Shown in pieces: positions 1-64,000 of a DNA stretch of 64,000 bases (its first letter is position 1; each line of letters begins with the position of its first letter). This DNA comes from Burkholderia sp. NRF60-BP8 (GTDB lineage: Bacteria; Pseudomonadota; Gammaproteobacteria; Burkholderiales; Burkholderiaceae): the NCBI RefSeq assembly GCF_001522585.2, contig NZ_CP013372.1, positions 2,046,001-2,110,000 of the forward strand, written 5' to 3'. Both the position numbers and the translations under genes were made by a program. Under the pieces are notes generated by a model, which was given only the letters and a program-made list of their open reading frames with translations, made no database searches and had not been told where the DNA came from.

Positions 1-696
1 GCCTTCTTCCAGCACCTCGACCTGCAGGTCGCCGGACACGAGGCCGCGCAGCGACGTGGTCAGCCACATCTGGTCGTAGTTGCCGGCGCCCGAATCGAGG
101 CACACGACGAGCGATACCTGGCCGAGCCGGTCGCGCAATGCGTCGACGTACGGCAGCAGGTCGTAGCTGCCCGACTCCTCGCAGGTCTCGATCAGACCGA
201 CGCAGCGCGGCCGCTCGATGCCCTGCTCGTCGAGCGCGCCGAGCGCCGCGAGGCTCGCGTAGATCGCATAGCCGTCGTCCGCGCCGCCGCGGCCGTACAG
301 CTTGCCGTTCTCGAACTTCGGCGTCCACGGGCCGAGATCCGCGCGCCAGCCGTCGAATTCGGGCTGCTTGTCGAGGTGGCCGTACAGCAGGATCGTGTCG
401 GTGCTGCCCGAACGCGTCGCGGGCGTCTCGAAGAAAATCACCGGCGTGCGGCCGGGCAAGCGCACGATCTCGAGCTTCAGGCCCTTCACGGGCTGCCGTT
501 CGGCCCACTGCGCGGCGTCGGTGACGACGCGCTCGAGATAACCGCGCTTCGCCCAGTCGGGGTCGAATGCGGGGCTCTTCGCCGGAATCGCGATGTAGTC
601 GGTCAGGGCGTGGAGGATTTCATCGTTCCACTTGCGCTCGATGAAGGTCACGAGCTTGTCATGGTCGAGGACGGGGGTGGTGTCGACGGAGGTCAT
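1..696 (-). CDS. M20 family metallopeptidase (N-terminal part)
   Basis: The gene reads from ATG at 696 leftwards and leaves the window, so only the first 232 residues are seen. The protein begins MTSVDTTPVLDHDKLVTFIE. The metal-site motif GHLDKQPE of M20/carboxypeptidase G2-type zinc peptidases is present near residue 119, followed by GRGGADDGYA, where the aspartate bridges the two metals in the family. CEESGS, further on, supplies the general-base and metal-ligand glutamates. The family hydrolyses dipeptides or N-acyl amino acids in the cytoplasm; the substrate cannot be told. The next gene on the left is outside the window. Confidence 0.88.
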   Translation of the reverse strand, partial: MTSVDTTPVLDHDKLVTFIERKWNDEILHALTDYIAIPAKSPAFDPDWAKRGYLERVVTDAAQWAERQPVKGLKLEIVRLPGRTPVIFFETPATRSGSTDTILLYGHLDKQPEFDGWRADLGPWTPKFENGKLYGRGGADDGYAIYASLAALGALDEQGIERPRCVGLIETCEESGSYDLLPYVDALRDRLGQVSLVVCLDSGAGNYDQMWLTTSLRGLVSGDLQVEVLEEG

Positions 697-1002
697 GGTG
701 GGGATGCCTGGATAGGGCTGACGAAAATCCAGATCATACGCCGATGCTCCCCTGCCGGCGCCCCCTTCCGCGCCGTTCAGACCGCCTTCGGAAACGCGTC
801 GCGCAGGCCGGCCGCGCAGGCGAGCGAACCGAGCCCGCCGGCTTCGCACACGGCAATCGCGCGGGCTCGACGAGCCGGCCATCGGCGCCTGGATCGACGA
901 CGAACGGGAAGGCGGCATCGGCCTCTTTTATCGGAATGCGTATCCGTCGCCACCGGTTGCGCTTTTCATCGTCGCGCAGCAAGCGCTCCCGCCCGGCGCC
1001 TG

Positions 1003-1965
1003 CTACGTGCCGCCGCGGTCCATCCCGCGCCGGTACGCGGCCGGGCTCGTCGCCGCGACGCGCCGGAAATGCCGGCGCAGCGATTCCTCGGATCCGAACC
1101 CCGCGCGCGCCGCGACCTGCGCCAGCGGCAACGCGGGCTGCGCTTCGAGCATGTCCTTCGCGACGTTCACGCGTTCGCGGATCAGCCACGCGAGCGGCGA
1201 CATCCCCGTCGCGTCCGCGAACCGACGCTGCAACGTGCGCGTGCTCATCGCGGCCTGCGCGGCGAGCGATGCCAGCGTGTGCGGCTCGGCCGCATGCGCG
1301 CGCATCCAGTCGATCAGCTTCGCGAGCCGGTCGGTGCCGCCCGGTGCGACCGGACGCGGCACGAACTGCGCCTGCCCGCCGTCGCGATGCGGCGGCAGCA
1401 CGAGGCGCTGCGCGACGCGGTTCGCGATCGCGCCGCCATGATCGCGGCGCACGAGATGCAGCAGCATGTCGAGCCCCGCCGCCGAGCCCGCCGACGTGAC
1501 GACCTGCCCTTCGTCGACGTACAGCGCATCCGGATTCACGCGCAGCGCCGGATAACGCGCCTGCAGGCGTTGCGCATACCGCCAATGCGTCGTCACGGTG
1601 AGGCCGTCGAGCACGCCGGCCGCCGCCAGCACGAATACGCCCGAACAGATCGAGCAGAGCCGGGCGCCGCGCCGGTGCGCGGCCCGCAGCTTCTTCAGCA
1701 ACGGCTCGGGCGGCAGCTCGTCCGGATCGCGCCAGCCCGGAATCACGATCGTATCCGCGCGATCGAGCGTCGCGAGCCGGTAAGGCGCGGCAACGGTAAT
1801 GCCGCCCGCCGCGCGCACGGGCCCCGGCTCGCTCGCGCATACCGCGAAGCGATACCAGTCGACGCCCAGCTCGGGGCGCTCGAGCGCGAACAGTTCGACC
1901 ACGCAGCCGAATTCGAACGTGCAGAGGCGATCGTAGGCGAGTGCGACGACGAGATGATTGTGCAT
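1003..1965 (-). CDS. ftrA: FtrA-like transcriptional regulator (DJ-1/PfpI + AraC)
   Basis: 320 residues. Residues ~5-170 form a DJ-1/PfpI (GATase1-like) domain with the nucleophile-elbow-like CSICSG at about 104-109; residues ~215-315 form a two-helix-turn-helix AraC DNA-binding domain (TLASLAAQAAMSTRTLQRRF, then a second HTH near SEESLRRHF). This is the GlxA/FtrA architecture; these regulators sense a small molecule through the catalytically dead amidase-like domain. It is transcribed away from a rhodanese gene 114 bp off, a pairing that suggests FtrA controls it. The FtrA name is by resemblance; the ligand is unknown. Confidence 0.85.
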   Translation of the reverse strand: MHNHLVVALAYDRLCTFEFGCVVELFALERPELGVDWYRFAVCASEPGPVRAAGGITVAAPYRLATLDRADTIVIPGWRDPDELPPEPLLKKLRAAHRRGARLCSICSGVFVLAAAGVLDGLTVTTHWRYAQRLQARYPALRVNPDALYVDEGQVVTSAGSAAGLDMLLHLVRRDHGGAIANRVAQRLVLPPHRDGGQAQFVPRPVAPGGTDRLAKLIDWMRAHAAEPHTLASLAAQAAMSTRTLQRRFADATGMSPLAWLIRERVNVAKDMLEAQPALPLAQVAARAGFGSEESLRRHFRRVAATSPAAYRRGMDRGGT

Positions 1966-2079
1966 GGCGCGATGTTACCGGAACTTGTCGATCGCGCCAC
2001 TGCCGCGACGTGCGCCGAACCGCGATACTGCCCTCCATTGCGGCGCGTTCCGTGCCCGTTCAACCAGGAGAGCCTCACC

Positions 2080-2499
2080 ATGTCCTACGTCACCGACGTC
2101 CCCGCCGCCGACAGTCTCGCCGCCCTCGCACATTTCGAGGCATCGCTGCGCTTCGAGACCGATTGCTGGGACGTGCACGACGCACTGGCGTCCGGCGCAC
2201 CCGATTTCGTGCTGCTCGACGTGCGCGGCCCCGAGCAGTTCGCCGCCGGCCACGTGCCCGGCGCGCGCAACCTGCCGCACCGCAAGATCGTCGAAAGCAA
2301 GCTCGCCGGTTACCCGACCGGCACGCTTTTCGTCGTCTATTGCGCGGGGCCGCACTGCAACGGCGCCGCACGTGCGGCGATCCGGCTCGCGCGCCTCGGC
2401 CGCCCGGTCAAGCTGATGATCGGCGGCGTGACGGGCTGGCTCGACGAAGGTTTCGCGCTGAGCAACGAAGTGCAGCCGGCGGACGCCGAAGCCGCCTGA
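2080..2499 (+). CDS. Rhodanese-like sulfurtransferase
   Basis: 139 residues; the start is fixed by an AGGAG ribosome-binding site about 9 bp before ATG 2080. A single rhodanese domain spans most of the protein: LLDVRGPEQFAAGHVPGARN (CH2A-type region) and the active-site loop VVYCAGPHCNGA with catalytic Cys88; Cys93 lies in the same loop. Single-domain rhodaneses move sulfane sulfur or act on thiol/arsenate-like substrates in the cytoplasm. The gene is divergent from ftrA, its likely regulator. The true substrate is not known. Confidence 0.88.
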   Translation: MSYVTDVPAADSLAALAHFEASLRFETDCWDVHDALASGAPDFVLLDVRGPEQFAAGHVPGARNLPHRKIVESKLAGYPTGTLFVVYCAGPHCNGAARAAIRLARLGRPVKLMIGGVTGWLDEGFALSNEVQPADAEAA

Positions 2500-2589
2500 T
2501 CGTCACCGAAAGCGCAACAATCAATTGCCGGCACATAAACGGAAAAAGCGCGACAATCAGCCTCATTGCAGTTCGGACGGAGCAGCACC

Positions 2590-2916
2590 ATGCATGATGC
2601 AGTCCTGATTCAAGTGGCCGGTTCAGTCGCAGCGATCGCGCTCTATTTCCTGCCGGCCGTCATTGCGGACCGGCGCGCCCGGCACGACAAGCTGACGATC
2701 GCGATGTTCAACGCACTGTTCGGGTGGACGGGCATCGGCTGGCTGATGACGCTGTACTGGGCGTGCCAGCCGAACCCGCGCACCGACGTCGCGCAGACGA
2801 TCCTCGCGAAGCGCCGCGGCGTCAGCATGCGGACCTTCTCGACCGGCCTCGTCGAACGCGTGCAACGCCGCGTCGCCGCCCAGGAGCAATGGGCGGAAAA
2901 GCAAGGTTGCCGTTGA
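2590..2916 (+). CDS. Superinfection-immunity-like small membrane protein
   Basis: 108 residues, started at ATG 2590, which has GGACGGAG just upstream; a longer in-frame start at 2566 lacks one. Two hydrophobic segments (about residues 5-24 and 36-58) with the motif FNALFGWTGIGWLMTLYWA between them match the superinfection immunity (Imm_superinfect) family named after phage T4 Imm. The C-terminal third is basic and charged and probably cytoplasmic. In phage T4 the protein blocks DNA injection by a second phage; in chromosomal bacterial copies the role is unproven. No other phage genes are nearby. Confidence 0.7.
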   Translation: MHDAVLIQVAGSVAAIALYFLPAVIADRRARHDKLTIAMFNALFGWTGIGWLMTLYWACQPNPRTDVAQTILAKRRGVSMRTFSTGLVERVQRRVAAQEQWAEKQGCR

Positions 2917-2931
2917 GCCCTTCTTTCCCCT

Positions 2932-4092
2932 TCACGTTATCGCGTCGAACTTCGGCATCCTGACGTTGGTCGACGCGCGGTAATCCCACTTCAGCGCATC
3001 GCGCGGCGGCCAGCCGCCCGCGCGCAAGCGCGCCGCGAACGCCCCCGCCGTCACCGCCCGTGCGATCCGCTCGCCCGGACACCCGTGCGGCCCCGTGCCG
3101 AAGCCGAAATTCGGCCCCGTCGTGCGGCCGGGCATCAGCCGGTGCGGATCGCGATGCACGGCTGGATCGCGGTTCGCCGCCGCCAGCACGACGAGGATCG
3201 CATCGCCGGCCTCGACGCTCACGCCTTCGATCGTCGTGCGCGCCGCGACGAAGCGGCGCGTGTTCTGCACCGGCGAATCGAAACGCCCGACCTCGGCGAC
3301 GAATGCGTCGAGCGCGGCGGCGTCCGGCATCGCGCCTGCTTCGCCATTCCATGCCACGAGGGCATTGCCGAGCCATGCGGCGGTCGCCTCGCACGTCTGC
3401 GACAGCAATCCGACGAGATTCGCGACCCGCGCGCCGCTCGCCTGCCAGCCCGACGCCCGTGCCGCCTGCTGCACGGCGGCGACCAGCGTGCCGTCCTCCG
3501 CATGCGACTGCGCGACGCGTTCCGTCATCCGGTCGAGCAGTTGCCGCGCAGCGTCGCTCGCGCGCGCCAGCGCCGCAGCATCCGACAGCGGCGACAGCGC
3601 GGCGACGAACTCGACGACCCGCGCCGCGATGTCGTCGAGCTGCGTTTCGTCGAAGCCGAGCAGATCGGCGACCGCGCACACCGGCACCGTCATGCACCAT
3701 GCGTTCAGCGCGTCGGCATCGCCCGGCGCCGGCAGTCGCCGCGCGGCAAGCGCCTCGGCGCGATCGCGCAGCGCATCCGTGTCGATCGGCGCGAACGCCG
3801 CGCGCAACGCCTGCTTCGGCACATCGTGTCGCGACGCGCCGTCGTTCATGCGCACCAGCTCGCCGAACAACGCGCCGGCCGTCGTGCCGCGCAATGCGGG
3901 CGGCACCGGCGCGTCCAGCGGGCGCACACGGCAGGCCGGATCGCCGAGCACGGCCGTCACGGCCGCCGCGCGGCTCGCGACCCACAGGCCGAGCGTGGCG
4001 TCGAACGCGAGCGGCGGCCCGTCGACGAGCGCTGCGTAATAGGGATAGGGATCGCGGTGCGTGACCGCTGCAATGGGATCGATCGGGTTCAT
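2932..4092 (-). CDS. Cytochrome P450
   Basis: 386 residues from ATG 4092. The heme-binding signature NFGFGTGPHGCPGERIAR is at about residues 328-345, with the thiolate ligand Cys338. The K-helix E-x-x-R is present as EVGR, followed by NTRRFVA. The I-helix usually reads AGxxT but here is LLSQTCEATAAWL, so the oxygen-activation region is atypical. Bacterial soluble P450s hydroxylate small molecules using a ferredoxin; no redox partner lies nearby. It converges with the superinfection-immunity-like gene, 15 bp from it. Substrate unknown. Confidence 0.88.
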   Translation of the reverse strand: MNPIDPIAAVTHRDPYPYYAALVDGPPLAFDATLGLWVASRAAAVTAVLGDPACRVRPLDAPVPPALRGTTAGALFGELVRMNDGASRHDVPKQALRAAFAPIDTDALRDRAEALAARRLPAPGDADALNAWCMTVPVCAVADLLGFDETQLDDIAARVVEFVAALSPLSDAAALARASDAARQLLDRMTERVAQSHAEDGTLVAAVQQAARASGWQASGARVANLVGLLSQTCEATAAWLGNALVAWNGEAGAMPDAAALDAFVAEVGRFDSPVQNTRRFVAARTTIEGVSVEAGDAILVVLAAANRDPAVHRDPHRLMPGRTTGPNFGFGTGPHGCPGERIARAVTAGAFAARLRAGGWPPRDALKWDYRASTNVRMPKFDAIT

Positions 4093-4193
4093 GCGTCCAG
4101 TATCGGCGCAGCGCGCCGTCGCATGTTTCGGGGTGACGTGAAATGTCGTCGCACGGACGCCGCGCGCCGCGGCATCGCAGCGGCCGGCCGGCG

Positions 4194-4460
4194 TCAGGCC
4201 GCCGACCGGTCGCGGTGCGACTGCATGCGCAGTCGTACCCGCCCGGCCGAAATCGCGCGCGGCTCGGGCACCACCGTGTCGTGATGGAACATTTCCTGCC
4301 GGAACTCGCCGCTTTCGTCGAACCACTGGCAGATCAACCAGTCGCCGTCGTCGAACACGACCGGCCCGGCATACGTGACGGTCATGCGCGGCCCGCCCGT
4401 TTTCAGCGTCACGACGTCGCCCACGCGAAACCTGACGCGGTGATTTTCTCGGATCGTCAT
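4194..4460 (-). CDS. YodC-like DUF2158 protein
   Basis: 88 residues. The core FRVGDVVTLKTGGPRMTVTYAG...WLICQWFDESGEFRQEMFHHDTV is the DUF2158/YodC fold, a small SH3-like barrel of unknown function, here with a basic C-terminal tail. It is preceded by an AT-rich stretch with repeated TATATTGA-like motifs at 4478-4500 that should hold its promoter. No operon partner: the P450 gene follows 101 bp downstream on the same strand and may be co-transcribed. Confidence 0.75.
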   Translation of the reverse strand: MTIRENHRVRFRVGDVVTLKTGGPRMTVTYAGPVVFDDGDWLICQWFDESGEFRQEMFHHDTVVPEPRAISAGRVRLRMQSHRDRSAA

Positions 4461-4804
4461 CGCTCTCTCAGCTTTTTATATATTGAATATATTGATATTC
4501 CCGGCGGCCCACTCACCGGTCATTGGAACGTGCCGCAGATTATCAATCAAATAATCATCCGGCAACTCCCGCGCACGGCAACGCGCTGAGCGGGAACCTG
4601 CAACAATGCGCGGGATCGTCGCGCATGACGACCCGCCGAGCGTCAGCGCCCGCGCGGCTTGCACGCCGATTGCGACCGATCGAACGGAATGCGGAGAATA
4701 GACGACGATTTTTGCGCCGTCACCGACGATTAATTCCGACGCGAAACCGGTTGATTATTGTCAATCAATGCCACGCCGTAAACGATTCCATTTTTTATTG
4801 GGGC
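4461..4804. other. AT-rich intergenic stretch with two inverted repeats
   Basis: 344 bp without a supportable gene. Its base composition is visibly poorer in GC than the flanks. It contains GATTAT-N7-ATAATC at 4538-4556 and TTGATT-N6-AATCAA at 4751-4768, both exact inverted repeats that could be operators for the yodC-like gene or for an unseen transcript. No terminator was recognised. Confidence 0.45.
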
Positions 4805-5665
4805 TCATTCGTCGAACGAAATCGGCGAATTATCCGGTGCAGCAAACCAGCGGTTGATATCGCGCCCCGGTACGGCCGTCCGGGTAAAGGTGAACGTGCC
4901 GTCGCGCCTCATCTCCGTCGCCGCGCGCAGGAATGCGCCGAGCGCGGCCCGCGCCAGCGCGCCGCCGACGCTGACGCGCTTCACGCCGAGCGCCGCCAGC
5001 TCGTCGACGCTCAGCAACCCGCCCTGCAGACCCATGACGACATTGACGGGCGCGCCGACCGCCCGGGTCACCGCCGCGATCTCGTCGGCGTCGGTGATGC
5101 CGGGCGCATACAGCACGTCGGCGCCGGCGTCGCGATAGGCGACCAGCCGCGCGATCGTGTCGTCGAGGTCGCGCCGCCCGTGCAGGTAGTTTTCGCAGCG
5201 CGCGGTCAACGTGAACGGAAACGGCAGCGCACGCGCCGCGTCGACGGCCGCCGCGATCCGCTCCACCGACGCGTCGCGCGCGTAGATCGGCGTATCGGCG
5301 CGGCCGGTCGCGTCCTCGATCGAGCCGCCGACCGCGCCCGCCTCGGCCGCCAGCCGGATCGTTTCGGCCACCGTGTCGGGGGCGTCGCCGAAGCCGTTCT
5401 CGAGATCGGCGCTCACGGGCAGGCCGCCCGCGGCGACGAGATCGGCGATGTGAGCGAGCATCGCGTCGCGGTCGATCGCGTTGTCGGGTCGCCCTTTCGA
5501 AAACGCGTAGCCGGCGCTCGTCGTGGCGAGCGCCTCGAAACCGGCCATCGCGAGCAGGCGCGCGGTGCCGGCGTCCCACGGGTTCGGGATGATGAACGCG
5601 CCGGGGCGCGTGTGCAGCGCGCGGAAGGCTTCGGCGTGGCGGGCTTGCAGGTCGGAACGGGTCAT
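4805..5665 (-). CDS. Isocitrate lyase/PEP mutase-family enzyme
   Basis: 286 residues from ATG 5665. The protein shows the PEP mutase/ICL superfamily barrel: IIPNPWDAGTARLLAMAGF at the N-terminus, TTSAGYAFSKG, SADLENGFGDAP (the D-x-E-x-G-F-G metal-binding segment), GGSIEDATG, and LTARCENYLHGRRDLDDTI. The canonical KKCGH cysteine signature of true isocitrate lyase is not seen, which favours the carboxyphosphonate mutase/oxaloacetase-like branch that makes or breaks C-C or C-P bonds. No phosphonate genes are nearby, so the reaction is open. Confidence 0.82.
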   Translation of the reverse strand: MTRSDLQARHAEAFRALHTRPGAFIIPNPWDAGTARLLAMAGFEALATTSAGYAFSKGRPDNAIDRDAMLAHIADLVAAGGLPVSADLENGFGDAPDTVAETIRLAAEAGAVGGSIEDATGRADTPIYARDASVERIAAAVDAARALPFPFTLTARCENYLHGRRDLDDTIARLVAYRDAGADVLYAPGITDADEIAAVTRAVGAPVNVVMGLQGGLLSVDELAALGVKRVSVGGALARAALGAFLRAATEMRRDGTFTFTRTAVPGRDINRWFAAPDNSPISFDE

Positions 5666-5809
5666 CGCGAACTCCGGGGAAGGTGTTGACGAGTGAGCAT
5701 ACGCCGGTCGTGCACGCGACGTTTCAGCGTTCGCCGAAATGTCGTCGCGCAACAGGACAAACGCGCCGATGCCGAATGCAGGCCGCCACGCACGGCCGCC
5801 CGCGTCGGT

Positions 5810-7477
5810 TCACGTCGATGCGGACAGCCCGACGTCGACGCCGAGCAACACGTCGGTGACCGCCTCGGAGAACCGCATCGCGCGACCGTCGATCAGCACG
5901 CCATCCGGATTCGACGGATCGCGCACCGCCGGCGGCACGCCGTGCGCGACCAGCACGCGCGCGCACGCTTCCCAGTCGGGATCGCCGACGCCCTCCGGCT
6001 CGTTGACGGACGCCCAAGACAACGTACCGAGCGCATCGCTGCCGAAGCCGTGCAGGTCGCGCCAGCTTGCGCCGTGCGCGAGCAGGAACGCCAGCAGTTC
6101 GGCATCGCCGCGGAACACCGCGTGGTTCAGCGCACTCGCGTCCCAGTCGCCGCCGCGCGCGGCGATCGGCCAGCCCAGTTCGACCATCACCTTCACCGCA
6201 TCGCGCGAACCCCACGCGGCGGCGTCCGGCAGCAGCCGCAGCCGGTCGTCGGACAGTGCGCCCGGCAGCTCGGGACGACGCGCCTGGATACGGCGCGCGT
6301 CGTCGGCATCGGCGCGCGCGCAGGCCGCCACGAACGCGTCGTGTGCGTCGAGCGCCTCCTCCGCGCCGGCCGCACGCAACAGCGCCGCGACGTCGGACAA
6401 CCCGGTCTGCATCGCGAGCCGGTACGCGCTCACGCCCGCGGCGGTCCGCGCGCGGGGATCGGCGCCGGCCGCCAGCAGCGCGGCGACATGGCGCGCCGTG
6501 CAACGCACGGCGATCGCGCGCAGCAACGGCGCACCCCACATCTTCGTCGGCCCGTCGCCGGCCGGCTCGTTCGGGTCGCCGCCATGCGCGAGCAGGCACT
6601 CGAGCGCGGCAGCGTCCGGCACGTCGAGCGCCCGCCGCAACGCATTCGTCCCGCTCACCCGTGCGCCGTGCTCGAGCAGCAGGCGCGTGCATGCCGGGTT
6701 CTCCACCGAGTGATACAGCGATTCGCCGTCGTTCGGATCGGCGCCGGCTTCCAGCAGCATCGCGGTGAGCGCCGGATCGCGATTGACGCCGGCGGCGCCA
6801 TACAGCGCCGACAGCGGCGCCGACTCGTCGGGCTCCGCAAGCGAGGCCGGCGGCGTCCGGTTGCCGATCCGCTGGTTCGGATCGGCGCCCGCGTCGAGCA
6901 GATAGCGCGCGCACGTACGCAGCCGGGCCGCGAATTCGGGAAGCTGGCCGAGCTGCGAATGCGTGACGGCGACGAGCGGCGGCAACTTCAGCGCACCGCC
7001 GGCGCGCGCGATCCAGCCGGGATCGGCGGCCAGCGCCGCCTTCACCGCGTCGAGATCGCCCGACGCGCACGCGACCGCCGGGTCCGCCGATACGAGATCG
7101 GGACGATCGCGCAGCAATTGCGCGGCGACGCGCGGCCGGGCCGCGTCGGAGCCGCCGGTCACGTCGGCGCCGTACGCGAGGTCGAGCCAGCGGCGAATCA
7201 ACGACGACCGCGGTTGCCGCGCGAGCGCATGCGTTTCGACGAACACGCCGAGATCGGCCCATGAAGCAAAACCGTACTCGCGCGCGATGCAGGACTGCGC
7301 GTCGTGCAGGCGGAGCCCGAGCGCGAGCGTTTGGTCATGCGTGCGATTCGCGGCCGCCGGCAGGGACCGGACGAAGCGCGCGACGGCCTCGGCGTCGCCC
7401 TGCCGGTACAGGCGCAACAACGCCTTGGCCTGCTTTTTCAGATGATCGGGATGGGCGTTGGAAGGCAGCTTTTTCAT
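5810..7477 (-). CDS. Ankyrin-repeat protein
   Basis: 555 residues from ATG 7477. It opens with a charged helix (HPDHLKKQAKALLRLYRQGD) found at the start of a subgroup of bacterial ankyrin proteins, then FASWADLGVFV. About eight ankyrin-type units follow, marked by YLLDAGADPNQR, MLLEAGADPND, LLLEHGARV, CLLAHGGDPNE, ALLAAGADPRA, MVELGWPIAARGG, FLLAHGASW and VLVAHGVPP. There is no signal peptide, so a cytoplasmic protein-binding role is expected. No partner gene is evident; function unknown. Confidence 0.85.
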   Translation of the reverse strand: MKKLPSNAHPDHLKKQAKALLRLYRQGDAEAVARFVRSLPAAANRTHDQTLALGLRLHDAQSCIAREYGFASWADLGVFVETHALARQPRSSLIRRWLDLAYGADVTGGSDAARPRVAAQLLRDRPDLVSADPAVACASGDLDAVKAALAADPGWIARAGGALKLPPLVAVTHSQLGQLPEFAARLRTCARYLLDAGADPNQRIGNRTPPASLAEPDESAPLSALYGAAGVNRDPALTAMLLEAGADPNDGESLYHSVENPACTRLLLEHGARVSGTNALRRALDVPDAAALECLLAHGGDPNEPAGDGPTKMWGAPLLRAIAVRCTARHVAALLAAGADPRARTAAGVSAYRLAMQTGLSDVAALLRAAGAEEALDAHDAFVAACARADADDARRIQARRPELPGALSDDRLRLLPDAAAWGSRDAVKVMVELGWPIAARGGDWDASALNHAVFRGDAELLAFLLAHGASWRDLHGFGSDALGTLSWASVNEPEGVGDPDWEACARVLVAHGVPPAVRDPSNPDGVLIDGRAMRFSEAVTDVLLGVDVGLSAST

Positions 7478-7660
7478 GCGGATCCTCGTGCGTGGATGGC
7501 CGAAGGTCCGCAATACCGCCAGCACAAAGGATGGGGGAAGACTGGATTTGCAGCGACAGGTGGGTTGAACCCTTTCCGCGGACCCGGAAGCGACCTGCAT
7601 CGCTGGCCGGTATCGTAGGCGACGGCCGCCGGCGTCGTCAATCGTGCGGCGCGGCGCCGC

Positions 7661-8086
7661 TCAGCCCGCGAGTTTCTTCGTCAGAAAGATGCGGGTGTGC
7701 CCGACCGGGTAATCGTGGAGTTCGCCGAAGCGGACATAGCCGCGCTTCTCGTAGAACGGCCGCGCCTGGAAGTCGAACGTGTCGAGCCACGCACCGTGGC
7801 AGCCGCGCGCGACGGCCTCCTGTTCGGCCAGATCCATGATGCGCGTGCCGGCGCCTTGGCCGCGCGCGGCCTCGGGCACCACGAGCAGGTCGACATGCAG
7901 CCAGCCGAACGCCGTGCCGCCCCACAGGCCGCCGACCACCGCGCCGGTCTCGTCGGTCACGATCACGGCCAGCGGCCGGGAGTCGACCGGGCCGGCCTGG
8001 CTTTCGTTGAAGCGGATGAGCGGCGCGACGATCTGCTTGCGCACCTCCGGGTCGCCCGCATCGGTCACGGCATAGGTCAACGTCAT
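7661..8086 (-). CDS. GNAT family N-acetyltransferase
   Basis: 141 residues. The acetyl-CoA binding segment VVPEAARGQGAGTRIMDLAE (motif A, R/Q-x-x-G-x-G/A) lies at about 77-96, followed by the typical C-terminal strand-helix DTFDFQARPFYEKRGYVRFGEL. Such soluble enzymes transfer acetyl groups to small amines, antibiotics or protein termini; the substrate cannot be read. It lies 54 bp downstream of, and on the same strand as, the RpiR regulator gene, so the two may be co-transcribed. Confidence 0.87.
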   Translation of the reverse strand: MTLTYAVTDAGDPEVRKQIVAPLIRFNESQAGPVDSRPLAVIVTDETGAVVGGLWGGTAFGWLHVDLLVVPEAARGQGAGTRIMDLAEQEAVARGCHGAWLDTFDFQARPFYEKRGYVRFGELHDYPVGHTRIFLTKKLAG

Positions 8087-8140
8087 CGGTTGCGTGGGGT
8101 CGTGGATGAAAGTGGGCGGAAACCGTGCATGCCGCGCCCG

Positions 8141-9001
8141 TCAAACGACGTACGCGCCCTTCGCGTGCAGTTCCGCTTCGGTCCGCTCGAGCGCCGCGAT
8201 CGCATCGCTGCCTTCGAGCGCCAGCAACTGCGCGACCAGCGCCTCGGCCATCGCATGCGCGGCCACCAGCGACGGAAAGAACGACGGGCTGTCGTGCGTG
8301 AAGATCAGTTGCGCGTCCGCGTGCAGCGCGATCGGCGACACCGCGCTGTCGGTAATCGCGACGATCCGGCTGCCCTGCGCCTTCGCGGCCTGCGCGACGC
8401 GCGTCGCTTCGGCCGAATACGGTGCGAAGCTGACGATCACGGTCACGTTCTGCTTCGCGATCGTGCGCAACTCCATTTCGAGGGAACCGGCGACGCCGTT
8501 GAGCAACGACACGGTCGGACGAAACAGCCGGTAGCCGTAGACGAAACCGAACGCGACCGGGTAGCACGAGCGAAAACCCGCCACGTGCACGTGCGACGCC
8601 TTGCGGATCAGCCTCGCCGCATCCGCGAGCGCGTGCTCGTTCTGCGCGGCGGTCGCCGACAGGTTGTGCTGCTGCGCGGCGAGCAGATCGTGCGCGAGCG
8701 ACGCCTTCGCGTCGGGCCGCACGAGCGAGCGCGCACGCTGCGTGAGCGGTTCGGGACGCGTGCGCACGCGTGCGACGCACAGGTCGCGCAGCTCGTTCCA
8801 GCCGGGAAAGCCGAATTGCTGCGCGAGCCGCACGAGCGACGCAGGCTGCACCTGCGCGCGCTGCGCGACCTTGCGCATCGACGACGTGGCGACTTCGTCG
8901 GGATGATCGAGCAGGAAGGCGGCGCCCGCCTGGAATTGCGGGCTCAGCTCGGAAAATTGCGCCCGGATCCGGGACGCGAGTTCGTCGAAATTGGCGGCCA
9001 T
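8141..9001 (-). CDS. MurR/RpiR family transcriptional regulator
   Basis: 286 residues. The N-terminal ~77 residues form the HTH_6 domain (ATSSMRKVAQRAQVQPASLV and RLAQQFGFPGWNELRDL). A SIS sugar-phosphate isomerase-like domain follows at about 120-255 (HVHVAGFRSCYPVAFGF, TVIVSFAPYSAEATRVAQAA, IVAITDSAVSPIA). RpiR-type regulators bind phosphorylated sugars through SIS. No sugar genes are adjacent, so the target genes are unknown. The only same-strand neighbour downstream is the GNAT gene. Confidence 0.88.
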   Translation of the reverse strand: MAANFDELASRIRAQFSELSPQFQAGAAFLLDHPDEVATSSMRKVAQRAQVQPASLVRLAQQFGFPGWNELRDLCVARVRTRPEPLTQRARSLVRPDAKASLAHDLLAAQQHNLSATAAQNEHALADAARLIRKASHVHVAGFRSCYPVAFGFVYGYRLFRPTVSLLNGVAGSLEMELRTIAKQNVTVIVSFAPYSAEATRVAQAAKAQGSRIVAITDSAVSPIALHADAQLIFTHDSPSFFPSLVAAHAMAEALVAQLLALEGSDAIAALERTEAELHAKGAYVV

Positions 9002-9055
9002 CTTGGTGGGAACGGAAACCGGTCGCCCATGGTATCACCGGCCCCGCGCCCACCG

Positions 9056-9409
9056 TCAGCGCAGCACTTCGACGTGATCGGCGTCGACCTTCACGCGGCC
9101 CGACCATTTGCGCTCGAATTCGCCGGTCAGCTTCACTTCGTTCTTGTCGCTGACGGGCTGGCCCGCGGCCCACAGCTTGGGGTCGATCTCGACGCGGATC
9201 GTGCCGGTCGCGTCGGCGAACTCGTAATCCTCGCCGCCGACGTGCTTGACGATGCGCCCCTGCAACTGCACGTGCTGGTCGTCTCGGCCGTTGGCGAGCA
9301 GCGCCTTCACGGTCGTCGTGGTCAGCGCGGACGGCCCCGTGTATTGCGCGTAGACGGCGGCAGGCAGCGCGACGAGCGCGACCGCCAGGATTCTGGCCAG
9401 GTGTTTCAT
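9056..9409 (-). CDS. YgiW/YdeI-type OB-fold stress protein
   Basis: 117 residues. Residues 1-21 are a clear signal peptide ending ...AAVYA-Q. The mature part (HVQLQGRIVKHVGGEDYEFADATGTIRVEID...VKLTGEFERKW) is the BOF (bacterial OB-fold, NirD/YgiW/YdeI) domain, a periplasmic protein linked in enterics to peroxide, acid and cationic-peptide tolerance. In E. coli ygiW precedes qseBC; here it is divergent from the qseBC-like pair, which keeps the functional link but changes the transcription layout. Confidence 0.88.
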   Translation of the reverse strand: MKHLARILAVALVALPAAVYAQYTGPSALTTTTVKALLANGRDDQHVQLQGRIVKHVGGEDYEFADATGTIRVEIDPKLWAAGQPVSDKNEVKLTGEFERKWSGRVKVDADHVEVLR

Positions 9410-9563
9410 GATCTCGGTCCTCTTCTTCGATGTGGCGCCGCGCTCCGTTGAACGCGACGGCGCCAGCTTACGGATCGTAAGGTTAAGCAAACCTGAAGGG
9501 CATGCCGGAGCGACACGGTGCCGCATTTGGACCAGTACGAACGCGGGCCGCGCACCGCGCGCA

Positions 9564-9597
9564 TTTAAGCTCGGCCTAAGACGCGTGCGCTTATCAT
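9564..9597 (+). promoter_or_regulatory. Candidate QseB/PmrA-type box and -10 upstream of qseB
   Basis: TTTAAG-N5-CCTAAG at 9564-9580 is the direct-repeat spacing (6-5-6) of PmrA/QseB response-regulator boxes. TATCAT at 9592-9597 could be the -10 of a promoter whose -35 is replaced by the box, as is usual for such regulators. The site lies 63 bp before the qseB start in the interval shared with ygiW, so auto-regulation is inferred. Confidence 0.5.
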
Positions 9598-9643
9598 GAG
9601 AACCCCGGGCGCCGCGGCGCCCCCGTTGGAGAGACACGAATCC

Positions 9644-10306
9644 ATGCGCGTACTGCTCGTCGAGGACGATCCGCTGATCGGCAGCGGGCTCGAACAGGGC
9701 CTCAAACAGGAAGGCTTCGCGGTCGACTGGGTGAAGGACGGCGACGCCGCGTCGCTCGCGCTGCGTGCGACCGGCTACGGGCTGCTGCTGCTCGATCTCG
9801 GGCTGCCGAACCGCGACGGCCTGTCGGTGCTCGCGGCGCTGCGCCGCCGCGACGAAAACCTGCCCGCGATCATCATCACCGCGCGCGACGGCGTGCCCGA
9901 CCGCATCGCGGGCCTCGACAGCGGCGCGGACGACTATCTCGTCAAGCCGTTCGCGCTCGACGAGCTGCTCGCCCGCATTCGCGCGGTCAGCCGCCGCCAT
10001 GCAGGCCGCGCGCAGACGACGCTCGCGATCGGCCCGCTGCGGCTCGATCCCGTCAAGCACCTCGTCTGGCTCGACGACGACGAAGTGCCGCTGTCGCCGA
10101 AGGAATTCGTGCTGCTGCACGAGCTGATGCGCGAACCGGGCGCGGTGATTTCGCGCGAACAGTTCGAGGAACGGCTGTACAGCTGGGGCGAGGAAATCGA
10201 GAGCAACGCGGTGCAGGTGCATATCCACAACCTGCGCAAGAAACTCGGTCACGACATGATCCGCACGGTGCGCGGCGTCGGCTACCGGATCGGTGACGGC
10301 ACGTGA
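9644..10306 (+). CDS. qseB: QseB-like response regulator
   Basis: 220 residues from ATG 9644, 7 bp after GAGAC. The receiver domain has the acidic pair at residues 8-9, phospho-acceptor Asp51 in LLLLDLGLPNRDG, and the conserved KPF near residue 104. The C-terminal half is an OmpR/PhoB winged helix (PLSPKEFVLLHELMREPG...VQVHIHNLRKKLG...IRTVRGVGYRIG). It is in the QseB/PmrA/TctD group. The stop codon overlaps the start of the histidine kinase, indicating translational coupling. Confidence 0.9.
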   Translation: MRVLLVEDDPLIGSGLEQGLKQEGFAVDWVKDGDAASLALRATGYGLLLLDLGLPNRDGLSVLAALRRRDENLPAIIITARDGVPDRIAGLDSGADDYLVKPFALDELLARIRAVSRRHAGRAQTTLAIGPLRLDPVKHLVWLDDDEVPLSPKEFVLLHELMREPGAVISREQFEERLYSWGEEIESNAVQVHIHNLRKKLGHDMIRTVRGVGYRIGDGT

Positions 10307-11679
10307 CACGCATGCAACGCGCGGTCGCGCGCTGGCGCAACGCGTCGTTGCGGCGGCGCCTGCTGACGTGGCTGCTGCCGGCCGCGTGCGTGATCGGCCT
10401 GGTCGCGAGCGCCGGCACTTACTGGGGCGCGCTGCGCGAACTCGACGATCTGCTCGACGACCAGATGCGCAGCATGTCGAAACAGATCGTCGTCGGCCCG
10501 AACGGCGAGCTGTCGTTCAGCAACCACGCCAAGGGCAAGCACGGCTTCGAAGCGAGCGACCCCGATGCGGTGCTGTTGCAGGTATGGCGCAACGGCGCGC
10601 TCGTGTATTCGACCGACCGCGACTCGAAGCTGCCGCCGCCCGCGCAGCAAGGCATCGCGAGCGTCGACGTCGACGGCCAGCCGTGGCGCACCTATGTGAC
10701 CGAGCGCGGCGGCACGACGATCCGGCTCGCGCAGGCGCGGCATGCGCGCTGGGAGGCGATCGCGGGCATCGCCGTCCACCTGCTGTGGCCCGTGTTCTCG
10801 ATGCTGCCGCTGCTCGCGCTCGGCCTGTGGTTCGGCATCGGCGCGGGGTTGCGGCCGTTGCGGGCAATCGCGTCCGGCCTGAAACGCAGGAATGCGAACA
10901 ACCTCGAGCCGGTCGACGTCGCATCGATGCCGAACGAGGTCCGCCCGCTTGCCGAGGCCATCAACGACCTGCTCGCCCGCCTCGACCGCTCGTTCACGTT
11001 GCAGCGGCACTTCATCGCCGATGCCGCGCACGAGCTGCGCACGCCGATCATGGGGCTGTCGATCCAGTCGCAATTGCTGCAACGTGCGGCGACTGCCAAG
11101 GAACGCGAGCACATCCTCGCGCAGATCCATGCGGGCACGACGCGCCTCGGCCACCTCGCCGAACAGTTGCTGACGCTCGCACGCCTCGAGCCCGATGCGC
11201 AGGCGGCCGCCGGCGCGTCGGCGCCGGTCGATCTCGCCGCGCTGTGCCGTTCGGTGGTATCGGACCGCGCGCGCGTCGCCGACGCGCACCGGATCGATCT
11301 CGGTGCGATCGTCGGTGCACCCGTGACGACGGCGGGCAATGCCGACACGTTGCGCGTGCTGCTGAACAATCTCGTCGACAACGCGATCCGCTATGCGGGC
11401 GAAGGCGCGCGCGTCGACGTGTCGGCGCGCATGGACGGCGCGACACCCGTACTCGAAGTCGCCGACGACGGCCCCGGCATCCCGGAGGCCGAACGCGCGG
11501 ACGTGTGGGAACGCTTCTATCGCGGCGAAGGCGCGCAAGCCGCCACGTCGTCGGGCAGCGGGCTCGGGTTGTCGATCGTCAAGCGGATTGCCGAACAGCA
11601 TCGCGCGACCGTCGCGCTCGGGACTACGCACGGCGGGCGCGGGCTGACCGTCACGGTGCGCTTCCCGCAGCCGAGCTGA
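10303..11679 (+). CDS. qseC: QseC-like sensor histidine kinase
   Basis: 458 residues if the GTG overlapping the qseB stop is used; ATG 10312 is the alternative. Two membrane helices (about 21-42 and 153-178) bracket a ~110-residue periplasmic domain of the 2CSK_N type (DLLDDQMRSMSKQI, LQVWRNGALVYSTD). After a HAMP-like segment comes the H-box IADAAHELRTPIMG with His243, the N-box NNLVDNAIRYAGEG, then DDGPGIPEAE and SGSGLGLSIVKRIAEQH for ATP. It should phosphorylate the adjacent regulator. Its signal is not readable from sequence. Confidence 0.9.
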   Translation: MTRMQRAVARWRNASLRRRLLTWLLPAACVIGLVASAGTYWGALRELDDLLDDQMRSMSKQIVVGPNGELSFSNHAKGKHGFEASDPDAVLLQVWRNGALVYSTDRDSKLPPPAQQGIASVDVDGQPWRTYVTERGGTTIRLAQARHARWEAIAGIAVHLLWPVFSMLPLLALGLWFGIGAGLRPLRAIASGLKRRNANNLEPVDVASMPNEVRPLAEAINDLLARLDRSFTLQRHFIADAAHELRTPIMGLSIQSQLLQRAATAKEREHILAQIHAGTTRLGHLAEQLLTLARLEPDAQAAAGASAPVDLAALCRSVVSDRARVADAHRIDLGAIVGAPVTTAGNADTLRVLLNNLVDNAIRYAGEGARVDVSARMDGATPVLEVADDGPGIPEAERADVWERFYRGEGAQAATSSGSGLGLSIVKRIAEQHRATVALGTTHGGRGLTVTVRFPQPS

Positions 11680-11691
11680 TACGCGGGCGGC

Positions 11692-11769
11692 TTGTCCACA
11701 GATTATGTTGGCAAGCGTGTGGACAACCTTTCAGCAACGGCAGCAAGCCCTTGATCGGTAAGGGTTTGT
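11692..11769 (+). repeat. Paired-box intergenic repeat, copy 1
   Basis: TTGTCCACA (11692-11700) and TGTGGACAA (11718-11726) form an exact 9-bp inverted pair separated by 17 bp that include TGTTGGCAAGC. TTGATC starts at 11751, exactly 59 bp after the first box. The copy begins 12 bp after the qseC stop codon. Confidence 0.9.
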
Positions 11770-12079
11770 CGTGCGTGCGCGGCAAATGCGCCGGACCGGG
11801 GCAAGCGCGCGCCCGCGTTGGTTGTCGTCGCCGTCTGGCAAGCCGACGCGGAATTCATGAAGCGTCATCTCGACGCAGCTTCATCGCGCGCTCGGCAAAA
11901 GCCCGACCTACCTGAACTACGCGGTCCGGGATTCGACGCGAAGCCGTCGGTCTGTCCGTCGTTCGCCGTCGCCTGCCCGCGCCTGTTCCAGAAGGTCTGG
12001 CGTGGCCGGTATCTCCGCAGCGTGAGCCGGCGTGCGAAGCGTGGCAGCGCGTGGCATCGGCCGAATCGCGAATGCGGAC

Positions 12080-12157
12080 TTCTCCACAGAAAATGTTGGC
12101 AAGCTTGTGGATATCCTGCGCACCGCGGCGCTAAACCCTTGATCCGATGGACTTTGG
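12080..12157 (+). repeat. Paired-box intergenic repeat, copy 2
   Basis: TTCTCCACA at 12080-12088, TGTTGGCAAGC in the spacer, TGTGGATAT at 12106-12114, and TTGATC at 12139. Box spacing and the 59-bp offset are the same as in copy 1. Confidence 0.9.
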
Positions 12158-12306
12158 CACGCGTGATGCAGACAAGGCCCGGACAATGGCCATCGCCTTC
12201 ACCGCTTCGCCGCACATCGCATCACGATGCCACGACGATGTCCGTCCCAATGTACGTCAGATGGGCGTCGACACCCCGCACGCATACCGGACCGGCGCTG
12301 CGCCAC

Positions 12307-12384
12307 TTACCCACAAATTTTGTTGGCAAGCTTGTGGATATCCTGCGCAAGCCTGCGCTAACCCGTTGATCGGCCTGCGATTCG
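12307..12384 (+). repeat. Paired-box intergenic repeat, copy 3
   Basis: TTACCCACA at 12307-12315, TGTGGATAT at 12333-12341 and TTGATC at 12366. The spacer is again 17 bp with TGTTGGCAAGC. Confidence 0.9.
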
Positions 12385-12606
12385 TGCCGCGCGTCACGGT
12401 TTCGGCAACGCGCGGCATCGGCATGCGCGAACAAGGACGATCGGGCGCCCGCGCAGCACCCTGCCGATGCCTTGACGCCCGTGCCCGCCGCGCATCAAGA
12501 TCACGCAAGCCGCACGCGAGCCGCGCATCGTCGGCCATGCGCGTGGCCGCCCCGGGCCGGTCGTGCCGCCGGCACCGTATCGCGACACCTCACTCCGAGG
12601 AAGACC

Positions 12607-12807
12607 ATGGAACACTTCACCGCGTGGCAATTGCTCGTCTCGCTCGTGCTCGTCGCCATCGTCGTCTATCCGTACGTCCGCATCGTGCGGCGCACCGGGC
12701 ATTCGGGCTGGTGGATCCTGACGATGTTCGTCCCGGTGCTGAACTTCATCATGTTGTGGGTGTTCGCGTTCGCGCGCTGGCCCGCCGTCGACGATCGGCA
12801 GCCCTGA
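12607..12807 (+). CDS. Small two-helix membrane protein
   Basis: 66 residues from ATG 12607, preceded by GAGGAAG. Two hydrophobic segments, about residues 6-24 and 34-56, are joined by the positively charged turn RIVRRTGHSGWW; this predicts an inner-membrane hairpin protein. I do not recognise the family with confidence, although similar short proteins with a GHSGWW turn are common in proteobacteria. It stands alone between repeat copies 3 and 4. Confidence 0.65.
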   Translation: MEHFTAWQLLVSLVLVAIVVYPYVRIVRRTGHSGWWILTMFVPVLNFIMLWVFAFARWPAVDDRQP

Positions 12808-12834
12808 GCGTTGCGGTCGCGGCCGCGCGCGAGC

Positions 12835-12912
12835 TTGTCCACAGATTGTGTTGGCAAGCATGTGGATAGCCTGCGCATACCGCGATCAAGCACTTGATCC
12901 GAAAGACTTTGT
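12835..12912 (+). repeat. Paired-box intergenic repeat, copy 4
   Basis: TTGTCCACA at 12835-12843, TGTGGATAG at 12861-12869, TTGATC at 12894. Nearly identical to copy 5 over the whole unit, so these two are the most recent duplicates. Confidence 0.9.
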
Positions 12913-12994
12913 CCGCGCCGCCTCGAAAACGGCACGACGACACCCGATCGCTCGTTGCAGGCCGCGCCGGCACGTGACGCGCCGGCTGCCGTGC

Positions 12995-13072
12995 TTGTCC
13001 ACAGATTGTGTTGGCAAGCGTGTGGATAGCCTGCGCATACCGCGATCAAGCGCTTGATCCGAAAGACTTTGT
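12995..13072 (+). repeat. Paired-box intergenic repeat, copy 5
   Basis: TTGTCCACA at 12995-13003, TGTGGATAG at 13021-13029, TTGATC at 13054. It differs from copy 4 at only a few positions across the unit. Confidence 0.9.
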
Positions 13073-13134
13073 TCGCGCCGACTCAAACGCGGCACGCCGG
13101 CCGCGCGTCGCGCCGGGCGCCGCGGCGCGCGGGC

Positions 13135-13212
13135 TTGTCCACAATTTTTGTTGGCAAGCATGTGGATATCCTGAGCATGCGCGACCTAAGTCGTTGATCG
13201 CACAACGTTTGA
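13135..13212 (+). repeat. Paired-box intergenic repeat, copy 6
   Basis: TTGTCCACA at 13135-13143, TGTGGATAT at 13161-13169, TTGATC at 13194. It ends 67 bp before the stop codon of penA. Confidence 0.9.
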
Positions 13213-13278
13213 TCGTGCGGATCACGACTGCGGCACGGCGCGCCCGCGGCCCTCGCCACGCGCGCCGTGCCGCGCGGC

Positions 13279-14217
13279 TCAACCGAACGTCCGCGCGACG
13301 ATGCGCGCGGCCGACGCGATCACGTCGTCCTTCGCCCGTGCATCGGCTCGCGTCTGCGTGTAGTACACGGCCAGCACGATCGGCGCGCGCGACGTCGGCC
13401 AGATGACGCCCGCATCGTTGGTCGTCCCGTAATCGCCGGTACCGGTCTTGTCACCGACCGTCCATCCGGCGGGCACGCCCGCGCGAATTCGCTTGTCGCC
13501 GACCTTGTTGCCGCGCAGCCACGCGACGAGCTGCGCACGCTGCGCCGCCGGCAGTGCGTCGCCGAGCGTCAGCACGCGCATGCTGGCGGCCATCGCGGCG
13601 GGCGTCGTCGTGTCGCGCGGGTCGCCCGGCAGCGCGGTATTCAGTTCGGTCTCCCATCGATCGAGACGGAACATGTCGTCGCCGATCGAACGCGCGTAGG
13701 CCGTTACCGCCGACGGGCCGCCGATCAGCTTCATCAGCAGGTTCGCGGCCGAGTTGTCGCTGTACTGGATCGCGGCCTCGCACAGCGCGGCGACCGTCAT
13801 GCCCGCGCCGACATGCTTCTCCGACACCGGCGAATAATTGACGAGATCGGCCTTGGTATACGTCACGCGCTGTTGCAGCAGGCCCGGCCGCTCGACGCTC
13901 TGCGCGAGCACCGCCGCACTCAGCATCGCCTTGAACGTACTGCAGAACGGGAAGCGCTCGCCCGCGCGATGCTCGATGACGCGGCCGCTCGCCGTGTCGA
14001 TCGCGCACACGCCGAGACGGCCGCCCGCGTCGCGCTCGAGATCGGCGAGCGTCGTCGCCGCCGCGACGGGCGCGATGGCGTCCGCAGCAGCCGCCGCTGC
14101 CGCCGCGGCTGGGTCCGGCGCCGCAGCCTGCCGCGACGCGCACGCGGTGACGGTGAGAACGAGCGGCGCCGTCGCGGCGGCCAGCAACAGGGTTCGACGT
14201 TTCGTTGAGTAGGTCAT
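13279..14217 (-). CDS. penA: Class A beta-lactamase (PenA-type)
   Basis: 312 residues from ATG 14217. The N-terminus has a twin-arginine-like KRRTLLLAA and a lipobox-like VTAC with Cys26, in keeping with Tat export and lipidation known for Burkholderia PenA/PenI; an Ala-rich linker follows (about 31-55). All class A motifs are present: S93-T-F-K96, S153-D-N155, E189-x-x-x-N193 of the omega loop, and K257-T-G259. It hydrolyses penicillins and cephalosporins in the periplasm. It is divergent from penR over a 135-bp gap, the ampR-type arrangement for inducible control. Confidence 0.95.
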
Positions 14218-14306
14218 GTCGGTTGTCTCGTGGTGGAATGGCGGCAAAACGGTGTGGCGTGTCGAAAACGGCCGGCCGCCGAGACAGCACTATCGAGACT
14301 TTACGG

Positions 14307-14321
14307 TTGCCTGACAAGCAA
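14307..14321. promoter_or_regulatory. LysR-type operator candidate between penA and penR
   Basis: TTGC-N7-GCAA at 14307-14321 is a perfect inverted repeat containing the T-N11-A core of LysR-type binding sites. It is placed 32 bp before penR and 90 bp before penA, so PenR could act on both promoters. Confidence 0.55.
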
Positions 14322-14352
14322 CGATAATTGAGCGCTGACAAAAGAAATACTT

Positions 14353-15243
14353 ATGACAAAACTCCGTCCTCATCTCCCGCTCAATGCGTTGCGCGCGTTC
14401 GAATCGTCGGCGCGCCACCTGAATTTCACGCGCGCCGGCCTCGAGCTGAGCGTGACCCAGGCCGCGGTCAGCCAGCAGGTGCGCTCGCTGGAGGAGCGGC
14501 TCGGCTGCACGTTGTTCACGCGGCTGCCGCGCGGTCTCGGGCTGACCGACGAGGGGCGCGCATTGCTGCCGGTGCTGAGCGACGCGTTCAGCCGCATCGA
14601 GACGGTGCTCAAGCAGTTCGACGGCGGGCGCTTCCACGAGGTGCTGACGCTCGGCGTCGTCGGCACCTTTGCCCTAGGCTGGCTAATGCCGCGACTGAAG
14701 CAGTTCGGCGACACGCACCCGTTCGTCGAGCTGCGGCTGCGGACCAACAACAACGTCGTCGACCTCGCCGCCGAGGGCCTCGATTTCGCGATCCGCTTCG
14801 GCGTCGGCAATTGGCCGGCGACGCGCAACGAGCAACTGCTCGATGCGCCGCTCACCGCGCTGTGCACGCCGGACATTGCGCGGCGTCTCGCGCAGCCGGC
14901 CGACCTCGCGAACGAAACGCTGCTGCGCTCGTACCGCACCGACGAATGGCTCGGCTGGTTCGACGCCGCGCAGCTCGAGCCGTGGGCCGTCAACGGGCCG
15001 GTGTTCGACTCGTCACGGCTGATGGTCGAGGCCGCGATACAAGGTGCGGGCGTCGCGCTCGCGCCCGCCTGCATGTTCGCGCGCGAACTGCAGCTCGGCC
15101 AGCTCGCGCGGCCGTTCGACATCGACGTGCGCGCGGGCGGCTACTGGCTCACGTCGCTGAAGTCAAAACCGCTGACGCCCGCGATGACGCTCTTTCGCGA
15201 CTGGATCGTGGCGGAAGCGGCCGGCGCGGCACCCCTCGAATAA
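14353..15243 (+). CDS. penR: PenR, LysR-type (AmpR family) regulator
   Basis: 296 residues. It has the AmpR/GcvA-like N-terminal winged HTH (LPLNALRAFESSARHLNFTR...VTQAAVSQQVRSLEERLG...FTRLPRGLGLTDEG). The effector domain contains VVGTFALGWLMPRLKQF and LDFAIRFGVGNWPA. AmpR proteins respond to muropeptides and switch beta-lactamase expression. Its place, divergent from penA, supports the assignment. Repeat copy 7 starts 12 bp after the stop codon. Confidence 0.92.
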   Translation: MTKLRPHLPLNALRAFESSARHLNFTRAGLELSVTQAAVSQQVRSLEERLGCTLFTRLPRGLGLTDEGRALLPVLSDAFSRIETVLKQFDGGRFHEVLTLGVVGTFALGWLMPRLKQFGDTHPFVELRLRTNNNVVDLAAEGLDFAIRFGVGNWPATRNEQLLDAPLTALCTPDIARRLAQPADLANETLLRSYRTDEWLGWFDAAQLEPWAVNGPVFDSSRLMVEAAIQGAGVALAPACMFARELQLGQLARPFDIDVRAGGYWLTSLKSKPLTPAMTLFRDWIVAEAAGAAPLE

Positions 15244-15254
15244 CGCGGCCGCGC

Positions 15255-15332
15255 TTGTCCACAGAATGTGTTGGCAAGGATGTGGATATCCTGGGTATCC
15301 GGGGCCTAAGCCTTTGATCGCGCACGCATTCG
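15255..15332 (+). repeat. Paired-box intergenic repeat, copy 7
   Basis: TTGTCCACA at 15255-15263, TGTGGATAT at 15281-15289 and TTGATC at 15314. The spacer reads TGTTGGCAAGG, one base off the consensus. Confidence 0.9.
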
Positions 15333-15431
15333 TGCGCCGATGCGCGGCGCGGGCAGCCTTTGCGCACGGGCTTCGCGCACCCGTCGCATTCCGGCCGGAT
15401 CCTCAACGCCTGCGACGCAATCGATTGCGAG

Positions 15432-15509
15432 TTGTCCACAGATTTTGTTGGCAAGCCTGTGGATATCCGCCAGATCGGGCGCGTAACATCTTGATACAGA
15501 AGGGGATTC
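15432..15509 (+). repeat. Paired-box intergenic repeat, copy 8
   Basis: TTGTCCACA at 15432-15440, TGTGGATAT at 15458-15466. The distal element is TTGATA at 15491, one mismatch, still at the 59-bp offset. Confidence 0.9.
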
Positions 15510-15605
15510 AGTTCACGGACCTTGGCCGGTCAATGGTGTGGCACCGCAACGATTGTCGAACCGCACGCCGCGCACGCGTGGCGCACCCGGCCGATGGCCG
15601 GGCGG

Positions 15606-15683
15606 TTCTCCACAGATTGTGTTGGCAAGCTTGTGGATATCCTGCGTATCGGGCACCTAACTGATTGAGCGCACGGGGTTTTG
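15606..15683 (+). repeat. Paired-box intergenic repeat, copy 9
   Basis: TTCTCCACA at 15606-15614, TGTGGATAT at 15632-15640. The distal element is TTGAGC at 15665, one mismatch at the same offset. This is the last copy seen in the window. Confidence 0.9.
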
Positions 15684-15726
15684 TGCTGCGTCTGCCGAAT
15701 CGGGCAGCGCCTGCGCCGCCCGTGCG

Positions 15727-15978
15727 TCAATGGCGGTCGAGGCCGCCGCGCAATTCGCTCGCCTTGTCGCGCAGCGCTTCGTAGCCCGAACGCGCATGCT
15801 CGGGCAGGTCGGGGTCGCCGATCAGTGCGCCGAGCGTTTCGATCAGGCTGAACAGGATGCCCTTCGCCGCGCCGACCGCGATGCTCTGCGATTCGATCGA
15901 CTTGTGCAGGTGGTCGACCGCCGCTTCCAGATTCTCGAGCTTGTGCTCGCCGTCGTCGGGCCGATTGTCGGTCGTCAT
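15727..15978 (-). CDS. Small soluble hypothetical protein
   Basis: 83 residues, acidic at the N-terminus, with a helical amphipathic core (HKLENLEAAVDHLHKSIESQ) followed by a hydrophobic helix-like stretch (GAAKGILFSLIETLGALIG) and a charged tail. The start ATG 15978 has GGAGGTAG about 9 bp upstream. No recognised domain; a small helical bundle or multimer is possible. It is transcribed alone, with the glycosidase gene upstream on the same strand. Confidence 0.65.
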   Translation of the reverse strand: MTTDNRPDDGEHKLENLEAAVDHLHKSIESQSIAVGAAKGILFSLIETLGALIGDPDLPEHARSGYEALRDKASELRGGLDRH

Positions 15979-16074
15979 CGTCTACCTCCGCCATCGTTCA
16001 GGGGTCATGTCACGATTCTATGCCGCCGCGCGCGAACGTGGCGCGACATCGCGCAACGTTCGCGCGGCACGCCG

Positions 16075-18297
16075 CTACAGCACCGCGACCACCTTCACGC
16101 GGCCTGGCTGCTCGGCTGCGGCGACGACCTGGCCGTCGACGCGGCGGAACGTCAGCGACACGGTTTCGTCGCCGACGCGCAGCGCATCGATCCGCAGCCA
16201 GTCGACGCCTTCCGGCAATGCCGGACGCTCGACGCGCACCTCGTGGCGCGACGCGTCGATGCTCACGCCGAGGCACGCCTGCAGCATCATGAACGGCGCG
16301 CCGGCCGCCCACGCCTGCGGCAGGCAGGCCACCGGATACGCGGTCGGCGGTTCGCCGCGCCGGCGCGGGAATCCGCAGAACAGCTCCGGCAAGCGCATCT
16401 CGAAGCTCACCGCCGCCTCGAACAGCGCGCGCAGCAGATTCACCGCCGCCGTCTTGTCGCCGTAGCGCGCCAGGCCGCGCGCGATGAGCGCATTGTCGTG
16501 CGGCCACACCGAGCCGTTGTGATAGGCCATCGGATTGAAACGCGGCTGGCCGGCCGCGAGCGTTCGGATGCCCCAGCCCGTCTGGAACAGCGTCGAGCCC
16601 AGCACGCCGGCGACCGCCGCGCCGCGCTCGGCGTCGGGCAGCCCGAACGCAAGCAGATGGCCCGCGTTCGACGCGAACACACGGCACAGGTCGCCATGGC
16701 CGTCGAGCGCGATCCCGTAGAAATTGCCTTCCGGCATCCAGAACAGCGCGTCGACCTGCTCGCGCAGCGTCTTCGCGCGCAACGCGTAGCGCGTCGCGTC
16801 GGCCGCATGGCCGCGCCGGTGCGAACACGCCGACATCGCGTCCAGCGCCGCGCATGCATAGGCCTGCACTTCGACGAGCGCGATCGGCCCGTCCGGGAAA
16901 CGGCCGTCCGCGTGGAACACCGAATCGTGGCTGTCCTTCCAGCCCTGGTTCGCGAGGCCGCGCTCCGACGTGCGCTGATAATCGAGCAGTCCGTACGGAT
17001 TGCGGTCGCACTTGTCGATCACCCATTGCGCGGCTCGCTCGAGCGCGGGCCACAGCTCGTCGATCAGCGCATCGTCGCCGGTGCGCTCGACATAGGCGCC
17101 GGCGAGCACGATGAACAGCGGGGTCGTATCGACGCCGCCGTAGTACAGCGCGAACGGCACCTCGCCCGTCGCGGCCATCTCGCTGCGGCGGAACTCGTGC
17201 ATGATCTTGCCGGGCTCCGCGTCGCGGAACGCGGAGGTCTCGCGCGCCTGATGCTCGGCGAGAAAACGCAGCACGCCGCGTGCGAGCGACGGCTGCAGCC
17301 ACAGCATCTGCAGCGACGTGATGATCGCGTCGCGACCGAACGGCGTCGAGAACCACGGGATGCCCGCATACGGGTACGGCCCCGTGTCGAGCTGCGTGGT
17401 GAGCAGCCCGAGATCCGCGAGCGAACGATCGAGCCATGCGTCGAACAGCGGATTGCCGGTGTTGACGCGCGCCATCGACTCGCGCCGTGCCCGCATCTCG
17501 CGATGCACGCCGACGAGCGCCGTGCGCAGCGCGACGCGGCCGCATCCGGGCCCTTCGCCCTGCGCGGGCCCGAGCGTCGCGTCGACGGTCAGGTAGATCG
17601 ACACGCACGCCTGCGCGGCAATCGTCAGCGTGTAGTCGGCGCGGTCGACCGACAGCGCGTCGGGCGCCGGCGAGAAATGCACGGTCACGTTGCGCTCCAC
17701 GCGGTCGAGGCCGTCGTAGCGCAGCCGCACCGCGCCCGCGTCGACGCGCGGCGCGCCCACCGTGCCGCGCTTCGGCCGCTGCGTGCCGCGCACTTCGAAC
17801 ATGTCCTTGAAATCGGCCGCGAACGACAGCGACAGCGGCACCTCGGCTTCGCTCGCGCCGTAGTTCGTCAGCGTCAGCGCTTCGTACAGCACGTCGCCCG
17901 CGAGCACGCGCATCCGCTCGATGTGGATCACGCCCTCGGGTGTCTCGTGGCCGCCGAGCGGCGGCAGCGGGCGGTTCGTCAGGTGCGCGGTGAACGACGC
18001 GTTGTCGGCGCTCGTCGCACCCGACAGCAGCGACGGCGCACGGCCGCCGAACGTCAGGCGCCAGGTCGACAGCACGCGCATGTCGTCGACGAACAGGCCG
18101 TCGTCATGCCCGCCGATGTCGCCGAGCGCGTCGCTGACCACGAACGCGTCGCCGGATTTCAGCACGTACTGGTTGTTGCGCGCGATCGCCTGCGGATCGG
18201 CTTCGGGAGCGATGAAAGCGGGACCCGACGCGGCGGTCGGGGCAATCGGCGCGACTTGCGGCGCCTGCGTCGTCGTGGCTTCGGCGTGATTCGGCAT
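16075..18297 (-). CDS. Amylo-alpha-1,6-glucosidase / glycogen debranching-like protein
   Basis: 740 residues from ATG 18297. The N-terminal ~70-330 is the glycogen-debranching N-terminal beta domain (NNQYVLKSGDAFVVSDALGDI, DGLFVDDMRVLSTWRL). The C-terminal half is an (alpha/alpha)6 toroid of the GH63/amylo-glucosidase type: WFSTPFGRDAIITSLQMLWL, DTTPLFIVLAGAYVERTGD, DYQRTSERGLANQGWKDSHDS and SVWPHDNALIARGLARYGD. Proteins of this type are often coupled to trehalose/maltooligosaccharide metabolism, but no such genes lie here. No signal peptide; a cytoplasmic role is likely. The exact substrate is unproven. Confidence 0.87.
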   Translation of the reverse strand: MPNHAEATTTQAPQVAPIAPTAASGPAFIAPEADPQAIARNNQYVLKSGDAFVVSDALGDIGGHDDGLFVDDMRVLSTWRLTFGGRAPSLLSGATSADNASFTAHLTNRPLPPLGGHETPEGVIHIERMRVLAGDVLYEALTLTNYGASEAEVPLSLSFAADFKDMFEVRGTQRPKRGTVGAPRVDAGAVRLRYDGLDRVERNVTVHFSPAPDALSVDRADYTLTIAAQACVSIYLTVDATLGPAQGEGPGCGRVALRTALVGVHREMRARRESMARVNTGNPLFDAWLDRSLADLGLLTTQLDTGPYPYAGIPWFSTPFGRDAIITSLQMLWLQPSLARGVLRFLAEHQARETSAFRDAEPGKIMHEFRRSEMAATGEVPFALYYGGVDTTPLFIVLAGAYVERTGDDALIDELWPALERAAQWVIDKCDRNPYGLLDYQRTSERGLANQGWKDSHDSVFHADGRFPDGPIALVEVQAYACAALDAMSACSHRRGHAADATRYALRAKTLREQVDALFWMPEGNFYGIALDGHGDLCRVFASNAGHLLAFGLPDAERGAAVAGVLGSTLFQTGWGIRTLAAGQPRFNPMAYHNGSVWPHDNALIARGLARYGDKTAAVNLLRALFEAAVSFEMRLPELFCGFPRRRGEPPTAYPVACLPQAWAAGAPFMMLQACLGVSIDASRHEVRVERPALPEGVDWLRIDALRVGDETVSLTFRRVDGQVVAAAEQPGRVKVVAVL

Positions 18298-18504
18298 CGA
18301 TGCTCCTGTGTCGAGGCGCAACGCGCGGCGCGCGTCGCGTGTTTCGCACAGGATAGGCCAGAACGGCGCACGTGCGCAGCGCCGAAACAGCCTCGACGGG
18401 ATGCGACGAAGCAACGGCGCATGGCGTCGCGTACAGGCACATCGGTTGCCGGTCGGAATGGCCGCAGGATCTTGCCGAGGATCGCGTTGTTGCGCACGCC
18501 AGTG

Positions 18505-18879
18505 TCATACCGGCCGCCGTAACGCGAGGCCGAGCATCAGGCGTTGCGTGACGTTCGCGTCGATGTCGGCTTCGAGCACCGCGCCGTCGCGAGCAATCGG
18601 CACGCCCGACAGCCGGAACGATGTGCCGCCGTCCGCGAACGTGAACGCCGACGACGGCCGCACGTTGCCGCACGCATGCCGCCAACCGACGGTGCCGCGC
18701 GCGGTGAGCATGCCGCTCGCGATCGCGCCGAGCGGCGACGCCGCGCGCAGCCGGCGCGTCGAGACGCCGACGCGGGTCGTCTCGCCGCCGGCGCGCAGCA
18801 CCCGCGCCCGTCCGTGCAATGGGCGATGCCGGCCACGCGGGCCGGCAACAGGGAGATCGAAAGAATGTGAAGCCTGCAC
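18505..18879 (-). pseudogene. Remnant of an autotransporter beta-barrel C-terminus
   Basis: The translated minus strand gives ~85 residues that look like the last strands of an autotransporter translocator: LTARGTVGWRHACGNVRPSS, FTFADGGTSFRLSGVPIARD, GAVLEADIDANVTQRLMLGL. In intact autotransporters the same pattern (TARGTLGWRHAFGD..., VAGVPIARDAALVEAGLD) closes the barrel, which normally ends with an aromatic residue; here it ends ALRRPV. The passenger and most of the barrel (~200 residues) are missing, and the first ~40 residues of the frame are unrelated. It is read as a decayed fragment between the glycosidase and MreB genes. Confidence 0.65.
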
Positions 18880-18907
18880 CGCGGCGCCCGACCGGCACCG
18901 CCTCGGC

Positions 18908-19942
18908 TCAATCGACCGGGCACATCGCGAGCCGCCCCATCGCCTCGCCGGCGCCGCGCACCGCGCAGGTCGCCGGCTCGTCGGCGATCCGCGCGACCAG
19001 CCCGGTCTCGTCGTACAGCAGGCGTTCGAGCCCGGCGAGCAGCGCGCCGCCGCCGGTGAGCACCACGCCGCGATTCGCGATATCGGTCACGAGTTCGGCC
19101 GGCGCGTTTTCCAGCACCGACTTCACCGCGCCGATCACCTGCTTGAGCGGCGCGGCCAGCGCGTCCGCGACGTCGTGATTGGACAGCTCGACCGAACGCG
19201 GCAGGCCGTCGCCGATGCCGCGGCCGACGGCGCGGGTCGACGTGCGCGGCACCGCGCTGGTGGCCGAGCCGATCGTCTTCTTCACGTGCTCCGCCGTCTG
19301 CTCGCCGAGCAGCACGCCATACAGGTTGCGGATATGGTTGACGATCGCCGCGTCGAACTGGTTGCCGCCGACGCGAATCGCCTCGCGGTACACGATGCCG
19401 CCGAGCGCGATGACGGCGACTTCGGTCGTCCCGCCGCCGATGTCGATGACCATCGAGCCGACCGCCTCGGTCACCGGCAAACCCGCACCGAGCCCGGCCG
19501 CGAGCGATTCCTCGATCAGTTCGACCTCCGATACGCCGGCCGCGAACGCGGCCTCGCGGATCGCGCGGCGCTCGACGGCCGTCGCGTCGGACGGCACGCA
19601 CAACGTGACCTCGACGCGGCGGCCGAAGCGCGAGCGCGTGCGCGACATGTCGATGAAGCTGCGGATCATCTGTTCGGCCGCGTGCGCGTCCGCGATCACG
19701 CCGTGCCGCATGGGCCGCACGGATTCGAGATGCCCCGGTTCGCGGCCGAGCAATGCCTTCGCGAGCTCGCCGACGGCCTCGAGCGTCGGCCGCGCGTCGG
19801 TTGCGCCGCCCTTGCGGAAGCAGACGACCGACGGCTGGTTCAGCACCACGCCGCGTTCGTGCGTATAGATCCGCGTACTTGCCGTTCCCAGGTCGATCGC
19901 AACGGGTTGCGCAAACAACTTTCCGAACAGCGGAGTCGACAT
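18908..19942 (-). CDS. mreB: MreB paralogue (actin-like)
   Basis: 344 residues, normal length for MreB. The actin-fold nucleotide motifs are present: PVAIDLGTASTRIYTHERG (phosphate 1), SMVIDIGGGTTEVAVIALGG (phosphate 2) and RGVVLTGGGALLAGLERLL (adenosine). The amphipathic N-terminus MSTPLFGKLFAQ suits membrane attachment. MreB organises lateral wall growth; the usual mreC/mreD partners are not adjacent, and Burkholderia normally carries mreBCD elsewhere, so this is probably a second, specialised copy. The promoter region 19943-20050 is shared with a divergent gene. Confidence 0.88.
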   Translation of the reverse strand: MSTPLFGKLFAQPVAIDLGTASTRIYTHERGVVLNQPSVVCFRKGGATDARPTLEAVGELAKALLGREPGHLESVRPMRHGVIADAHAAEQMIRSFIDMSRTRSRFGRRVEVTLCVPSDATAVERRAIREAAFAAGVSEVELIEESLAAGLGAGLPVTEAVGSMVIDIGGGTTEVAVIALGGIVYREAIRVGGNQFDAAIVNHIRNLYGVLLGEQTAEHVKKTIGSATSAVPRTSTRAVGRGIGDGLPRSVELSNHDVADALAAPLKQVIGAVKSVLENAPAELVTDIANRGVVLTGGGALLAGLERLLYDETGLVARIADEPATCAVRGAGEAMGRLAMCPVD

Positions 19943-20206
19943 ATTTCAAACCTTTGTGAGGGAACGGGCCGGGACAGCCGCGCCGCACGTTTTGCCGCGC
20001 GTCCATGCCGTCCCATCACGAGCTTAGCGGCAAATCGTTCCGATACTTTAGGCAATTCCGATGATTTTTTCGCGACGAAATTGCCGAATGTGGCGTTTCG
20101 GGTACGTCCGGCTACGCAACGGCCTCTCGCGTCGGGCCTGTAAAACACGGTAATCTCTCGGTCTTGCCTGCTCCCGGCAGGCCTCAGACGCACGATCACG
20201 CCAGGT

Positions 20207-22615
20207 ATGTTCGCCATGACAGCGACCGTTTTCTTCCGCTGGGCGCCGGTGCGCCCGCTCTGCACGACGCTCGTTGCCTTCTGGTGCTGCACGGTCGCCG
20301 CGCAACCGCTGCCGGCCACCGAAGCCGCCGCTGCCCGGACCGCTGCCGCTGCCGCCGACGCGCCGGCCGCCGCATCTGCCGCGTCGGCGCACAGCTGCAC
20401 GGCCGACGGCGGCCCGGCCGGCCGGCCGTCGATCGGCCTCGTGCTGTCCGGCGGCGGCGCGCGCGGCTACGCACACCTCGGTGTCCTGAAAGTGCTGGCG
20501 GACAACCGGATTCCGATCGACTGCATCGCGGGCACCAGCATGGGCGCCGTGGTCGGCGGCCTGTACGCGAGCGGGATGGCGGCCGACGAGATGCAGAAGC
20601 GGCTGTCGGAGGTCAATCTGGCGGATATCGCGTTCGACGTGACGGACCGCGCCGACCTGCCGCAAACCAGCCGGGAAGACGAACGCCTGTACATCAATGG
20701 GCTGACGCTCGGCTTCGGCAAGAAAGGCGTCAAGGCGCCGGTCGGCCTCGTACAGGGCAACCGGCTGCAGGCACTGCTCGCGGACTGGACGGCCGCCGTG
20801 CCGACCAACCAGCCGTTCGACCACCTGCCGATCCCGTACCGCGCGGTCGCGACCGACCTGCAGACGGGCCAGATGGTCGTGCTCGACCACGGCTCGCTGC
20901 CGCTCGCGATTCGCGCGAGCATGGCGATGCCGGGCCTGTTCGCACCGGCCGAGATCAACGGGCGCGCGCTGGTGGACGGCGGGCTCGTCAGCAACCTGCC
21001 CGTCGACACCGCGCGGCAGATGGGCGCGAACATCGTGATCGCCGTCGACATCGGCTCGCAACTGCGCCCGCTCGACGCGCTCGCGTCGCCTGCCGACGTG
21101 ATGCAGCAAATGGTCGGCATCCTGATCCGCCAGAACGTGACCGCGCAGCGCAAGCAGCTCGACGCGCAAGACGTGCTGCTCACGCCGGACCTCGGCTCGC
21201 TCGCGTTCACCGATTTCCAGAACGCGAAGCAGGCGATTGCCGCCGGTGAAGCCGCCGCGACCGCGGCGCTGCCGAAACTGCGGCGTTTCGCGCTCACGCC
21301 GGAACAGTACGCGGCCTACCAGTCCGCGCACGCGCAGCCGCTGCCGCCGCCGATCCGGATCACGCGCATCGACATCAAGACGAGCGGCGGCGTGCCGAAG
21401 CGCGTCGTCAGCAACGCGCTGCACGTGAAACCCGGCGACATCTACGATCCGAAGACCGTCAGCCAGGATCTGCTCGGACTCACGACCGGCGGCAACTTCG
21501 AGAGCGTCACGCAGCAGATCGTGAGCCGCGGCGACGACAACGTGCTCGAGATCAACGCGCGCGAGAAGTACTGGGGGCCCAACTTCCTGCTGTTCGGGCT
21601 CGGCATGTCGAGCAGTTCGACCGACGAAGGCGGCTTCCGCCTGCACGTCGGCTACCGGCGGCCGTGGCTCACCGAATCGGGGCTCGAATTCCGCGCGGAC
21701 ACGACGATCGGCAGCGACCTGCAGTCGGCACGCGTCGAATTGCGCCAGCCGCTGTCGACCGCGTACGGCGTGTACCTGTCGCCGTACGCCGAATACCAGC
21801 GTCGCTATGCGAACCTGTACGACAACTCCGGCGACGTGAAGATCACGCAGTACCTGATGCAGACGGCACGCGCGGGAATCGATCTGGGCCTGCCGATCGC
21901 GCGGCTCGGCGATTTCCGGATCGGCGTCGGTTACGTGACCGGGCACGGCTCGCCGACCTACAACGTGCCGTTCGACGACGGCAGCGGCCAGACGCTGCTG
22001 TGGCCGAGCTTCACGTCCCAGGCGCTGGTCGCGCGGGCGCGGCTCGTGATCGATCAGCTCGACGATCCGATGTTCCCGCGCAAGGGCTATTTCGGCGAAC
22101 TGCGGGTCGACCGCTCGCTCGTGTCGCGCAACGGCGGCTCGGCGCAGGAATTCGACGACGGGATCAACAACGCGCCCTATACCGAGATCTACGGCAAGGC
22201 GATGATTGCGCAGCAGTTCGGCCGACACAGCGTCAGCGCGACGATCGAAGGCGGCAAAAGCATCGGCGGCACCAACCTGATCAACGCGTTCAACTTCACG
22301 CTCGGCGGCTTCCAGCATCTGTCCGCCTATGCGGCCGATCAGTTGAACGGCAACGAGCTGGCGTACGGGCAGATCACGTACATGAACCAGCTGATGACGT
22401 TCAATGCATCGCCGATCAAGGCGCTGTCGGTGGGCGCCAGCGCGGAAGTCGGCAACGTCTGGTCCAGCGGCCAGCAGATCGGCGGCGGCTCGCTCAAGCA
22501 GAGCTACACGTTCTTCACGAGCCTGTCGACCGCGTTCGGGCCCGTCTACATCGGCGTGGCGCTCGCGCCCGGCGGCCGACGCAACTTCTACCTGCAGCTC
22601 GGCCGCACCTACTGA
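20207..22615 (+). CDS. PlpD-like patatin/outer-membrane barrel protein (type Vd)
   Basis: 802 residues from ATG 20207 (20216 is an alternative). A signal sequence covers about residues 1-32, followed by an Ala-rich linker. The patatin domain has the oxyanion loop SGGGARG (81-87), GTSMG with catalytic Ser111 and VDGG with Asp257. A POTRA-like segment (about 385-450: IRITRIDIKTSGGVPKRVVS, ALHVKPGDIYD) leads to a BamA-type 16-strand barrel ending YLQLGRTY. This is the class Vd autotransporter design, so a surface or secreted phospholipase A is expected. It is a monocistronic gene converging with the histidine kinase gene. Confidence 0.87.
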   Translation: MFAMTATVFFRWAPVRPLCTTLVAFWCCTVAAQPLPATEAAAARTAAAAADAPAAASAASAHSCTADGGPAGRPSIGLVLSGGGARGYAHLGVLKVLADNRIPIDCIAGTSMGAVVGGLYASGMAADEMQKRLSEVNLADIAFDVTDRADLPQTSREDERLYINGLTLGFGKKGVKAPVGLVQGNRLQALLADWTAAVPTNQPFDHLPIPYRAVATDLQTGQMVVLDHGSLPLAIRASMAMPGLFAPAEINGRALVDGGLVSNLPVDTARQMGANIVIAVDIGSQLRPLDALASPADVMQQMVGILIRQNVTAQRKQLDAQDVLLTPDLGSLAFTDFQNAKQAIAAGEAAATAALPKLRRFALTPEQYAAYQSAHAQPLPPPIRITRIDIKTSGGVPKRVVSNALHVKPGDIYDPKTVSQDLLGLTTGGNFESVTQQIVSRGDDNVLEINAREKYWGPNFLLFGLGMSSSSTDEGGFRLHVGYRRPWLTESGLEFRADTTIGSDLQSARVELRQPLSTAYGVYLSPYAEYQRRYANLYDNSGDVKITQYLMQTARAGIDLGLPIARLGDFRIGVGYVTGHGSPTYNVPFDDGSGQTLLWPSFTSQALVARARLVIDQLDDPMFPRKGYFGELRVDRSLVSRNGGSAQEFDDGINNAPYTEIYGKAMIAQQFGRHSVSATIEGGKSIGGTNLINAFNFTLGGFQHLSAYAADQLNGNELAYGQITYMNQLMTFNASPIKALSVGASAEVGNVWSSGQQIGGGSLKQSYTFFTSLSTAFGPVYIGVALAPGGRRNFYLQLGRTY

Positions 22616-22623
22616 GCCTGCGC

Positions 22624-22645
22624 GGATGCCGCTTCGGCGGCGTCC
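22624..22645. terminator. Hairpin between convergent genes
   Basis: A 9-bp stem (one G-T wobble) around a TTCG tetraloop lies just after the stop of the patatin-barrel gene and before that of the opposite-strand kinase gene. It has no T run, so it is a plausible bidirectional terminator or transcript stabiliser rather than a classical one. Confidence 0.45.
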
Positions 22646-22717
22646 GTGGCGCGCGTGCGCCCGCCGGCAGCCTGCGTCTTCGCGATTGCCGTCGGTCGGC
22701 CCGCGCGCAGCGTGGCG

Positions 22718-23848
22718 CTAGACCGGCCAGCTGATCTCGAACCGCGCGCCGCCGAGCTCGACCGGATCGACGACAGCGATCCGGCCGTTGTGCGCGTGGA
22801 GCACCTGTCGCGTGATCGACAGGCCGAGCCCGTAGCCGCCGGTGCGACGGTCGAGGCGCACGAACGCGTCGAAGATCCGTTCGCGCTCGCTCTCGGGCAC
22901 CCCTGGACCGTCGTCCTCGACGAAAATCCCGATGTTGCCGTGCAAGAGCGAGATCCCGACGACGATCCGCGATTTCGCGTACTTGCTCGCGTTGCGCAAC
23001 AGGTTGCGCATCGCATACGACATCAGCCGCCGATCCATCTTCACGCGCAAATCCGGCCCGATCGCGATGCGCGACTCGATCGTGCGATCCGGATACAGCA
23101 GTTGCGCGTCGTTCACCTGATGCTCGAACCACGCGACCGGCGCGGTCATCTCGAGGTTCGACTGCAACGAGCTGTACTCGAGCCGGGCATACGTGAGGCT
23201 CATGTCGATCAGCTCCTCGAGCTCGGTCACGTCCTGCGCGATGCTCTCGAGCGCGCCCTGGTATTCGGCCGCCGAACCCGGTTCGCGCAGCATTTCGAGC
23301 GCGAAGCGCACGCGCGCGAGCGGCGTGCGCAGCTCATGCGAGATCCCGTTCGTCAGATCGCGCTGCGCGGCGATCAGCCGCTCCATGCGCATCGCGAGCG
23401 CATTCAGCGTGCGCGCGAGCGGGCCGATGATCACGCTGTGCGATTCGCGCGCGCGCGTGTTGAAGCGCCCGCCGGTGAAGTCGATCGCACGCTCGCGCAC
23501 CATCACCAGATCCGACCACACCGGCCGCATCCACCGGTACGCGGCGAGCGCGGGCGCCGTGAACACGAACGCCAGCACGATCCAGATGTCGCCCGGCAGC
23601 GAGTCGAACGCATGCCACACGACCTGCGGCGACAATTCGACGGACAACGCGAGCGCAGGCACCAGCGCGGTCAGCAAGACGAGGCCGAGCAGATGCACGT
23701 AGGTGCGCACGTACAGGCGCGACCAGCTCGGAATGCGGTCGGCGCGCGTGTCGGTCCACGCGCGACGGAAATGCAGCCAGCGCCATTTGACGTAGCGCAG
23801 CGTCGGCAGCGGCGGCGCATCGGGGCGAGAACGGGTTCGTCGGATCAT
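22718..23848 (-). CDS. Sensor histidine kinase (RstB-like)
   Basis: 376 residues. A basic cytoplasmic N-terminus precedes two close membrane helices (about 49-69 and 86-104) with only ~15 residues outside, so it may sense within the membrane or take input from a partner. A HAMP-like region leads to the H-box TNGISHELRTPLARVRFALE with His171, the N-box MRNLLRNASKYAKS, and ATP motifs EDDGPGVPESER and GYGLGLSITRQVL. Its regulator gene ends 64 bp upstream on the same strand. RstB is suggested by the overall pattern; the signal is unknown. Confidence 0.87.
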   Translation of the reverse strand: MIRRTRSRPDAPPLPTLRYVKWRWLHFRRAWTDTRADRIPSWSRLYVRTYVHLLGLVLLTALVPALALSVELSPQVVWHAFDSLPGDIWIVLAFVFTAPALAAYRWMRPVWSDLVMVRERAIDFTGGRFNTRARESHSVIIGPLARTLNALAMRMERLIAAQRDLTNGISHELRTPLARVRFALEMLREPGSAAEYQGALESIAQDVTELEELIDMSLTYARLEYSSLQSNLEMTAPVAWFEHQVNDAQLLYPDRTIESRIAIGPDLRVKMDRRLMSYAMRNLLRNASKYAKSRIVVGISLLHGNIGIFVEDDGPGVPESERERIFDAFVRLDRRTGGYGLGLSITRQVLHAHNGRIAVVDPVELGGARFEISWPV

Positions 23849-23912
23849 CGCGGCTCCCGGCCGGCGGGCGGAATGTCCGCGCGGAACGTGACGGCGTCGC
23901 GCGACGGCGGCG

Positions 23913-24623
23913 TCATTCCCACGCGTGCTTGCTGAATTGATAACCCTTGCTGCGGATCGTCTTGATCCGCTGCGGGTTGCTCGCGTCGTCGCGCAGCTTG
24001 CGGCGCAGCTTCGAGATGCGCCCGTCGATCGTGCGGTCGAGACCGTCGAATTCGACGCCGCGCAGCTGCAGCATCAGATCGTCGCGGCTGACGACTTCGC
24101 CCGCATGACACACGAGCGCCCACAGCAGGTCGAATTCGGCCGACGTCAGGTCGGGCGTGCTGCCGTCGGGCAGCACGACGGTGCGGTCGGTGCGGTCGAT
24201 CGAGAACTTGCCGAACGCGTAACGCTCCGGTTGCGGCGCGGCGCTCTCGGCCGCGCGCACGGGCGCGCGGCGCAGTTGCGCCTTGATCCGCGCGAGCAGG
24301 ATGCGCGGCTCCACCGGCTTGTGCACGTAGTCGTCCGCGCCGAATTCGAGGCCGAGCAGCTCGTCGAACGGCTCGTCGCGAGCCGTCACCATGATGATCA
24401 CGCCGTCGTACTGCTTGCGCGCCTCGCGGCAGATTTCGAAGCCGTCCTTGCCCGGCAGGTTCACGTCGAGGATGACGAGATCGGGACGAATGGACAGGAT
24501 CGCCGGCACCGCGGCGTCACCATGCAGCACAGTATCGACTTCGTAGTCGTTCTTGCGCAGGTAGCCGGCGATCAGCGTGGACAGGCGGGTGTCGTCTTCG
24601 ACGAGCAGGATGCGAAAAGACAT
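23913..24623 (-). CDS. Response regulator, OmpR family (RstA-like)
   Basis: 236 residues from ATG 24623; a longer start at 24641 is possible. Receiver domain with acidic residues 10-11, phospho-acceptor Asp53 in LVILDVNLPGKDG, and the KPVEPRILLARIKAQL switch region. A ~20-residue linker leads to a winged-helix domain (LTSAEFDLLWALVCHAGEVV...IDGRISKLRRKLRDD...IKTIRSKGYQF). It precedes and is co-directional with its kinase gene. A 221-bp divergent gap separates it from glsA, which might be a target. Confidence 0.88.
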   Translation of the reverse strand: MSFRILLVEDDTRLSTLIAGYLRKNDYEVDTVLHGDAAVPAILSIRPDLVILDVNLPGKDGFEICREARKQYDGVIIMVTARDEPFDELLGLEFGADDYVHKPVEPRILLARIKAQLRRAPVRAAESAAPQPERYAFGKFSIDRTDRTVVLPDGSTPDLTSAEFDLLWALVCHAGEVVSRDDLMLQLRGVEFDGLDRTIDGRISKLRRKLRDDASNPQRIKTIRSKGYQFSKHAWE

Positions 24624-24844
24624 GGGCGGCGTTCGGATCATCGGAGAAGCCGCGGCGGCGGCGCCGGCCGGTGCCGGACGCCGGCCAGCGGCCGAAACGT
24701 ACCGCATGATACTGCGCCCGCCGCTCGCCTGTTTGCCGGTCTTGAAAATAAGGGCGCGATTTCGGCCGCGCTTGACGAATCGGCGCCGGGACGGTTCCAT
24801 ACGGGCTCGCCGGAATCCGGCCTGCCTCTACCCTGCCTGACGCG

Positions 24845-25759
24845 ATGAATTACCAGACGATCCTCGAACGCATCCACGCCGAACTCGCCCCCTGGATTGG
24901 CCAGGGACGGGTGGCCGACTACATTCCCGAACTCGCGAAAGTGCCCGCCGACAAGTTCGGGATGGCCGTCGTGACGCTCGACGGAAACGTTTACACCGTC
25001 GGCGATGCGCACGAGCGCTTCTCGATCCAGAGCATCTCGAAGCTGTTCGCGTGCACGCTCGCGTTCCAGTTGCTGGGCGACGCGCTGTGGGAACGGGTTG
25101 GCCGCGAGCCGTCCGGTACCGCGTTCAATTCGCTGGTCCAGCTCGAAAGCGAGCGCGGCAAGCCGCGCAACCCGTTCATCAACGCGGGCGCACTGGTCGT
25201 CACCGACGTGCTGTGCCGCCGCTTCGTGAAGGCCGAGACGGCGCTCGTCGAATTCGTGCGGCGGCTGATCGGCGCGAACGACATCGACTACGACTCGCGC
25301 GTCGCGACATCGGAATTGCAGCACGCGGAGCGCAACCGCGCGATGGCGCATTTCATGGCGAGCTTCGGCAACATGCAGATGCCGCCCGACACGGTGATCG
25401 ACGCGTATTGCCGCCAGTGCGCGATCACGATGAACTGCGTCGAGCTCGCCAGCGCCGCGCTGTTTCTTGCGAACGGCGGCGTCGCGCCGGCGACCGGCGA
25501 GCGGATCGTCGATTCGAGTTCCGCGAAGCGGCTGTCGGCGCTGATGCTGACCTGCGGGACGTACGATGCGGCCGGCGATTTCGTGTATCGGGTCGGGCTG
25601 CCGGCGAAGAGCGGCGTCGGCGGCGGGATCGTCGCGGTGCTGCCCGGGGAGATGGCGGTGTGCGTGTGGGCGCCGGGGCTGGATGCGAACGGGAATTCGT
25701 TGGCGGGGACGCTGGCTTTGGAATGGTTGACGACTTATACGGGCAGGTCGATTTTTTGA
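24845..25759 (+). CDS. glsA: Glutaminase
   Basis: 304 residues, the normal size for bacterial glutaminase A. It hydrolyses L-glutamine to glutamate and ammonia. The serine beta-lactamase-like fold motif RFSIQSISKLFA carries the S63-x-x-K66 pair; NPFINAGALVV, YDSRVATSELQHAERNRAMA and KSGVGGGIVAVLPG are further family blocks. It ends LALEWLTTYTGRSIF. Its last ~65 bp plus flanking bases are duplicated about 1.04 kb downstream (see the direct repeat). Confidence 0.94.
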   Translation: MNYQTILERIHAELAPWIGQGRVADYIPELAKVPADKFGMAVVTLDGNVYTVGDAHERFSIQSISKLFACTLAFQLLGDALWERVGREPSGTAFNSLVQLESERGKPRNPFINAGALVVTDVLCRRFVKAETALVEFVRRLIGANDIDYDSRVATSELQHAERNRAMAHFMASFGNMQMPPDTVIDAYCRQCAITMNCVELASAALFLANGGVAPATGERIVDSSSAKRLSALMLTCGTYDAAGDFVYRVGLPAKSGVGGGIVAVLPGEMAVCVWAPGLDANGNSLAGTLALEWLTTYTGRSIF

Positions 25760-25808
25760 GGCGGCGAAGTTAGCCTCGCCTCACCCGGCGCAATGGGCGA
25801 TATCGGCA
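25703..25808 (+). repeat. glsA 3'-end direct repeat, copy 1
   Basis: This stretch holds the last codons of glsA and about 50 bp after the stop. A diverged second copy lies at 26743-26854. Shared landmarks are GCGGGGACGCTGGC, GGTTGACGACTTATACGGG, GAGGCGGCGAA, GGCGCAATGG and ATATCGGCA, in the same order and direction. Confidence 0.8.
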
Positions 25809-25857
25809 GCACGTCAACATGGTTCGCGGCAGAAGCTGATCAAACGGAGACTCGATA

Positions 25858-26697
25858 ATGGCGTTGTACGGGATATCGGCATTGGCGATCCTGCTTTTTT
25901 TGACGCTTGCAGTCACCGTACCGATCACGCTAATCGTCGTGGCCTTCGGGTTGAACGGTCGCGTTCGCAAGCATAAGGCCTGGAGATGCGGCGCGGTCTT
26001 TCTCGGTGGCCTGGTGTTCGTGCAGGTTGTCGCGCTTTTCAACAATCGTGCAATTGCCGACGGCTATGACCACGCAATAAGCGCCTGGTACACCCACCAC
26101 CTCACACGGGCAACGGTATTCGACGGAATGACGTTCCCGCCAGGCTCGACGGTTGTCCTGGACGACTACGCGCCACACTCGGTCCGAAGCGGGACCGTCC
26201 CGCCGAACACGCCGCTTCTCGGGCTCACCGTGAGTGGAGACTTCGCCGTGTTTCGTGTCGACAACAAGACGCGCTACCTTGCATCGGGAACGCTTGCGAA
26301 GCCGGCATCGTTCGCCGGGATCGAGTGCGCACCCGGCCTATTTACGCACAATCAGGAGCGCACTCCCTCCGAATACGTCAACCTTGTGGACACCGTGGAC
26401 TGCACGCTGGCCTCTGGGCTTCAAGATCATGAGCTCGATCTCCCTGCCGGAACCCATGTCAAGGCGGTCGCTGTCGACGGCGCTGTCGCAGCGCCGATTT
26501 CGGGAGAGCTGCCCCGCCCGCGGAAAATTTTCGGTATTGAATGCGACGCAGGGCCATTTGAATTCGACACTTTCGATCGATTCACCTGCATTCTGGCCGT
26601 GAACCAACGTGTGGGTGAACACGAACTACGCCGTGGGGAAGAGGTTATGGTATCGAGGAAACAGGACGGCAGTCTCGAGCTCTTTGGGAGACATTGA
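25858..26697 (+). CDS. Membrane-anchored hypothetical protein, probably acquired
   Basis: 279 residues. Two membrane segments (about 5-31 and 43-61) are followed by a ~210-residue domain rich in short strands (FDGMTFPPGSTVVLDDYAPH, NTPLLGLTVSGDFAVF, LDLPAGTHVKAVAVDGAV, VNQRVGEHELRRGEEVMVSR), a repetitive beta pattern that I do not recognise. Two or three paired cysteines occur. Codon use is less GC3-rich than in glsA, and the gene sits exactly between two copies of the glsA 3' end. It looks like cargo of a recombination event. Function unknown. Confidence 0.75.
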   Translation: MALYGISALAILLFLTLAVTVPITLIVVAFGLNGRVRKHKAWRCGAVFLGGLVFVQVVALFNNRAIADGYDHAISAWYTHHLTRATVFDGMTFPPGSTVVLDDYAPHSVRSGTVPPNTPLLGLTVSGDFAVFRVDNKTRYLASGTLAKPASFAGIECAPGLFTHNQERTPSEYVNLVDTVDCTLASGLQDHELDLPAGTHVKAVAVDGAVAAPISGELPRPRKIFGIECDAGPFEFDTFDRFTCILAVNQRVGEHELRRGEEVMVSRKQDGSLELFGRH

Positions 26698-26742
26698 GGA
26701 GACGGCGAGCGGTACCCGTACGTCGGCTCATATTGCCGGTAT

Positions 26743-26854
26743 GCGGGGACGCTGGCGCTGGAGTGGTTGACGACTTATACGGGAAGGTCGATTTTTGAGG
26801 CGGCGAAATTGAGCGCGTCTCATTTGGCGCAATGGCGGCAGGTAAATATCGGCA
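26743..26854 (+). repeat. glsA 3'-end direct repeat, copy 2 (remnant)
   Basis: A diverged copy of 25703-25808. It lost one T in the run before the glsA stop, so the frame now reads ...TTYTGRSIFEAAK and continues instead of ending. It contains no functional gene itself and lies directly before the cytochrome c gene. Confidence 0.8.
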
Positions 26855-26889
26855 TACCCTTCCGAAGGCTCATACAAGAAATTAAGAAA

Positions 26890-27264
26890 ATGAAAATATT
26901 GCTCATCGCTTCACTAGGAATTTCGTTGTTTTCTCAAACACCCGCAGCCTTTGCGGATAGTGACAACGGGAAAAAGATCTTCCTGGCGAGATGCGCCATG
27001 TGCCATGGAGCAGACGCCCGAGGAACGGGACCGTTGGCCAATAAAAGCAGTCCGCCTACGCCCGATCTTACGACACCCGCTTTCAAAAAACGGCTTAGTG
27101 ATTATCCGGGCGTTATCGTTTCATCCATCATACTTCGCCCGAACGGAGATCTGATTCCGAAAACCTTGCGTGAAAATGGCATAAAGCTGCCCCCACATTC
27201 ATGGACGGTTAAAGATTTTCGCGATCTGAATCAATATATGACTGAATTGATTTCAAAGAAATAG
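26890..27264 (+). CDS. Small exported cytochrome c
   Basis: 124 residues from ATG 26890. Signal peptide at 1-22 (ISLFSQTPAAFA-D). The mature protein has one heme c site, C35-A-M-C38-H39, in KKIFLARCAMCHGADARGTG; candidate distal methionine is near the C-terminus (NQYMTEL). It is a class I-type mono-heme carrier of the periplasm; no oxidase is adjacent, so its partner is unknown. The gene is markedly AT-richer than the chromosomal background, pointing to acquisition, and belongs to the accessory patch after glsA. Confidence 0.82.
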   Translation: MKILLIASLGISLFSQTPAAFADSDNGKKIFLARCAMCHGADARGTGPLANKSSPPTPDLTTPAFKKRLSDYPGVIVSSIILRPNGDLIPKTLRENGIKLPPHSWTVKDFRDLNQYMTELISKK

Positions 27265-27383
27265 CGCGGTGACCCGAGATGGATCGGCCGGGCGATTCAT
27301 CCATTCGTTGCATCGACGGGCCGAACCCGCACAGTACGGCGGTCGCTCGCCGGGATATCGTGGCTGACAGGTCGTCGGCTGAC

Positions 27384-27397
27384 GCTCACGCGTGAGC
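27384..27397. terminator. Perfect palindrome beside the cupin stop codon
   Basis: GCTCACGCGTGAGC is a perfect 14-bp palindrome one base from the cupin gene's stop codon. It lies between convergent genes and could serve as a terminator, but it lacks a loop and a T run, so a protein-binding role is also possible. Confidence 0.35.
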
Positions 27398-27398
27398 A

Positions 27399-27881
27399 TC
27401 AGTCCGGCATCCCGTTATGGTCTCCGAGCGGCCGGGTGGGCCAGTCCACCCATCGGTCCGCGCGGGTCAGTTCGTACGCTTCGTTGAGCGGGTACCGGAT
27501 ACGGTTGTCGTCGCGAGGACGTTCGCCGATCACCATCAATCTGACTTCATCCTTCGTATTGTTGATGAAGGTGTGACAAATTCCGGTACCTGCCGGAAAC
27601 GCGACGGAATCGCCCTCGGCAATGGGGTGAAGCACGCCGTCGATCCATACATCGGGCTTGCCTTCGAGCACGTACACAAACTCCTGCTCGGTACTTTCGG
27701 CGTGCGGATATGATGTCCGCCGTCCGGGCAGAAGTCTGACATGATGGATCCCGATACGCGTGATGCCGAGTGCGGCCGAAAGCGGCGCATCGAGCGCCAT
27801 TGGCTCGGTATCGCCGCGATAGGAATGCGCATCCGGTTCTTCGAGTTCAGTCCAGTGCTTGATGAAATCCGGCCGGCTCAT
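27399..27881 (-). CDS. Cupin-domain protein
   Basis: 160 residues from ATG 27881 with AAAGGAGAA just upstream; longer frames lack one. A single cupin barrel is visible: GRRTSYPHAESTEQEFVYVLEGKPDVWIDG (cupin motif 1, though the first histidine of HxH is replaced by Y-P-H) and GDSVAFPAGTGICHTFINNT (motif 2). Metal binding through the His/Glu set is likely. Cupins span many isomerases and dioxygenases, and the reaction cannot be assigned. The gene is divergent from the isochorismatase-fold gene 289 bp away. Confidence 0.82.
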   Translation of the reverse strand: MSRPDFIKHWTELEEPDAHSYRGDTEPMALDAPLSAALGITRIGIHHVRLLPGRRTSYPHAESTEQEFVYVLEGKPDVWIDGVLHPIAEGDSVAFPAGTGICHTFINNTKDEVRLMVIGERPRDDNRIRYPLNEAYELTRADRWVDWPTRPLGDHNGMPD

Positions 27882-28169
27882 CGGGTGTTCTCCTTTAAGA
27901 GGAACGTCCATGATAGCGGCTTGCGGAAACGACAAAAATGCGTTCGTGGCGCGGCATTTCGGATGTTGGGCTGCGACCGTCGCGCGTGGCCGTTTTGCCG
28001 ATCCCGGCCGTTGGCGGCTGCGCGGCGCCCGCACGGTTCATTCCGAAGGAATCGCACCAGAACTTATATTTCCGCCGGTACGGGGCACGCTGGTGCCGAC
28101 GTGACTCGCGACATATACCGCACCACCGATTTTCCGACATTCCTAAGCGATTACTGGAGAACCCCACGT

Positions 28170-28805
28170 ATGAATCCGGACAACGCATCAGAAATCGCCG
28201 CCTCTGCCCGCGCGGACGCCGGCAGCAGTTCCTCCTCGCCGATCCCGCCCATCGTGCCATCCAAAACCGCGCTGCTGGTCATGCATTACCAGACCGATAT
28301 CCTCGGGCTCTTCCCGTCGGTCGCGCCCGAGCTGCTCGCCAACACGCGCCGTCTCTGCGACGCGGCGCGAGCCGCCGGCGTCGGCGTCTGGTTCGCGAAT
28401 CTGCGCTTCAGCCCCGGCTATCCGGAAGTCAGCCCGCGCAACAAGAACGGCCAGGGTATCAAGCAGCTCGGCCTCTTCATCGACGACGCCCCGTGTCCCG
28501 AACTGGCCAGGCAGCGCGGCGAACCGTTGATCGTCGCCCATCGCGCGAGCGTATTCTTCGGCACCGATCTGCAGGCGCGGCTCGTCGCACAGGGCGTCGA
28601 TTCGCTGATCATGGTCGGCATCGCCTCGACCGGCGTGATGCTGTCGTCGATCGCCCACGCGAGCGACGCCGATTTCGGCCTCTACACGGTCAAGGATTGC
28701 TGCTACGACCCGGACCCGATCGTCCACGAGCATCTGTTCGCCACCGCGTTCGAATCGCGCACGACGGTGCTGTCGCTCGCGGATGCGCTGCGGCTGCTGG
28801 CGTGA
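28170..28805 (+). CDS. Isochorismatase-fold protein without the usual cysteine
   Basis: 211 residues from ATG 28170; ribosome-binding TGGAG lies upstream. The core matches the isochorismatase-like hydrolase fold: ALLVMHYQTDILGLFP with the catalytic Asp, a Ser-rich N-terminal tail, and VDSLIMVGIASTGVMLSSIAHASDADF. In cysteine hydrolases of this fold the motif is usually G-x-x-x-x-x-C; here the position is occupied by G/T in GIASTGVML, so true hydrolase activity is doubtful. A subgroup with TSGV in place of the cysteine exists. Function unknown. Confidence 0.8.
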   Translation: MNPDNASEIAASARADAGSSSSSPIPPIVPSKTALLVMHYQTDILGLFPSVAPELLANTRRLCDAARAAGVGVWFANLRFSPGYPEVSPRNKNGQGIKQLGLFIDDAPCPELARQRGEPLIVAHRASVFFGTDLQARLVAQGVDSLIMVGIASTGVMLSSIAHASDADFGLYTVKDCCYDPDPIVHEHLFATAFESRTTVLSLADALRLLA

Positions 28806-29070
28806 CGACGGACTCGTCGCACCGCCGTTCGAATCCATGCATCCGACGGCGGGCTCGAGGCTGCGCTGACGGACGTGCCGACGGCCACGCGGTGGTTCGG
28901 CGTGCCGTCCGCGGCGCGTTGAGCGTTGAGCACAGCCGCCCGACGCAGGCAGCGGTGGTGTCGGCGCCATCAACGGCACGCGCGACATGCTCGAAGCCCA
29001 TACCGCCCGTCCCGCCGCAGCCCCGACCGACCGCGACGTGCGCGATATCGCGCACGTCAGCCGCGCCCCG

Positions 29071-29802
29071 TCACTTCGCGATGAACACACCCGACGTCGG
29101 GCACGTGCCCTGCGTATTGCCGTCCGTCACGAGCGATGCCGCGCTCGGAAACTGCGCGGTCGCATTCGTCTTCACCGCGATCCAGGCTTCGGTGAAGTAG
29201 CTCACGCCGTTCGTCTTCGTGCACTTCAGCGACACCGCGCTGCGCGTGTTGCTGCCGAACGCGCCTTCGAACGCCGACAGCAACTGGTTACGCGTGACCG
29301 TCTTGCCCGCGTTCGCTTGCAGGAACGCGTTGAACGACGTGTTGCCCAACCGGCTGATCATGCCCGACGCCTGATTCCAGTAAGCATCGGGCGTCGCCGA
29401 ATTCGAACACGTGCCGTGCTTGAACCATTCGTGCTTGTCGAGACACGATGCGACGCCCGGCATGTACGTCGACAGCGTGTTGCGGGTCGCGCTGCTGATC
29501 GGGTATGCGTCCATGCTGCACCACTGGTGCGCGTTGTCGAGGTCGATGTCGCTCTGCGGCACGCCGCAATAGAACGGCTGATTGCCGTCGTAGCGGTTCG
29601 GCCACAGCCCGTGCAGCGACAGGCTCGTCGCCGCATACGAGCCGGCGAGGTTCGTGCATTCCGGTGTGTCGTGCGACGCGCAGAAACCCGGCTCCCACGA
29701 CGCGGCGAGCAACAGGTAGTCGTAGCTGGTCTGCGCGGCGGCGTGCAGTGAAACGGAAGCGACGGCGAGTGCGGCAGCGGCGCGGGCGAGCGTCTTGAGC
29801 AT
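29071..29802 (-). CDS. Periplasmic ribonuclease, RNase T2/RNase I family
   Basis: 243 residues from ATG 29802. The signal peptide is residues 1-23 (SVSLHAAA-Q). The two catalytic blocks are intact: CAS I SLHGLWPNR (His64) and CAS II KHEWFKHGTC (His124, Glu125, His129). Several cysteines (CASHD..C, C in WCSMD, SCLDKH, GTC) should form disulfides in the periplasm. The enzyme cuts RNA without base preference through a 2',3'-cyclic intermediate. It is followed downstream by the isochorismatase-fold gene on the other strand. Confidence 0.92.
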   Translation of the reverse strand: MLKTLARAAAALAVASVSLHAAAQTSYDYLLLAASWEPGFCASHDTPECTNLAGSYAATSLSLHGLWPNRYDGNQPFYCGVPQSDIDLDNAHQWCSMDAYPISSATRNTLSTYMPGVASCLDKHEWFKHGTCSNSATPDAYWNQASGMISRLGNTSFNAFLQANAGKTVTRNQLLSAFEGAFGSNTRSAVSLKCTKTNGVSYFTEAWIAVKTNATAQFPSAASLVTDGNTQGTCPTSGVFIAK

Positions 29803-29928
29803 GGCGTGTTTCCTCGGAAAGGGCTTGCGGTCGCGGGATGCGCCGCAAGGTTGTCGAATGTCTGCCCGCGATTGTTGCCGAAGCAACATGGCACGAATGT
29901 GAAGGTGGACGAAAGAATGCGCGATCGC

Positions 29929-30501
29929 TCACGTGCCGAGCTGCGTGCACGCGCGCGCCGACGCTTCGGGGCCCTCGAGCGCGAGAATCTGCCACACGCC
30001 GATGCTGACGCGCTGGCGCGCCGCCGTCGACGCATCGGCCAGCAACGCCTCGACACGCGGCGCGGCGTCGGGCGCCTTCTGCTTCAGCGCCGCGTGGTGC
30101 CGCGCACGCGACGCCGGTTCAGGCTCGTACACGTCGCAGAGGCGCACCATGCCGGCGAGGCCGGCCAGATCGTCGTCCGTGTCGATCGCGGCCGGCTCGA
30201 CGGGCGCGAGCCCCTTGCGCTCTTCCGGCGGCAGCTTATTGCGCGCGCCTTCGTCGATCGTCGTGGCGGAAGCCGGCGGCAGGCCGCCGAGCGCCGCGAC
30301 GATCCGGCTGCCCGCGGCGATCATGTCGCCCTGGCACGCGATCTTCTCGGCGGCCGCGACGTTCGAGCAGAACGACACCGACGTCCGGTACACGTCGTTG
30401 CTCATGCGCGGCACTTCGTCCGTGTCCGCCTGCGCGAGGCCGGCGCTCGCCAGCGTCAGCGCGGCGGGAATCAGGATGCGGAACGCTCTCGTGTTGTTCA
30501 T
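29929..30501 (-). CDS. Exported hypothetical protein
   Basis: 190 residues with a signal peptide (residues 1-25, ...SAGLAQA-D). The mature part is mostly helical, with four cysteines (VSFCSN, KIACQG, VRLCDV, ARACTQ) that could make two disulfides. No family was recognised. It is upstream of, and co-directional with, the RNase T2 gene, 126 bp away. Confidence 0.7.
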   Translation of the reverse strand: MNNTRAFRILIPAALTLASAGLAQADTDEVPRMSNDVYRTSVSFCSNVAAAEKIACQGDMIAAGSRIVAALGGLPPASATTIDEGARNKLPPEERKGLAPVEPAAIDTDDDLAGLAGMVRLCDVYEPEPASRARHHAALKQKAPDAAPRVEALLADASTAARQRVSIGVWQILALEGPEASARACTQLGT

Positions 30502-30595
30502 TGTCGTCGTCCGTGGGGGCTGATGGCAGGCAATATCGCCGCGCCGCGCGAAGGCGCGCCTCGTGACGCCGGGCCTGCGTCCGGCGCCACGCGTT

Positions 30596-31999
30596 TCACT
30601 TCATCGACGCCGCCTCCGATCCGCCGGGCGACAGCGCCGCGCTGTCCTGCTCGCGCCACGCGCGGCGCGACGCCATGATCGCGCTCACGGCCGAGCGCGC
30701 CACCTTCCACCACGCGAACGGACGCGGATCGGCGAGCATGCTGAGCGCGCGCGCATAGTCGAGCGTGAGCCCGGGCGTCCACGCCATCGTCACCGCACGC
30801 TTGCGGATCTGCGCGGCCACCCACAGCTCGGGCGTGAGCAGCAGCCGCACGAACGCGCCCCACCCGGCCCGCGCGCCCTTCAGCCGCCACACCGCGCCGT
30901 CGAGCGCGGCTTCGAGCGCATTCGACACGGAGCTCGAGCAGTTGCGGTGCGTGAGGTTGTACGTCGTGTTCTGCCGGTACGACGACCAGAACGCATCGAG
31001 CTTGGCCGGATCGTAGTTGCGGATGCGCACGCGCACCGTCGACGGACACCACGCTTTCGACTCGGTCGCATAGTCGGGCTGGAACAGGCCCGGCACGTCG
31101 TTCTCGCGCGTCGCACGCAGGATGCGCGTGAATTCGTCCGGAGAACGATCGATTTCGACGGCCGGATACAGGCTGATATAGATGCCCTCCGGCGACTCCA
31201 GCGCCGCATGGCCGGTCGAGATCACGCCGTTGACATCCACCGCCGCGATGTAGCGGTCGATCACCGGATAACGCTGCGCTTCGGCCTTCGACGTGCCGGT
31301 CGGCGTCCACACGTGCACGGTGAGCGCCCGCTCGCCGTCGGCCGGCGGGCCGTCCCATTCGGATTGCGCGAACTGCGGCAGGTCCGGCGCATCGTCGAGA
31401 TCCGGCGCCAGCGCCGGCGCGGGCGACGTCGCGAACGCCGGGTTGCGTGTCAGCCGCCGCACGCGTGCGGCAAGGCTCAGCATGTGCATCCCGCCGAACG
31501 TCAGCAACAGGCCGAGGCAGTACGGCACGGTGCCCGCGTAGTGCGTCGGGTACGGCTGGAAGAAGAAGATCGCCAGCAGGATCTCGACGACGCCCCACGC
31601 GAACGCGACGTGCCAGCGGCGATAGCGCACCATCCATGCGGACGTGCATTGCAACAGCCCGTCGACGAGAAACAGCGTGCCGAAGATCATCGACAGCAGG
31701 AAATGGCCGTGATGATGGCCGGCAAACACGAGCCCCGCGGCCACCACGACCGCGATGCCCTTCACGTAGCGCAGGATGCGCTGCCCGCCGACCCCGCTGC
31801 CGGCCACCGCGAGCGTCGCGAGTCCCTCGATCAGGAACAGCCATGCGAACAGTTCGATCGGAAAATGCAGCGCGCCGTCGAGCGCATCGACGAAAATGCC
31901 GACGCCCGCGACGACCCACAGCCAGCCCAGCACGGTCAACCCGCGCCAGCGGGTTCGCAGATATTCGATGCCCAGCAGCAGCAACACCAGTCGTACCAT
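30596..31999 (-). CDS. HdeD-like membrane domain fused to a papain-like (Lnb/DUF4105-like) domain
   Basis: 467 residues. The first ~190 residues carry about six membrane helices in the DUF308/HdeD pattern (VLGWLWVVAGVGIFVDAL, LLSMIFGTLFLVDGLLQC, FAWGVVEILLAIFFFQPY). The remaining ~270 residues lie outside the membrane and hold ISTGHAALES, ISLYPAVEID and YNLTHRNCSSSVSNALEAAL, the His...Cys arrangement of permuted papain-fold enzymes (NlpC/P60, LRAT or Lnb-like). The active Cys would be in HRNCSS. Possible roles are amidation, acylation or proteolysis in the envelope. Confidence 0.72.
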   Translation of the reverse strand: MVRLVLLLLGIEYLRTRWRGLTVLGWLWVVAGVGIFVDALDGALHFPIELFAWLFLIEGLATLAVAGSGVGGQRILRYVKGIAVVVAAGLVFAGHHHGHFLLSMIFGTLFLVDGLLQCTSAWMVRYRRWHVAFAWGVVEILLAIFFFQPYPTHYAGTVPYCLGLLLTFGGMHMLSLAARVRRLTRNPAFATSPAPALAPDLDDAPDLPQFAQSEWDGPPADGERALTVHVWTPTGTSKAEAQRYPVIDRYIAAVDVNGVISTGHAALESPEGIYISLYPAVEIDRSPDEFTRILRATRENDVPGLFQPDYATESKAWCPSTVRVRIRNYDPAKLDAFWSSYRQNTTYNLTHRNCSSSVSNALEAALDGAVWRLKGARAGWGAFVRLLLTPELWVAAQIRKRAVTMAWTPGLTLDYARALSMLADPRPFAWWKVARSAVSAIMASRRAWREQDSAALSPGGSEAASMK

Positions 32000-32245
32000 T
32001 GCGCCCTCGTATCTTTTTCGGGAAACGCGCGGCCTCGCGCTCCCTGTCGTTGCGGCCGCGCGTCGGGCGACGCACCGGCCGGAAGGCGGTCACCGTTGCC
32101 GGCGCGTCGTGTCGTCCACACGATCGATGGCAGCCGGCACGCGCCGCTCTGGCCGAATAATAAGATATGGTGAGACCTGTTGAAAGCCTCGCGAAAACGA
32201 TTCCGCCGGGGCGCGCACCGCAAGTGCTGTCACAGGAGCATCGTC

Positions 32246-32812
32246 ATGAATGCCTCACCGCTTCATCCGTCCTCGCTCGGCCCGCAACTCAAACGCTGGC
32301 GCGCGCTGCACCGCGTAAAGCAAAGCCACGCGGCCGAGCTGTTCGGCGTCGCGCAATCGACGATCTCGCGCTGGGAGGCCGGCCTCCAGCAGATGTCGCC
32401 CGACGAGCGCGCGACGGCCGAACGGCTGCTCGCCGCGCGCCTCGATTCCGCCGGCGACCACGCACTCGCGCGGCTGATCGCCGGTAGCGCGGGCCGCATG
32501 CATCTCGTGTGCGATCTCACGCACCGTCTGCTTGCCAGCTCGCCGGCGCGCGCGGCCGAGTTCTCGCAGCCGCTTTCGACGCTGCTCGACACGTCGCTGT
32601 GGCGCTACGCGACGCCGGAAATCGTTCGCATGGAAGCCGCGCTCGCCCCGCTCGGCTGGCACGACCGCGCGGGGCCGCCGAGCGTCGAGTTCGACACCGG
32701 CGCGAACGCGTCGCGCGTCGTGCCGATTCGCGGTAGCCGGTGCCGGTGGACACGGATGACGTTGTCGGACGGCTCGGCCGTGCGGCTCGTGGAAACGCTC
32801 GACGCGCACTGA
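32246..32812 (+). CDS. XRE-family DNA-binding regulator with C-terminal domain
   Basis: 188 residues from ATG 32246 with AGGAG upstream. The N-terminus is a Cro/C1-type HTH (LGPQLKRWRALHRVKQSHAAELFGVAQSTISRWEAG, residues ~9-45). The remaining ~130 residues (RMHLVCDLTHRLLASSPARA...) may form a sensing domain that is not recognised. It is divergent from the fusion membrane protein gene 246 bp away and converges towards no opposing gene; a hairpin follows at 32816. Confidence 0.8.
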   Translation: MNASPLHPSSLGPQLKRWRALHRVKQSHAAELFGVAQSTISRWEAGLQQMSPDERATAERLLAARLDSAGDHALARLIAGSAGRMHLVCDLTHRLLASSPARAAEFSQPLSTLLDTSLWRYATPEIVRMEAALAPLGWHDRAGPPSVEFDTGANASRVVPIRGSRCRWTRMTLSDGSAVRLVETLDAH

Positions 32813-32815
32813 CGC

Positions 32816-32836
32816 CCACGCATATTTCATGCGTGG
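32816..32836. terminator. Hairpin after the XRE regulator
   Basis: CCACGCAT-ATTTC-ATGCGTGG is a perfect 8-bp stem with a 5-nt loop right after the stop codon at 32812. No T run follows, so a factor-dependent or transcript-stabilising hairpin is likely. Confidence 0.5.
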
Positions 32837-32890
32837 ACGAAGCGCGGCCGGCCGGCGTACGCTTGACGGCTCATCGCAAGGACGCCGACC

Positions 32891-33472
32891 ATGAATCCCG
32901 AGACGATCCACGCGCGGCTCGCTTTCCTGCGCGAAGCCGAACGCCTGAAGGACGTGCTGCGCAGCGGCTACACGTCGGCCGGACGCCCCGAAAGCACGGC
33001 AGAGCACAGTTGGCGGCTGTGCCTGATGGCGCTCGTGTTCGCCGACGCGCTGCCCGGCGTCGACACGCTGAAGCTGCTGAAACTGTGCGTCGTCCACGAC
33101 CTCGGCGAGGCGCTGCACGGCGACATCCCCGCGGTCGAGCAGGACGCACACCCCGACAAGAGCGCGCACGAACGCGACGACCTGCTGACGCTGACCGCGC
33201 CGCTCGATCGCGCGGTGCGCGACGAGATCGTCGCGCTATGGGATGAATACGAGGCAGCCGCCTCGCCGGAAGCCCGCGCGGCGAAGGCGCTCGACAAGCT
33301 CGAAACGATCCTGCAGCACAACCAGGGCAGCAATCCGCCCGATTTCGACTATGCGTTCAATCTCGGCTACGGGCGTCGCCACACCGACGCCGCGCCGCTG
33401 TTCCGCGCGATCCGCGAGATCGTCGATGCCGACACGCAGCGCAGGATCGACGCGGGTGGATGCCGCGCGTAA
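32891..33472 (+). CDS. HD-domain phosphohydrolase (YfbR-like)
   Basis: 193 residues. The HD superfamily metal ligands are visible: His39 in STAEHSWRL, His69-Asp70 in CVVHDLGEALHGD and Asp135 in ALDKLETIL. This set resembles the 5'-deoxynucleotidase YfbR and related HD hydrolases that dephosphorylate nucleotides. Soluble, no other domain. Substrate specificity is inferred from family only. Confidence 0.87.
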   Translation: MNPETIHARLAFLREAERLKDVLRSGYTSAGRPESTAEHSWRLCLMALVFADALPGVDTLKLLKLCVVHDLGEALHGDIPAVEQDAHPDKSAHERDDLLTLTAPLDRAVRDEIVALWDEYEAAASPEARAAKALDKLETILQHNQGSNPPDFDYAFNLGYGRRHTDAAPLFRAIREIVDADTQRRIDAGGCRA

Positions 33473-34075
33473 GCGCGCGGCACGGCGGTAGCACAAGACA
33501 CCCTGTTGCCGTACCCGTCGCCGACTGTTCGGTGCGTCCCTGGTCACTAGCGGCGCGCGAACCTCTCCACCCAGAAGCCATTTCCGACTGACACGACGGG
33601 CAAAGCCGCCGCGCGTCGCATTCGGTACCGGCACGGACGGGCTACATATCTGCCCGCCTTCTCTACCGTGCACCCCACGCGAAGGCCATCTGTTCAATGC
33701 CTTCGCCTCCATCCGGGCAGTCCGCCCGCTGCTTTTGCCGGACTGGACACACCATCCACGCCATTCTCCAGCGGCGCTCCAATTTCCTGCCCGGATAAGC
33801 GAGACCCTTGGCCCTGCCGCTCGCGAGGATTCCGAATCAACCCTCATTGCAATCGGAAAACGTCGACCAGTCCGATTTGACAAATTTAACAAAAATAACA
33901 ATCGGCAACAATTTGATTATCTCTAAAAAATAAATCCTTGAAAAAACAACACCATAAAAATTAACCTATAAAAACACAGGAATACTAAATTGAAATTTGT
34001 TAATAAATATTAAAGCTATATCCGCGACATCAAACAATCGCTATCTTTCCTCAACCCGTCACAAAGGAGGTTTCG
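33473..34075. other. Intergenic transition into an AT-rich island
   Basis: 603 bp without a supportable gene. The first ~400 bp are of ordinary GC content; from about 33870 the sequence turns strongly AT-rich (runs of AAAAATAA and similar), giving a promoter-like entry to the next gene. A strong AAAGGAGG ribosome-binding site precedes ATG 34076. No terminator or known repeat was recognised. Confidence 0.5.
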
Positions 34076-34384
34076 ATGCATTCCAAACAAAGTTTCTCCA
34101 CTCGGAAGGCCACCAGATTGGCTGCAGTCACCTTTGGCATCGTCATTGCCTTGCTTCATCCTGGCAGTGCTGCAGCCGACGGCCTTGCGAGCAAAATCCT
34201 CGAAGGTCCGAACACTTCCAATCAACGAGCATTCACAAGTTGCTCCGTTTTCTACACAATGTGCATTCAGCGATACGGTAGCAGACCCGGCAGCACGGCT
34301 GGCATGACACGATGCGCAGATTGCTTGAATAACTGCAATCGCTCGAATGGATGGTGGCCGATGATCAGCGGTTGCGCCGTATAA
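34076..34384 (+). CDS. Secreted six-cysteine miniprotein
   Basis: 102 residues with AAAGGAGG before the start. The signal peptide is residues ~1-34 (FGIVIALLHPGSAAA-D), giving a mature chain of about 68 residues. It has exactly six cysteines at 56, 63, 80, 83, 87 and 100 (TSCSVF, TMCIQR, RCADCLNNC, SGCAV), suggesting three disulfides. No family was recognised. Such a size and pattern is seen in secreted toxins, bacteriocins and effectors, but none is named here. It overlaps the next frame and is followed by a DsbC-like gene, which could fold it. Confidence 0.72.
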   Translation: MHSKQSFSTRKATRLAAVTFGIVIALLHPGSAAADGLASKILEGPNTSNQRAFTSCSVFYTMCIQRYGSRPGSTAGMTRCADCLNNCNRSNGWWPMISGCAV

Positions 34385-34497
34385 CGACAGTGATGTGCTT
34401 CGTCGCGATTAGTTGTGTCGATAGCGCTCAACCGCACAAAAATCCGTCGTTCGCTCGCGACGAGGTTGAAATTTCTACCCAAGATCAAGGCGTACCA

Positions 34498-35310
34498 ATG
34501 CTCCGAAACAAAGATCACCAAAATATGATCCATGCATCATTCTCGGACATCACGTCCAATGTCATCGCATCTGCAATTTCGGAAGGGAGGTTGATGGGGT
34601 CACATGTTCTTATTGGCGGAAACTGGCACCTCGGCCCTCTCAAAGAACGCGACGTCTCGACCCTGTCGGCGTGGTTTTACGATAATTTCGGATATATCCC
34701 AAGCGACTTGACCATCGACACCCCTATCATCCCCACCAACGAGTTGATCAAAGTGTGTGCATGGGTAAATCCATTATCATCAATCGAATATGCGAATTTC
34801 ATGCACTGGATAAGCCATGATCCTCCACGGGATTTCCTGTTGATTTCGATCCAGAAAGAGAGTGCCCACCCTGCTGCGGAGAACTTCCTCGATCTCACCA
34901 AGCTTCTCGACAATGCAGTTGAAATAAAATCGATCGACGTCAGTTCCTATATCACAGAATGGAGCTCCCTCGTCGAGGAAAACGCCGATTTCAGAATGGT
35001 CAACGGAATTGGAAAAATTCAATCATTCCGATCAACGGATTTCGACGCATACATCATCAACTCCATAGCCAGGAAGTGGGAGCCCACACCGATAGTAGTA
35101 TTGCGCATAATAGAAATAATCCAATCGGAAAGACGTGATTTTCCGGGAGATATTTTCCTCTATCATCGACTCGAGAAATTCTTCTTGAGTGGCATCATCG
35201 AGAAGCAAGCCGAAGTCAGCATCACACAAACACAGATACGGATTGCGAGTTCCTGGCATCTCCGTTCATCAGCCATGCAAATTTCAGACTCCATACGCCA
35301 TGCCGAATAA
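34498..35310 (+). CDS. DUF1835/DUF3658-like protein
   Basis: 270 residues from ATG 34498 (AAGG upstream); ATG 34525 is an alternative and would begin at the conserved MIHASF. The N-terminus MIHASFSDITSNVIASAISE and NWHLGPLKE match the DUF1835 pattern (an H-x-x-F-G-D-S start and a GPL turn). The C-terminal ~90 residues (DAYIINSIARKWEPTPIVVL...IFLYHRLEKFFLSGIIEKQ) resemble DUF3658. The pair occurs in many bacteria with no known role. No signal peptide, AT-rich codons. It lies between the secreted miniprotein and the DsbC-like gene, overlapping the latter by 11 bp. Confidence 0.68.
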   Translation: MLRNKDHQNMIHASFSDITSNVIASAISEGRLMGSHVLIGGNWHLGPLKERDVSTLSAWFYDNFGYIPSDLTIDTPIIPTNELIKVCAWVNPLSSIEYANFMHWISHDPPRDFLLISIQKESAHPAAENFLDLTKLLDNAVEIKSIDVSSYITEWSSLVEENADFRMVNGIGKIQSFRSTDFDAYIINSIARKWEPTPIVVLRIIEIIQSERRDFPGDIFLYHRLEKFFLSGIIEKQAEVSITQTQIRIASSWHLRSSAMQISDSIRHAE

Positions 35311-36058
35311 TATAAAGCTCCTTCCAACATCACTCTTTACACTTGCGCTCGCCACAGCGCACACCGAAGCAGCTTCCGCCGATGTAGAAGCGAACTTGCA
35401 ACGGGAATTGCAAGCCAAACTGCCCGAACTGAAGATAGAGCAAGTTATCCCGTCAAAAATCGACGGACTATATGAGGTCACCGCAAATTCACGAATTTTC
35501 TACAGCAATTCATCGGCATCGCACGTTATCATCGGCAACCTGTTCGACACCAATAGTCAGGAAAACATAACAGAAACACAACTCAATAAGATTAACAGCA
35601 TAAACATCAATGACCTTCCATTCCAATATGCCATCAAACATAAAAATGGAACCGGAGAGCGCGTGATCGCTACATTCTTCGATCCGAACTGCTCGTTTTG
35701 CAAGAAAATGAGTCCCGAGCTAGGCAAGATCCCCAACGTGACCGTATACATTTTCCTGTACCCAGTTCTTTCTACCGACTCCGTCACCAAATCTGAAATC
35801 ATTCTGTGCACCGACAATCGACTCCAAGCATGGAAGCAATGGATCGAAAGAGGGAAAACCACCGCCCCCCGCAAGCGTTGCCAGCCCACCATCACGAAAG
35901 AACTCCTTTCGCTGGGAAAGAAGCTCAATATCAGGGGAACGCCCACCACGTTCCTGCCTTCCGGAGAAAGAGTCGCGGGATTTATTTCCGGGAAAGATTT
36001 GGCTGACAAGATTGATCGCAATAACCGCGTGGAGCTTAGAACCCCACCCCGCCCCTGA
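35300..36058 (+). CDS. DsbC-like periplasmic thiol-disulfide protein
   Basis: 252 residues from ATG 35300, overlapping the previous gene. The signal peptide is about 1-24 (ATAHTEAASA-D). An N-terminal dimerisation-like domain (VEANLQRELQAKLPELKIEQ) precedes a thioredoxin fold with the active site FDPNCSFCKKMSPE (Cys131/Cys134), the cis-proline loop RGTPTTFLPSGERVAG, and a second cysteine pair (IILCTD, RKRCQP) like the structural disulfide of DsbC. It probably shuffles disulfides in the periplasm; its genetic context suggests service to the six-cysteine miniprotein. Confidence 0.82.
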   Translation: MPNNIKLLPTSLFTLALATAHTEAASADVEANLQRELQAKLPELKIEQVIPSKIDGLYEVTANSRIFYSNSSASHVIIGNLFDTNSQENITETQLNKINSININDLPFQYAIKHKNGTGERVIATFFDPNCSFCKKMSPELGKIPNVTVYIFLYPVLSTDSVTKSEIILCTDNRLQAWKQWIERGKTTAPRKRCQPTITKELLSLGKKLNIRGTPTTFLPSGERVAGFISGKDLADKIDRNNRVELRTPPRP

Positions 36059-36386
36059 AGTTTGAAGGGGCATTCCGCGATCACGGTAGCACGGATCGAA
36101 TCCGGGTGACGATCCTCTCCGCATCCTTGTATTGACCTGTCACTCCATGAATTGAAACACAGACAAAGTCGACAGATACGCCGCAGAACTTCCGGCACAA
36201 TTCAGCACAATTCCTACACGGATTCACGAAACTACCTCGATTATCATGGCCGCCTGACTCGAACCAGCATCGCCGCGCCGTATCCATCCGACTCCTCTAT
36301 CGATCTGCACTGCATGCCACGATTGCAGGACCATCCCGATTAGCCATCCACGCCGCCGACGCCCGACTCATCAACGCCGTATTCTC
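36059..36386. other. Intergenic stretch between the AT-rich island and macA
   Basis: 328 bp in which the base composition returns to normal GC. Nothing beyond weak short frames was found. It should carry the macA promoter, but no clear -35/-10 pair stands out. Confidence 0.4.
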
Positions 36387-37577
36387 ATGAATAAGAAGAT
36401 CCGCCGCCGGCTCACCATACTGGTCATCAGCGGTGCAGCCATTGCCACTGCCGTCGTAGCAATAATGATCGCCACGCCCGACAAACATCCGCAGTACCTG
36501 TCCGCGCCCGTCACGCGCGGCGATCTCGAGAACGCGGTGCTCGCGACCGGCGCGCTGCAGGCGTTCAGGCAAGTCGACGTCGGCGCGCAGGTGTCGGGGC
36601 AGTTGAAGACGCTGAAGGTCAAGCTCGGCGACAAGGTCACGAAAGGCCAGTGGCTCGCCGAAATCGATCCCGTGATCTCGGAAAACGCGCTGCGCCAGGC
36701 GCGCGCCAGCGAAGAAAGCCTGCGGGCGCAGCAGCAATCGACCGCCGCGCAACTGACACAGGCCGAGCTCGCGTTCCGTCGCCAGCAGGCGATGCTGCCC
36801 GACGATGCGACGTCGCGCGAAGCGTTCGAGGCCGCGCGCGCGGCGCTCGACGTGCAGCGCGCCACCCTCGCATCGCTCGCCGCGCAGATCCGTTCGGCCC
36901 GCATCCAGATCGAGACCGCGCAGGCCAACCTCGGCTACACGCGCATCGTCGCGCCGATCGACGGCGAGGTCGTCGCGATCGTCACGCAGGAAGGCCAGAC
37001 CGTGATCGCGCAACAGCAGGCGCCGGTGATCCTGAAGCTCGCGAATCTCGACACGATGACCGTGAAGGCGCAGGTATCGGAAGCCGACGTGATTCGCGTG
37101 AGCGCCGGCCAGACCGCCTATTTCACGATCCTCGGCGAACCGGACAAGCGTCACTACGGCAAGCTGCGCGCGATCGAACCGGCGCCGCAGAACTACGCCG
37201 ACGCGCAAAGCGCGCTCGGCGGCGGCGCGGGCGGCGGCGCGAAGCCGAACAGCGCGGTGTTCTACAACGCGCTGTTCGACGTGCCGAATCCCGAGCACCG
37301 GCTGCGCATCGCGATGACCGCGCAGGTCAACATCGTGCTCGGCAACGCCCGCAACGCGCTGATCATTCCGGCCGCCGCGCTCGGCGAGAAGCGCAAGGAC
37401 GGCACCGTCGCGGTACGCGTGCTGCGCGCCGACGGCAGCACGGAAACGCGCCATGTCCGCATCGGCATCAACAACAACGTGCGCGTCGAGGTGCTGGCCG
37501 GCCTGAAGGACGGCGAGCGCGTCGTGATCGGCGAAGCGTCGGCGGACGAGCGCGCGCCATTGTCGGACGTGGTGTAA
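36387..37577 (+). CDS. macA: MacA-type periplasmic adaptor (HlyD family)
   Basis: 396 residues. An N-terminal membrane anchor (residues 8-29) is followed by the adaptor pattern: TRGDLENAVLATGALQAFRQVDVGAQVSGQLKTLKVKLGD (barrel-sandwich), a long helical hairpin (RQARASEESLRAQQQSTAAQ..FRRQQAMLPDD), and the C-terminal lipoyl/barrel halves (NLGYTRIVAPIDGEVVA). It links MacB in the inner membrane to an outer-membrane channel. The stop is 2 bp before macB, and the resemblance to PvdR of Pseudomonas exporters suggests siderophore or macrolide efflux. Confidence 0.9.
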   Translation: MNKKIRRRLTILVISGAAIATAVVAIMIATPDKHPQYLSAPVTRGDLENAVLATGALQAFRQVDVGAQVSGQLKTLKVKLGDKVTKGQWLAEIDPVISENALRQARASEESLRAQQQSTAAQLTQAELAFRRQQAMLPDDATSREAFEAARAALDVQRATLASLAAQIRSARIQIETAQANLGYTRIVAPIDGEVVAIVTQEGQTVIAQQQAPVILKLANLDTMTVKAQVSEADVIRVSAGQTAYFTILGEPDKRHYGKLRAIEPAPQNYADAQSALGGGAGGGAKPNSAVFYNALFDVPNPEHRLRIAMTAQVNIVLGNARNALIIPAAALGEKRKDGTVAVRVLRADGSTETRHVRIGINNNVRVEVLAGLKDGERVVIGEASADERAPLSDVV

Positions 37578-37579
37578 CG

Positions 37580-39625
37580 ATGCGCCAGCCTCTGCTGAAA
37601 CTCGCCGCCGTCACACGACGCTTTCCGGCCGGCGACAAGGACGTCGTCGTCCTGAACAACGTCAACCTGTCGATCGACGCGGGCGAGATCGTCGCGATCG
37701 TCGGCGCGTCGGGGTCCGGCAAGTCGACGCTGATGAACATCCTCGGCTGCCTCGATCATCCGAGCGAAGGCACGTACATGGTCGGCGGACGCGACACGCA
37801 CATGCTCGACAGCGACGAGCTCGCGCAGTTGCGCCGCGAGCACTTCGGCTTCGTGTTTCAGCGCTATCACCTGCTGCCGCACGTCGACGCGGTCGCGAAC
37901 CTCGAAATGCCGGCGATCTATGCGGGCACCCCGCGCGCCGAGCGGCACGCCCGCGCCCGCGCATTGCTCGCGTGCCTCGGGCTCGCCGATCGCGCGCATC
38001 ACCGGCCCGGGCAACTGTCCGGCGGCCAGCAGCAGCGCGTGAGCATTGCACGCGCGCTGATGAACGGCGGCCAGGTGATCCTCGCGGACGAACCGACCGG
38101 CGCGCTCGACACGAAAAGCGGCCAGGACGTGATCCGCATCCTGCACGAACTGAACGCGCTCGGTCATACGATCGTGATCGTCACGCACGACAAGGCCGTG
38201 GCGCGCCATGCGCGGCGCATCATCGAAATCAGCGACGGCGAGATCGTCGCCGACCGGCCGAACCGCCACTACGCGGAAGCGCTCGCGGAATCCGGCGTCG
38301 GAGCAGCCGCAACGGCCGAAGCGGCACCCGACGGGCGGTCCGCACCGGCTTCCGCGGATGCCCCGCCGGCCGCCGAAACCGAAACCGACGCCGCTCCCGC
38401 CCCGCGCACCCGACGCTTCGCCGCCGGCACCGGCCGCTTCGGCGAGGCGTGCCGGATGGCCTGGATCGCGCTCGTGTCGCACCGGCTGCGCACGCTGCTG
38501 ACGATGCTCGGCATCATCATCGGCATCACGTCGGTCGTGTCGATCGTCGCGGTCGGCGAAGGCGCGAAGCGTTACATGCTCGACGAGATCGGCAGCATCG
38601 GCACCAATACGATCAGTCTTTATCCGGGCACCGACTGGGGCGACAGCCGCGCGGACGCAATCCAGACGCTCGTGCCCGACGACGTCGCCGCGCTCGCGGA
38701 GCAGCCGTACATCGACAGCGCGACACCCGAGACGTCGCGCACGCTGCTGCTGCGTTATCGCAACATCAATGTGAATGCGCTCGTCAGCGGCGTCGGCGAG
38801 CGCTACTTCCAGGCGCGCGGGATGCGCTTCGCGCTCGGCGTCGCGTTCGACGACGACGCGGTGCGCCGCCAGGCGCAGGTGGTCGTGATCGACCAGAATA
38901 CGCGCCGCAAGCTGTTCGGCGCGGCGCGCAATCCGGTCGGCGAAGTGATCCTCGTCGACAACGTGCCGTGCGTCGTGATCGGCGTGACCGCCGACAAGAA
39001 AAGCGCGTTCGGCAGCGTGAAGAGCCTGAACGTGTGGGTGCCGTACACGACCGCGAGCGGGCGCCTGTTCGGCCAGCGCTATCTCGACAGCATCACCGTG
39101 CGCGTGCGCGACGGGCAGCCGAGCGCCGCCGCCGAGAAAAGCCTCGAGAAACTGATGATCCAGCGCCACGGCCGCAAGGACTTCTTCACGTACAACATGG
39201 ACAGCGTGGTCAAGACCGTCGAGAAGACCGGCCAGTCGCTGACGCTGCTGCTCTCGCTGATCGCGGTGATCTCGCTCGTCGTCGGCGGGATCGGCGTGAT
39301 GAACATCATGCTGGTGTCGGTCACCGAGCGTACGCGCGAGATCGGCATCCGGATGGCGGTCGGCGCGCGCCAGTCCGACATCCTGCAGCAGTTCCTGGTC
39401 GAGGCCGTGCTCGTGTGCCTGCTCGGCGGCACGATCGGCATCGCGCTGTCGTTCGGGCTCGGCGCGCTGTTCTCGATGTTCGTCGCGCAGTGGAAGATGG
39501 TGTTCTCGGCCGGCGCGATCGCGACCGCGTTCGTGTGCTCGACGCTCACCGGTGTGATTTTCGGGTTCATGCCCGCGCGCAACGCGTCGCGGCTCGATCC
39601 GATCGATGCGCTCGCGCGCGACTGA
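37580..39625 (+). CDS. macB: MacB-type ABC transporter (ATPase-permease fusion)
   Basis: 681 residues. The ATPase half has Walker [10 protein letters not shown] (42-50), the signature LSGGQQQR and Walker [14 protein letters not shown] low-complexity, Pro/Ala/Glu-rich linker (about 235-285) joins it to the permease half with four membrane helices and the large periplasmic domain (MACB_PCD type); [20 protein letters not shown] and [19 protein letters not shown] are typical of this family. It uses ATP to drive export through MacA and an outer-membrane channel encoded next. Substrate unproven (macrolide, peptide or siderophore). Confidence 0.92.
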
Positions 39626-39631
39626 CGCAAC

Positions 39632-41011
39632 ATGGCCATCACGCATTCCTCCCCGCTTCACCGTCTCGGCGCATTCGCGTGCGCGGCCGCGCTGCTCGCC
39701 GGCTGCGCGGGCGTGCGCCACGATCCGCTGCCGGCCGTCGCGATGCCCGCGAACTGGGCCGCGCCGGTCGCGGTCGACGCGCCGGCCGCCGCGCGCGACT
39801 GGTGGCACAGCTTCGGCGATCCGCAACTCGATGCGCTGATCGACGACGCGCTGCGCGCCAACGGCGATCTCGCGATCGCGGCGATCCGCGTGTATCGCGC
39901 ACGGTTGCAGGCAGGGCTCGTCGATACGAACCTGACGCCCAACGTGACGCTCGGCGCGAACGGCGCCGTGTCGCGCACGCTCGATACCCACCGAACGAGC
40001 CGGTCGAGCGGCCTCGCCGGTTCGCTCAGCTACGAAATCGACCTGTGGGGCCGGCTGGCCGCGCTGCGCGATGCCGCGCGCTGGGAAGCCGACGCGACGG
40101 CCGCCGATCTCGAAGCCGCGCGACTGTCGCTGATCGGCACGACCGCGGCGCTGTACTGGCAGATCGGCTATCTGAACCGGCAGATCGCGCTCGGCGACGC
40201 GAACATCGCGTATGCGGCGCGCACGCTCGCGCTCGTCCGGTCGCGGCACACGGCCGGCGCCGTGTCGGGGCTCGATCTCGCGCAGGCCGAGCAGAGCCTC
40301 GCCGCGCAACGCGCGGCGCAAACGCAACTGATCCAGCAGCGCACCGAGAACCGGCACGCGCTCGCGATCCTGTTCGACCGGCCGCCGCAGCAACTCGCCG
40401 CCGAGCCGGCCGCGCTGCCCGACGCCCCGCCGCCCGACGTGGCGGCCGGCCTGCCCGCGAGCCTGCTCGGCCGGCGTCCCGACCTGCGTGCGGCGGAATT
40501 CCGGCTGCGCGAGTCGCTCGCGCAGGTCGACGCGACGCGCACGAGCTTCTACCCGACCTTCACGCTGACCGGCAGCGCCGGCACGACGAGCACGAGCCTC
40601 GAGCGCGTGCTGACGAACCCGGTCGGCACGCTCGGGCTCGGCCTCGCGCTGCCGTTTATCCAGTGGAACACGATGCAGTTGCAGATCAAGGTGTCGAAGT
40701 CGCAGTACGAGGAAGCGGTGGTCGGGTTCCGCCAGCGGCTCCATACGGCGCTCGCGGAAGTCGAGAACGCGCTGTCCGCACGCGTGCAGCTCGAACGCGA
40801 GGCCGAACAGCGTGCGCTGTCGCTCGCCCAGGCACAGCGCGCCGAGCGGCTGGCCGCCGCGCGCTTCGCGGCCGGCGCGACCGCCGTGCAACCGTGGCTC
40901 GACCAGCAGCAGGTCCTGAGGAACGCGCAGAGCGCCGACGAACTGACGCGCCTGAACCGGCTCAACAACCAGATGAAGCTCTACCGCGCGCTCGGCGGCG
41001 GGACGTCCTGA
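39632..41011 (+). CDS. Outer-membrane efflux lipoprotein (NodT family)
   Basis: 459 residues, 6 bp after macB. The N-terminus MAITHSSPLHRLGAFACAAA with LLAGCAG carries a lipobox (Cys27). Two OEP repeats are seen, e.g. WWHSFGDPQLDALIDDALRANGDLAIAAIRV and the second half around RPDLRAAEFRLRESLAQVDATR. Such TolC-like trimers form the outer channel of a tripartite pump; it completes the MacA-MacB-OMF exporter, as in PvdRT-OpmQ. Confidence 0.92.
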   Translation: MAITHSSPLHRLGAFACAAALLAGCAGVRHDPLPAVAMPANWAAPVAVDAPAAARDWWHSFGDPQLDALIDDALRANGDLAIAAIRVYRARLQAGLVDTNLTPNVTLGANGAVSRTLDTHRTSRSSGLAGSLSYEIDLWGRLAALRDAARWEADATAADLEAARLSLIGTTAALYWQIGYLNRQIALGDANIAYAARTLALVRSRHTAGAVSGLDLAQAEQSLAAQRAAQTQLIQQRTENRHALAILFDRPPQQLAAEPAALPDAPPPDVAAGLPASLLGRRPDLRAAEFRLRESLAQVDATRTSFYPTFTLTGSAGTTSTSLERVLTNPVGTLGLGLALPFIQWNTMQLQIKVSKSQYEEAVVGFRQRLHTALAEVENALSARVQLEREAEQRALSLAQAQRAERLAAARFAAGATAVQPWLDQQQVLRNAQSADELTRLNRLNNQMKLYRALGGGTS

Positions 41012-41041
41012 CCGGCCGTCCTGTGCCGACCGCCGGCCGCG

Positions 41042-42580
41042 TCATTCGCACACGGCCGCCCCGCGCCGCGCCGGCGCGAACGCCACCATGCTCGCGGTCG
41101 CGAGCACGGCCACGCCCGCCGCGCCGTACACCATCACCCAGCCGAACCCATGCACGAGCGCAGCGTGCAGCGCCGCGCCGGTCGGGTCGGCCTGCGCGAG
41201 CGCCGGCGCGACGGCCTGCAGCCCGTCGGTGCGACCCGACGCGATTTCCTGCGCGAGCCGGCGCAGCGCCGCATCGCCGATCGCGCCGGCCGGCCCGCGC
41301 TTCAGGCTCGCGACGATCCCCGCCACCAGCACGAAGCCCATCGCCGCGATGTTCAGCGCGAGCGAGATCATCCGCGCGCTCATGTCGATGCCCGACGCCA
41401 TCCCGGCCCGCGCACTCGGCACCGCGCCCGTCGTCGTGTTGGTGACGGGCGTATTGGTCAGCCCGAGCCCGATGCCGGCGATCGCGCAGCCCGGCAGCAT
41501 CGTCAGCCAGCTCGCATGATCGGCCGCGCTGCCCAGCCGCATCAGCACGAAACCGGCCGCGATCGTGAACAGGCCGCCCGGAATCACGACGCCCGGGCCG
41601 TAGCGCAGGGCGAGCCGTTCGCCGAACGGCGGTGCGATCAGCGTCGGCAGCGTGTACGCGAGCAACGCGAGGCCGGCCGTCACGCTGTCGTAGCCGAGCG
41701 CGACCTGGAACCAGATCGGCAGGTAGATCATGAACGGCCAGAAGCTGAAGTTCATCCCCATCGAGCCGAAGATCGCGCCGGTGAACGCGCGAATCCGGAA
41801 CACCGAGAAGTCGAACATCGGCCGCGCGCTGCCGCGCTCCGCGGCGACGAAGCCGGCCAGCGCGAGCACGGTCGCGCCGAGCACGCCGAGGCCGGTCCTG
41901 CTCGTCAATCCGAGTTCGGCGCTTTGGGTGATGTAGAACGCGAGACCGAGCACCCCGAGCGACAACGTGACGATGCCCGCGACGTCGAGCGAGCCCGCAT
42001 GCGGATCGCGCGATTCGCGCACCGCGCCGCCGATCAGCGCGAGCGCGACCGCCGCGAGCGGCGCATGCACGAGGAACACCCACGGCCAGCTCGCCAGCGC
42101 GACGATCGCGCCGCCGACGATCGGCCCGAACCCGAGCCCGATGCCGAACACGATCCCCCAGATCCCGAATGCACGACCGCGCTCGCGCCCTTCGCGGAAC
42201 TGGTGCGACAGCACGGCGATCTGGCAGATCAGCATCGCGCCGCCGCTCGCGCCCTGCAACAGCCGGCCCGCGACGAGCACCGGCACGTTCGGCGCGAGCC
42301 CGCACAGCAACGACGTCGCGCCGAACAGCACGGTGCCGATCACGTACACGCGCTTGCGGCCGAACCGGTCCGCGAGCGTACCGGCCGCCATCAGCACCGT
42401 CGTACACGCGATCGTGTACGCGTTCATGATCCACTGCATGCCGTTGAAATCGCCATGCAGCACGTGTTCGAGCGTCGGCAGGATCACCGGCACGCTCGAG
42501 ATTTCGAGGCCGAACATCAGCGACGTGAGACAGACGGCCGCGAGCGCGACCGCATTCCTGCGAGAGTCGGATAGCGTCAT
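41042..42580 (-). CDS. MFS transporter, DHA2 (drug:H+ antiporter) family
   Basis: 512 residues from ATG 42580. About 14 hydrophobic segments; motif A is DRFGRKRVYVIGT after helix 2 (GTLADRFGRKRV) and the N-terminal helix 1 motif C-like sequence LDI is replaced by FGLEISSVPVILP. The 14-helix form marks DHA2/EmrB-type exporters. It is divergent from a LysR gene 179 bp away, which is the usual control arrangement. Substrate cannot be told. Confidence 0.88.
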   Translation of the reverse strand: MTLSDSRRNAVALAAVCLTSLMFGLEISSVPVILPTLEHVLHGDFNGMQWIMNAYTIACTTVLMAAGTLADRFGRKRVYVIGTVLFGATSLLCGLAPNVPVLVAGRLLQGASGGAMLICQIAVLSHQFREGRERGRAFGIWGIVFGIGLGFGPIVGGAIVALASWPWVFLVHAPLAAVALALIGGAVRESRDPHAGSLDVAGIVTLSLGVLGLAFYITQSAELGLTSRTGLGVLGATVLALAGFVAAERGSARPMFDFSVFRIRAFTGAIFGSMGMNFSFWPFMIYLPIWFQVALGYDSVTAGLALLAYTLPTLIAPPFGERLALRYGPGVVIPGGLFTIAAGFVLMRLGSAADHASWLTMLPGCAIAGIGLGLTNTPVTNTTTGAVPSARAGMASGIDMSARMISLALNIAAMGFVLVAGIVASLKRGPAGAIGDAALRRLAQEIASGRTDGLQAVAPALAQADPTGAALHAALVHGFGWVMVYGAAGVAVLATASMVAFAPARRGAAVCE

Positions 42581-42759
42581 GCGTATTGCGCGGCGGCCCG
42601 ACGACGGGCCGCGCGCCTCCAGGTCAGTAGGATTCGCCGCGTGCGGCCGGCGACGCACGCTGAACGGGAATCGGTACTATAGTGAGAATTCACCTCCCCA
42701 TTGAAGCGTCCATTTCCATGCACTGGGGAATCTCAGGACCCAATCGACTCACACCCGCC

Positions 42760-43689
42760 ATGACCGACAGACTCGACGGCGTAACGACCTTCGTCCAGGT
42801 CGTGGAATCGGGCAGCTTCGCGCTGGCCGCGGAGCGGCTCGACATGACGCGGTCCGCGGTCGGCAAGGCGATCGCGCGGCTCGAGAAGCGGCTCGGCGCA
42901 CGGCTGCTGCAGCGCACGACGCGCAGCCAGAGCCTGACCGACGACGGCCAGGCGTACTACGACCGCTGCGTGCGCGCGCTGGCCGAACTCGAAGCGGCGG
43001 AAGCCGATCTCGACTGCGGCCGCCACGAGGCGCGCGGCAAGCTGCGGCTGAGCGTGCCGCTCGCGTTCGGGCACCACTGCGTGACGCCGATCGTGCTCGA
43101 CCTCGCGCGCACTTACCCGCACCTGCGAATCGACGTGTCGATCACCGACCGCTTCGTCGATCTCGTCGAGGAAGGGATCGACCTCGCGGTGCGGATCGGT
43201 ACGCTCGCGGACAGCACGAGCCTCGCGGTGCGGCGGCTCGGCACGCAATACGGCAGCCTCGGCGCGGCGCCGTCGTATCTCGCGCGCTACGGAACGCCGA
43301 AGACGCTCGACGACCTGAAGCACCACCGGACGATCGCCTATTCGCGGTCGGGCGTGGTGCAGCCGTGGGACTTGCGCGCGCCGGACGGCTCGACGGTGCG
43401 GATCGACATGCCGCATCAACTGAGTTTCGACGACGTGCAGGCGATCGCCGCGGCCGGTGCGTCGGGGTTCGGGATCGCGTGGCTGCCGAGCTGGCTGCTC
43501 GACCATTACGTGAAGCGCGGGGAGATGGCGGTCGTGCTGGATCGCTGCTTCGTCTGCGAAGGGGACATTCACGCGATCTGGCCGAAGACGCGCTACCTGC
43601 CGCGCAAGACGCGCTGCGTGATCGATGCGCTCGCGCAGGCGATTCCGCCGATGATCGAGCGCGCGGACGAAGCGCGACGAGACGCGTGA
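42760..43689 (+). CDS. LysR-family transcriptional regulator
   Basis: 309 residues from ATG 42760. Winged-HTH at the N-terminus (MTDRLDGVTTFVQVVESGSFALAAERLDMTRSAVGKAIARLEKRLG) and a two-lobed effector domain (GKLRLSVPLAFGHHCVTPIV, DRFVDLVEEGIDLAVRIGTL). It is in the large YafC/DsdC-like group. It likely controls the divergent MFS exporter. An imperfect GTGA-N4-TCAC palindrome at about 42681-42692 in the shared interval may be its operator. Confidence 0.88.
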   Translation: MTDRLDGVTTFVQVVESGSFALAAERLDMTRSAVGKAIARLEKRLGARLLQRTTRSQSLTDDGQAYYDRCVRALAELEAAEADLDCGRHEARGKLRLSVPLAFGHHCVTPIVLDLARTYPHLRIDVSITDRFVDLVEEGIDLAVRIGTLADSTSLAVRRLGTQYGSLGAAPSYLARYGTPKTLDDLKHHRTIAYSRSGVVQPWDLRAPDGSTVRIDMPHQLSFDDVQAIAAAGASGFGIAWLPSWLLDHYVKRGEMAVVLDRCFVCEGDIHAIWPKTRYLPRKTRCVIDALAQAIPPMIERADEARRDA

Positions 43690-43691
43690 AA

Positions 43692-43717
43692 GCCGACGCG
43701 CCGCACGGCGCGTCGGC
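43692..43717. terminator. Strong GC hairpin between convergent genes
   Basis: A perfect 12-bp stem (GCCGACGCGCCG and its complement) around a 2-nt loop fills the 37 bp between the LysR and the 3-hydroxyisobutyryl-CoA hydrolase stop codons. It has no T run; a bidirectional terminator or transcript end is likely. Confidence 0.55.
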
Positions 43718-43726
43718 GCATGCGCA

Positions 43727-44866
43727 TCACGCCGCGCCGAGATCGGCGAGTGGATGCGCGAACAGCTTCCACGGCGACGTCAGGAAATGCCGCACGCGCT
43801 CGGCGCGCAACTCGACGAGCGACGCGGGCGCCCAGCGCGGCTTGCGATCCTTGTCGACGAGATGCGCGCGCACGCCTTCGCAGAAGTCGCCTTCCTCGAT
43901 CGCGCGCGCCACGATGCCGAGCTCCATCCGGAACGATTCCGCGAGCGTCATCTGCCGGCCGCGCAGCAGCGCCTCTCGCGTCACGGCGAGCATCGTCGGC
44001 GAATGGCTCGCGAGCGCATCGAGCGTCGCCTGCAACCATTGACGGTGCTCGCGCGCCAGCTCGTCGCGCGCCAGGTCCTGCGTGAGCGTCGCGACGATCC
44101 GCTCGACGGTCGAGCGCTTGTCGAAGTGGCGGACGATCCACGGCATCTGGCCGTCGAGCGCCGCATGCGGCACCACGTTGCACGGCGGCTCGAACACCTT
44201 GCGCAACAACGGCAGCGCATCGCCATCCCATTTCACGCTTTCGATGCGCGTCTCGAACGTGTCGAGCCACGCGGACGGCACGCACAGGTCCGCGAGCTTC
44301 GCGCTCAGCGCGTCTGCGCCCGACAGCATCGCGCCGGTCAGCCCCACGTACAGTTCGAGTTCGGCCGGCATGCGCGACAGGAAATGCGTCGCCCCCACGT
44401 CGGGCACGAGGCCGATGCGCGTTTCCGGCATCGCGATCTTGCTGCGCTCGGTCGCGACACGCAGCGCCGCGCCCTGCGCGAGCCCCATGCCGCCGCCCAT
44501 CGTCACGCCGTCCATCAGCGCGACCACCGGCTTCGGGAACGTGTGGATCGCGTAGTCGAGCCGGTATTCGTCGACGAAGAACGGCAGCCAGGTCTCGCGC
44601 TGCGCGACCATCCTGTACAGCGCGCGCACGTCGCCGCCTGCGCAGAAGCCCTTCTCGCCCGCGCCGCGCAGCACGACCGCGACGATCTGGTCGTCGTGGC
44701 GGCAGCGCTCGAACAGCGCGGTCAGCTCGCCGATCATTGCGTACGACAGCGCGTTGAGCGCGGCCGGCCGGTTCAGCGTGATCAGCGCTACGCGGTTCAC
44801 CACGCGAAACAGCACCTCGGGCGCATGCTCCGCGAATGCGTCGTGATTCGTCACCGGCGTGCTCAT
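43727..44866 (-). CDS. 3-Hydroxyisobutyryl-CoA hydrolase (enoyl-CoA hydratase fold)
   Basis: 379 residues from ATG 44866, the length of HIBCH rather than of a plain hydratase (~260). Crotonase motifs: RGAGEKGFCAGGDVRALY (oxyanion loop), MDGVTMGGGMGLAQGAALRV, and the HIBCH-type ETRIGLVPDVGATHFLSRMP. It releases CoA from 3-hydroxyisobutyryl-CoA in valine catabolism. Its start overlaps the stop of the hydratase gene by 4 bp; it is the last gene of the operon. Confidence 0.88.
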   Translation of the reverse strand: MSTPVTNHDAFAEHAPEVLFRVVNRVALITLNRPAALNALSYAMIGELTALFERCRHDDQIVAVVLRGAGEKGFCAGGDVRALYRMVAQRETWLPFFVDEYRLDYAIHTFPKPVVALMDGVTMGGGMGLAQGAALRVATERSKIAMPETRIGLVPDVGATHFLSRMPAELELYVGLTGAMLSGADALSAKLADLCVPSAWLDTFETRIESVKWDGDALPLLRKVFEPPCNVVPHAALDGQMPWIVRHFDKRSTVERIVATLTQDLARDELAREHRQWLQATLDALASHSPTMLAVTREALLRGRQMTLAESFRMELGIVARAIEEGDFCEGVRAHLVDKDRKPRWAPASLVELRAERVRHFLTSPWKLFAHPLADLGAA

Positions 44867-45657
44867 CGTTGCGACTCCCCATCGGTGCGCCACTGCGGCG
44901 CGCGCTTGCCGAGGAACGCCGCCACGCCTTCGCGCGGATCGGCCGTGTCGAACAGGTCGACGAAGCGCTCGCGCTCGACCGCGAGCGCCGCGCCGCGCGG
45001 CACGCCGCGACGGGCGAGGCCGATCAGCTCCTTGCTGTAGCCGACCGCATGCGGGCTTTGCCGTGCGACGTTGCGCGCCAGCGCGAGCGCCGCGTCGCGC
45101 GCGGCGCCGCTTTCCACCACGTCCTCGACGAGGCCGATCCGCAGCGCGGTGGCCGCATCGACGCGCGCGCCGGTCAGGATGATCTTCTTCGCCCAGCCTT
45201 CGCCGACGAGCCAGGGCAGCGTCTGCGTGCCGAGCCCGCACGGCAGCAGGCCGACCGACGGTTCGGGCAGCGCCATCTGCGCATGCGCCTCCGCGATCCG
45301 CAGGTCGCACGCGAGCGCGCATTCGAGGCCGCCGCCCATCGCATAGCCGTTGATCGCCGCGATCGTCACGACGCGCGCATCGTGCAGCGCCTCGAACGCC
45401 GCGCCGAAGCGCGACGCCATCGCGCGCGCGACCGCGCGGTCGCCGTCGGCGAACGTGTTGAGATCGGCGCCCGCGCTGAAGAACTTCGGGCCGTCGCCGG
45501 TAATCACCAGCGCGCGCACGCGCGGGTTCGCATTCAGTTCGGCGACGGTGGCCTGCAACTGCTGCAGCCCGTCGGCGGTAAAGGCGTTCGCGGGCGGACG
45601 CTTGAGCGTCGCGCACGCGATCGCGCCGTCGTCGACGTAGTCGAGTTCGATCATCAC
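44863..45657 (-). CDS. Enoyl-CoA hydratase
   Basis: 264 residues, typical crotonase size. VITGDGPKFFSAGADLNTFA and AAINGYAMGGGLECALACDLRIA give both oxyanion-hole segments; the acidic residues come later in ALPEPSVGLLPCGLGTQTLPWLVG. In this operon it should hydrate methacrylyl-CoA. It overlaps the hydrolase gene downstream and mmsB upstream by 4 bp each, so translation is coupled. Confidence 0.9.
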   Translation of the reverse strand: MMIELDYVDDGAIACATLKRPPANAFTADGLQQLQATVAELNANPRVRALVITGDGPKFFSAGADLNTFADGDRAVARAMASRFGAAFEALHDARVVTIAAINGYAMGGGLECALACDLRIAEAHAQMALPEPSVGLLPCGLGTQTLPWLVGEGWAKKIILTGARVDAATALRIGLVEDVVESGAARDAALALARNVARQSPHAVGYSKELIGLARRGVPRGAALAVERERFVDLFDTADPREGVAAFLGKRAPQWRTDGESQR

Positions 45658-46553
45658 GCGTCCTTCTTCGTGGCCGGTTGGTACAGGCGGATCACCGCCG
45701 AGAAATCGAGCTGGCCGTCGCCGCGGCTGCTCATCGTCTGGTACAGCTGCTGCGCGAGCGCGCCGAGATAGACGGGCTGGCGCGCCTGCTTCGCCGCATC
45801 GTTCGCGAGGCCGAGATCCTTCAGCATCAGGTCGGTGCCGAAGCCGCCGGAGTAGCCGCGCGACGCCGGCGCGGTCTCGATCACGCCCGGATACGGGTTG
45901 TAGGTGTCCGAACTCCAGCAGCGGCCCGTCGACGTGTTGACGATGCCGGCCAACACCTTCGGGTCGATGCCGAGCGCGACGCCGAGCGACATCGCCTCCG
46001 ACACCGCCGCCATCGAGATGCCGAGCACGAGGTTGTTGCAGACCTTCGCGACCTGCCCCATGCCCGTCGCGCCGCAGTGGACGATGTTCTTGCCCATGCC
46101 GGCGAGCACGGGCTTCACGCGCTCGAAATCCGCATCGCTGCCGCCGACCATGAAGGTCAGCGTGCCGGCCGCCGCGCCGCCGGTGCCGCCCGACACCGGC
46201 GCATCGACGAACGCGCCGCCGTGCTCGCGCACCAGTGCGCCGAACGCCTGCGCGCTCGCCGGGTCGATCGTGCTCGAATCGATCACCGTCGCGCCCGCGC
46301 CGAGGCCGGCCAGCACGCCGTTCTCGCCGGACAGCACCGAGCGCACGTGCGGCGCGGCCGGCAGCATCGTGATCACGAACGTCGCGCCCGACGCCGCATC
46401 GCGCGGCGACGCGGCCGCCTGCGCGCCGGCGTCCTGCAGCGCGCGCAACGCGTCGGCGCTCAGGTCGAACGCGTGCACGTCATGGCCGGCTTTCAGCAGG
46501 TTCAGCGCCATCGGCGCACCCATGTGGCCGAGGCCGATGAATCCGATTTTCAT
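45654..46553 (-). CDS. mmsB: 3-Hydroxyisobutyrate dehydrogenase
   Basis: 299 residues from ATG 46553 with GAGGAAAC upstream. Rossmann start MKIGFIGLGHMGAPMALNLL; the substrate motif FVDAPVSGGTGGAAAGTLTFMVGG; the catalytic-lysine segment GMGQVAKVCNNLVLGISMAA. It oxidises 3-hydroxyisobutyrate to methylmalonate semialdehyde with NAD+, feeding MmsA, whose gene lies 18 bp upstream. Confidence 0.93.
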   Translation of the reverse strand: MKIGFIGLGHMGAPMALNLLKAGHDVHAFDLSADALRALQDAGAQAAASPRDAASGATFVITMLPAAPHVRSVLSGENGVLAGLGAGATVIDSSTIDPASAQAFGALVREHGGAFVDAPVSGGTGGAAAGTLTFMVGGSDADFERVKPVLAGMGKNIVHCGATGMGQVAKVCNNLVLGISMAAVSEAMSLGVALGIDPKVLAGIVNTSTGRCWSSDTYNPYPGVIETAPASRGYSGGFGTDLMLKDLGLANDAAKQARQPVYLGALAQQLYQTMSSRGDGQLDFSAVIRLYQPATKKDA

Positions 46554-46571
46554 GTTTGTTTCCTCCACCGC

Positions 46572-48101
46572 TCAATGCAGCCGGATCGTCGTATTCACCG
46601 GGCCGGCCGTCGTGTCGTCGTCGAACCAGCGCGCGGTGACCGTCTTGGTCTGCGTGTAGAACTGCACGACCTGCTTGCCGTACGGGCCGAGATCGCCGAG
46701 CTTCGAGCCGCGCGAACCGGTGAAGCTGAAGAACGGCACCGGCACCGGAATCGGGATGTTGATGCCGACCTGGCCGACGTCGATCTCGCTCTGGAACTTG
46801 CGCGCCGCCGCGCCGCTCTGCGTGAAGATGCCCACGCCGTTGCCCATCGGATTCGCGTTGACGAGCGCGATCGCGTCGTCGAGCGTGTCGACCTCCATCA
46901 CGACCAGCACCGGCCCGAAGATTTCATGCGTGTAGATCGACATGTCGGTCGTCACGCCGGAGAAGATCGTCGGGCCGATGAAGTTGCCGTCCTCGTAGCC
47001 GGGCACCTTCACGTCGCGACCGTCGAGTTCGAGCTTCGCGCCTTCCTTGATGCCCGCATCGATCAGCGTCAGGATCCGGGCCTTCGCGCCGCGCGACACG
47101 ACCGGGCCGACGTCGGTGCCCGCTTCGGCACCTGCATTGACCTTCAGCGCCTTCGCCTTCGCGACGATGTCGGGCAGCCACTCGCGCGCCTTGCCCACCA
47201 GCACCGCGACGGAGGTCGCCATGCAGCGCTGGCCGGCCGCGCCGAAGCCCGCGCCGACGAGCGCGTTGATCGTCTGCTCGCGGTTCGCGTCGGGCAGCAC
47301 GATCGCGTGGTTCTTCGCGCCCATCATCGACTGCACGCGCTTGCCGTGCTGGCCGCCGAGGTTGTAGACGTGCGTGCCGACCGCCGTCGAACCGACGAAC
47401 GAGATCGCCTTCACGAGCGGATGCGTGCAGATCGCGTCGACGACTTCCTTGCCGCCGTGCACGACGTTCAGCACGCCTTTCGGTATGCCGGCCTCGAGCG
47501 CGAGTTCGACGAGTTCCATCGTCGACATCGGGTCCTGCTCCGACGGCTTCAGCACGAACGTGTTGCCGCACACGATCGCCATCGGGAACATCCACAGCGG
47601 AATCATCGCGGGGAAATTGAACGGCGTGATGCCCGCGCACACGCCGAGCGGCTGGCGCAGCGTGTAGGTATCGACGCCGCCCGCGACGTTCTCGGCGAAT
47701 TCGCCCAGTTGCAGCGTGCCGATCGAGCATGCGTGCTCGACCACTTCGAGGCCGCGGAAGATGTCGCCTTCGGCGTCGGGAATCGTCTTGCCCTGCTCGG
47801 CCGTCAGCGTCTTCGCGATGCGCTGCTGGTTCGCGCGCACCAGATCCTGGAACTTCAGCATGATGCGCATGCGCGCGGCGATCGGCGTGTTCTTCCACGT
47901 CGCATACGCGGCGTGCGCGGCCTGCACGGCCGCGTCGACCTCCGCGACGGTCGCGAACGGCACGCGCGCGAGCACCTGCTGCGTCGCCGGGTTGACGACG
48001 TCGCGCCACTCGTCGGTGGCGGACTCGACGAAAGCGCCGTCGATCAGCAGCTTGACCGTCGGCACGTCTTGCCCCGTACGGGGCGTCGGATTCGCGTTCA
48101 T
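46572..48101 (-). CDS. mmsA: Methylmalonate-semialdehyde dehydrogenase
   Basis: 509 residues. The aldehyde dehydrogenase fold shows [40 protein letters not shown], the catalytic cysteine in [17 protein letters not shown], and [19 protein letters not shown]. It is CoA-acylating and makes propionyl-CoA from methylmalonate semialdehyde in valine degradation. ATG 48101 overlaps no neighbour; the CoA-ligase gene ends 112 bp upstream. Confidence 0.94.
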
Positions 48102-48213
48102 CAGAGCACTCTCCTTGCAGTGGGTCGCGGCGTGGCGGCATGCCGCCGCGCGACCGGTTCGATTCGGCTGCGGGCGGCCGCGGCGGCATGCGGCGCGCGC
48201 GGCCCGCGGCCGG

Positions 48214-49920
48214 TCATTTCAGTTCGGCGGCGAAATCCTCTTCCCAGTATTCGCCGGGCATGCGCGCGGTCGCGTCGTCGCCGCGCTCGATCTCGCGGCG
48301 GCGCAGCTCGACGCGGCGGATCTTCCCCGAGATCGTCTTCGGCAGCTCCGCGAATTGCAGGCGGCGAATGCGCTTGTACGGCGCGAGCTTCTCGCGCGAA
48401 AAACGGAAGATCTCCAGCGCGAGCGCGGGGCTTTCCTCGTAGCCCTGGCGCAGCGTGATGAACGTCTTCGGCACCGACAGCCGCACCGGGTCCGGGCTCG
48501 GCACGACGGCCGCTTCCGCGATCGCCGGATGCTCGATCAGCACGCTTTCCAGTTCGAACGGGCTCAGCCGGTAGTCGGACGACTTGAACACGTCGTCCGC
48601 GCGGCCGACGTACACGTAGTAGCCGTCGTCGCGACGCATCGCGATGTCCGACGTGCGGTAGTGGCCGTCGCGCATCGCATGGGCCGTCGCGTCGGGATTG
48701 TTCGCATAGCCGTTCATCAGCCCGACCGGGCGCGCGGCGCCATCGCCGAGCGGCAGCGCGACCTCGCCTTCGCTGACGGGCGCGCCGTCCGGATCGAGCA
48801 GCGCGATCCGGTAGCCGGGCAGCGGCCGGCCCATCGAGCCCGCGACCACCGGCTGACCCGGCGAGTTGCCGATCAGGCAGGTCGTCTCGGTCTGGCCGTA
48901 GCCGTCGCGGATCGAGATGTTCCACGCCTTCTTCACGCGCTCGATGATCTCGGGATTCAGCGGCTCGCCCGCGCCGACGATCTCGCGCAGCTTCACGTCG
49001 AACGACGCAAGCGGCTGCTGCACGAGCATGCGCCACACGGTCGGCGGCGCGCACAGCGTGGTCACCCGGTATTTGACGAGCGCATCGAGCACGAGCTTCG
49101 GCTCGAAGCGCGCATAGTTGAACGCGAACACACACGCCTGCGCATTCCACGGCGCGAAGAAGCAGCTCCACGCATGCTTCGCCCAGCCGGGCGAGCTGAT
49201 GTTCCAGTGGATGTCGCCCGGCTGCAGGCCGACCCAGTACATCGTCGTCAGATGGCCGACCGGATACGTGCGGTGCGTATGCTCGACGAGCTTCGGCTTG
49301 GACGTCGTGCCCGACGTGAAGTACAGCAGCATCGGATCGTTCGCGTGCGTGACGGCGTCCGGCTCGAACGCGGCGCTCGCCGCATAGCCGTCGTTCATCG
49401 CGAGCCAGCCCGCGCGCGGCGCGCCGGCGACGATCTTTTGCGCGAGGCCGAGATCGGGCTGCTCGAACTTCGCGGTTTCGTTCTCGTCGACGATCGCGTA
49501 TTTCGCGCCGCCGATGCGCACGCGGTCGCGCACGTCGTCGGGCGACAGTTGCGTCGTGGCGGGCAGCACGATCGCGCCGAGCTTCATCGCGGCCAGCATC
49601 GCGTCCCACAGCTCGACGCGGTTGGGCAGCATCAGCAGGATGCGGTCGCCGCGCACGACGCCGATCGAGCGCAGCCAGTTCGCGATCCGCGACGAACGCT
49701 CGGACATCTGCGCGAACGAATACGGATCGCCCGTGCCGGTCGCCGCATCGACGATCCACAGCGCGGGCTCGTCGTTGCCGCGCGCCATCGGGTCGAAGTA
49801 ATCGAGCGCCCAGTTGAACGCGTCGAGCACCGGCCATTCGAACTCGCGGTACGCGGTCTCGTAGTCGGTGCGATGGCGCAGCAGAAAATCGCGTGCGTCC
49901 AGGAATGCCTGTACCGTCAT
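48214..49920 (-). CDS. AMP-dependent acyl-CoA synthetase
   Basis: 568 residues from ATG 49920. ANL-family motifs: [20 protein letters not shown] (P-loop-like A3), [20 protein letters not shown] (A5), [26 protein letters not shown] (A7-A8) and the C-terminal lysine in [14 protein letters not shown] (A10). It activates a short or medium carboxylic acid with ATP to an acyl-CoA. Within the operon it probably lets isobutyrate enter the valine route. Confidence 0.9.
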
Positions 49921-50120
49921 GTGTCGTCTCCGTCCAGTCTCCATGCCCAGCGGTCAACCGGCGCACGTGCTGCAGCACCTGCCCGGCTCCGTGTTGCACG
50001 GCGCACGGTCACGTCGTTGCGTGCCGCGTTCGCCGCGCTGCCCTCGTGCTTGCGTTGTATGCCTGCTTGTTCGACCGTTTGTTCGACTGCGTGATACCCC
50101 GGATGAGCGCGCGCCGCGAC

Positions 50121-51356
<1,236 letters not shown>

Positions 51357-51391
51357 TTACACTGAGCGTTTTTGCCATACCGGCGACACCG

Positions 51392-52426
51392 ATGAAGCAG
51401 GAAGACAAGGGAACCGTCGCGATCGGCCTCGTCGCGTACAGCGTCGCGCTGGCCACGCGGCGCGGCGTCGCGGCCGAGCCGCTGCTCGCGCAGGCCGGCA
51501 TCGCGCCTGCGCTGCTCGAGCAGCCGCGCGCACGCGTGTCCGCGCAGCAATATGGCGCGTTGTGGAACGCGATCGCGCGCACGCTCGACGACGAGTTTTT
51601 CGGGCAGGATCGTCACCCGATGCGCAGCGGCAGCTTCATCGCGATGAGCCAGGCCGCGCTGTCCGCGCGCGACGGGCTGCACGCGATGGCGCGCGCGGTG
51701 AACTTCATGCACTGCGTGCTCGACGACTTGCACGCGGAGCTCGACGCAAACCCGCAACGCGTGCGGCTGCGTTTCGTGCACCGCAACAACGGCGCGACGC
51801 CCGCGATGTTCACGTACGCGACCTATTTCATCATCGTCTACGGCCTCACCTGCTGGCTGATCGGCCGGCGCATTCCGCTGCTGCATGCGAGCTTCCGTTG
51901 CGACACGCCGCCCGCCGATCACGAATATCCGTCGATGTTCTGCGACGACATGCGTTTCAACGAGCCCGATTCGTATGTCGATTTCGATCCCGAATTCGCG
52001 ACGCTGCCGGTCGTGCAGAACGCGAAGACGCTGAAAACGTTTCTGCGCAACGCGCCGGCCAGCTTCATCGTCAAGTACCGCAACCCGAACGCGCTCGCGC
52101 AGCGCGTGCGCGCGGTGCTGCGCGGGATGCCGCCCGCCGCGTGGCCGGGTGCGGGCGGGATGGCCGCGCGGCTGCACGTGGCCGAGGCCACGCTGCGCCG
52201 CAAGCTGCACCAGGAAGGCCACGCGTACCAGTCGATCAAGGACACGCTGCGGCGCGATCTCGCGTTCGAGGCGCTGGCCGACCCCGCACGCACGATCGCC
52301 GACGTCGCGGCCGCGACCGGATTCGCGGAGCCGAGCGCGTTCTACCGCGCGTTCCGCAAATGGAGCGGACGCAGTCCGGCCGACTATCGCGACGAAGTGC
52401 TCGCGCGCGGCGGCGGCGCCAGCTGA
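51392..52426 (+). CDS. AraC-family regulator (OruR-like)
   Basis: 344 residues from ATG 51392. The N-terminal ~210 residues form the AraC-binding-like domain (IGLVAYSVALATRRGVAAEPLLAQAG...), and residues ~250-340 the double HTH (MAARLHVAEATLRRKLHQEG and TIADVAAATGFAEPSAFYRAFRKWSG). This is the OruR/MmsR group that activates amino-acid catabolic genes. Placement opposite the acyl-CoA dehydrogenase gene makes it the likely activator of the valine operon. Confidence 0.88.
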   Translation: MKQEDKGTVAIGLVAYSVALATRRGVAAEPLLAQAGIAPALLEQPRARVSAQQYGALWNAIARTLDDEFFGQDRHPMRSGSFIAMSQAALSARDGLHAMARAVNFMHCVLDDLHAELDANPQRVRLRFVHRNNGATPAMFTYATYFIIVYGLTCWLIGRRIPLLHASFRCDTPPADHEYPSMFCDDMRFNEPDSYVDFDPEFATLPVVQNAKTLKTFLRNAPASFIVKYRNPNALAQRVRAVLRGMPPAAWPGAGGMAARLHVAEATLRRKLHQEGHAYQSIKDTLRRDLAFEALADPARTIADVAAATGFAEPSAFYRAFRKWSGRSPADYRDEVLARGGGAS

Positions 52427-52547
52427 ATCCGGCCGGCGCGGCCGCACCTTCGCGCTTTCCGCCGAAACCGCCTAATCTTCAGGTATCGGGCCCACGCCCT
52501 TTCCGCAAGCCGGACGGCACGCGGTCGTGCGCCGCCCGGACGTCCCG

Positions 52548-54080
52548 ATGCGCTTTCACCGTCATGGGCCGCCGCCGGCCTCTGCCGCGCCCGACGGCCG
52601 CCCCCGTCACCCGCTGTCCGCGCGGGTCGCGCGCGCCGCGCTGTTCGCGGCGCTGCTCGTCGTATGCGCCGCGCTCGCCGCACCGCCATCGGCCGACGCG
52701 CCGGCCGCGCGTCCGGTCGTCGTGATTCCCGTCAATGGCGCGATCGGCCCGGCCAGTGCCGATTTCATCGTGCGTTCGCTCGAGCGCGCGGCCCGCGAGC
52801 ACGCGCCGCTCGCGATCCTGCAGCTCGACACGCCCGGCGGCCTCGATACGTCGATGCGGCAGATCATCAAGGCCATTCTCGGCTCGCCGGTGCCGGTCGC
52901 CGCGTTCGTCGCGCCGGGCGGCGCGCGGGCGGCGAGCGCGGGCACCTACATCGTCTATGCGAGCCACTTCGCGGCGATGGCGCCCGGCACCAATCTCGGC
53001 GCGGCGTCGCCCGTGCAGTTCGGCATCGGCGGCGCCGCGCCGCCGGGTGCGCCACCCGGTGCATCGGGCGCATCGGGCGCATCCGCCACCGCCGCCGCGC
53101 TGCCGACCGACACGCAATCGACCGAGATCCGCAAGGCGATGCAGGACGCGTCCGCGTACATCCGCGGCCTCGCGCAGTTGCGCGGGCGCAATGCGCAATG
53201 GGCCGAGCGCGCGGTGCGCGAGGCCGTGAGCCTGTCGGCGAACGAGGCGCGCATGCAGCACGTCGTCGACCTGATCGCGCAGGATCCGGCCGATCTCGCG
53301 CGCCAGCTCGACGGCCGCGCCGCGACGACCACCGCCGGCACGCTGCATCTCGCGACCGCGCACGCCCCGCTCGTCGTGCTCGCGCCGGACTGGCGCAGCC
53401 GCTTCCTGGCGATCATCGCCGATCCGAACGTCGCGCTGATCCTGCTGACCATCGGCATCTACGGCCTCTTCTTCGAATTCGCGAACCCCGGCTTCGTGCT
53501 GCCGGGCGTCGCCGGCACGATCTGCCTGCTGGTCGGGCTGTTCGCGATGCAGTTGCTGCCGGTCAGCTATGCGGGCCTCGGCCTCGTGCTGCTCGGGCTC
53601 GGCTGCCTCGTCGCCGAGGCATTCCTGCCGACCTTCGGCGTGCTCGGGTTCGGCGGAATCGTCGCGTTCACGATCGGCGCGCTGATGCTGATCGACACCG
53701 ACGTGCCCGGCTACGGAATTCCGTGGCCCGTGATCGCGAGCCTCGCGCTCGGCGGCGGGCTGCTCGTCGCGGGCGTGTCGAGCGTCGCGCTGCGCGCGCG
53801 GCGCCGCCCGGTCGTGACGGGCGCCGAGGCGATGCTCGGCAGCATCGGCGAAGTGCTCGACGACGGCCTGCATCCGGACCAGCCGAACGACGCGGCCGGC
53901 GCCCCGCCGTCGGCCGCCGGCTGGGCGCTCGTGCACGGCGAGCGCTGGCGCGTGGCCAGCCGCACGCCGCTGGCCGCCGGCTGCCGCGTGCGCGTCACCG
54001 GCCGCCACGGGCTGACGCTGACGGTCGCGCCGCTCTACGACGTGCCCGCCCCCGCCCATCCCCAGGGAGAACCTTCATGA
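52548..54080 (+). CDS. NfeD-family membrane serine protease
   Basis: 510 residues from ATG 52548 (52527 also possible; both start codons lack a good ribosome site). Signal peptide near residues 26-45 ([15 protein letters not shown]). The ClpP/SppA-like domain has QLDTPGGLD and the catalytic Ser in [11 protein letters not shown] (Ser130). A Gly/Pro/Ala-rich insert (about 162-185) separates the lobes. Five or so membrane helices and a C-terminal OB-fold NfeD domain follow. It degrades or processes stomatin-type partners; it overlaps the slipin gene by 4 bp. Confidence 0.88.
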
Positions 54081-54850
54081 TCGGTTACACGTTCGGCTTC
54101 AGCAGCGTCCTGATCGTCTTCGTCGTGGTGCTCGTCGCGTCGTCGATCCGCATCTTTCGCGAATACGAGCGCGGCGTCGTGTTCATGCTCGGCCGGTTCT
54201 GGAAAGTGAAGGGGCCGGGGCTCGTGCTGATCATCCCGATCGTCCAGCAGGTCGTGCGGATCGACCTGCGCACCGTCGTGTTCGACGTGCCGCCGCAGGA
54301 CGTGATCACGCGCGACAACGTGTCGGTGAAGGTCAACGCGGTCGTGTATTTCCGTGTCGTCGATCCGGAGAAGGCCGTGATCCAGGTCGCGCGCTTCTTC
54401 GACGCGACGAGCCAGCTCTCGCAGACGACGTTGCGTTCGGTACTCGGCAAGCACGACCTCGACGCACTGCTGGCCGAGCGCGAGCAGCTGAACGCCGACA
54501 TCCAGAAGACGCTCGACGCGCAGACGGACGCGTGGGGAATCAAGGTGTCGACGGTCGAGATCAAGCACGTCGACCTGAACGAGACGATGATCCGCGCGAT
54601 CGCGCGGCAGGCCGAAGCCGAGCGCGAGCGGCGCGCGAAAGTGATTCATGCGGAAGGCGAATTGCAGGCGTCGGAGAAGCTGCTGCAGGCCGCGCAGCGG
54701 CTCGCGCAGCAGCCGCAGGCGATGCAGCTGCGCTATCTGCAGACGTTGACGACGATCGCCGCGGACAAGAATTCGACGATCGTGTTCCCGCTGCCGATCG
54801 ATCTGCTGGGGGCGTTGCTGGAGCGGTTGGGTTCAAAACCCGCACCGTGA
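54077..54850 (+). CDS. Slipin / SPFH-domain membrane protein
   Basis: 257 residues. One N-terminal membrane helix ([16 protein letters not shown]), the PHB/SPFH domain ([42 protein letters not shown]), and a coiled-coil C-terminal part ([29 protein letters not shown]). It oligomerises in membrane microdomains and is the partner of the preceding NfeD protease, whose stop overlaps its start (ATGA). Confidence 0.92.
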
Positions 54851-55150
54851 CGCACCGGCCGCGCTTTCCGAATAACCGAACCGGCAGTCCGGCTCGTCGC
54901 CGGCCGGGACACGTGCCGCCCGGCCCTCTAGAGCCCTCCCTCCATTTCCCCGTTCCATTAGGACAAATCCTCACGTCCCGCCCAGTGGAACCGTCTATTA
55001 TCGTTACATTGATCAATGATACATTAAATGCTGACTGAATAACGCGTGACGGCGGATGCCGGCGCGCGCATTCCGGATCGGCACCCCGCGAAGAACAGGA
55101 CTCGAGTAAGCGCCGATGCGCCAACTCCGGTCGACCCATGGAGACGCATC
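54851..55150. other. Intergenic gap with a palindrome ahead of the M24 peptidase
   Basis: 300 bp without a gene. ATTGATCAAT at 55009-55018 is a perfect palindrome, followed by ATGATACATTAAATG, so the promoter and an operator for the following three-gene cluster may lie here. It is AT-richer than the rest of this section. Confidence 0.4.
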
Positions 55151-56050
55151 ATGACCGCCCACCACCCGCTGCCGGAAGTCCATCTCGACGAACTGCCGCA
55201 ATTCCGCGCGGTCCAGCAGCTGGCGTACCGCTGCGTCGAAACCGTCGGCGCGATGCTGTACCCCGGCATCACCGAGAAGGAAGCCGCGCGCCTCCTGACC
55301 GAATGGCTGCAGGACAACGGCGTGCACGACTGGCTGCACAAGCCGTTCGCGTGGTTCGGCGACCGCACCGCGTTCGAGGGCTTCTCCGGCCTCAAGCACA
55401 TGGGCGGCTTCAATCTCGCGTTCTTCCCGAGCAACCGCCAGCTCGAAACCGACATGCCGGTGATCCTCGACGTCGCGCCGGTGCTCGACGGCATCGTCGC
55501 CGATGTCGGCTACGCGCACTGCCTAGGCCGCAACCCGATCCTCGAGCAGTTGCAGGACGACCTGATGGACCATCGCGACATGATCGTGCGGCTCGTGAAG
55601 GCGCGCCGGCCGATGGCGGAAGTCGCGCAGGAAGTCGACGCGCTGTGCCGCCGCCAGGGCGTCGAGCCGCGCCACAAGGCCTACCCGTTCAAGGTGCTCG
55701 CGCATCGTGTCGCGAAGATCCACAAGCTGTCGAAGCCGCGCTTCGTCGCCCGCTTCGGACTGAACGCGACGCGCAACCTGCTGCTCGACCAGGGCCGCGC
55801 GGCGAAGCAGCAAGGCTGGTCGCCGCTGTGGTCGGTCGACCGCCGCTCCGAGCATGCGCCCGTGCCGGGCCTGTGGGCCGTCGAGCCGCATCTCGGCTTC
55901 GCCGGCGTCGGCGCGAAATTCGAGGAGCTGCTGGTGATCACCGACGACGACGCGTACTGGCTCGACGACGATCTGCCGCACGTGCGCCGCTGGCGCCGCC
56001 GCCAGGCCGAGCGCGCGCAGGCCGCGGCGAACGTGCCGGCCGCCGCCTGA
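55151..56050 (+). CDS. M24-family metallopeptidase-like protein
   Basis: 299 residues from ATG 55151. Pita-bread fold features include LVKARRPMAEVAQEVDALCR and the metal-ligand-like blocks DVAPVLDGIVADVGYAHCLG (two Asp), HKAYPFKVLAHRVAKIHKLS and AVEPHLGFAGVGAKFEELLVI. The usual set is D, D, H, E, E; here the His and two Glu are recognisable. It hydrolyses X-Pro or methionyl bonds, or may be an inactive relative. It heads a co-directional set with the fused hydrolase-SDR and PF10118-like genes. Confidence 0.82.
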   Translation: MTAHHPLPEVHLDELPQFRAVQQLAYRCVETVGAMLYPGITEKEAARLLTEWLQDNGVHDWLHKPFAWFGDRTAFEGFSGLKHMGGFNLAFFPSNRQLETDMPVILDVAPVLDGIVADVGYAHCLGRNPILEQLQDDLMDHRDMIVRLVKARRPMAEVAQEVDALCRRQGVEPRHKAYPFKVLAHRVAKIHKLSKPRFVARFGLNATRNLLLDQGRAAKQQGWSPLWSVDRRSEHAPVPGLWAVEPHLGFAGVGAKFEELLVITDDDAYWLDDDLPHVRRWRRRQAERAQAAANVPAAA

Positions 56051-56094
56051 CCCACCCGCCCCCGCCTTCCGACTCCCTGAACGACGGACTCACG

Positions 56095-57882
56095 ATGCAG
56101 CCTCTTTCCGACGAAGCGCCGCTGGCCCTGTTCGAATCGGTTCACGCCGAAACGGCGGTCGCCTCCGGCGACCTGACGCTCGCGGTCAGGACCTGGGGCG
56201 ACCCGGCCCGCTCGCCGGTCGTGCTCGTGCACGGCTATCCCGACGACAGCAGCGTCTGGCAGCACGTCGCGCCGCTGCTCGCGCGCCGGCACTACGTGAT
56301 CGCGTACGACGTGCGCGGCGCGGGCCTGTCCGGCGCACCGAGGCGCACGGCCGACTACCATCTCGCGAAGCTGACCGACGATTTCGTCGCGGTGATCGAT
56401 GCGCTCTGCCCGGGCCGCGCCGTGCACCTCGTCGCACACGACTGGGGCTCGATCCAGGGCTGGGAATTCGTCACCGATCCGCGCCTCGCCGGCCGCATCG
56501 CGTCGTACACGTCGTGCTCGGGGCCATGCCTCGACCATGTCGGCTACTGGCTGCGCGAACGCGTCTTGCGCCCGACGCCCGCGTCGCTGGCCACGCTCGG
56601 CGGCCAGCTCGTGCGCTCGTGGTACGTGTATCTGTTCCACGTGCCGTTCATTCCCGAGCTCGGCTGGCGGCTGTGGCTCGGCCGCGCGTGGCCGGGCCTG
56701 CTGCGCCGGCTCGAGAAAACGCCCGCCGCGCCGCGCCCGACCCAGGCCGACGACGGCGCGCGCGGCGTACGCCTCTATCGCGCGAACTTCATCCGCTGCC
56801 TGTTCGCGCCGCGCGAGCGCCATGCGCACGCGCCGGTGCAGACGATCGTGCCGCTCGGCGACAAATACGTGAGCCCCGCGCTGTCCGAAAACCTGTCGCG
56901 CTGGGTGCCGCAGTACTACCGCCGCGAAGTCGCTGCCGGCCACTGGCTGCCGCTCGCCGATCCCGCGCGCTTCGCGGATCTCGCCGGGCAATTGATCGAC
57001 GCGGTCGAATCCGGCAACGAGCCGCCAGCGCTCGCGAACGCGCGCCGCCGCGCAACCAGCGGGCGCTTCGACGGCAAGGTCGCGGTCGTCACCGGCGCGG
57101 GCAGCGGGATCGGCCGCTGCGCGGCGCTGGCCTTCGCTCGCGAAGGCGCGACGGTCGTCGCATGCGACATCGATCTCGCGAGCGCCGAGCGCACCGCGCT
57201 GCTCATCGGGCTGACCGGCGCGCACGCGCATGCGAAGCGTGTCGACGTCGGGTCCGCGGACGAAATGGAAGCGCTCGCGACCTGGGTCGGCGGCGAACTC
57301 GGCGGCGCGAACATCGTGATCAACAACGCGGGCATCGGCATGGCCGGCGGCATCCTCGACACGGACACGCGGGACTGGGAGCGCATCCTGCACGTGAACC
57401 TGTGGGGCGTGATCCACGGCTCGCGGCTGTTCGCTCGGCAGATGGCCGCGCGCGGCACCGGCGGGCACATCGTCAATACCGCGTCGGCCGCCGCGTTCGG
57501 CCCGTCGCGCGACCTGCCCGCCTATGCGACGACGAAAGCCGCGGTGCTGATGCTCAGCGAATGCATGCGCGCGGAACTGGCGGGGAAAGGCATCGGCGTG
57601 ACGGCCGTGTGCCCCGGCTTCGCGGAGACCGGGATCATGGCGTCGACGCACTACGCAGGCGCCAGCGCACAGGACGAAGCGCGGCTGCGCAAGCGCGCGA
57701 CCAGGCTGTACCAGATGCGCGGCCTGAAACCCGAAACCGTCGCGCGGGCGATGGTCGACGGCGTGCTGCGCAACCGCCCGGTCGTGGCGGTCGGCGGCGA
57801 AGCGCACGCGATGCGTTTCGTCGGCCGCTTCATGCCGTGGCTGGGCCGGATGCTCGCGCGCATCAGCATGGCATCGCATTGA
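56095..57882 (+). CDS. Fusion: alpha/beta-hydrolase + short-chain dehydrogenase
   Basis: 595 residues from ATG 56095. Residues 1-~310 are an alpha/beta hydrolase of the epoxide-hydrolase type: VVLVHGYPDDSSVWQHV (oxyanion HGYP) and HLVAHDWGSIQGW, where Asp is the expected nucleophile. Residues ~330-595 are a classical SDR: KVAVVTGAGSGIGRCAALAF, INNAGIGMAGGI, and YATTKAAVLMLSECM (Y-x-x-x-K). Fused enzymes of this kind are known in proteobacteria and mycobacteria but the reaction is not established; lipid or ketone reduction after hydrolysis is inferred. Confidence 0.87.
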   Translation: MQPLSDEAPLALFESVHAETAVASGDLTLAVRTWGDPARSPVVLVHGYPDDSSVWQHVAPLLARRHYVIAYDVRGAGLSGAPRRTADYHLAKLTDDFVAVIDALCPGRAVHLVAHDWGSIQGWEFVTDPRLAGRIASYTSCSGPCLDHVGYWLRERVLRPTPASLATLGGQLVRSWYVYLFHVPFIPELGWRLWLGRAWPGLLRRLEKTPAAPRPTQADDGARGVRLYRANFIRCLFAPRERHAHAPVQTIVPLGDKYVSPALSENLSRWVPQYYRREVAAGHWLPLADPARFADLAGQLIDAVESGNEPPALANARRRATSGRFDGKVAVVTGAGSGIGRCAALAFAREGATVVACDIDLASAERTALLIGLTGAHAHAKRVDVGSADEMEALATWVGGELGGANIVINNAGIGMAGGILDTDTRDWERILHVNLWGVIHGSRLFARQMAARGTGGHIVNTASAAAFGPSRDLPAYATTKAAVLMLSECMRAELAGKGIGVTAVCPGFAETGIMASTHYAGASAQDEARLRKRATRLYQMRGLKPETVARAMVDGVLRNRPVVAVGGEAHAMRFVGRFMPWLGRMLARISMASH

Positions 57883-57917
57883 CGGCGCACGACGCCGCAC
57901 AGGGACAGGGAGACGAC

Positions 57918-58823
57918 ATGACCGATACCGCCGACTACCACAAGATCAAGGCCCGGCACGTGAAGTTCGACTTCAGCGATACGCCGATCACCTGGGTACC
58001 GAACGATCCGGGCAGCACGCACATCATCAACACGCTGAACCTGCTGTTCCCGGAAGGCGAACTGTGGTTCTGCCGCGTGTACAACAAGGCGCTGCCGCTG
58101 ATCGCCGATGCACGCCTGCGCGACGAAGCCGAAGGCTTCCTGCGGCAGGAGGCCGTGCATTCGCGTTCGCACGGCAGCGTGCTCAAGCACTACTACGAGC
58201 GCCACGGCATCGACACGAAGCCGTTCACGCAGAAGCTCAACCGGTTGTTCACGCGCGTGCTCGGCGAGCAGCCGCTGGGGCTGAAGATCGGCCATACGCG
58301 CTTCTGGCTACGGCAGCAACTGGCCGTGATCGCGTCGCTCGAGCATTTCTTCGGCTATCTCGGCAACTGGGTGCTCAACGCGCACGGCCTCGACGAAGGC
58401 CGCGCCGACCCCACGATGGTCGACCTGCTGCGCTGGCACGGCGCCGAGGAAGTGGAGCACCGCACCGTCGCGTTCGACATCTACCGGCACATGGGCGGCA
58501 CCTATCCGGAGCGCTGCGTGCACATGGCGTTCGTGATCGTGCTGCTGCTCTACTACATCACGACCGGCGCGAAGTTCATGTACCGGCGCGATCCGGACGC
58601 CGGCCGTTACCCCGGCTTCGCGCGCGCGTGGCGGCAGGGTTCGCGGCGCGGGCACCTGCCGTCGTTCTGGAAGGTGATCGGCGCGGCGCTGCGCTATTTC
58701 AAGCCGGGCTATACGCCGCACCACGAAGGCTCGACCGAGCAGGCGCTCGCCTACCTCGCGCGCTCCCCTGCCGCGCAGGCGGCCGCGCACGGCGGCAACT
58801 GGGGCACGACGAAAGGCGCGTGA
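57918..58823 (+). CDS. PF10118-type predicted metal-dependent hydrolase
   Basis: 301 residues. Two ferritin-like helical blocks carry His/Glu ligands: EGFLRQEAVHSRSHGSVLKHYYERHG and LLRWHGAEEVEHRTVAFDIYRHMGG. One hydrophobic segment (VHMAFVIVLLLYYITTGAKF) could sit in the membrane. The family is annotated as metal-dependent hydrolase, although di-iron oxidase chemistry is equally plausible. It lies 35 bp after the hydrolase-SDR fusion, so the pair may act on the same substrate. Confidence 0.82.
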   Translation: MTDTADYHKIKARHVKFDFSDTPITWVPNDPGSTHIINTLNLLFPEGELWFCRVYNKALPLIADARLRDEAEGFLRQEAVHSRSHGSVLKHYYERHGIDTKPFTQKLNRLFTRVLGEQPLGLKIGHTRFWLRQQLAVIASLEHFFGYLGNWVLNAHGLDEGRADPTMVDLLRWHGAEEVEHRTVAFDIYRHMGGTYPERCVHMAFVIVLLLYYITTGAKFMYRRDPDAGRYPGFARAWRQGSRRGHLPSFWKVIGAALRYFKPGYTPHHEGSTEQALAYLARSPAAQAAAHGGNWGTTKGA

Positions 58824-58925
58824 GCGGATGCGCGGGCGGCGTCGCAAGCGGGGGCGCGATGGCGCCGCCGGGCGGCGTCCGCCGAAATGCGTACAATCGC
58901 GGCTTCAATTCCCGGAGGTGCCGCG

Positions 58926-59213
58926 ATGGCCATGAAGAAAACCGATCTAGAAAAGAACAAGGCGCTCAAGCTGACGCACGCGATGAAGCAGTCGAGCTCC
59001 GCGCGTTTCGGCAAGGGCGCCGAAGAAGCGGCGAAGCTGGACCGCCGCGCACAGCGCAAGCTCGACCAGGAACAGGGCCTCGTGCCGTTCGCGTGCAAGC
59101 TCAACGCCGAGCTCGTCGAGCAGCTGAAGGCGCGCGCCGCCGACCACCCGAACGGGATGACGGGCCTGCTGTCCGAACTGCTCGTGAACGGGCTCGCGCA
59201 ACGCGACGCGTGA
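58926..59213 (+). CDS. Small charged hypothetical protein
   Basis: 95 residues from ATG 58926 with GGAGGTG upstream. It is highly charged and helical (LEKNKALKLTHAMKQSSSAR...GAEEAAKLDRRAQRKLDQEQG) and ends LPFACKLNAELVEQLKARAADHPNGMTGLLSELL, a ribbon-helix-helix-like tail. No recognised domain. A DNA-binding or partner role is possible but not shown. Confidence 0.65.
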   Translation: MAMKKTDLEKNKALKLTHAMKQSSSARFGKGAEEAAKLDRRAQRKLDQEQGLVPFACKLNAELVEQLKARAADHPNGMTGLLSELLVNGLAQRDA

Positions 59214-59238
59214 TCGCCGCCCATCTCGAAAATAGTCG

Positions 59239-59267
59239 TTGACAACGCCGCGCGCCGACAACAGAAT
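59239..59267 (+). promoter_or_regulatory. Near-consensus sigma-70 promoter
   Basis: TTGACA (59239-59244), a 17-bp spacer, then CAGAAT (59262-59267). Spacing is ideal and the -35 is perfect. The predicted start would be near 59274, one base before an ATG. Confidence 0.65.
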
Positions 59268-59273
59268 CGTTCG

Positions 59274-59421
59274 CATGCCTACGTTCAAGCTCATCGCCAT
59301 CGCGAATCATTGCCCGGTGAACATTCGAAAGAATGGATCACGGGAGGCGCTTGTGCGTTAGCAATCGAGCAGTACCGCATGTCACACAAGGCCTCGCCGG
59401 AAACGGATGAGGCCTTTTTGT
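59274..59421 (+). ncRNA. Candidate ~148-nt transcript (sRNA or leader) with mini-ORF
   Basis: The promoter above would start a short RNA that ends at an intrinsic terminator. Inside it is ATG 59275 with 28 codons ending at TAG 59361 (MPTFKLIAIANHCPVNIRKN...), which would be almost leaderless. The RNA could be a small regulatory RNA, a tiny-peptide mRNA, or the attenuated leader of the following DUF2917 gene. No Rfam family was recognised by eye. Confidence 0.45.
59388..59421 (+). terminator. Intrinsic terminator
   Basis: AAGGCCTC ... GAGGCCTTTTTG form a stem of about 8 bp followed by a T run (TTTTT), with the loop between 59396 and 59408. It lies upstream of the DUF2917 gene start at 59465, so it would end the short transcript or act as an attenuator. 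Confidence 0.7.
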
Positions 59422-59464
59422 TCTGGTGCACGTCATCCGTCCGGCTCACTGAATGGAGAAGACG

Positions 59465-59839
59465 ATGGACCAGGCAAGCCCGCTGTTCGAACGCCGCGAT
59501 CGGCGCCACGCCGGCACGATCGCGTTACCGACCGTCGTGATCCGCTTCGCGGTCGCGCCGCGCACGACACTGACCTGGCGCGCGCCCAGCGATGCGGAAA
59601 TTCGTGCGCACGGCGCGCCGCTGTGGATCACGCGCCCACCGAGCATCGACGACTACTGGGTACGCCCCGGCGACGTGCTGCGCATCGCACGCGGCGATCG
59701 CATCTGGCTCGGCACCGACGATGACGCGGCGGCCGAAGCGTCGATCACGACGGCCTACGTGCGGCGCGGCGAGCGGCTGAGACGCGCGCTCGCGCCACTA
59801 CAACGTTTGCTCGTCGGACGATGGCGAAGAAGGGATTGA
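59465..59839 (+). CDS. DUF2917 family protein
   Basis: 124 residues from ATG 59465, with GGAG directly upstream; an in-frame ATG at 59453 lacks one. The body (LTWRAPSDAEIRAHGAPLWIT, YWVRPGDVLRIARGDRIWLG) is the DUF2917 pattern, a short beta-rich domain of unknown function found mostly in Burkholderiaceae. Arg-rich C-terminus. Nothing indicates its role. Confidence 0.72.
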   Translation: MDQASPLFERRDRRHAGTIALPTVVIRFAVAPRTTLTWRAPSDAEIRAHGAPLWITRPPSIDDYWVRPGDVLRIARGDRIWLGTDDDAAAEASITTAYVRRGERLRRALAPLQRLLVGRWRRRD

Positions 59840-60009
59840 CGACGTGAGCGCGCGCGCAACGGCAAACCGTGGCGTGCGGAATCACGGTATCCGGAAACGG
59901 ACGCACCCGCGGCGCAACGCGCCGCAGGTGCGCATCGAAGGACGCGGCACGCCGGTGCGTGCCGCGCGCGATCGCGCGCCGTGCGCAGCGAGGGGATGCA
60001 GCGGGTGCA

Positions 60010-60288
60010 TCAGGTGCTGGCGGCGAGACGCGGACCCGTGCTTCGGGGCGTGGAATCGACGTCGGGACGTTGCGCGGCCTGCGAGGTCACCCACGGATCG
60101 ATGCCCTGCTTCTGCACCTCTTCGAGGAATGACACACGTGTGCGCCAGTAATCCGCCTGTAATTTCGCATCGATGACGCGCTGTTCGGCTGCGAACAGTT
60201 CCATGCGCGCCGTCACGAGCATCGACGCGGCGGTTTTTTCCGGCGTGGGGGCGTGTCGCATCGCCCAGCGGCTGATCCAGTTCAACAT
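60010..60288 (-). CDS. Small coiled-coil hypothetical protein
   Basis: 92 residues from ATG 60288 with ACGGAGGT upstream. The middle part (TPEKTAASMLVTARMELFAAEQRVIDAKLQADYWRTRVSFLEEVQK) is a likely coiled coil; the tail is Pro/Thr-rich. No recognised family. It is an isolated gene, convergent with the DUF2917 gene. Confidence 0.65.
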   Translation of the reverse strand: MLNWISRWAMRHAPTPEKTAASMLVTARMELFAAEQRVIDAKLQADYWRTRVSFLEEVQKQGIDPWVTSQAAQRPDVDSTPRSTGPRLAAST

Positions 60289-61079
60289 GCTGACCTCCGT
60301 GATTACGGACGAACCCGCATCGGGCAATCGCAACCGGCCGTGCCTAACCGGCCGTGCCTGCCCAAACGCGCAACGGCCTTGACCGCCATTCACCGCCTGG
60401 CCTGCACGGACTGCGACTCCCCCGCGTCGGCAATGACCGGCCGCGTGTGCATGCGCGGTGTATCTATCCTAGAAAGACTTGCCGGTTTACGCGATGGGGT
60501 CTTGCAATCTTTTACACAGAAACCACAGTCGCCCCCGCATCGCGAAATGACAGTTGCGGACGGGACGGCTTCGGCGCACGATTGCCCGATACCTTCAATC
60601 GCCTGGACTGACGAATGGCCGCCGCACGCGGCCGCCGCGCGAACGCACCGGCCGCGCACGCACGTTTGCGTGCACGCGCCGCATGCACCGCGTTCGTGCA
60701 GCATGCGAGCGCCCCGTTTCAGTCGCATGTCATCGCGCCGGCCGCGTGCGGCGCTGCCGGCGTGCCGTTGCGCACGCATCGGCTGGCGTCGTGCGCCGGC
60801 CCGTGCCCCTTCCACTCGTTTCCCCCGTTTCAGCCATTTCTGCCGGCCCGTGGCCCGCGAACCGGTAAAATGCGCGCCTTCGTCGCGCGGGCGGGCTGCC
60901 CGACCGTTCGCGCGCAGGCAATCGATCGTGCCCTCCAACTATATCGTCCGAGCTATCCGCGCTATTACAATCCGCCGATAGCCGGACAATAGTGGCTGGT
61001 TACAGTGAGCCGGCCGCGCTGCCTGTACAACAAATCGGCACAACAATCAACACGACAACCCGACCGGAGAAACGCCTTC
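60289..61079. other. Gene-free stretch upstream of the purine permease
   Basis: 791 bp; frames on either strand are Arg/Ala-rich shadows without domain signals. The last ~200 bp should contain the permease promoter, but I could not fix it. No riboswitch was recognised. Confidence 0.45.
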
Positions 61080-62381
61080 ATGGAATCCATCAAGCGGTAT
61101 TTCGGCTTCGCTGAAGCCGGCACCGACTTCCGCACCGAAATACTCGCGGGCGTCACCACGTTCCTGACGATGGCCTACATCATCTTCGTCAACCCCGCGA
61201 TCCTCGGCGACGCCGGCATGCCGAAGGAATCCGTGTTCGTCGCGACCTGCCTCGTCGCGGCGCTGGCGTCGATCATCATGGGGCTGTACGCGAACTACCC
61301 GATCGCCTGCGCGCCCGGCATGGGCCTGAACGCGTATTTCGCGTACACGGTCGTCAAGGGAATGGGCTTCACGTGGCAGGCCGCGCTCGGCGCGGTGTTC
61401 ATTTCCGGCTGCCTGTTCCTGCTCGTCACGCTGTTCCGCGTGCGCGAGGCGATCGTCAACGGCATTCCGAAATCGCTGCGGATTTCCATTACCGCCGGCA
61501 TCGGCCTGTTCCTCGGCATCATCTCGCTGAAGACGTCGGGCGTGATCGTCGGCAACCCGGCCACGCTCGTCACGCTCGGCGATCTGCACAAGCCCACGAC
61601 GATCCTCGCGATCGTCGGCTTCTTCACGATCGTCACGCTCGACCACCTGCGCGTGCGCGGCGCGATCCTGATCGGCATCATCGGCGTGACGATCCTGTCG
61701 TTCTTCTTCGGCGACAACCAGTTCCACGGCGTGTTCTCCGCGCCGCCGTCGATCGATGCGACGCTGTTCAAGCTCGACATCCGCGCCGCGCTGTCGACCG
61801 GCATCATCAACGTGATCCTCGTGTTCTTCCTCGTCGAGCTGTTCGACGCGACGGGCACGCTGATGGGCGTCGCGAATCGCGCGGGCCTGCTCGTCGAAGG
61901 CAAGATGCACCGCCTGAACAAGGCGCTGCTCGCCGACAGCACGGCGATCGTCGCGGGCTCGGTGCTCGGCACGTCGTCGACCACCGCGTATATCGAAAGC
62001 GCGTCGGGCGTGCAGGCCGGCGGCCGCACCGGCGTGACGGCCATCACCGTCGCGGTGCTGTTCCTCGCGTGCCTGTTCATCGCGCCGCTCGCCGGCGTCG
62101 TGCCGGCCTACGCGACCGCGCCCGCGCTGCTGTACGTGTCGTGCCTGATGCTGCGCGAGATGGTCGAGGTGCCGTGGGACGACGCGACGGAAGCCGTGCC
62201 GGCCGCGCTGACCGCGCTGCTGATGCCGTTCACGTACTCGATCGCGAACGGTGTCGCGTTCGGCTTCATCGCGTACGGCGGCCTCAAGCTGCTGACGGGC
62301 CAGGGCCGCACGGTCAAGCCGATCGTGTGGATCATCGCGGCCGTGTTCCTGTTTCGCTTCTTCTATCTCGGCAGCGAGTAA
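61080..62381 (+). CDS. NCS2-family purine permease (AzgA/GhxP-like)
   Basis: 433 residues from ATG 61080. About 12-14 membrane segments. Signature stretches are TEILAGVTTFLTMAYIIFVNPAIL, NYPIACAPGMGLNAYFAYTVV, ELFDATGTLMGVANRAGLL and GTSSTTAYIESASGVQAGGRTG. This group imports adenine, guanine or hypoxanthine with protons. It is monocistronic, ended by the hairpin at 62419. Confidence 0.92.
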   Translation: MESIKRYFGFAEAGTDFRTEILAGVTTFLTMAYIIFVNPAILGDAGMPKESVFVATCLVAALASIIMGLYANYPIACAPGMGLNAYFAYTVVKGMGFTWQAALGAVFISGCLFLLVTLFRVREAIVNGIPKSLRISITAGIGLFLGIISLKTSGVIVGNPATLVTLGDLHKPTTILAIVGFFTIVTLDHLRVRGAILIGIIGVTILSFFFGDNQFHGVFSAPPSIDATLFKLDIRAALSTGIINVILVFFLVELFDATGTLMGVANRAGLLVEGKMHRLNKALLADSTAIVAGSVLGTSSTTAYIESASGVQAGGRTGVTAITVAVLFLACLFIAPLAGVVPAYATAPALLYVSCLMLREMVEVPWDDATEAVPAALTALLMPFTYSIANGVAFGFIAYGGLKLLTGQGRTVKPIVWIIAAVFLFRFFYLGSE

Positions 62382-62418
62382 GCGAAGCGCATCGCTGCAC
62401 TGCGCGATGAAATGAAAG

Positions 62419-62446
62419 AACGCCACCTTCGGGTGGCGTTTTTCGT
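62419..62446 (+). terminator. Strong intrinsic terminator after the permease
   Basis: AACGCCACC-TTCG-GGTGGCGTT forms a perfect 9-bp stem around a TTCG tetraloop, followed by TTTCGTTTTC. It starts 37 bp after the permease stop codon. Confidence 0.88.
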
Positions 62447-62625
62447 TTTCGCACGATTCGTCTGCGATCCTGACGAACCCGCGCGCACGCTCCTATCGAC
62501 GCTCCATCATCCCGCACGGCCCGCATACGAAAATGCCGCCCGGCCCCGCCGAACGGCATCACGTGAACGCAACGTCTTCGCGTGCGCCGCCCGGAGGCGC
62601 GCGCCGCCGGACGTGCGTCGTGTCG

Positions 62626-62913
62626 TCAGCGCCAGTTGGCCTCGTAGAAACGCACGTAGCCGCTGCGCAGCGTCACGCATTGCGCGCGCGTTTCCGACAG
62701 CAGGCGCCGCGCGGCCGCCTCGATGCGCTCGCGGTGCTGGTCGAATGCGCCGACCATGTCCTCGAAGCGCGGCGATGCCGCGCCGAAGTGGTCTTCCAGC
62801 GCTTCGGCGGTGATCTGACATTGGACGCGCTCGCCATTGACCAGAGCCGTGAACGCCAGCATCAGGTCACGCCCCGAATACTCAGGCTTCTCGTTCGTGA
62901 AATGGATCTGCAT
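62626..62913 (-). CDS. DUF1488 family protein
   Basis: 95 residues from ATG 62913. The sequence MQIHFTNEKPEYSGRDLMLA, VQCQITAEALEDHFGA and ARRLLSETRAQCVTLRSGYV is the DUF1488 pattern, a small soluble domain of unknown function. A longer frame upstream is not supported by a ribosome site. The DUF2964 gene lies 241 bp upstream on the same strand. Confidence 0.75.
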   Translation of the reverse strand: MQIHFTNEKPEYSGRDLMLAFTALVNGERVQCQITAEALEDHFGAASPRFEDMVGAFDQHRERIEAAARRLLSETRAQCVTLRSGYVRFYEANWR

Positions 62914-63154
62914 GGAAGCCGCCTCGACCGGTAGAAAACGAATGACCGCGTCCGTCGTCCGCCACCGGCCGGACGAAATGGACACGGGCTCGCCGGCGGA
63001 GGCCCCGACCGCGGGGTGTGGCGCGGTCGATGCATGCCGGTTGAATTCCACTTTAGACGGTTTCGCGCGGGAGACAAAAATTTCGGTGTGCGTCGTTCCG
63101 ACGCGCATTTCGTCTGATCTGCGCGGCATCCGGCACCGTTTCGCAAACCGACCG

Positions 63155-63346
63155 TCAGTGCGGATCGGTCGGCCAGACGTTGAGCGCGATCGCGGCGGTC
63201 GTGACGCCCACCGCAATCGCGGCGGCTCCGTATCTCACCGCGTCGGTCAGGTCGAACAGCAATCCGTGGATCGCCACGGCAATGCCGCCCAGCATGATGA
63301 AGGTGGCGATGGCCGCCAGCACGACTCTCAGTTCCGCCCGAACCAT
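63155..63346 (-). CDS. DUF2964 small membrane protein
   Basis: 63 residues from ATG 63346. Two hydrophobic segments (LAAIATFIMLGGIAVAIHGLL and AAAIAVGVTTAAIALNVW) are separated by a short acidic turn, the pattern of the Burkholderia DUF2964 family. No function known. Confidence 0.75.
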   Translation of the reverse strand: MVRAELRVVLAAIATFIMLGGIAVAIHGLLFDLTDAVRYGAAAIAVGVTTAAIALNVWPTDPH

Positions 63347-63615
63347 GATGCGTCTCCCGAACGGATGCATGTCGCGTCGCATGCTTGTTGCAGTGCGGAA
63401 CACGGCGCGTGCGTGCTCCATTTCCATCATTGCAGGCGGGCGCTTAAAAGCAAGGGGATTTTGTTCGCGGTCGCACATCGCACGTGGCGCTTGTATGATG
63501 ATGCGTACCCGGACGGACGACTGTCGCGCCGAATGGTGCACCGCGAGCGGAGCCGCACTCCGCCGCCGATTCCGATCCGATCGGCCCCGACGGCCCCGGG
63601 AACAGGAGACAAACC

Positions 63616-64000
63616 ATGCCGCAACCCTTCGTGCTGCCCGCCGCCGCGGGGCGTACCGACCTGCTCGCGCAGGCGCATGCGCGTTCGACCGCGGTCGGCC
63701 TGCGCGCGCACGAACGCCCCGATTTCTCGCCGCTGTCGCGCGTCGCGCTGCGCGAACTGCTCGACACGAACCACACGCTGTTCTCGCATGCCCGCCCGGT
63801 GATGGAGGATCTCCACGCACAGATCGCCGAGACGCAAAGCCTGGTGCTGCTGACCGACGCCGACGGCGTGATCCTGCACAGCATCGGCGACGCGGACTTC
63901 ATCGAGAAAGCCAACCGCGTCGCGCTGTGCAACGGCGTGTCGTGGGCCGAAGGCGCGCGCGGCACCAACGCGATCGGCACCGCGCTCGCGTCGGGCCAGG
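63616..64000 (+). CDS. GAF-domain activator, sigma-54-dependent (N-terminal part)
   Basis: ATG 63616 with AGGAG upstream; the window ends 128 codons in. The visible part MPQPFVLPAAAGRTDLLAQA...DFSPLSRVALRELLDTNHTLF, then QSLVLLTDADGVILHSIGDA and GVSWAEGARGTNAIGTALAS, is the GAF sensor of the AcoR-type bacterial enhancer-binding proteins. The AAA+ and Fis domains would lie beyond the edge, so the class is inferred from this start. It is divergent from the DUF2964 gene. Confidence 0.8.
   Translation, partial: MPQPFVLPAAAGRTDLLAQAHARSTAVGLRAHERPDFSPLSRVALRELLDTNHTLFSHARPVMEDLHAQIAETQSLVLLTDADGVILHSIGDADFIEKANRVALCNGVSWAEGARGTNAIGTALASGQ

Follow-up and report, generated by a model that had tools for sequence, protein, structure and literature searches.

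Descriptions of DARS in E. coli give at least two loci, each a single site, and relatives are found in gammaproteobacteria. Passages of PMC5742627 give DARS1 and DARS2 equal spacing, with box I opposite in orientation to boxes II and III, and describe DARS1 as active in vitro without added factors. The DARS2 core is presented as conserved among E. coli-related gammaproteobacteria in passages of PMC4245941, and DARS-like sequences are mentioned for V. cholerae chromosome 1 in passages of PMC6090056. The latter also describe crtS, a site on Vibrio chromosome 1 that triggers chromosome 2 via RctB. The E. coli datA locus carries DnaA boxes and an IHF site, according to passages of PMC5742627. Here we describe a set of nine intergenic modules in Burkholderia which, with a probability that we put at about 0.6, form an amplified DARS-like array, at which DnaA and IHF would turn ADP-DnaA back into ATP-DnaA.

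Architecture of the modules

The window (the whole stretch of DNA that was analysed, 64,000 nucleotides from Burkholderia sp. NRF60-BP8) contains nine copies of the module, all intergenic and on the + strand, within positions 11692-15681. Box I was mapped at nine + strand starts (11692, 12080, 12307, 12835, 12995, 13135, 15255, 15432 and 15606), in agreement with the nine copies in a single orientation reported in the initial annotation. Each copy consists of three DnaA-type boxes in a 9-5-9-3-9 bp layout, with box I opposite to boxes II and III in all nine. The inverted pair described earlier is a triple, each copy having three 9-mers that resemble DnaA boxes. The distance from the start of box I to the end of box III is 35 bp in 9/9 copies, as had been noted, and the conserved spacer sequence was also recovered, TGTTGGCAAGC being exact in eight of the nine copies and replaced by TGTTGGCAAGG in copy 7. 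Boxes I, II and III match TTATCCACA at 8, 6 and 8 of 9 positions in every window copy.

The TTGATC element of the initial annotation starts at +59 in 9/9 copies, with one mismatch in copy 8 (TTGATA) and in copy 9 (TTGAGC), exactly as described. It is not complete in itself, being the right half of a longer IHF-type motif, YAANNNNTTGAT, which starts at +52. The interval in front of it has the fixed length claimed for it, and its sequence is not variable throughout: CCTGCGCA, at +35 to +42 between box III and TTGATC, is well conserved. Conservation extends from 0 to about +75, a unit of 76 bp that is closed by a short T-tract.

A sequence-only model, R1, was built from 63 copies (8 of the 9 in the window, 33 of 155 from Burkholderia genomes, 21 of 34 rows from other genera and a chromosome-1 copy). 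Module 1 (11692..11767, +; R1 68.4 bits) comprises box I TTGTCCACA, box II TGTTGGCAA, box III TGTGGACAA, the IHF motif CAAGCCCTTGAT and the T-tract. Module 2 (12080..12155, +; 68.3 bits) has box I TTCTCCACA, box III TGTGGATAT and the IHF motif TAAACCCTTGAT. It serves as our example: its 35-bp DARS-type core (12080..12114, +; spacers 5 and 3 bp) is made up of box I at 12080-12088 (+), box II at 12094-12102 (-) and box III at 12106-12114 (-), and its IHF-type motif lies at 12132..12143 (-; YAANNNNTTGAT on the + reading, +52 from the box I start). Module 3 (12307..12382, +; 66.9 bits) carries box I TTACCCACA and the IHF motif TAACCCGTTGAT. Box I is TTGTCCACA in module 4 (12835..12910, +; 72.2 bits), module 5 (12995..13070, +; 72.3 bits), module 6 (13135..13210, +; 73.4 bits), module 7 (15255..15330, +; 65.8 bits), which has the variant TGTTGGCAAGG, and module 8 (15432..15507, +; 63.6 bits), the IHF motifs being CAAGCACTTGAT, CAAGCGCTTGAT, TAAGTCGTTGAT, TAAGCCTTTGAT and TAACATCTTGAT, respectively. 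Module 9 (15606..15681, +; 70.5 bits) combines box I TTCTCCACA with the IHF motif TAACTGATTGAG (one mismatch).

With up to three mismatches, the core TGTTGGCAAGCNTGTGGATA matched the window at nine places (expectation from 100 shuffles, 0.01) and the rest of the 7.08-Mb genome at none. At this cutoff the fixed-geometry unit proposed in the initial annotation is confined to one locus, and random scatter over the genome was not seen. A relaxed core pattern gave 12 matches, namely the nine copies and three more at C1:2796776, C2:2100365 and C2:2564195. The IHF motif accompanies only the second of these three, a chromosome-1 copy (C2:2100362) in which the geometry is kept to +59.

The IHF-type motif

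The IHF consensus TAAnnnnTTGATW is printed in passages of PMC8682772 and PMC4245941. We examined the motif in 155 copies from 20 Burkholderia genomes, which had been picked by the core alone with up to four mismatches, a choice that misses more diverged copies. YAANNNNTTGAT was present at +52, with at most one mismatch, in 155/155 (120 exact), whereas its mean count at other offsets was 0.38; because the copies were selected by the core alone, this test is independent of the selection. The T-tract was found in these copies at +73 to +75. Among the 63 copies of the model the 13-mer is near-consensus and seldom perfect, with 0 to 4 mismatches to TAANNNNTTGATW and two perfect copies. No fixed offset was observed for the Fis consensus, at most 7 of the 155 copies sharing one.

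For other genera, 5 of 34 rows had no box I, and we regarded these as matching the core by chance. Among the 29 full cores retained, YAANNNNTTGA was found at +52 with at most one mismatch in 26 (17 exact), and was absent from L071, L083 and L096. Both copies of one G158 cluster have the IHF motif shifted 1 bp further out.

Comparison with E. coli DARS and datA

E. coli has the 9-5-9-3-9 triple as well, once at bioD-uvrB (DARS1) and once at rppH-mutH, the latter triple being taken as the DARS2 core. We scanned 121 spacer combinations in the (+,-,-) layout, requiring at least 7/9 for each box. The DARS1 and DARS2 regions yielded spacers (5,3) only, and the datA and oriC regions gave no triple at any of the 121 spacings. 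The window copies would themselves fail this cut, because in all nine box II agrees with the DnaA consensus at just 6/9 positions. We then applied the 63-copy model to 15.5 kb of E. coli sequence, preselected as the DARS1, DARS2, datA and oriC regions; the resulting hits would not be significant genome-wide. DARS1 came top, with E 0.0038, followed by the DARS2 core with E 0.052, and both hits were in register.

The module shares with DARS1 and DARS2 the three DnaA boxes, the 5- and 3-bp spacers, the orientation of box I and a location distant from both ori and the opposite pole. With DARS2 it shares an IHF-type site past box III, present here as a motif only. Beyond the E. coli DARS2 core lie two IHF-type matches, at +93 and +109, with 3 bp between them, and IBS1 and IBS2 of DARS2 are arranged likewise, 3 bp apart, in passages of PMC4245941; the motif at +52 lies nearer the core. 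The best box of DARS1 and DARS2 is box II, whereas that of the Burkholderia module is degenerate (TGTTGGCAA). The conserved unit measures 76 bp, compared with 101 or 455 bp for E. coli DARS in passages of PMC5742627, and DARS1 and DARS2 are single sites, in contrast to the nine modules carried here on one strand of a secondary chromosome. The Fis-binding sites FBS2-3 of DARS2 have no fixed-offset counterpart in the 155 copies; since DARS1 needs no added factors in vitro, the missing Fis site excludes the DARS2 subtype only.

The initial annotation knew of no named family that fits, but DARS does so in anatomy. Its DnaA reading agrees with the sequence, and the term "replication-linked" was well founded, because a DARS core with an IHF-type site has this geometry; its datA-like, titration and origin-loading versions fit less well than DARS. 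Predicted binding of DnaA and IHF to the module is well supported by sequence. The geometry, the IHF-type motif, the conservation, the single locus and the chromosome position are established at that same level, and we infer protein binding, nucleotide exchange and cell-cycle timing. ADP-DnaA would bind head to head at boxes I and II, helped by box III; IHF would bend the flank and activate the DnaA complex; ADP would then be released, and apo-DnaA would leave and reload ATP. An array of this kind may help to time DNA replication.

The same boxes could instead serve a datA-like or titration array, in which DnaA, together with IHF, would be bound by the modules and free ATP-DnaA reduced through hydrolysis or sequestration, so as to block re-initiation. 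Near-consensus boxes are dense here, 18 of the 22 window boxes with at most one mismatch falling in 11600-15700, and datA likewise pairs DnaA boxes with an IHF site (passages of PMC5742627), the latter seen here as a motif. However, no triple of the module's layout occurs in the E. coli datA region (0 (+,-,-) triples over 121 spacings). In the datA layout, as deduced from those passages, DnaA boxes also lie beyond the IHF site, and no conserved box of at least 8/9 was found past the IHF motif except the boxes of adjacent copies. Pure titration, moreover, would require neither a fixed geometry nor a degenerate, nearly invariant box II. We consider this reading unlikely. A chromosomal origin was rejected as well: no AT-rich unwinding element was found, the lowest 60-bp GC of the array region being 0.38 at 14300, between penA and penR and away from the copies.

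Position on chromosome 2

The array was found on the contig carrying the ori2 iterons in 20/20 genomes with both places listed. Its distance from ori2 spans 0.34-0.69 of the half-replicon, with a mean of 0.51, and it reads towards ori2 in all 20. These fractions treat the contig as the whole replicon and place ter opposite ori2, because the dif-site pattern gave 0/14 genomes; with ter so assumed, the array is away from both ori and ter in 20/20 genomes, as expected for DARS. One genome that was searched, G064, is outside this set, its iteron places not being among those listed, and the array's own genome (G000) was added separately, with the array at 0.53 of the half-replicon and the ori2 iterons about 740 kb from it. 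Shared synteny may account for part of this mid-replichore placement. The Burkholderia ori2 iterons (c2 of B. cenocepacia) belong to the same replicon and differ in sequence; they mark ori2, from which the array is separated by about half a replichore on average.

A speculative extension of the DARS-like reading, which we regard as doubtful, is that of a DnaA-recharging station on chromosome 2: mid-replichore fork passage would double the nine modules, and the resulting ATP-DnaA pulse would license the next firing of oriC1. Compared by description only, crtS resembles it in idea, as a site tying one chromosome's replication to the other's. Here the inter-chromosome signal would run in the opposite direction, from an array on chromosome 2 and through DnaA itself.

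If the DARS-like reading is true, DnaA reactivation would be more widespread and more modular than described, with a DARS-like unit spanning much of the Burkholderiaceae and ninefold on the Burkholderia second chromosome. A minimal 76-bp DnaA/IHF unit would then be available for structural work, and the coordination of two chromosomes could be tested by deleting one locus.

Neighbouring genes and transcription

The left neighbour of the array is a sensor histidine kinase gene (10303..11679, +; Pfam HisKA, HATPase_c, 2CSK_N), for which qseC is the initial annotation's name. Within the array lie a penA-like class A beta-lactamase gene (13279..14217, -; Pfam Beta-lactamase2) and a penR-like LysR regulator gene (14353..15243, +; Pfam HTH_1, LysR_substrate). 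The claim that all copies lie outside coding sequence holds for these genes, the closest approaches being copy 1, which begins 12 bases after the qseC-like stop, and copy 7, which begins 11 bases after the penR stop. Among 20 fetched loci that keep the array, tblastn gave no match to penA in four (L058, L059, L061, L064) and none to penR in five (L058-L061, L064). We judged the two pen genes to be passengers because some loci keep the array without them; regulation of the pen genes was rejected on the same ground, and the link of the array to penA/penR looks incidental.

A DnaA/IHF-dependent element with another output, acting on neighbour transcription or chromosome organisation, would suit the location of copies 1 and 7 directly after stop codons. 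It would also suit the CACAG formed by the end of box I and the next base in 7/9 window copies, a motif methylated in a Burkholderia species. But the array stays in species without the neighbour genes, both promoter-like sites found are between penA and penR, away from the copies, and the fixed DARS geometry is left without an account. This alternative is improbable.

The hairpin RNA suggested in the initial annotation, which would make the modules a small-RNA or hairpin-element family, fared poorly. Boxes I and III are inverted and their strands can pair, the one weak sign in its favour: 87% of cells pair (10/500 shuffles reach 87%), and in 14 cells both sides of one column pair change (6/500 shuffles). 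That sole covarying position, however, corresponds to the alternation of A and G in DnaA boxes, the sequences being related, and covariation for box I/II pairing was no higher than in shuffles. Of five copies tested for folding, one was better than most shuffles (z -2.17), against z values of -0.07, -1.26, 0.29 and -0.25 in the other four. No promoter- or terminator-like sites were found at the copies, and comparison with Rfam gave no match at gathering score over 11500-16000, three sub-threshold matches being taken as chance. We give this explanation very little credence.

Distribution in the Burkholderiaceae

The initial annotation had pointed to other Burkholderia genomes, and core matches were found in 65/65 of those searched (4-12 per genome), with YAANNNNTTGAT at +52 in the 155 copies from 20 genomes given above; a reversed-pattern control gave 0-2 matches per genome. 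In the part of the 65 genomes for which match places were listed, the matches were clustered, with stray three-mismatch matches outside the main cluster. Between species, the best match of a copy was the same-position copy in 90/99 cases.

A MITE- or REP-like intergenic repeat, mobile or amplified recently, as also raised earlier, would account for the many near-identical cores in one region and for modules 4 and 5, near-identical along the entire unit. It is contradicted by the one locus and one orientation in the array's own genome, the presence of one main cluster in those relatives with listed places, the 90/99 positional counterparts, the arrest of conservation at the motifs, and the lack of any exact match of the extended pattern in viral contigs; we find it hardly credible. 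Phage origin was rejected, there being no phage match to window positions 11680-13300 and no exact extended-pattern match in viral contigs.

The module is also present in other genera of the Burkholderiaceae. At least 120 stretches matched in a wider scan, and a survey with a stricter filter, which may miss weak copies, returned 150 positive genomes. Several of these are weak only, with E about 1e-4 to 1e-5 (g2, g3 and g24). Of these groups, g3 is taken as Cupriavidus, the G305 locus matching C. metallidurans CH34 at 100%, and some g3 and g24 copies are without box I. One copy each in G234, G127 and G182 has the box II TGTGGATAA (9/9); boxes I and III of these copies reach only 6-7 of 9, and their model scores are weak (E 1.6e-6, 0.0019 and 3.8e-4, respectively). 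Box I is TTATCCACA in 10 of the 11 g11 copies printed. Through box I of g11 and box II of G234, G127 and G182, the relatives tie the module to the DnaA consensus.

Anatomy of the nine-copy array

The nine same-orientation copies described in the initial annotation were all recovered where it had placed them, on the + strand between window positions 11692 and 15681, with start-to-start steps between neighbours of 388, 227, 528, 160, 140, 2120, 177 and 174 bp. A search for the core TGTTGGCAAGCNTGTGGATA, allowing up to 3 mismatches, gave 9 matches in the window versus 0.01 expected from shuffles. Extension of the search to the whole 7.08 Mb genome revealed no further site.

Numbering each copy from the first base of box I (offset 0), conservation rises steeply at 0 and drops to or near background past 75 (155 copies from 20 Burkholderia genomes). 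The module comprises box I (0-8, + strand, mostly TTGTCCACA), a 5 bp spacer, box II (14-22, - strand, TGTTGGCAA), a 3 bp spacer, box III (26-34, - strand, TGTGGATAT-like), a conserved stretch CCTGCGCA (35-42), an IHF-type motif YAANNNNTTGAT (52-63), and a T-tract (73-75). In 7/9 window copies (11692-15681), box I together with the following base terminates in CACAG, a DNA methyltransferase target in B. cenocepacia.

The initial annotation had proposed TTGATC as the second element. Its fixed place was borne out, but the hexamer is incomplete, being part of YAANNNNTTGAT. Because the conserved unit spans 0-75 and the motif matches the IHF consensus, given as TAAnnnnTTGATW in excerpts of PMC8682772 and PMC4245941, we regard the IHF-type motif, and not TTGATC alone, as the second element. 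With up to one mismatch, YAANNNNTTGAT occurred at +52 in 155/155 Burkholderia copies (120 exact), versus a mean of 0.38 and a maximum of 12 at other offsets between -140 and +229. This test is independent, since the copies were selected on the core only. The T-tract begins 8 bp past TTGATC; natural IHF sites carry an A-tract on that side and at that distance from the TTGATC half. A perfect IHF 13-mer is rare (2 of the 63 copies in the Burkholderiaceae alignment), and no Fis site was found at a fixed place in the 155 Burkholderia copies.

Comparison with E. coli DARS1 and DARS2

DARS1 and DARS2 of E. coli promote the release of ADP from DnaA, and have three-box cores of equal spacing with box I opposite to boxes II and III (PMC5742627, in part); ADP-DnaA is thought to be held head to head by boxes I and II (extract of PMC8682772). 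The comparison set, chosen beforehand, consisted of the MG1655 DARS1, DARS2, datA and oriC regions (15.5 kb), in which we assigned the rppH-mutH box triple as the DARS2 core. The 9-5-9-3-9 layout is common to the DARS1 core, the rppH-mutH triple and 9/9 window copies. Two IHF-type matches 3 bp apart follow the rppH-mutH triple, in agreement with the 3 bp between IBS1 and IBS2 of DARS2 in an excerpt of PMC4245941. The distance differs, the motif lying at +52 in Burkholderia and at +93 and +109 in DARS2.

For the DARS1 and DARS2 regions, a free spacer scan (11 x 11 spacers, + - - layout, at least 7/9 per box) recovered (5,3) alone; for the E. coli datA and oriC regions it recovered no triple at any of these spacers. 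The Burkholderia copies would fail this cut, because their almost invariant box II, TGTTGGCAA, is 6/9 to the DnaA consensus. We built a sequence-only model from 63 Burkholderiaceae copies and ran it unfiltered on the four regions. DARS1 came out on top (11.1 bits, E 0.0038), followed by the DARS2 core (7.5 bits, E 0.052). Both matches are in the correct register, with E-values that refer to the preselected 15.5 kb and would be insufficient alone genome-wide. The top datA and oriC matches were short and single-box (4.8 and 4.1 bits).

Box II is the weak point of this comparison, and sequences of relatives close part of the gap. G234 (genus g3, taken as Cupriavidus), G127 and G182 (genus g24) each have one copy with a perfect box II, TGTGGATAA, in which the spacers are the usual ones and the IHF-type motif is at +52; boxes I and III of these copies are only 6-7/9, and the model scores are weak. 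In three genomes of a further genus, g11, 10/11 copies printed have a perfect box I, TTATCCACA, and box III is 7-8/9; in the two-copy g11 cluster of G158 the IHF-type motif lies 1 bp further in both copies. Seven of the 10 g3/g24 modules listed have no recognisable box I (2/3 copies in locus L275, 2/3 in L288, 3/4 in L290), and box III and the IHF-type motif keep their spacing in at least five of the copies lacking it. These are possibly half-modules with another role. Their box II seems to be shifted by one base.

Distribution and age of the array

The core was found in 65/65 Burkholderia genomes (4-12 matches each, including strays), mainly as one cluster in one orientation in genomes with places listed; a reversed-pattern control gave 0-2 matches per genome. 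The exact extended pattern (core and IHF-type motif) was present in at least 120 stretches of GTDB genomes, all Burkholderiaceae among the matches listed (Burkholderia, Paraburkholderia, Caballeronia, Trinickia, Pararobbsia), and in no viral contig. The model matched 150/200 family genomes in 15/25 genera at E <= 0.001, some matches being weak; of the 50 match-free genomes, 18 of the 20 listed are <=2.8 Mb. Eleven more genomes of other genera had 3-11 matches each at E <= 0.01, partial ones counted, often in same-strand clusters of two to four. In a set taken from 27 genomes outside the genus, 29 of 34 core matches had box I, and 26 of these 29 had the motif at +52.

The array is of old standing. 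Eleven of 20 fetched genomes have nine copies; in these, a window copy matched the same-position copy best in 90/99 comparisons. Of the nine exceptions, eight were module 5 matching its near-identical neighbour, module 4. By tblastn (E 1e-8), a penA-like gene was present in 16/20 fetched loci and a penR-like gene in 15/20. Loci L058, L059, L061 and L064 keep the array without either gene; the drug-resistance genes therefore look like passengers. The qseB/qseC-like neighbours are also absent from the fetched stretches of L057, L058 and L059.

Position on the chromosomes

The c2 iteron core, with its sequence taken from an excerpt of PMC4948915, marks ori2 on the array's own contig. The terminus was assumed to lie opposite ori2, because the dif pattern gave no match in 14 genomes. 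In all 20 genomes with both places listed, on contigs of 2.3-3.9 Mb, the array sits at 0.34-0.69 of the half-replicon (mean 0.51, sd 0.07) and reads towards ori2, being on the other arm twice. In our genome, iterons at C1:1489-2645 and the array at C1:2057692-2061681 (C1, second chromosome) give 0.53. These positions may be owed in part to shared synteny.

Chromosome 1 (C2) carries a single module at C2:2100362-2100442 (locus L309 4363-4443, E 4.8e-13), with TTGAGC at +59, at 0.77 of the path from dnaA to the opposite pole. It comes after a pyridoxal-phosphate enzyme gene (PALP). Further genomes, both within the genus and elsewhere in the family, also have core matches of the form TGTTGACAGGC-N-TGTTGATA. 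In the three g11 genomes, one arm carries a cluster of three at ~0.59-0.61 and a cluster of two at 0.62-0.65; the other arm has a single copy at 0.40-0.43. By the map minutes in an extract of PMC4585315, E. coli DARS1 is at ~0.64 of one arm and DARS2 at ~0.42 of the other. No one position holds for the other genera (examples: near 0.3, 0.94, and not far from dnaA in G112).

Two further box triples lack an IHF-type motif. The first, 9-5-9-3-9 at C1:2796776-2796809 (L308 6767-6814), lies ~6 kb from the ori2 iterons with the contig taken as circular, and has no IHF motif at +52; a partial model match at C2:2614615 of G012 has a similar place. The second, TTGTCCACA-CCTCG-TGTGGATAA-CGT-CGTGGACA at C2:2564195-2564228 (L112), is upstream of a putative parE, named by eye from an ORF read in the wrong frame.

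Proposed working and alternatives

Geometry, motif content, conservation, locus and position are direct observations. We propose that DnaA would bind the three boxes while IHF binds and bends the flank, and that ADP-DnaA may be recycled to ATP-DnaA; nine units at mid-replichore would make the dose larger at a defined time. DnaA of B. cenocepacia is reported to have the same residues for DnaA-box recognition (PMC4948915, in part). Counting against a DARS-like role are the weak box II, the seldom perfect IHF 13-mer, the differing IHF distance and the lack of a fixed Fis site.

Boxes I and III can pair, as in the unlikely reading of the copies as hairpin or RNA elements. Alignment columns 8/38, which hold base 3 of box I and its partner in box III, co-change A-T/G-C in 14/63 copies; this one covarying pair is, however, the A/G alternation of the boxes themselves in related sequences, and the co-change could come from relatedness or from DnaA-binding symmetry.

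Among the titles and abstract openings listed, none reported DARS sites in Burkholderiaceae; passages of one of these papers mention DARS for E. coli only. DARS-like sequences are mentioned for V. cholerae (PMC6090056, in part), and the DARS2 core is reported to be conserved in E. coli-related gammaproteobacteria (PMC4245941, in part).

Elsewhere in the window, a very AT-rich stretch at ~33850-34030 (15% GC over 60 bp, versus 67.5% for the window) is closely followed by a possible ATG near 34076.
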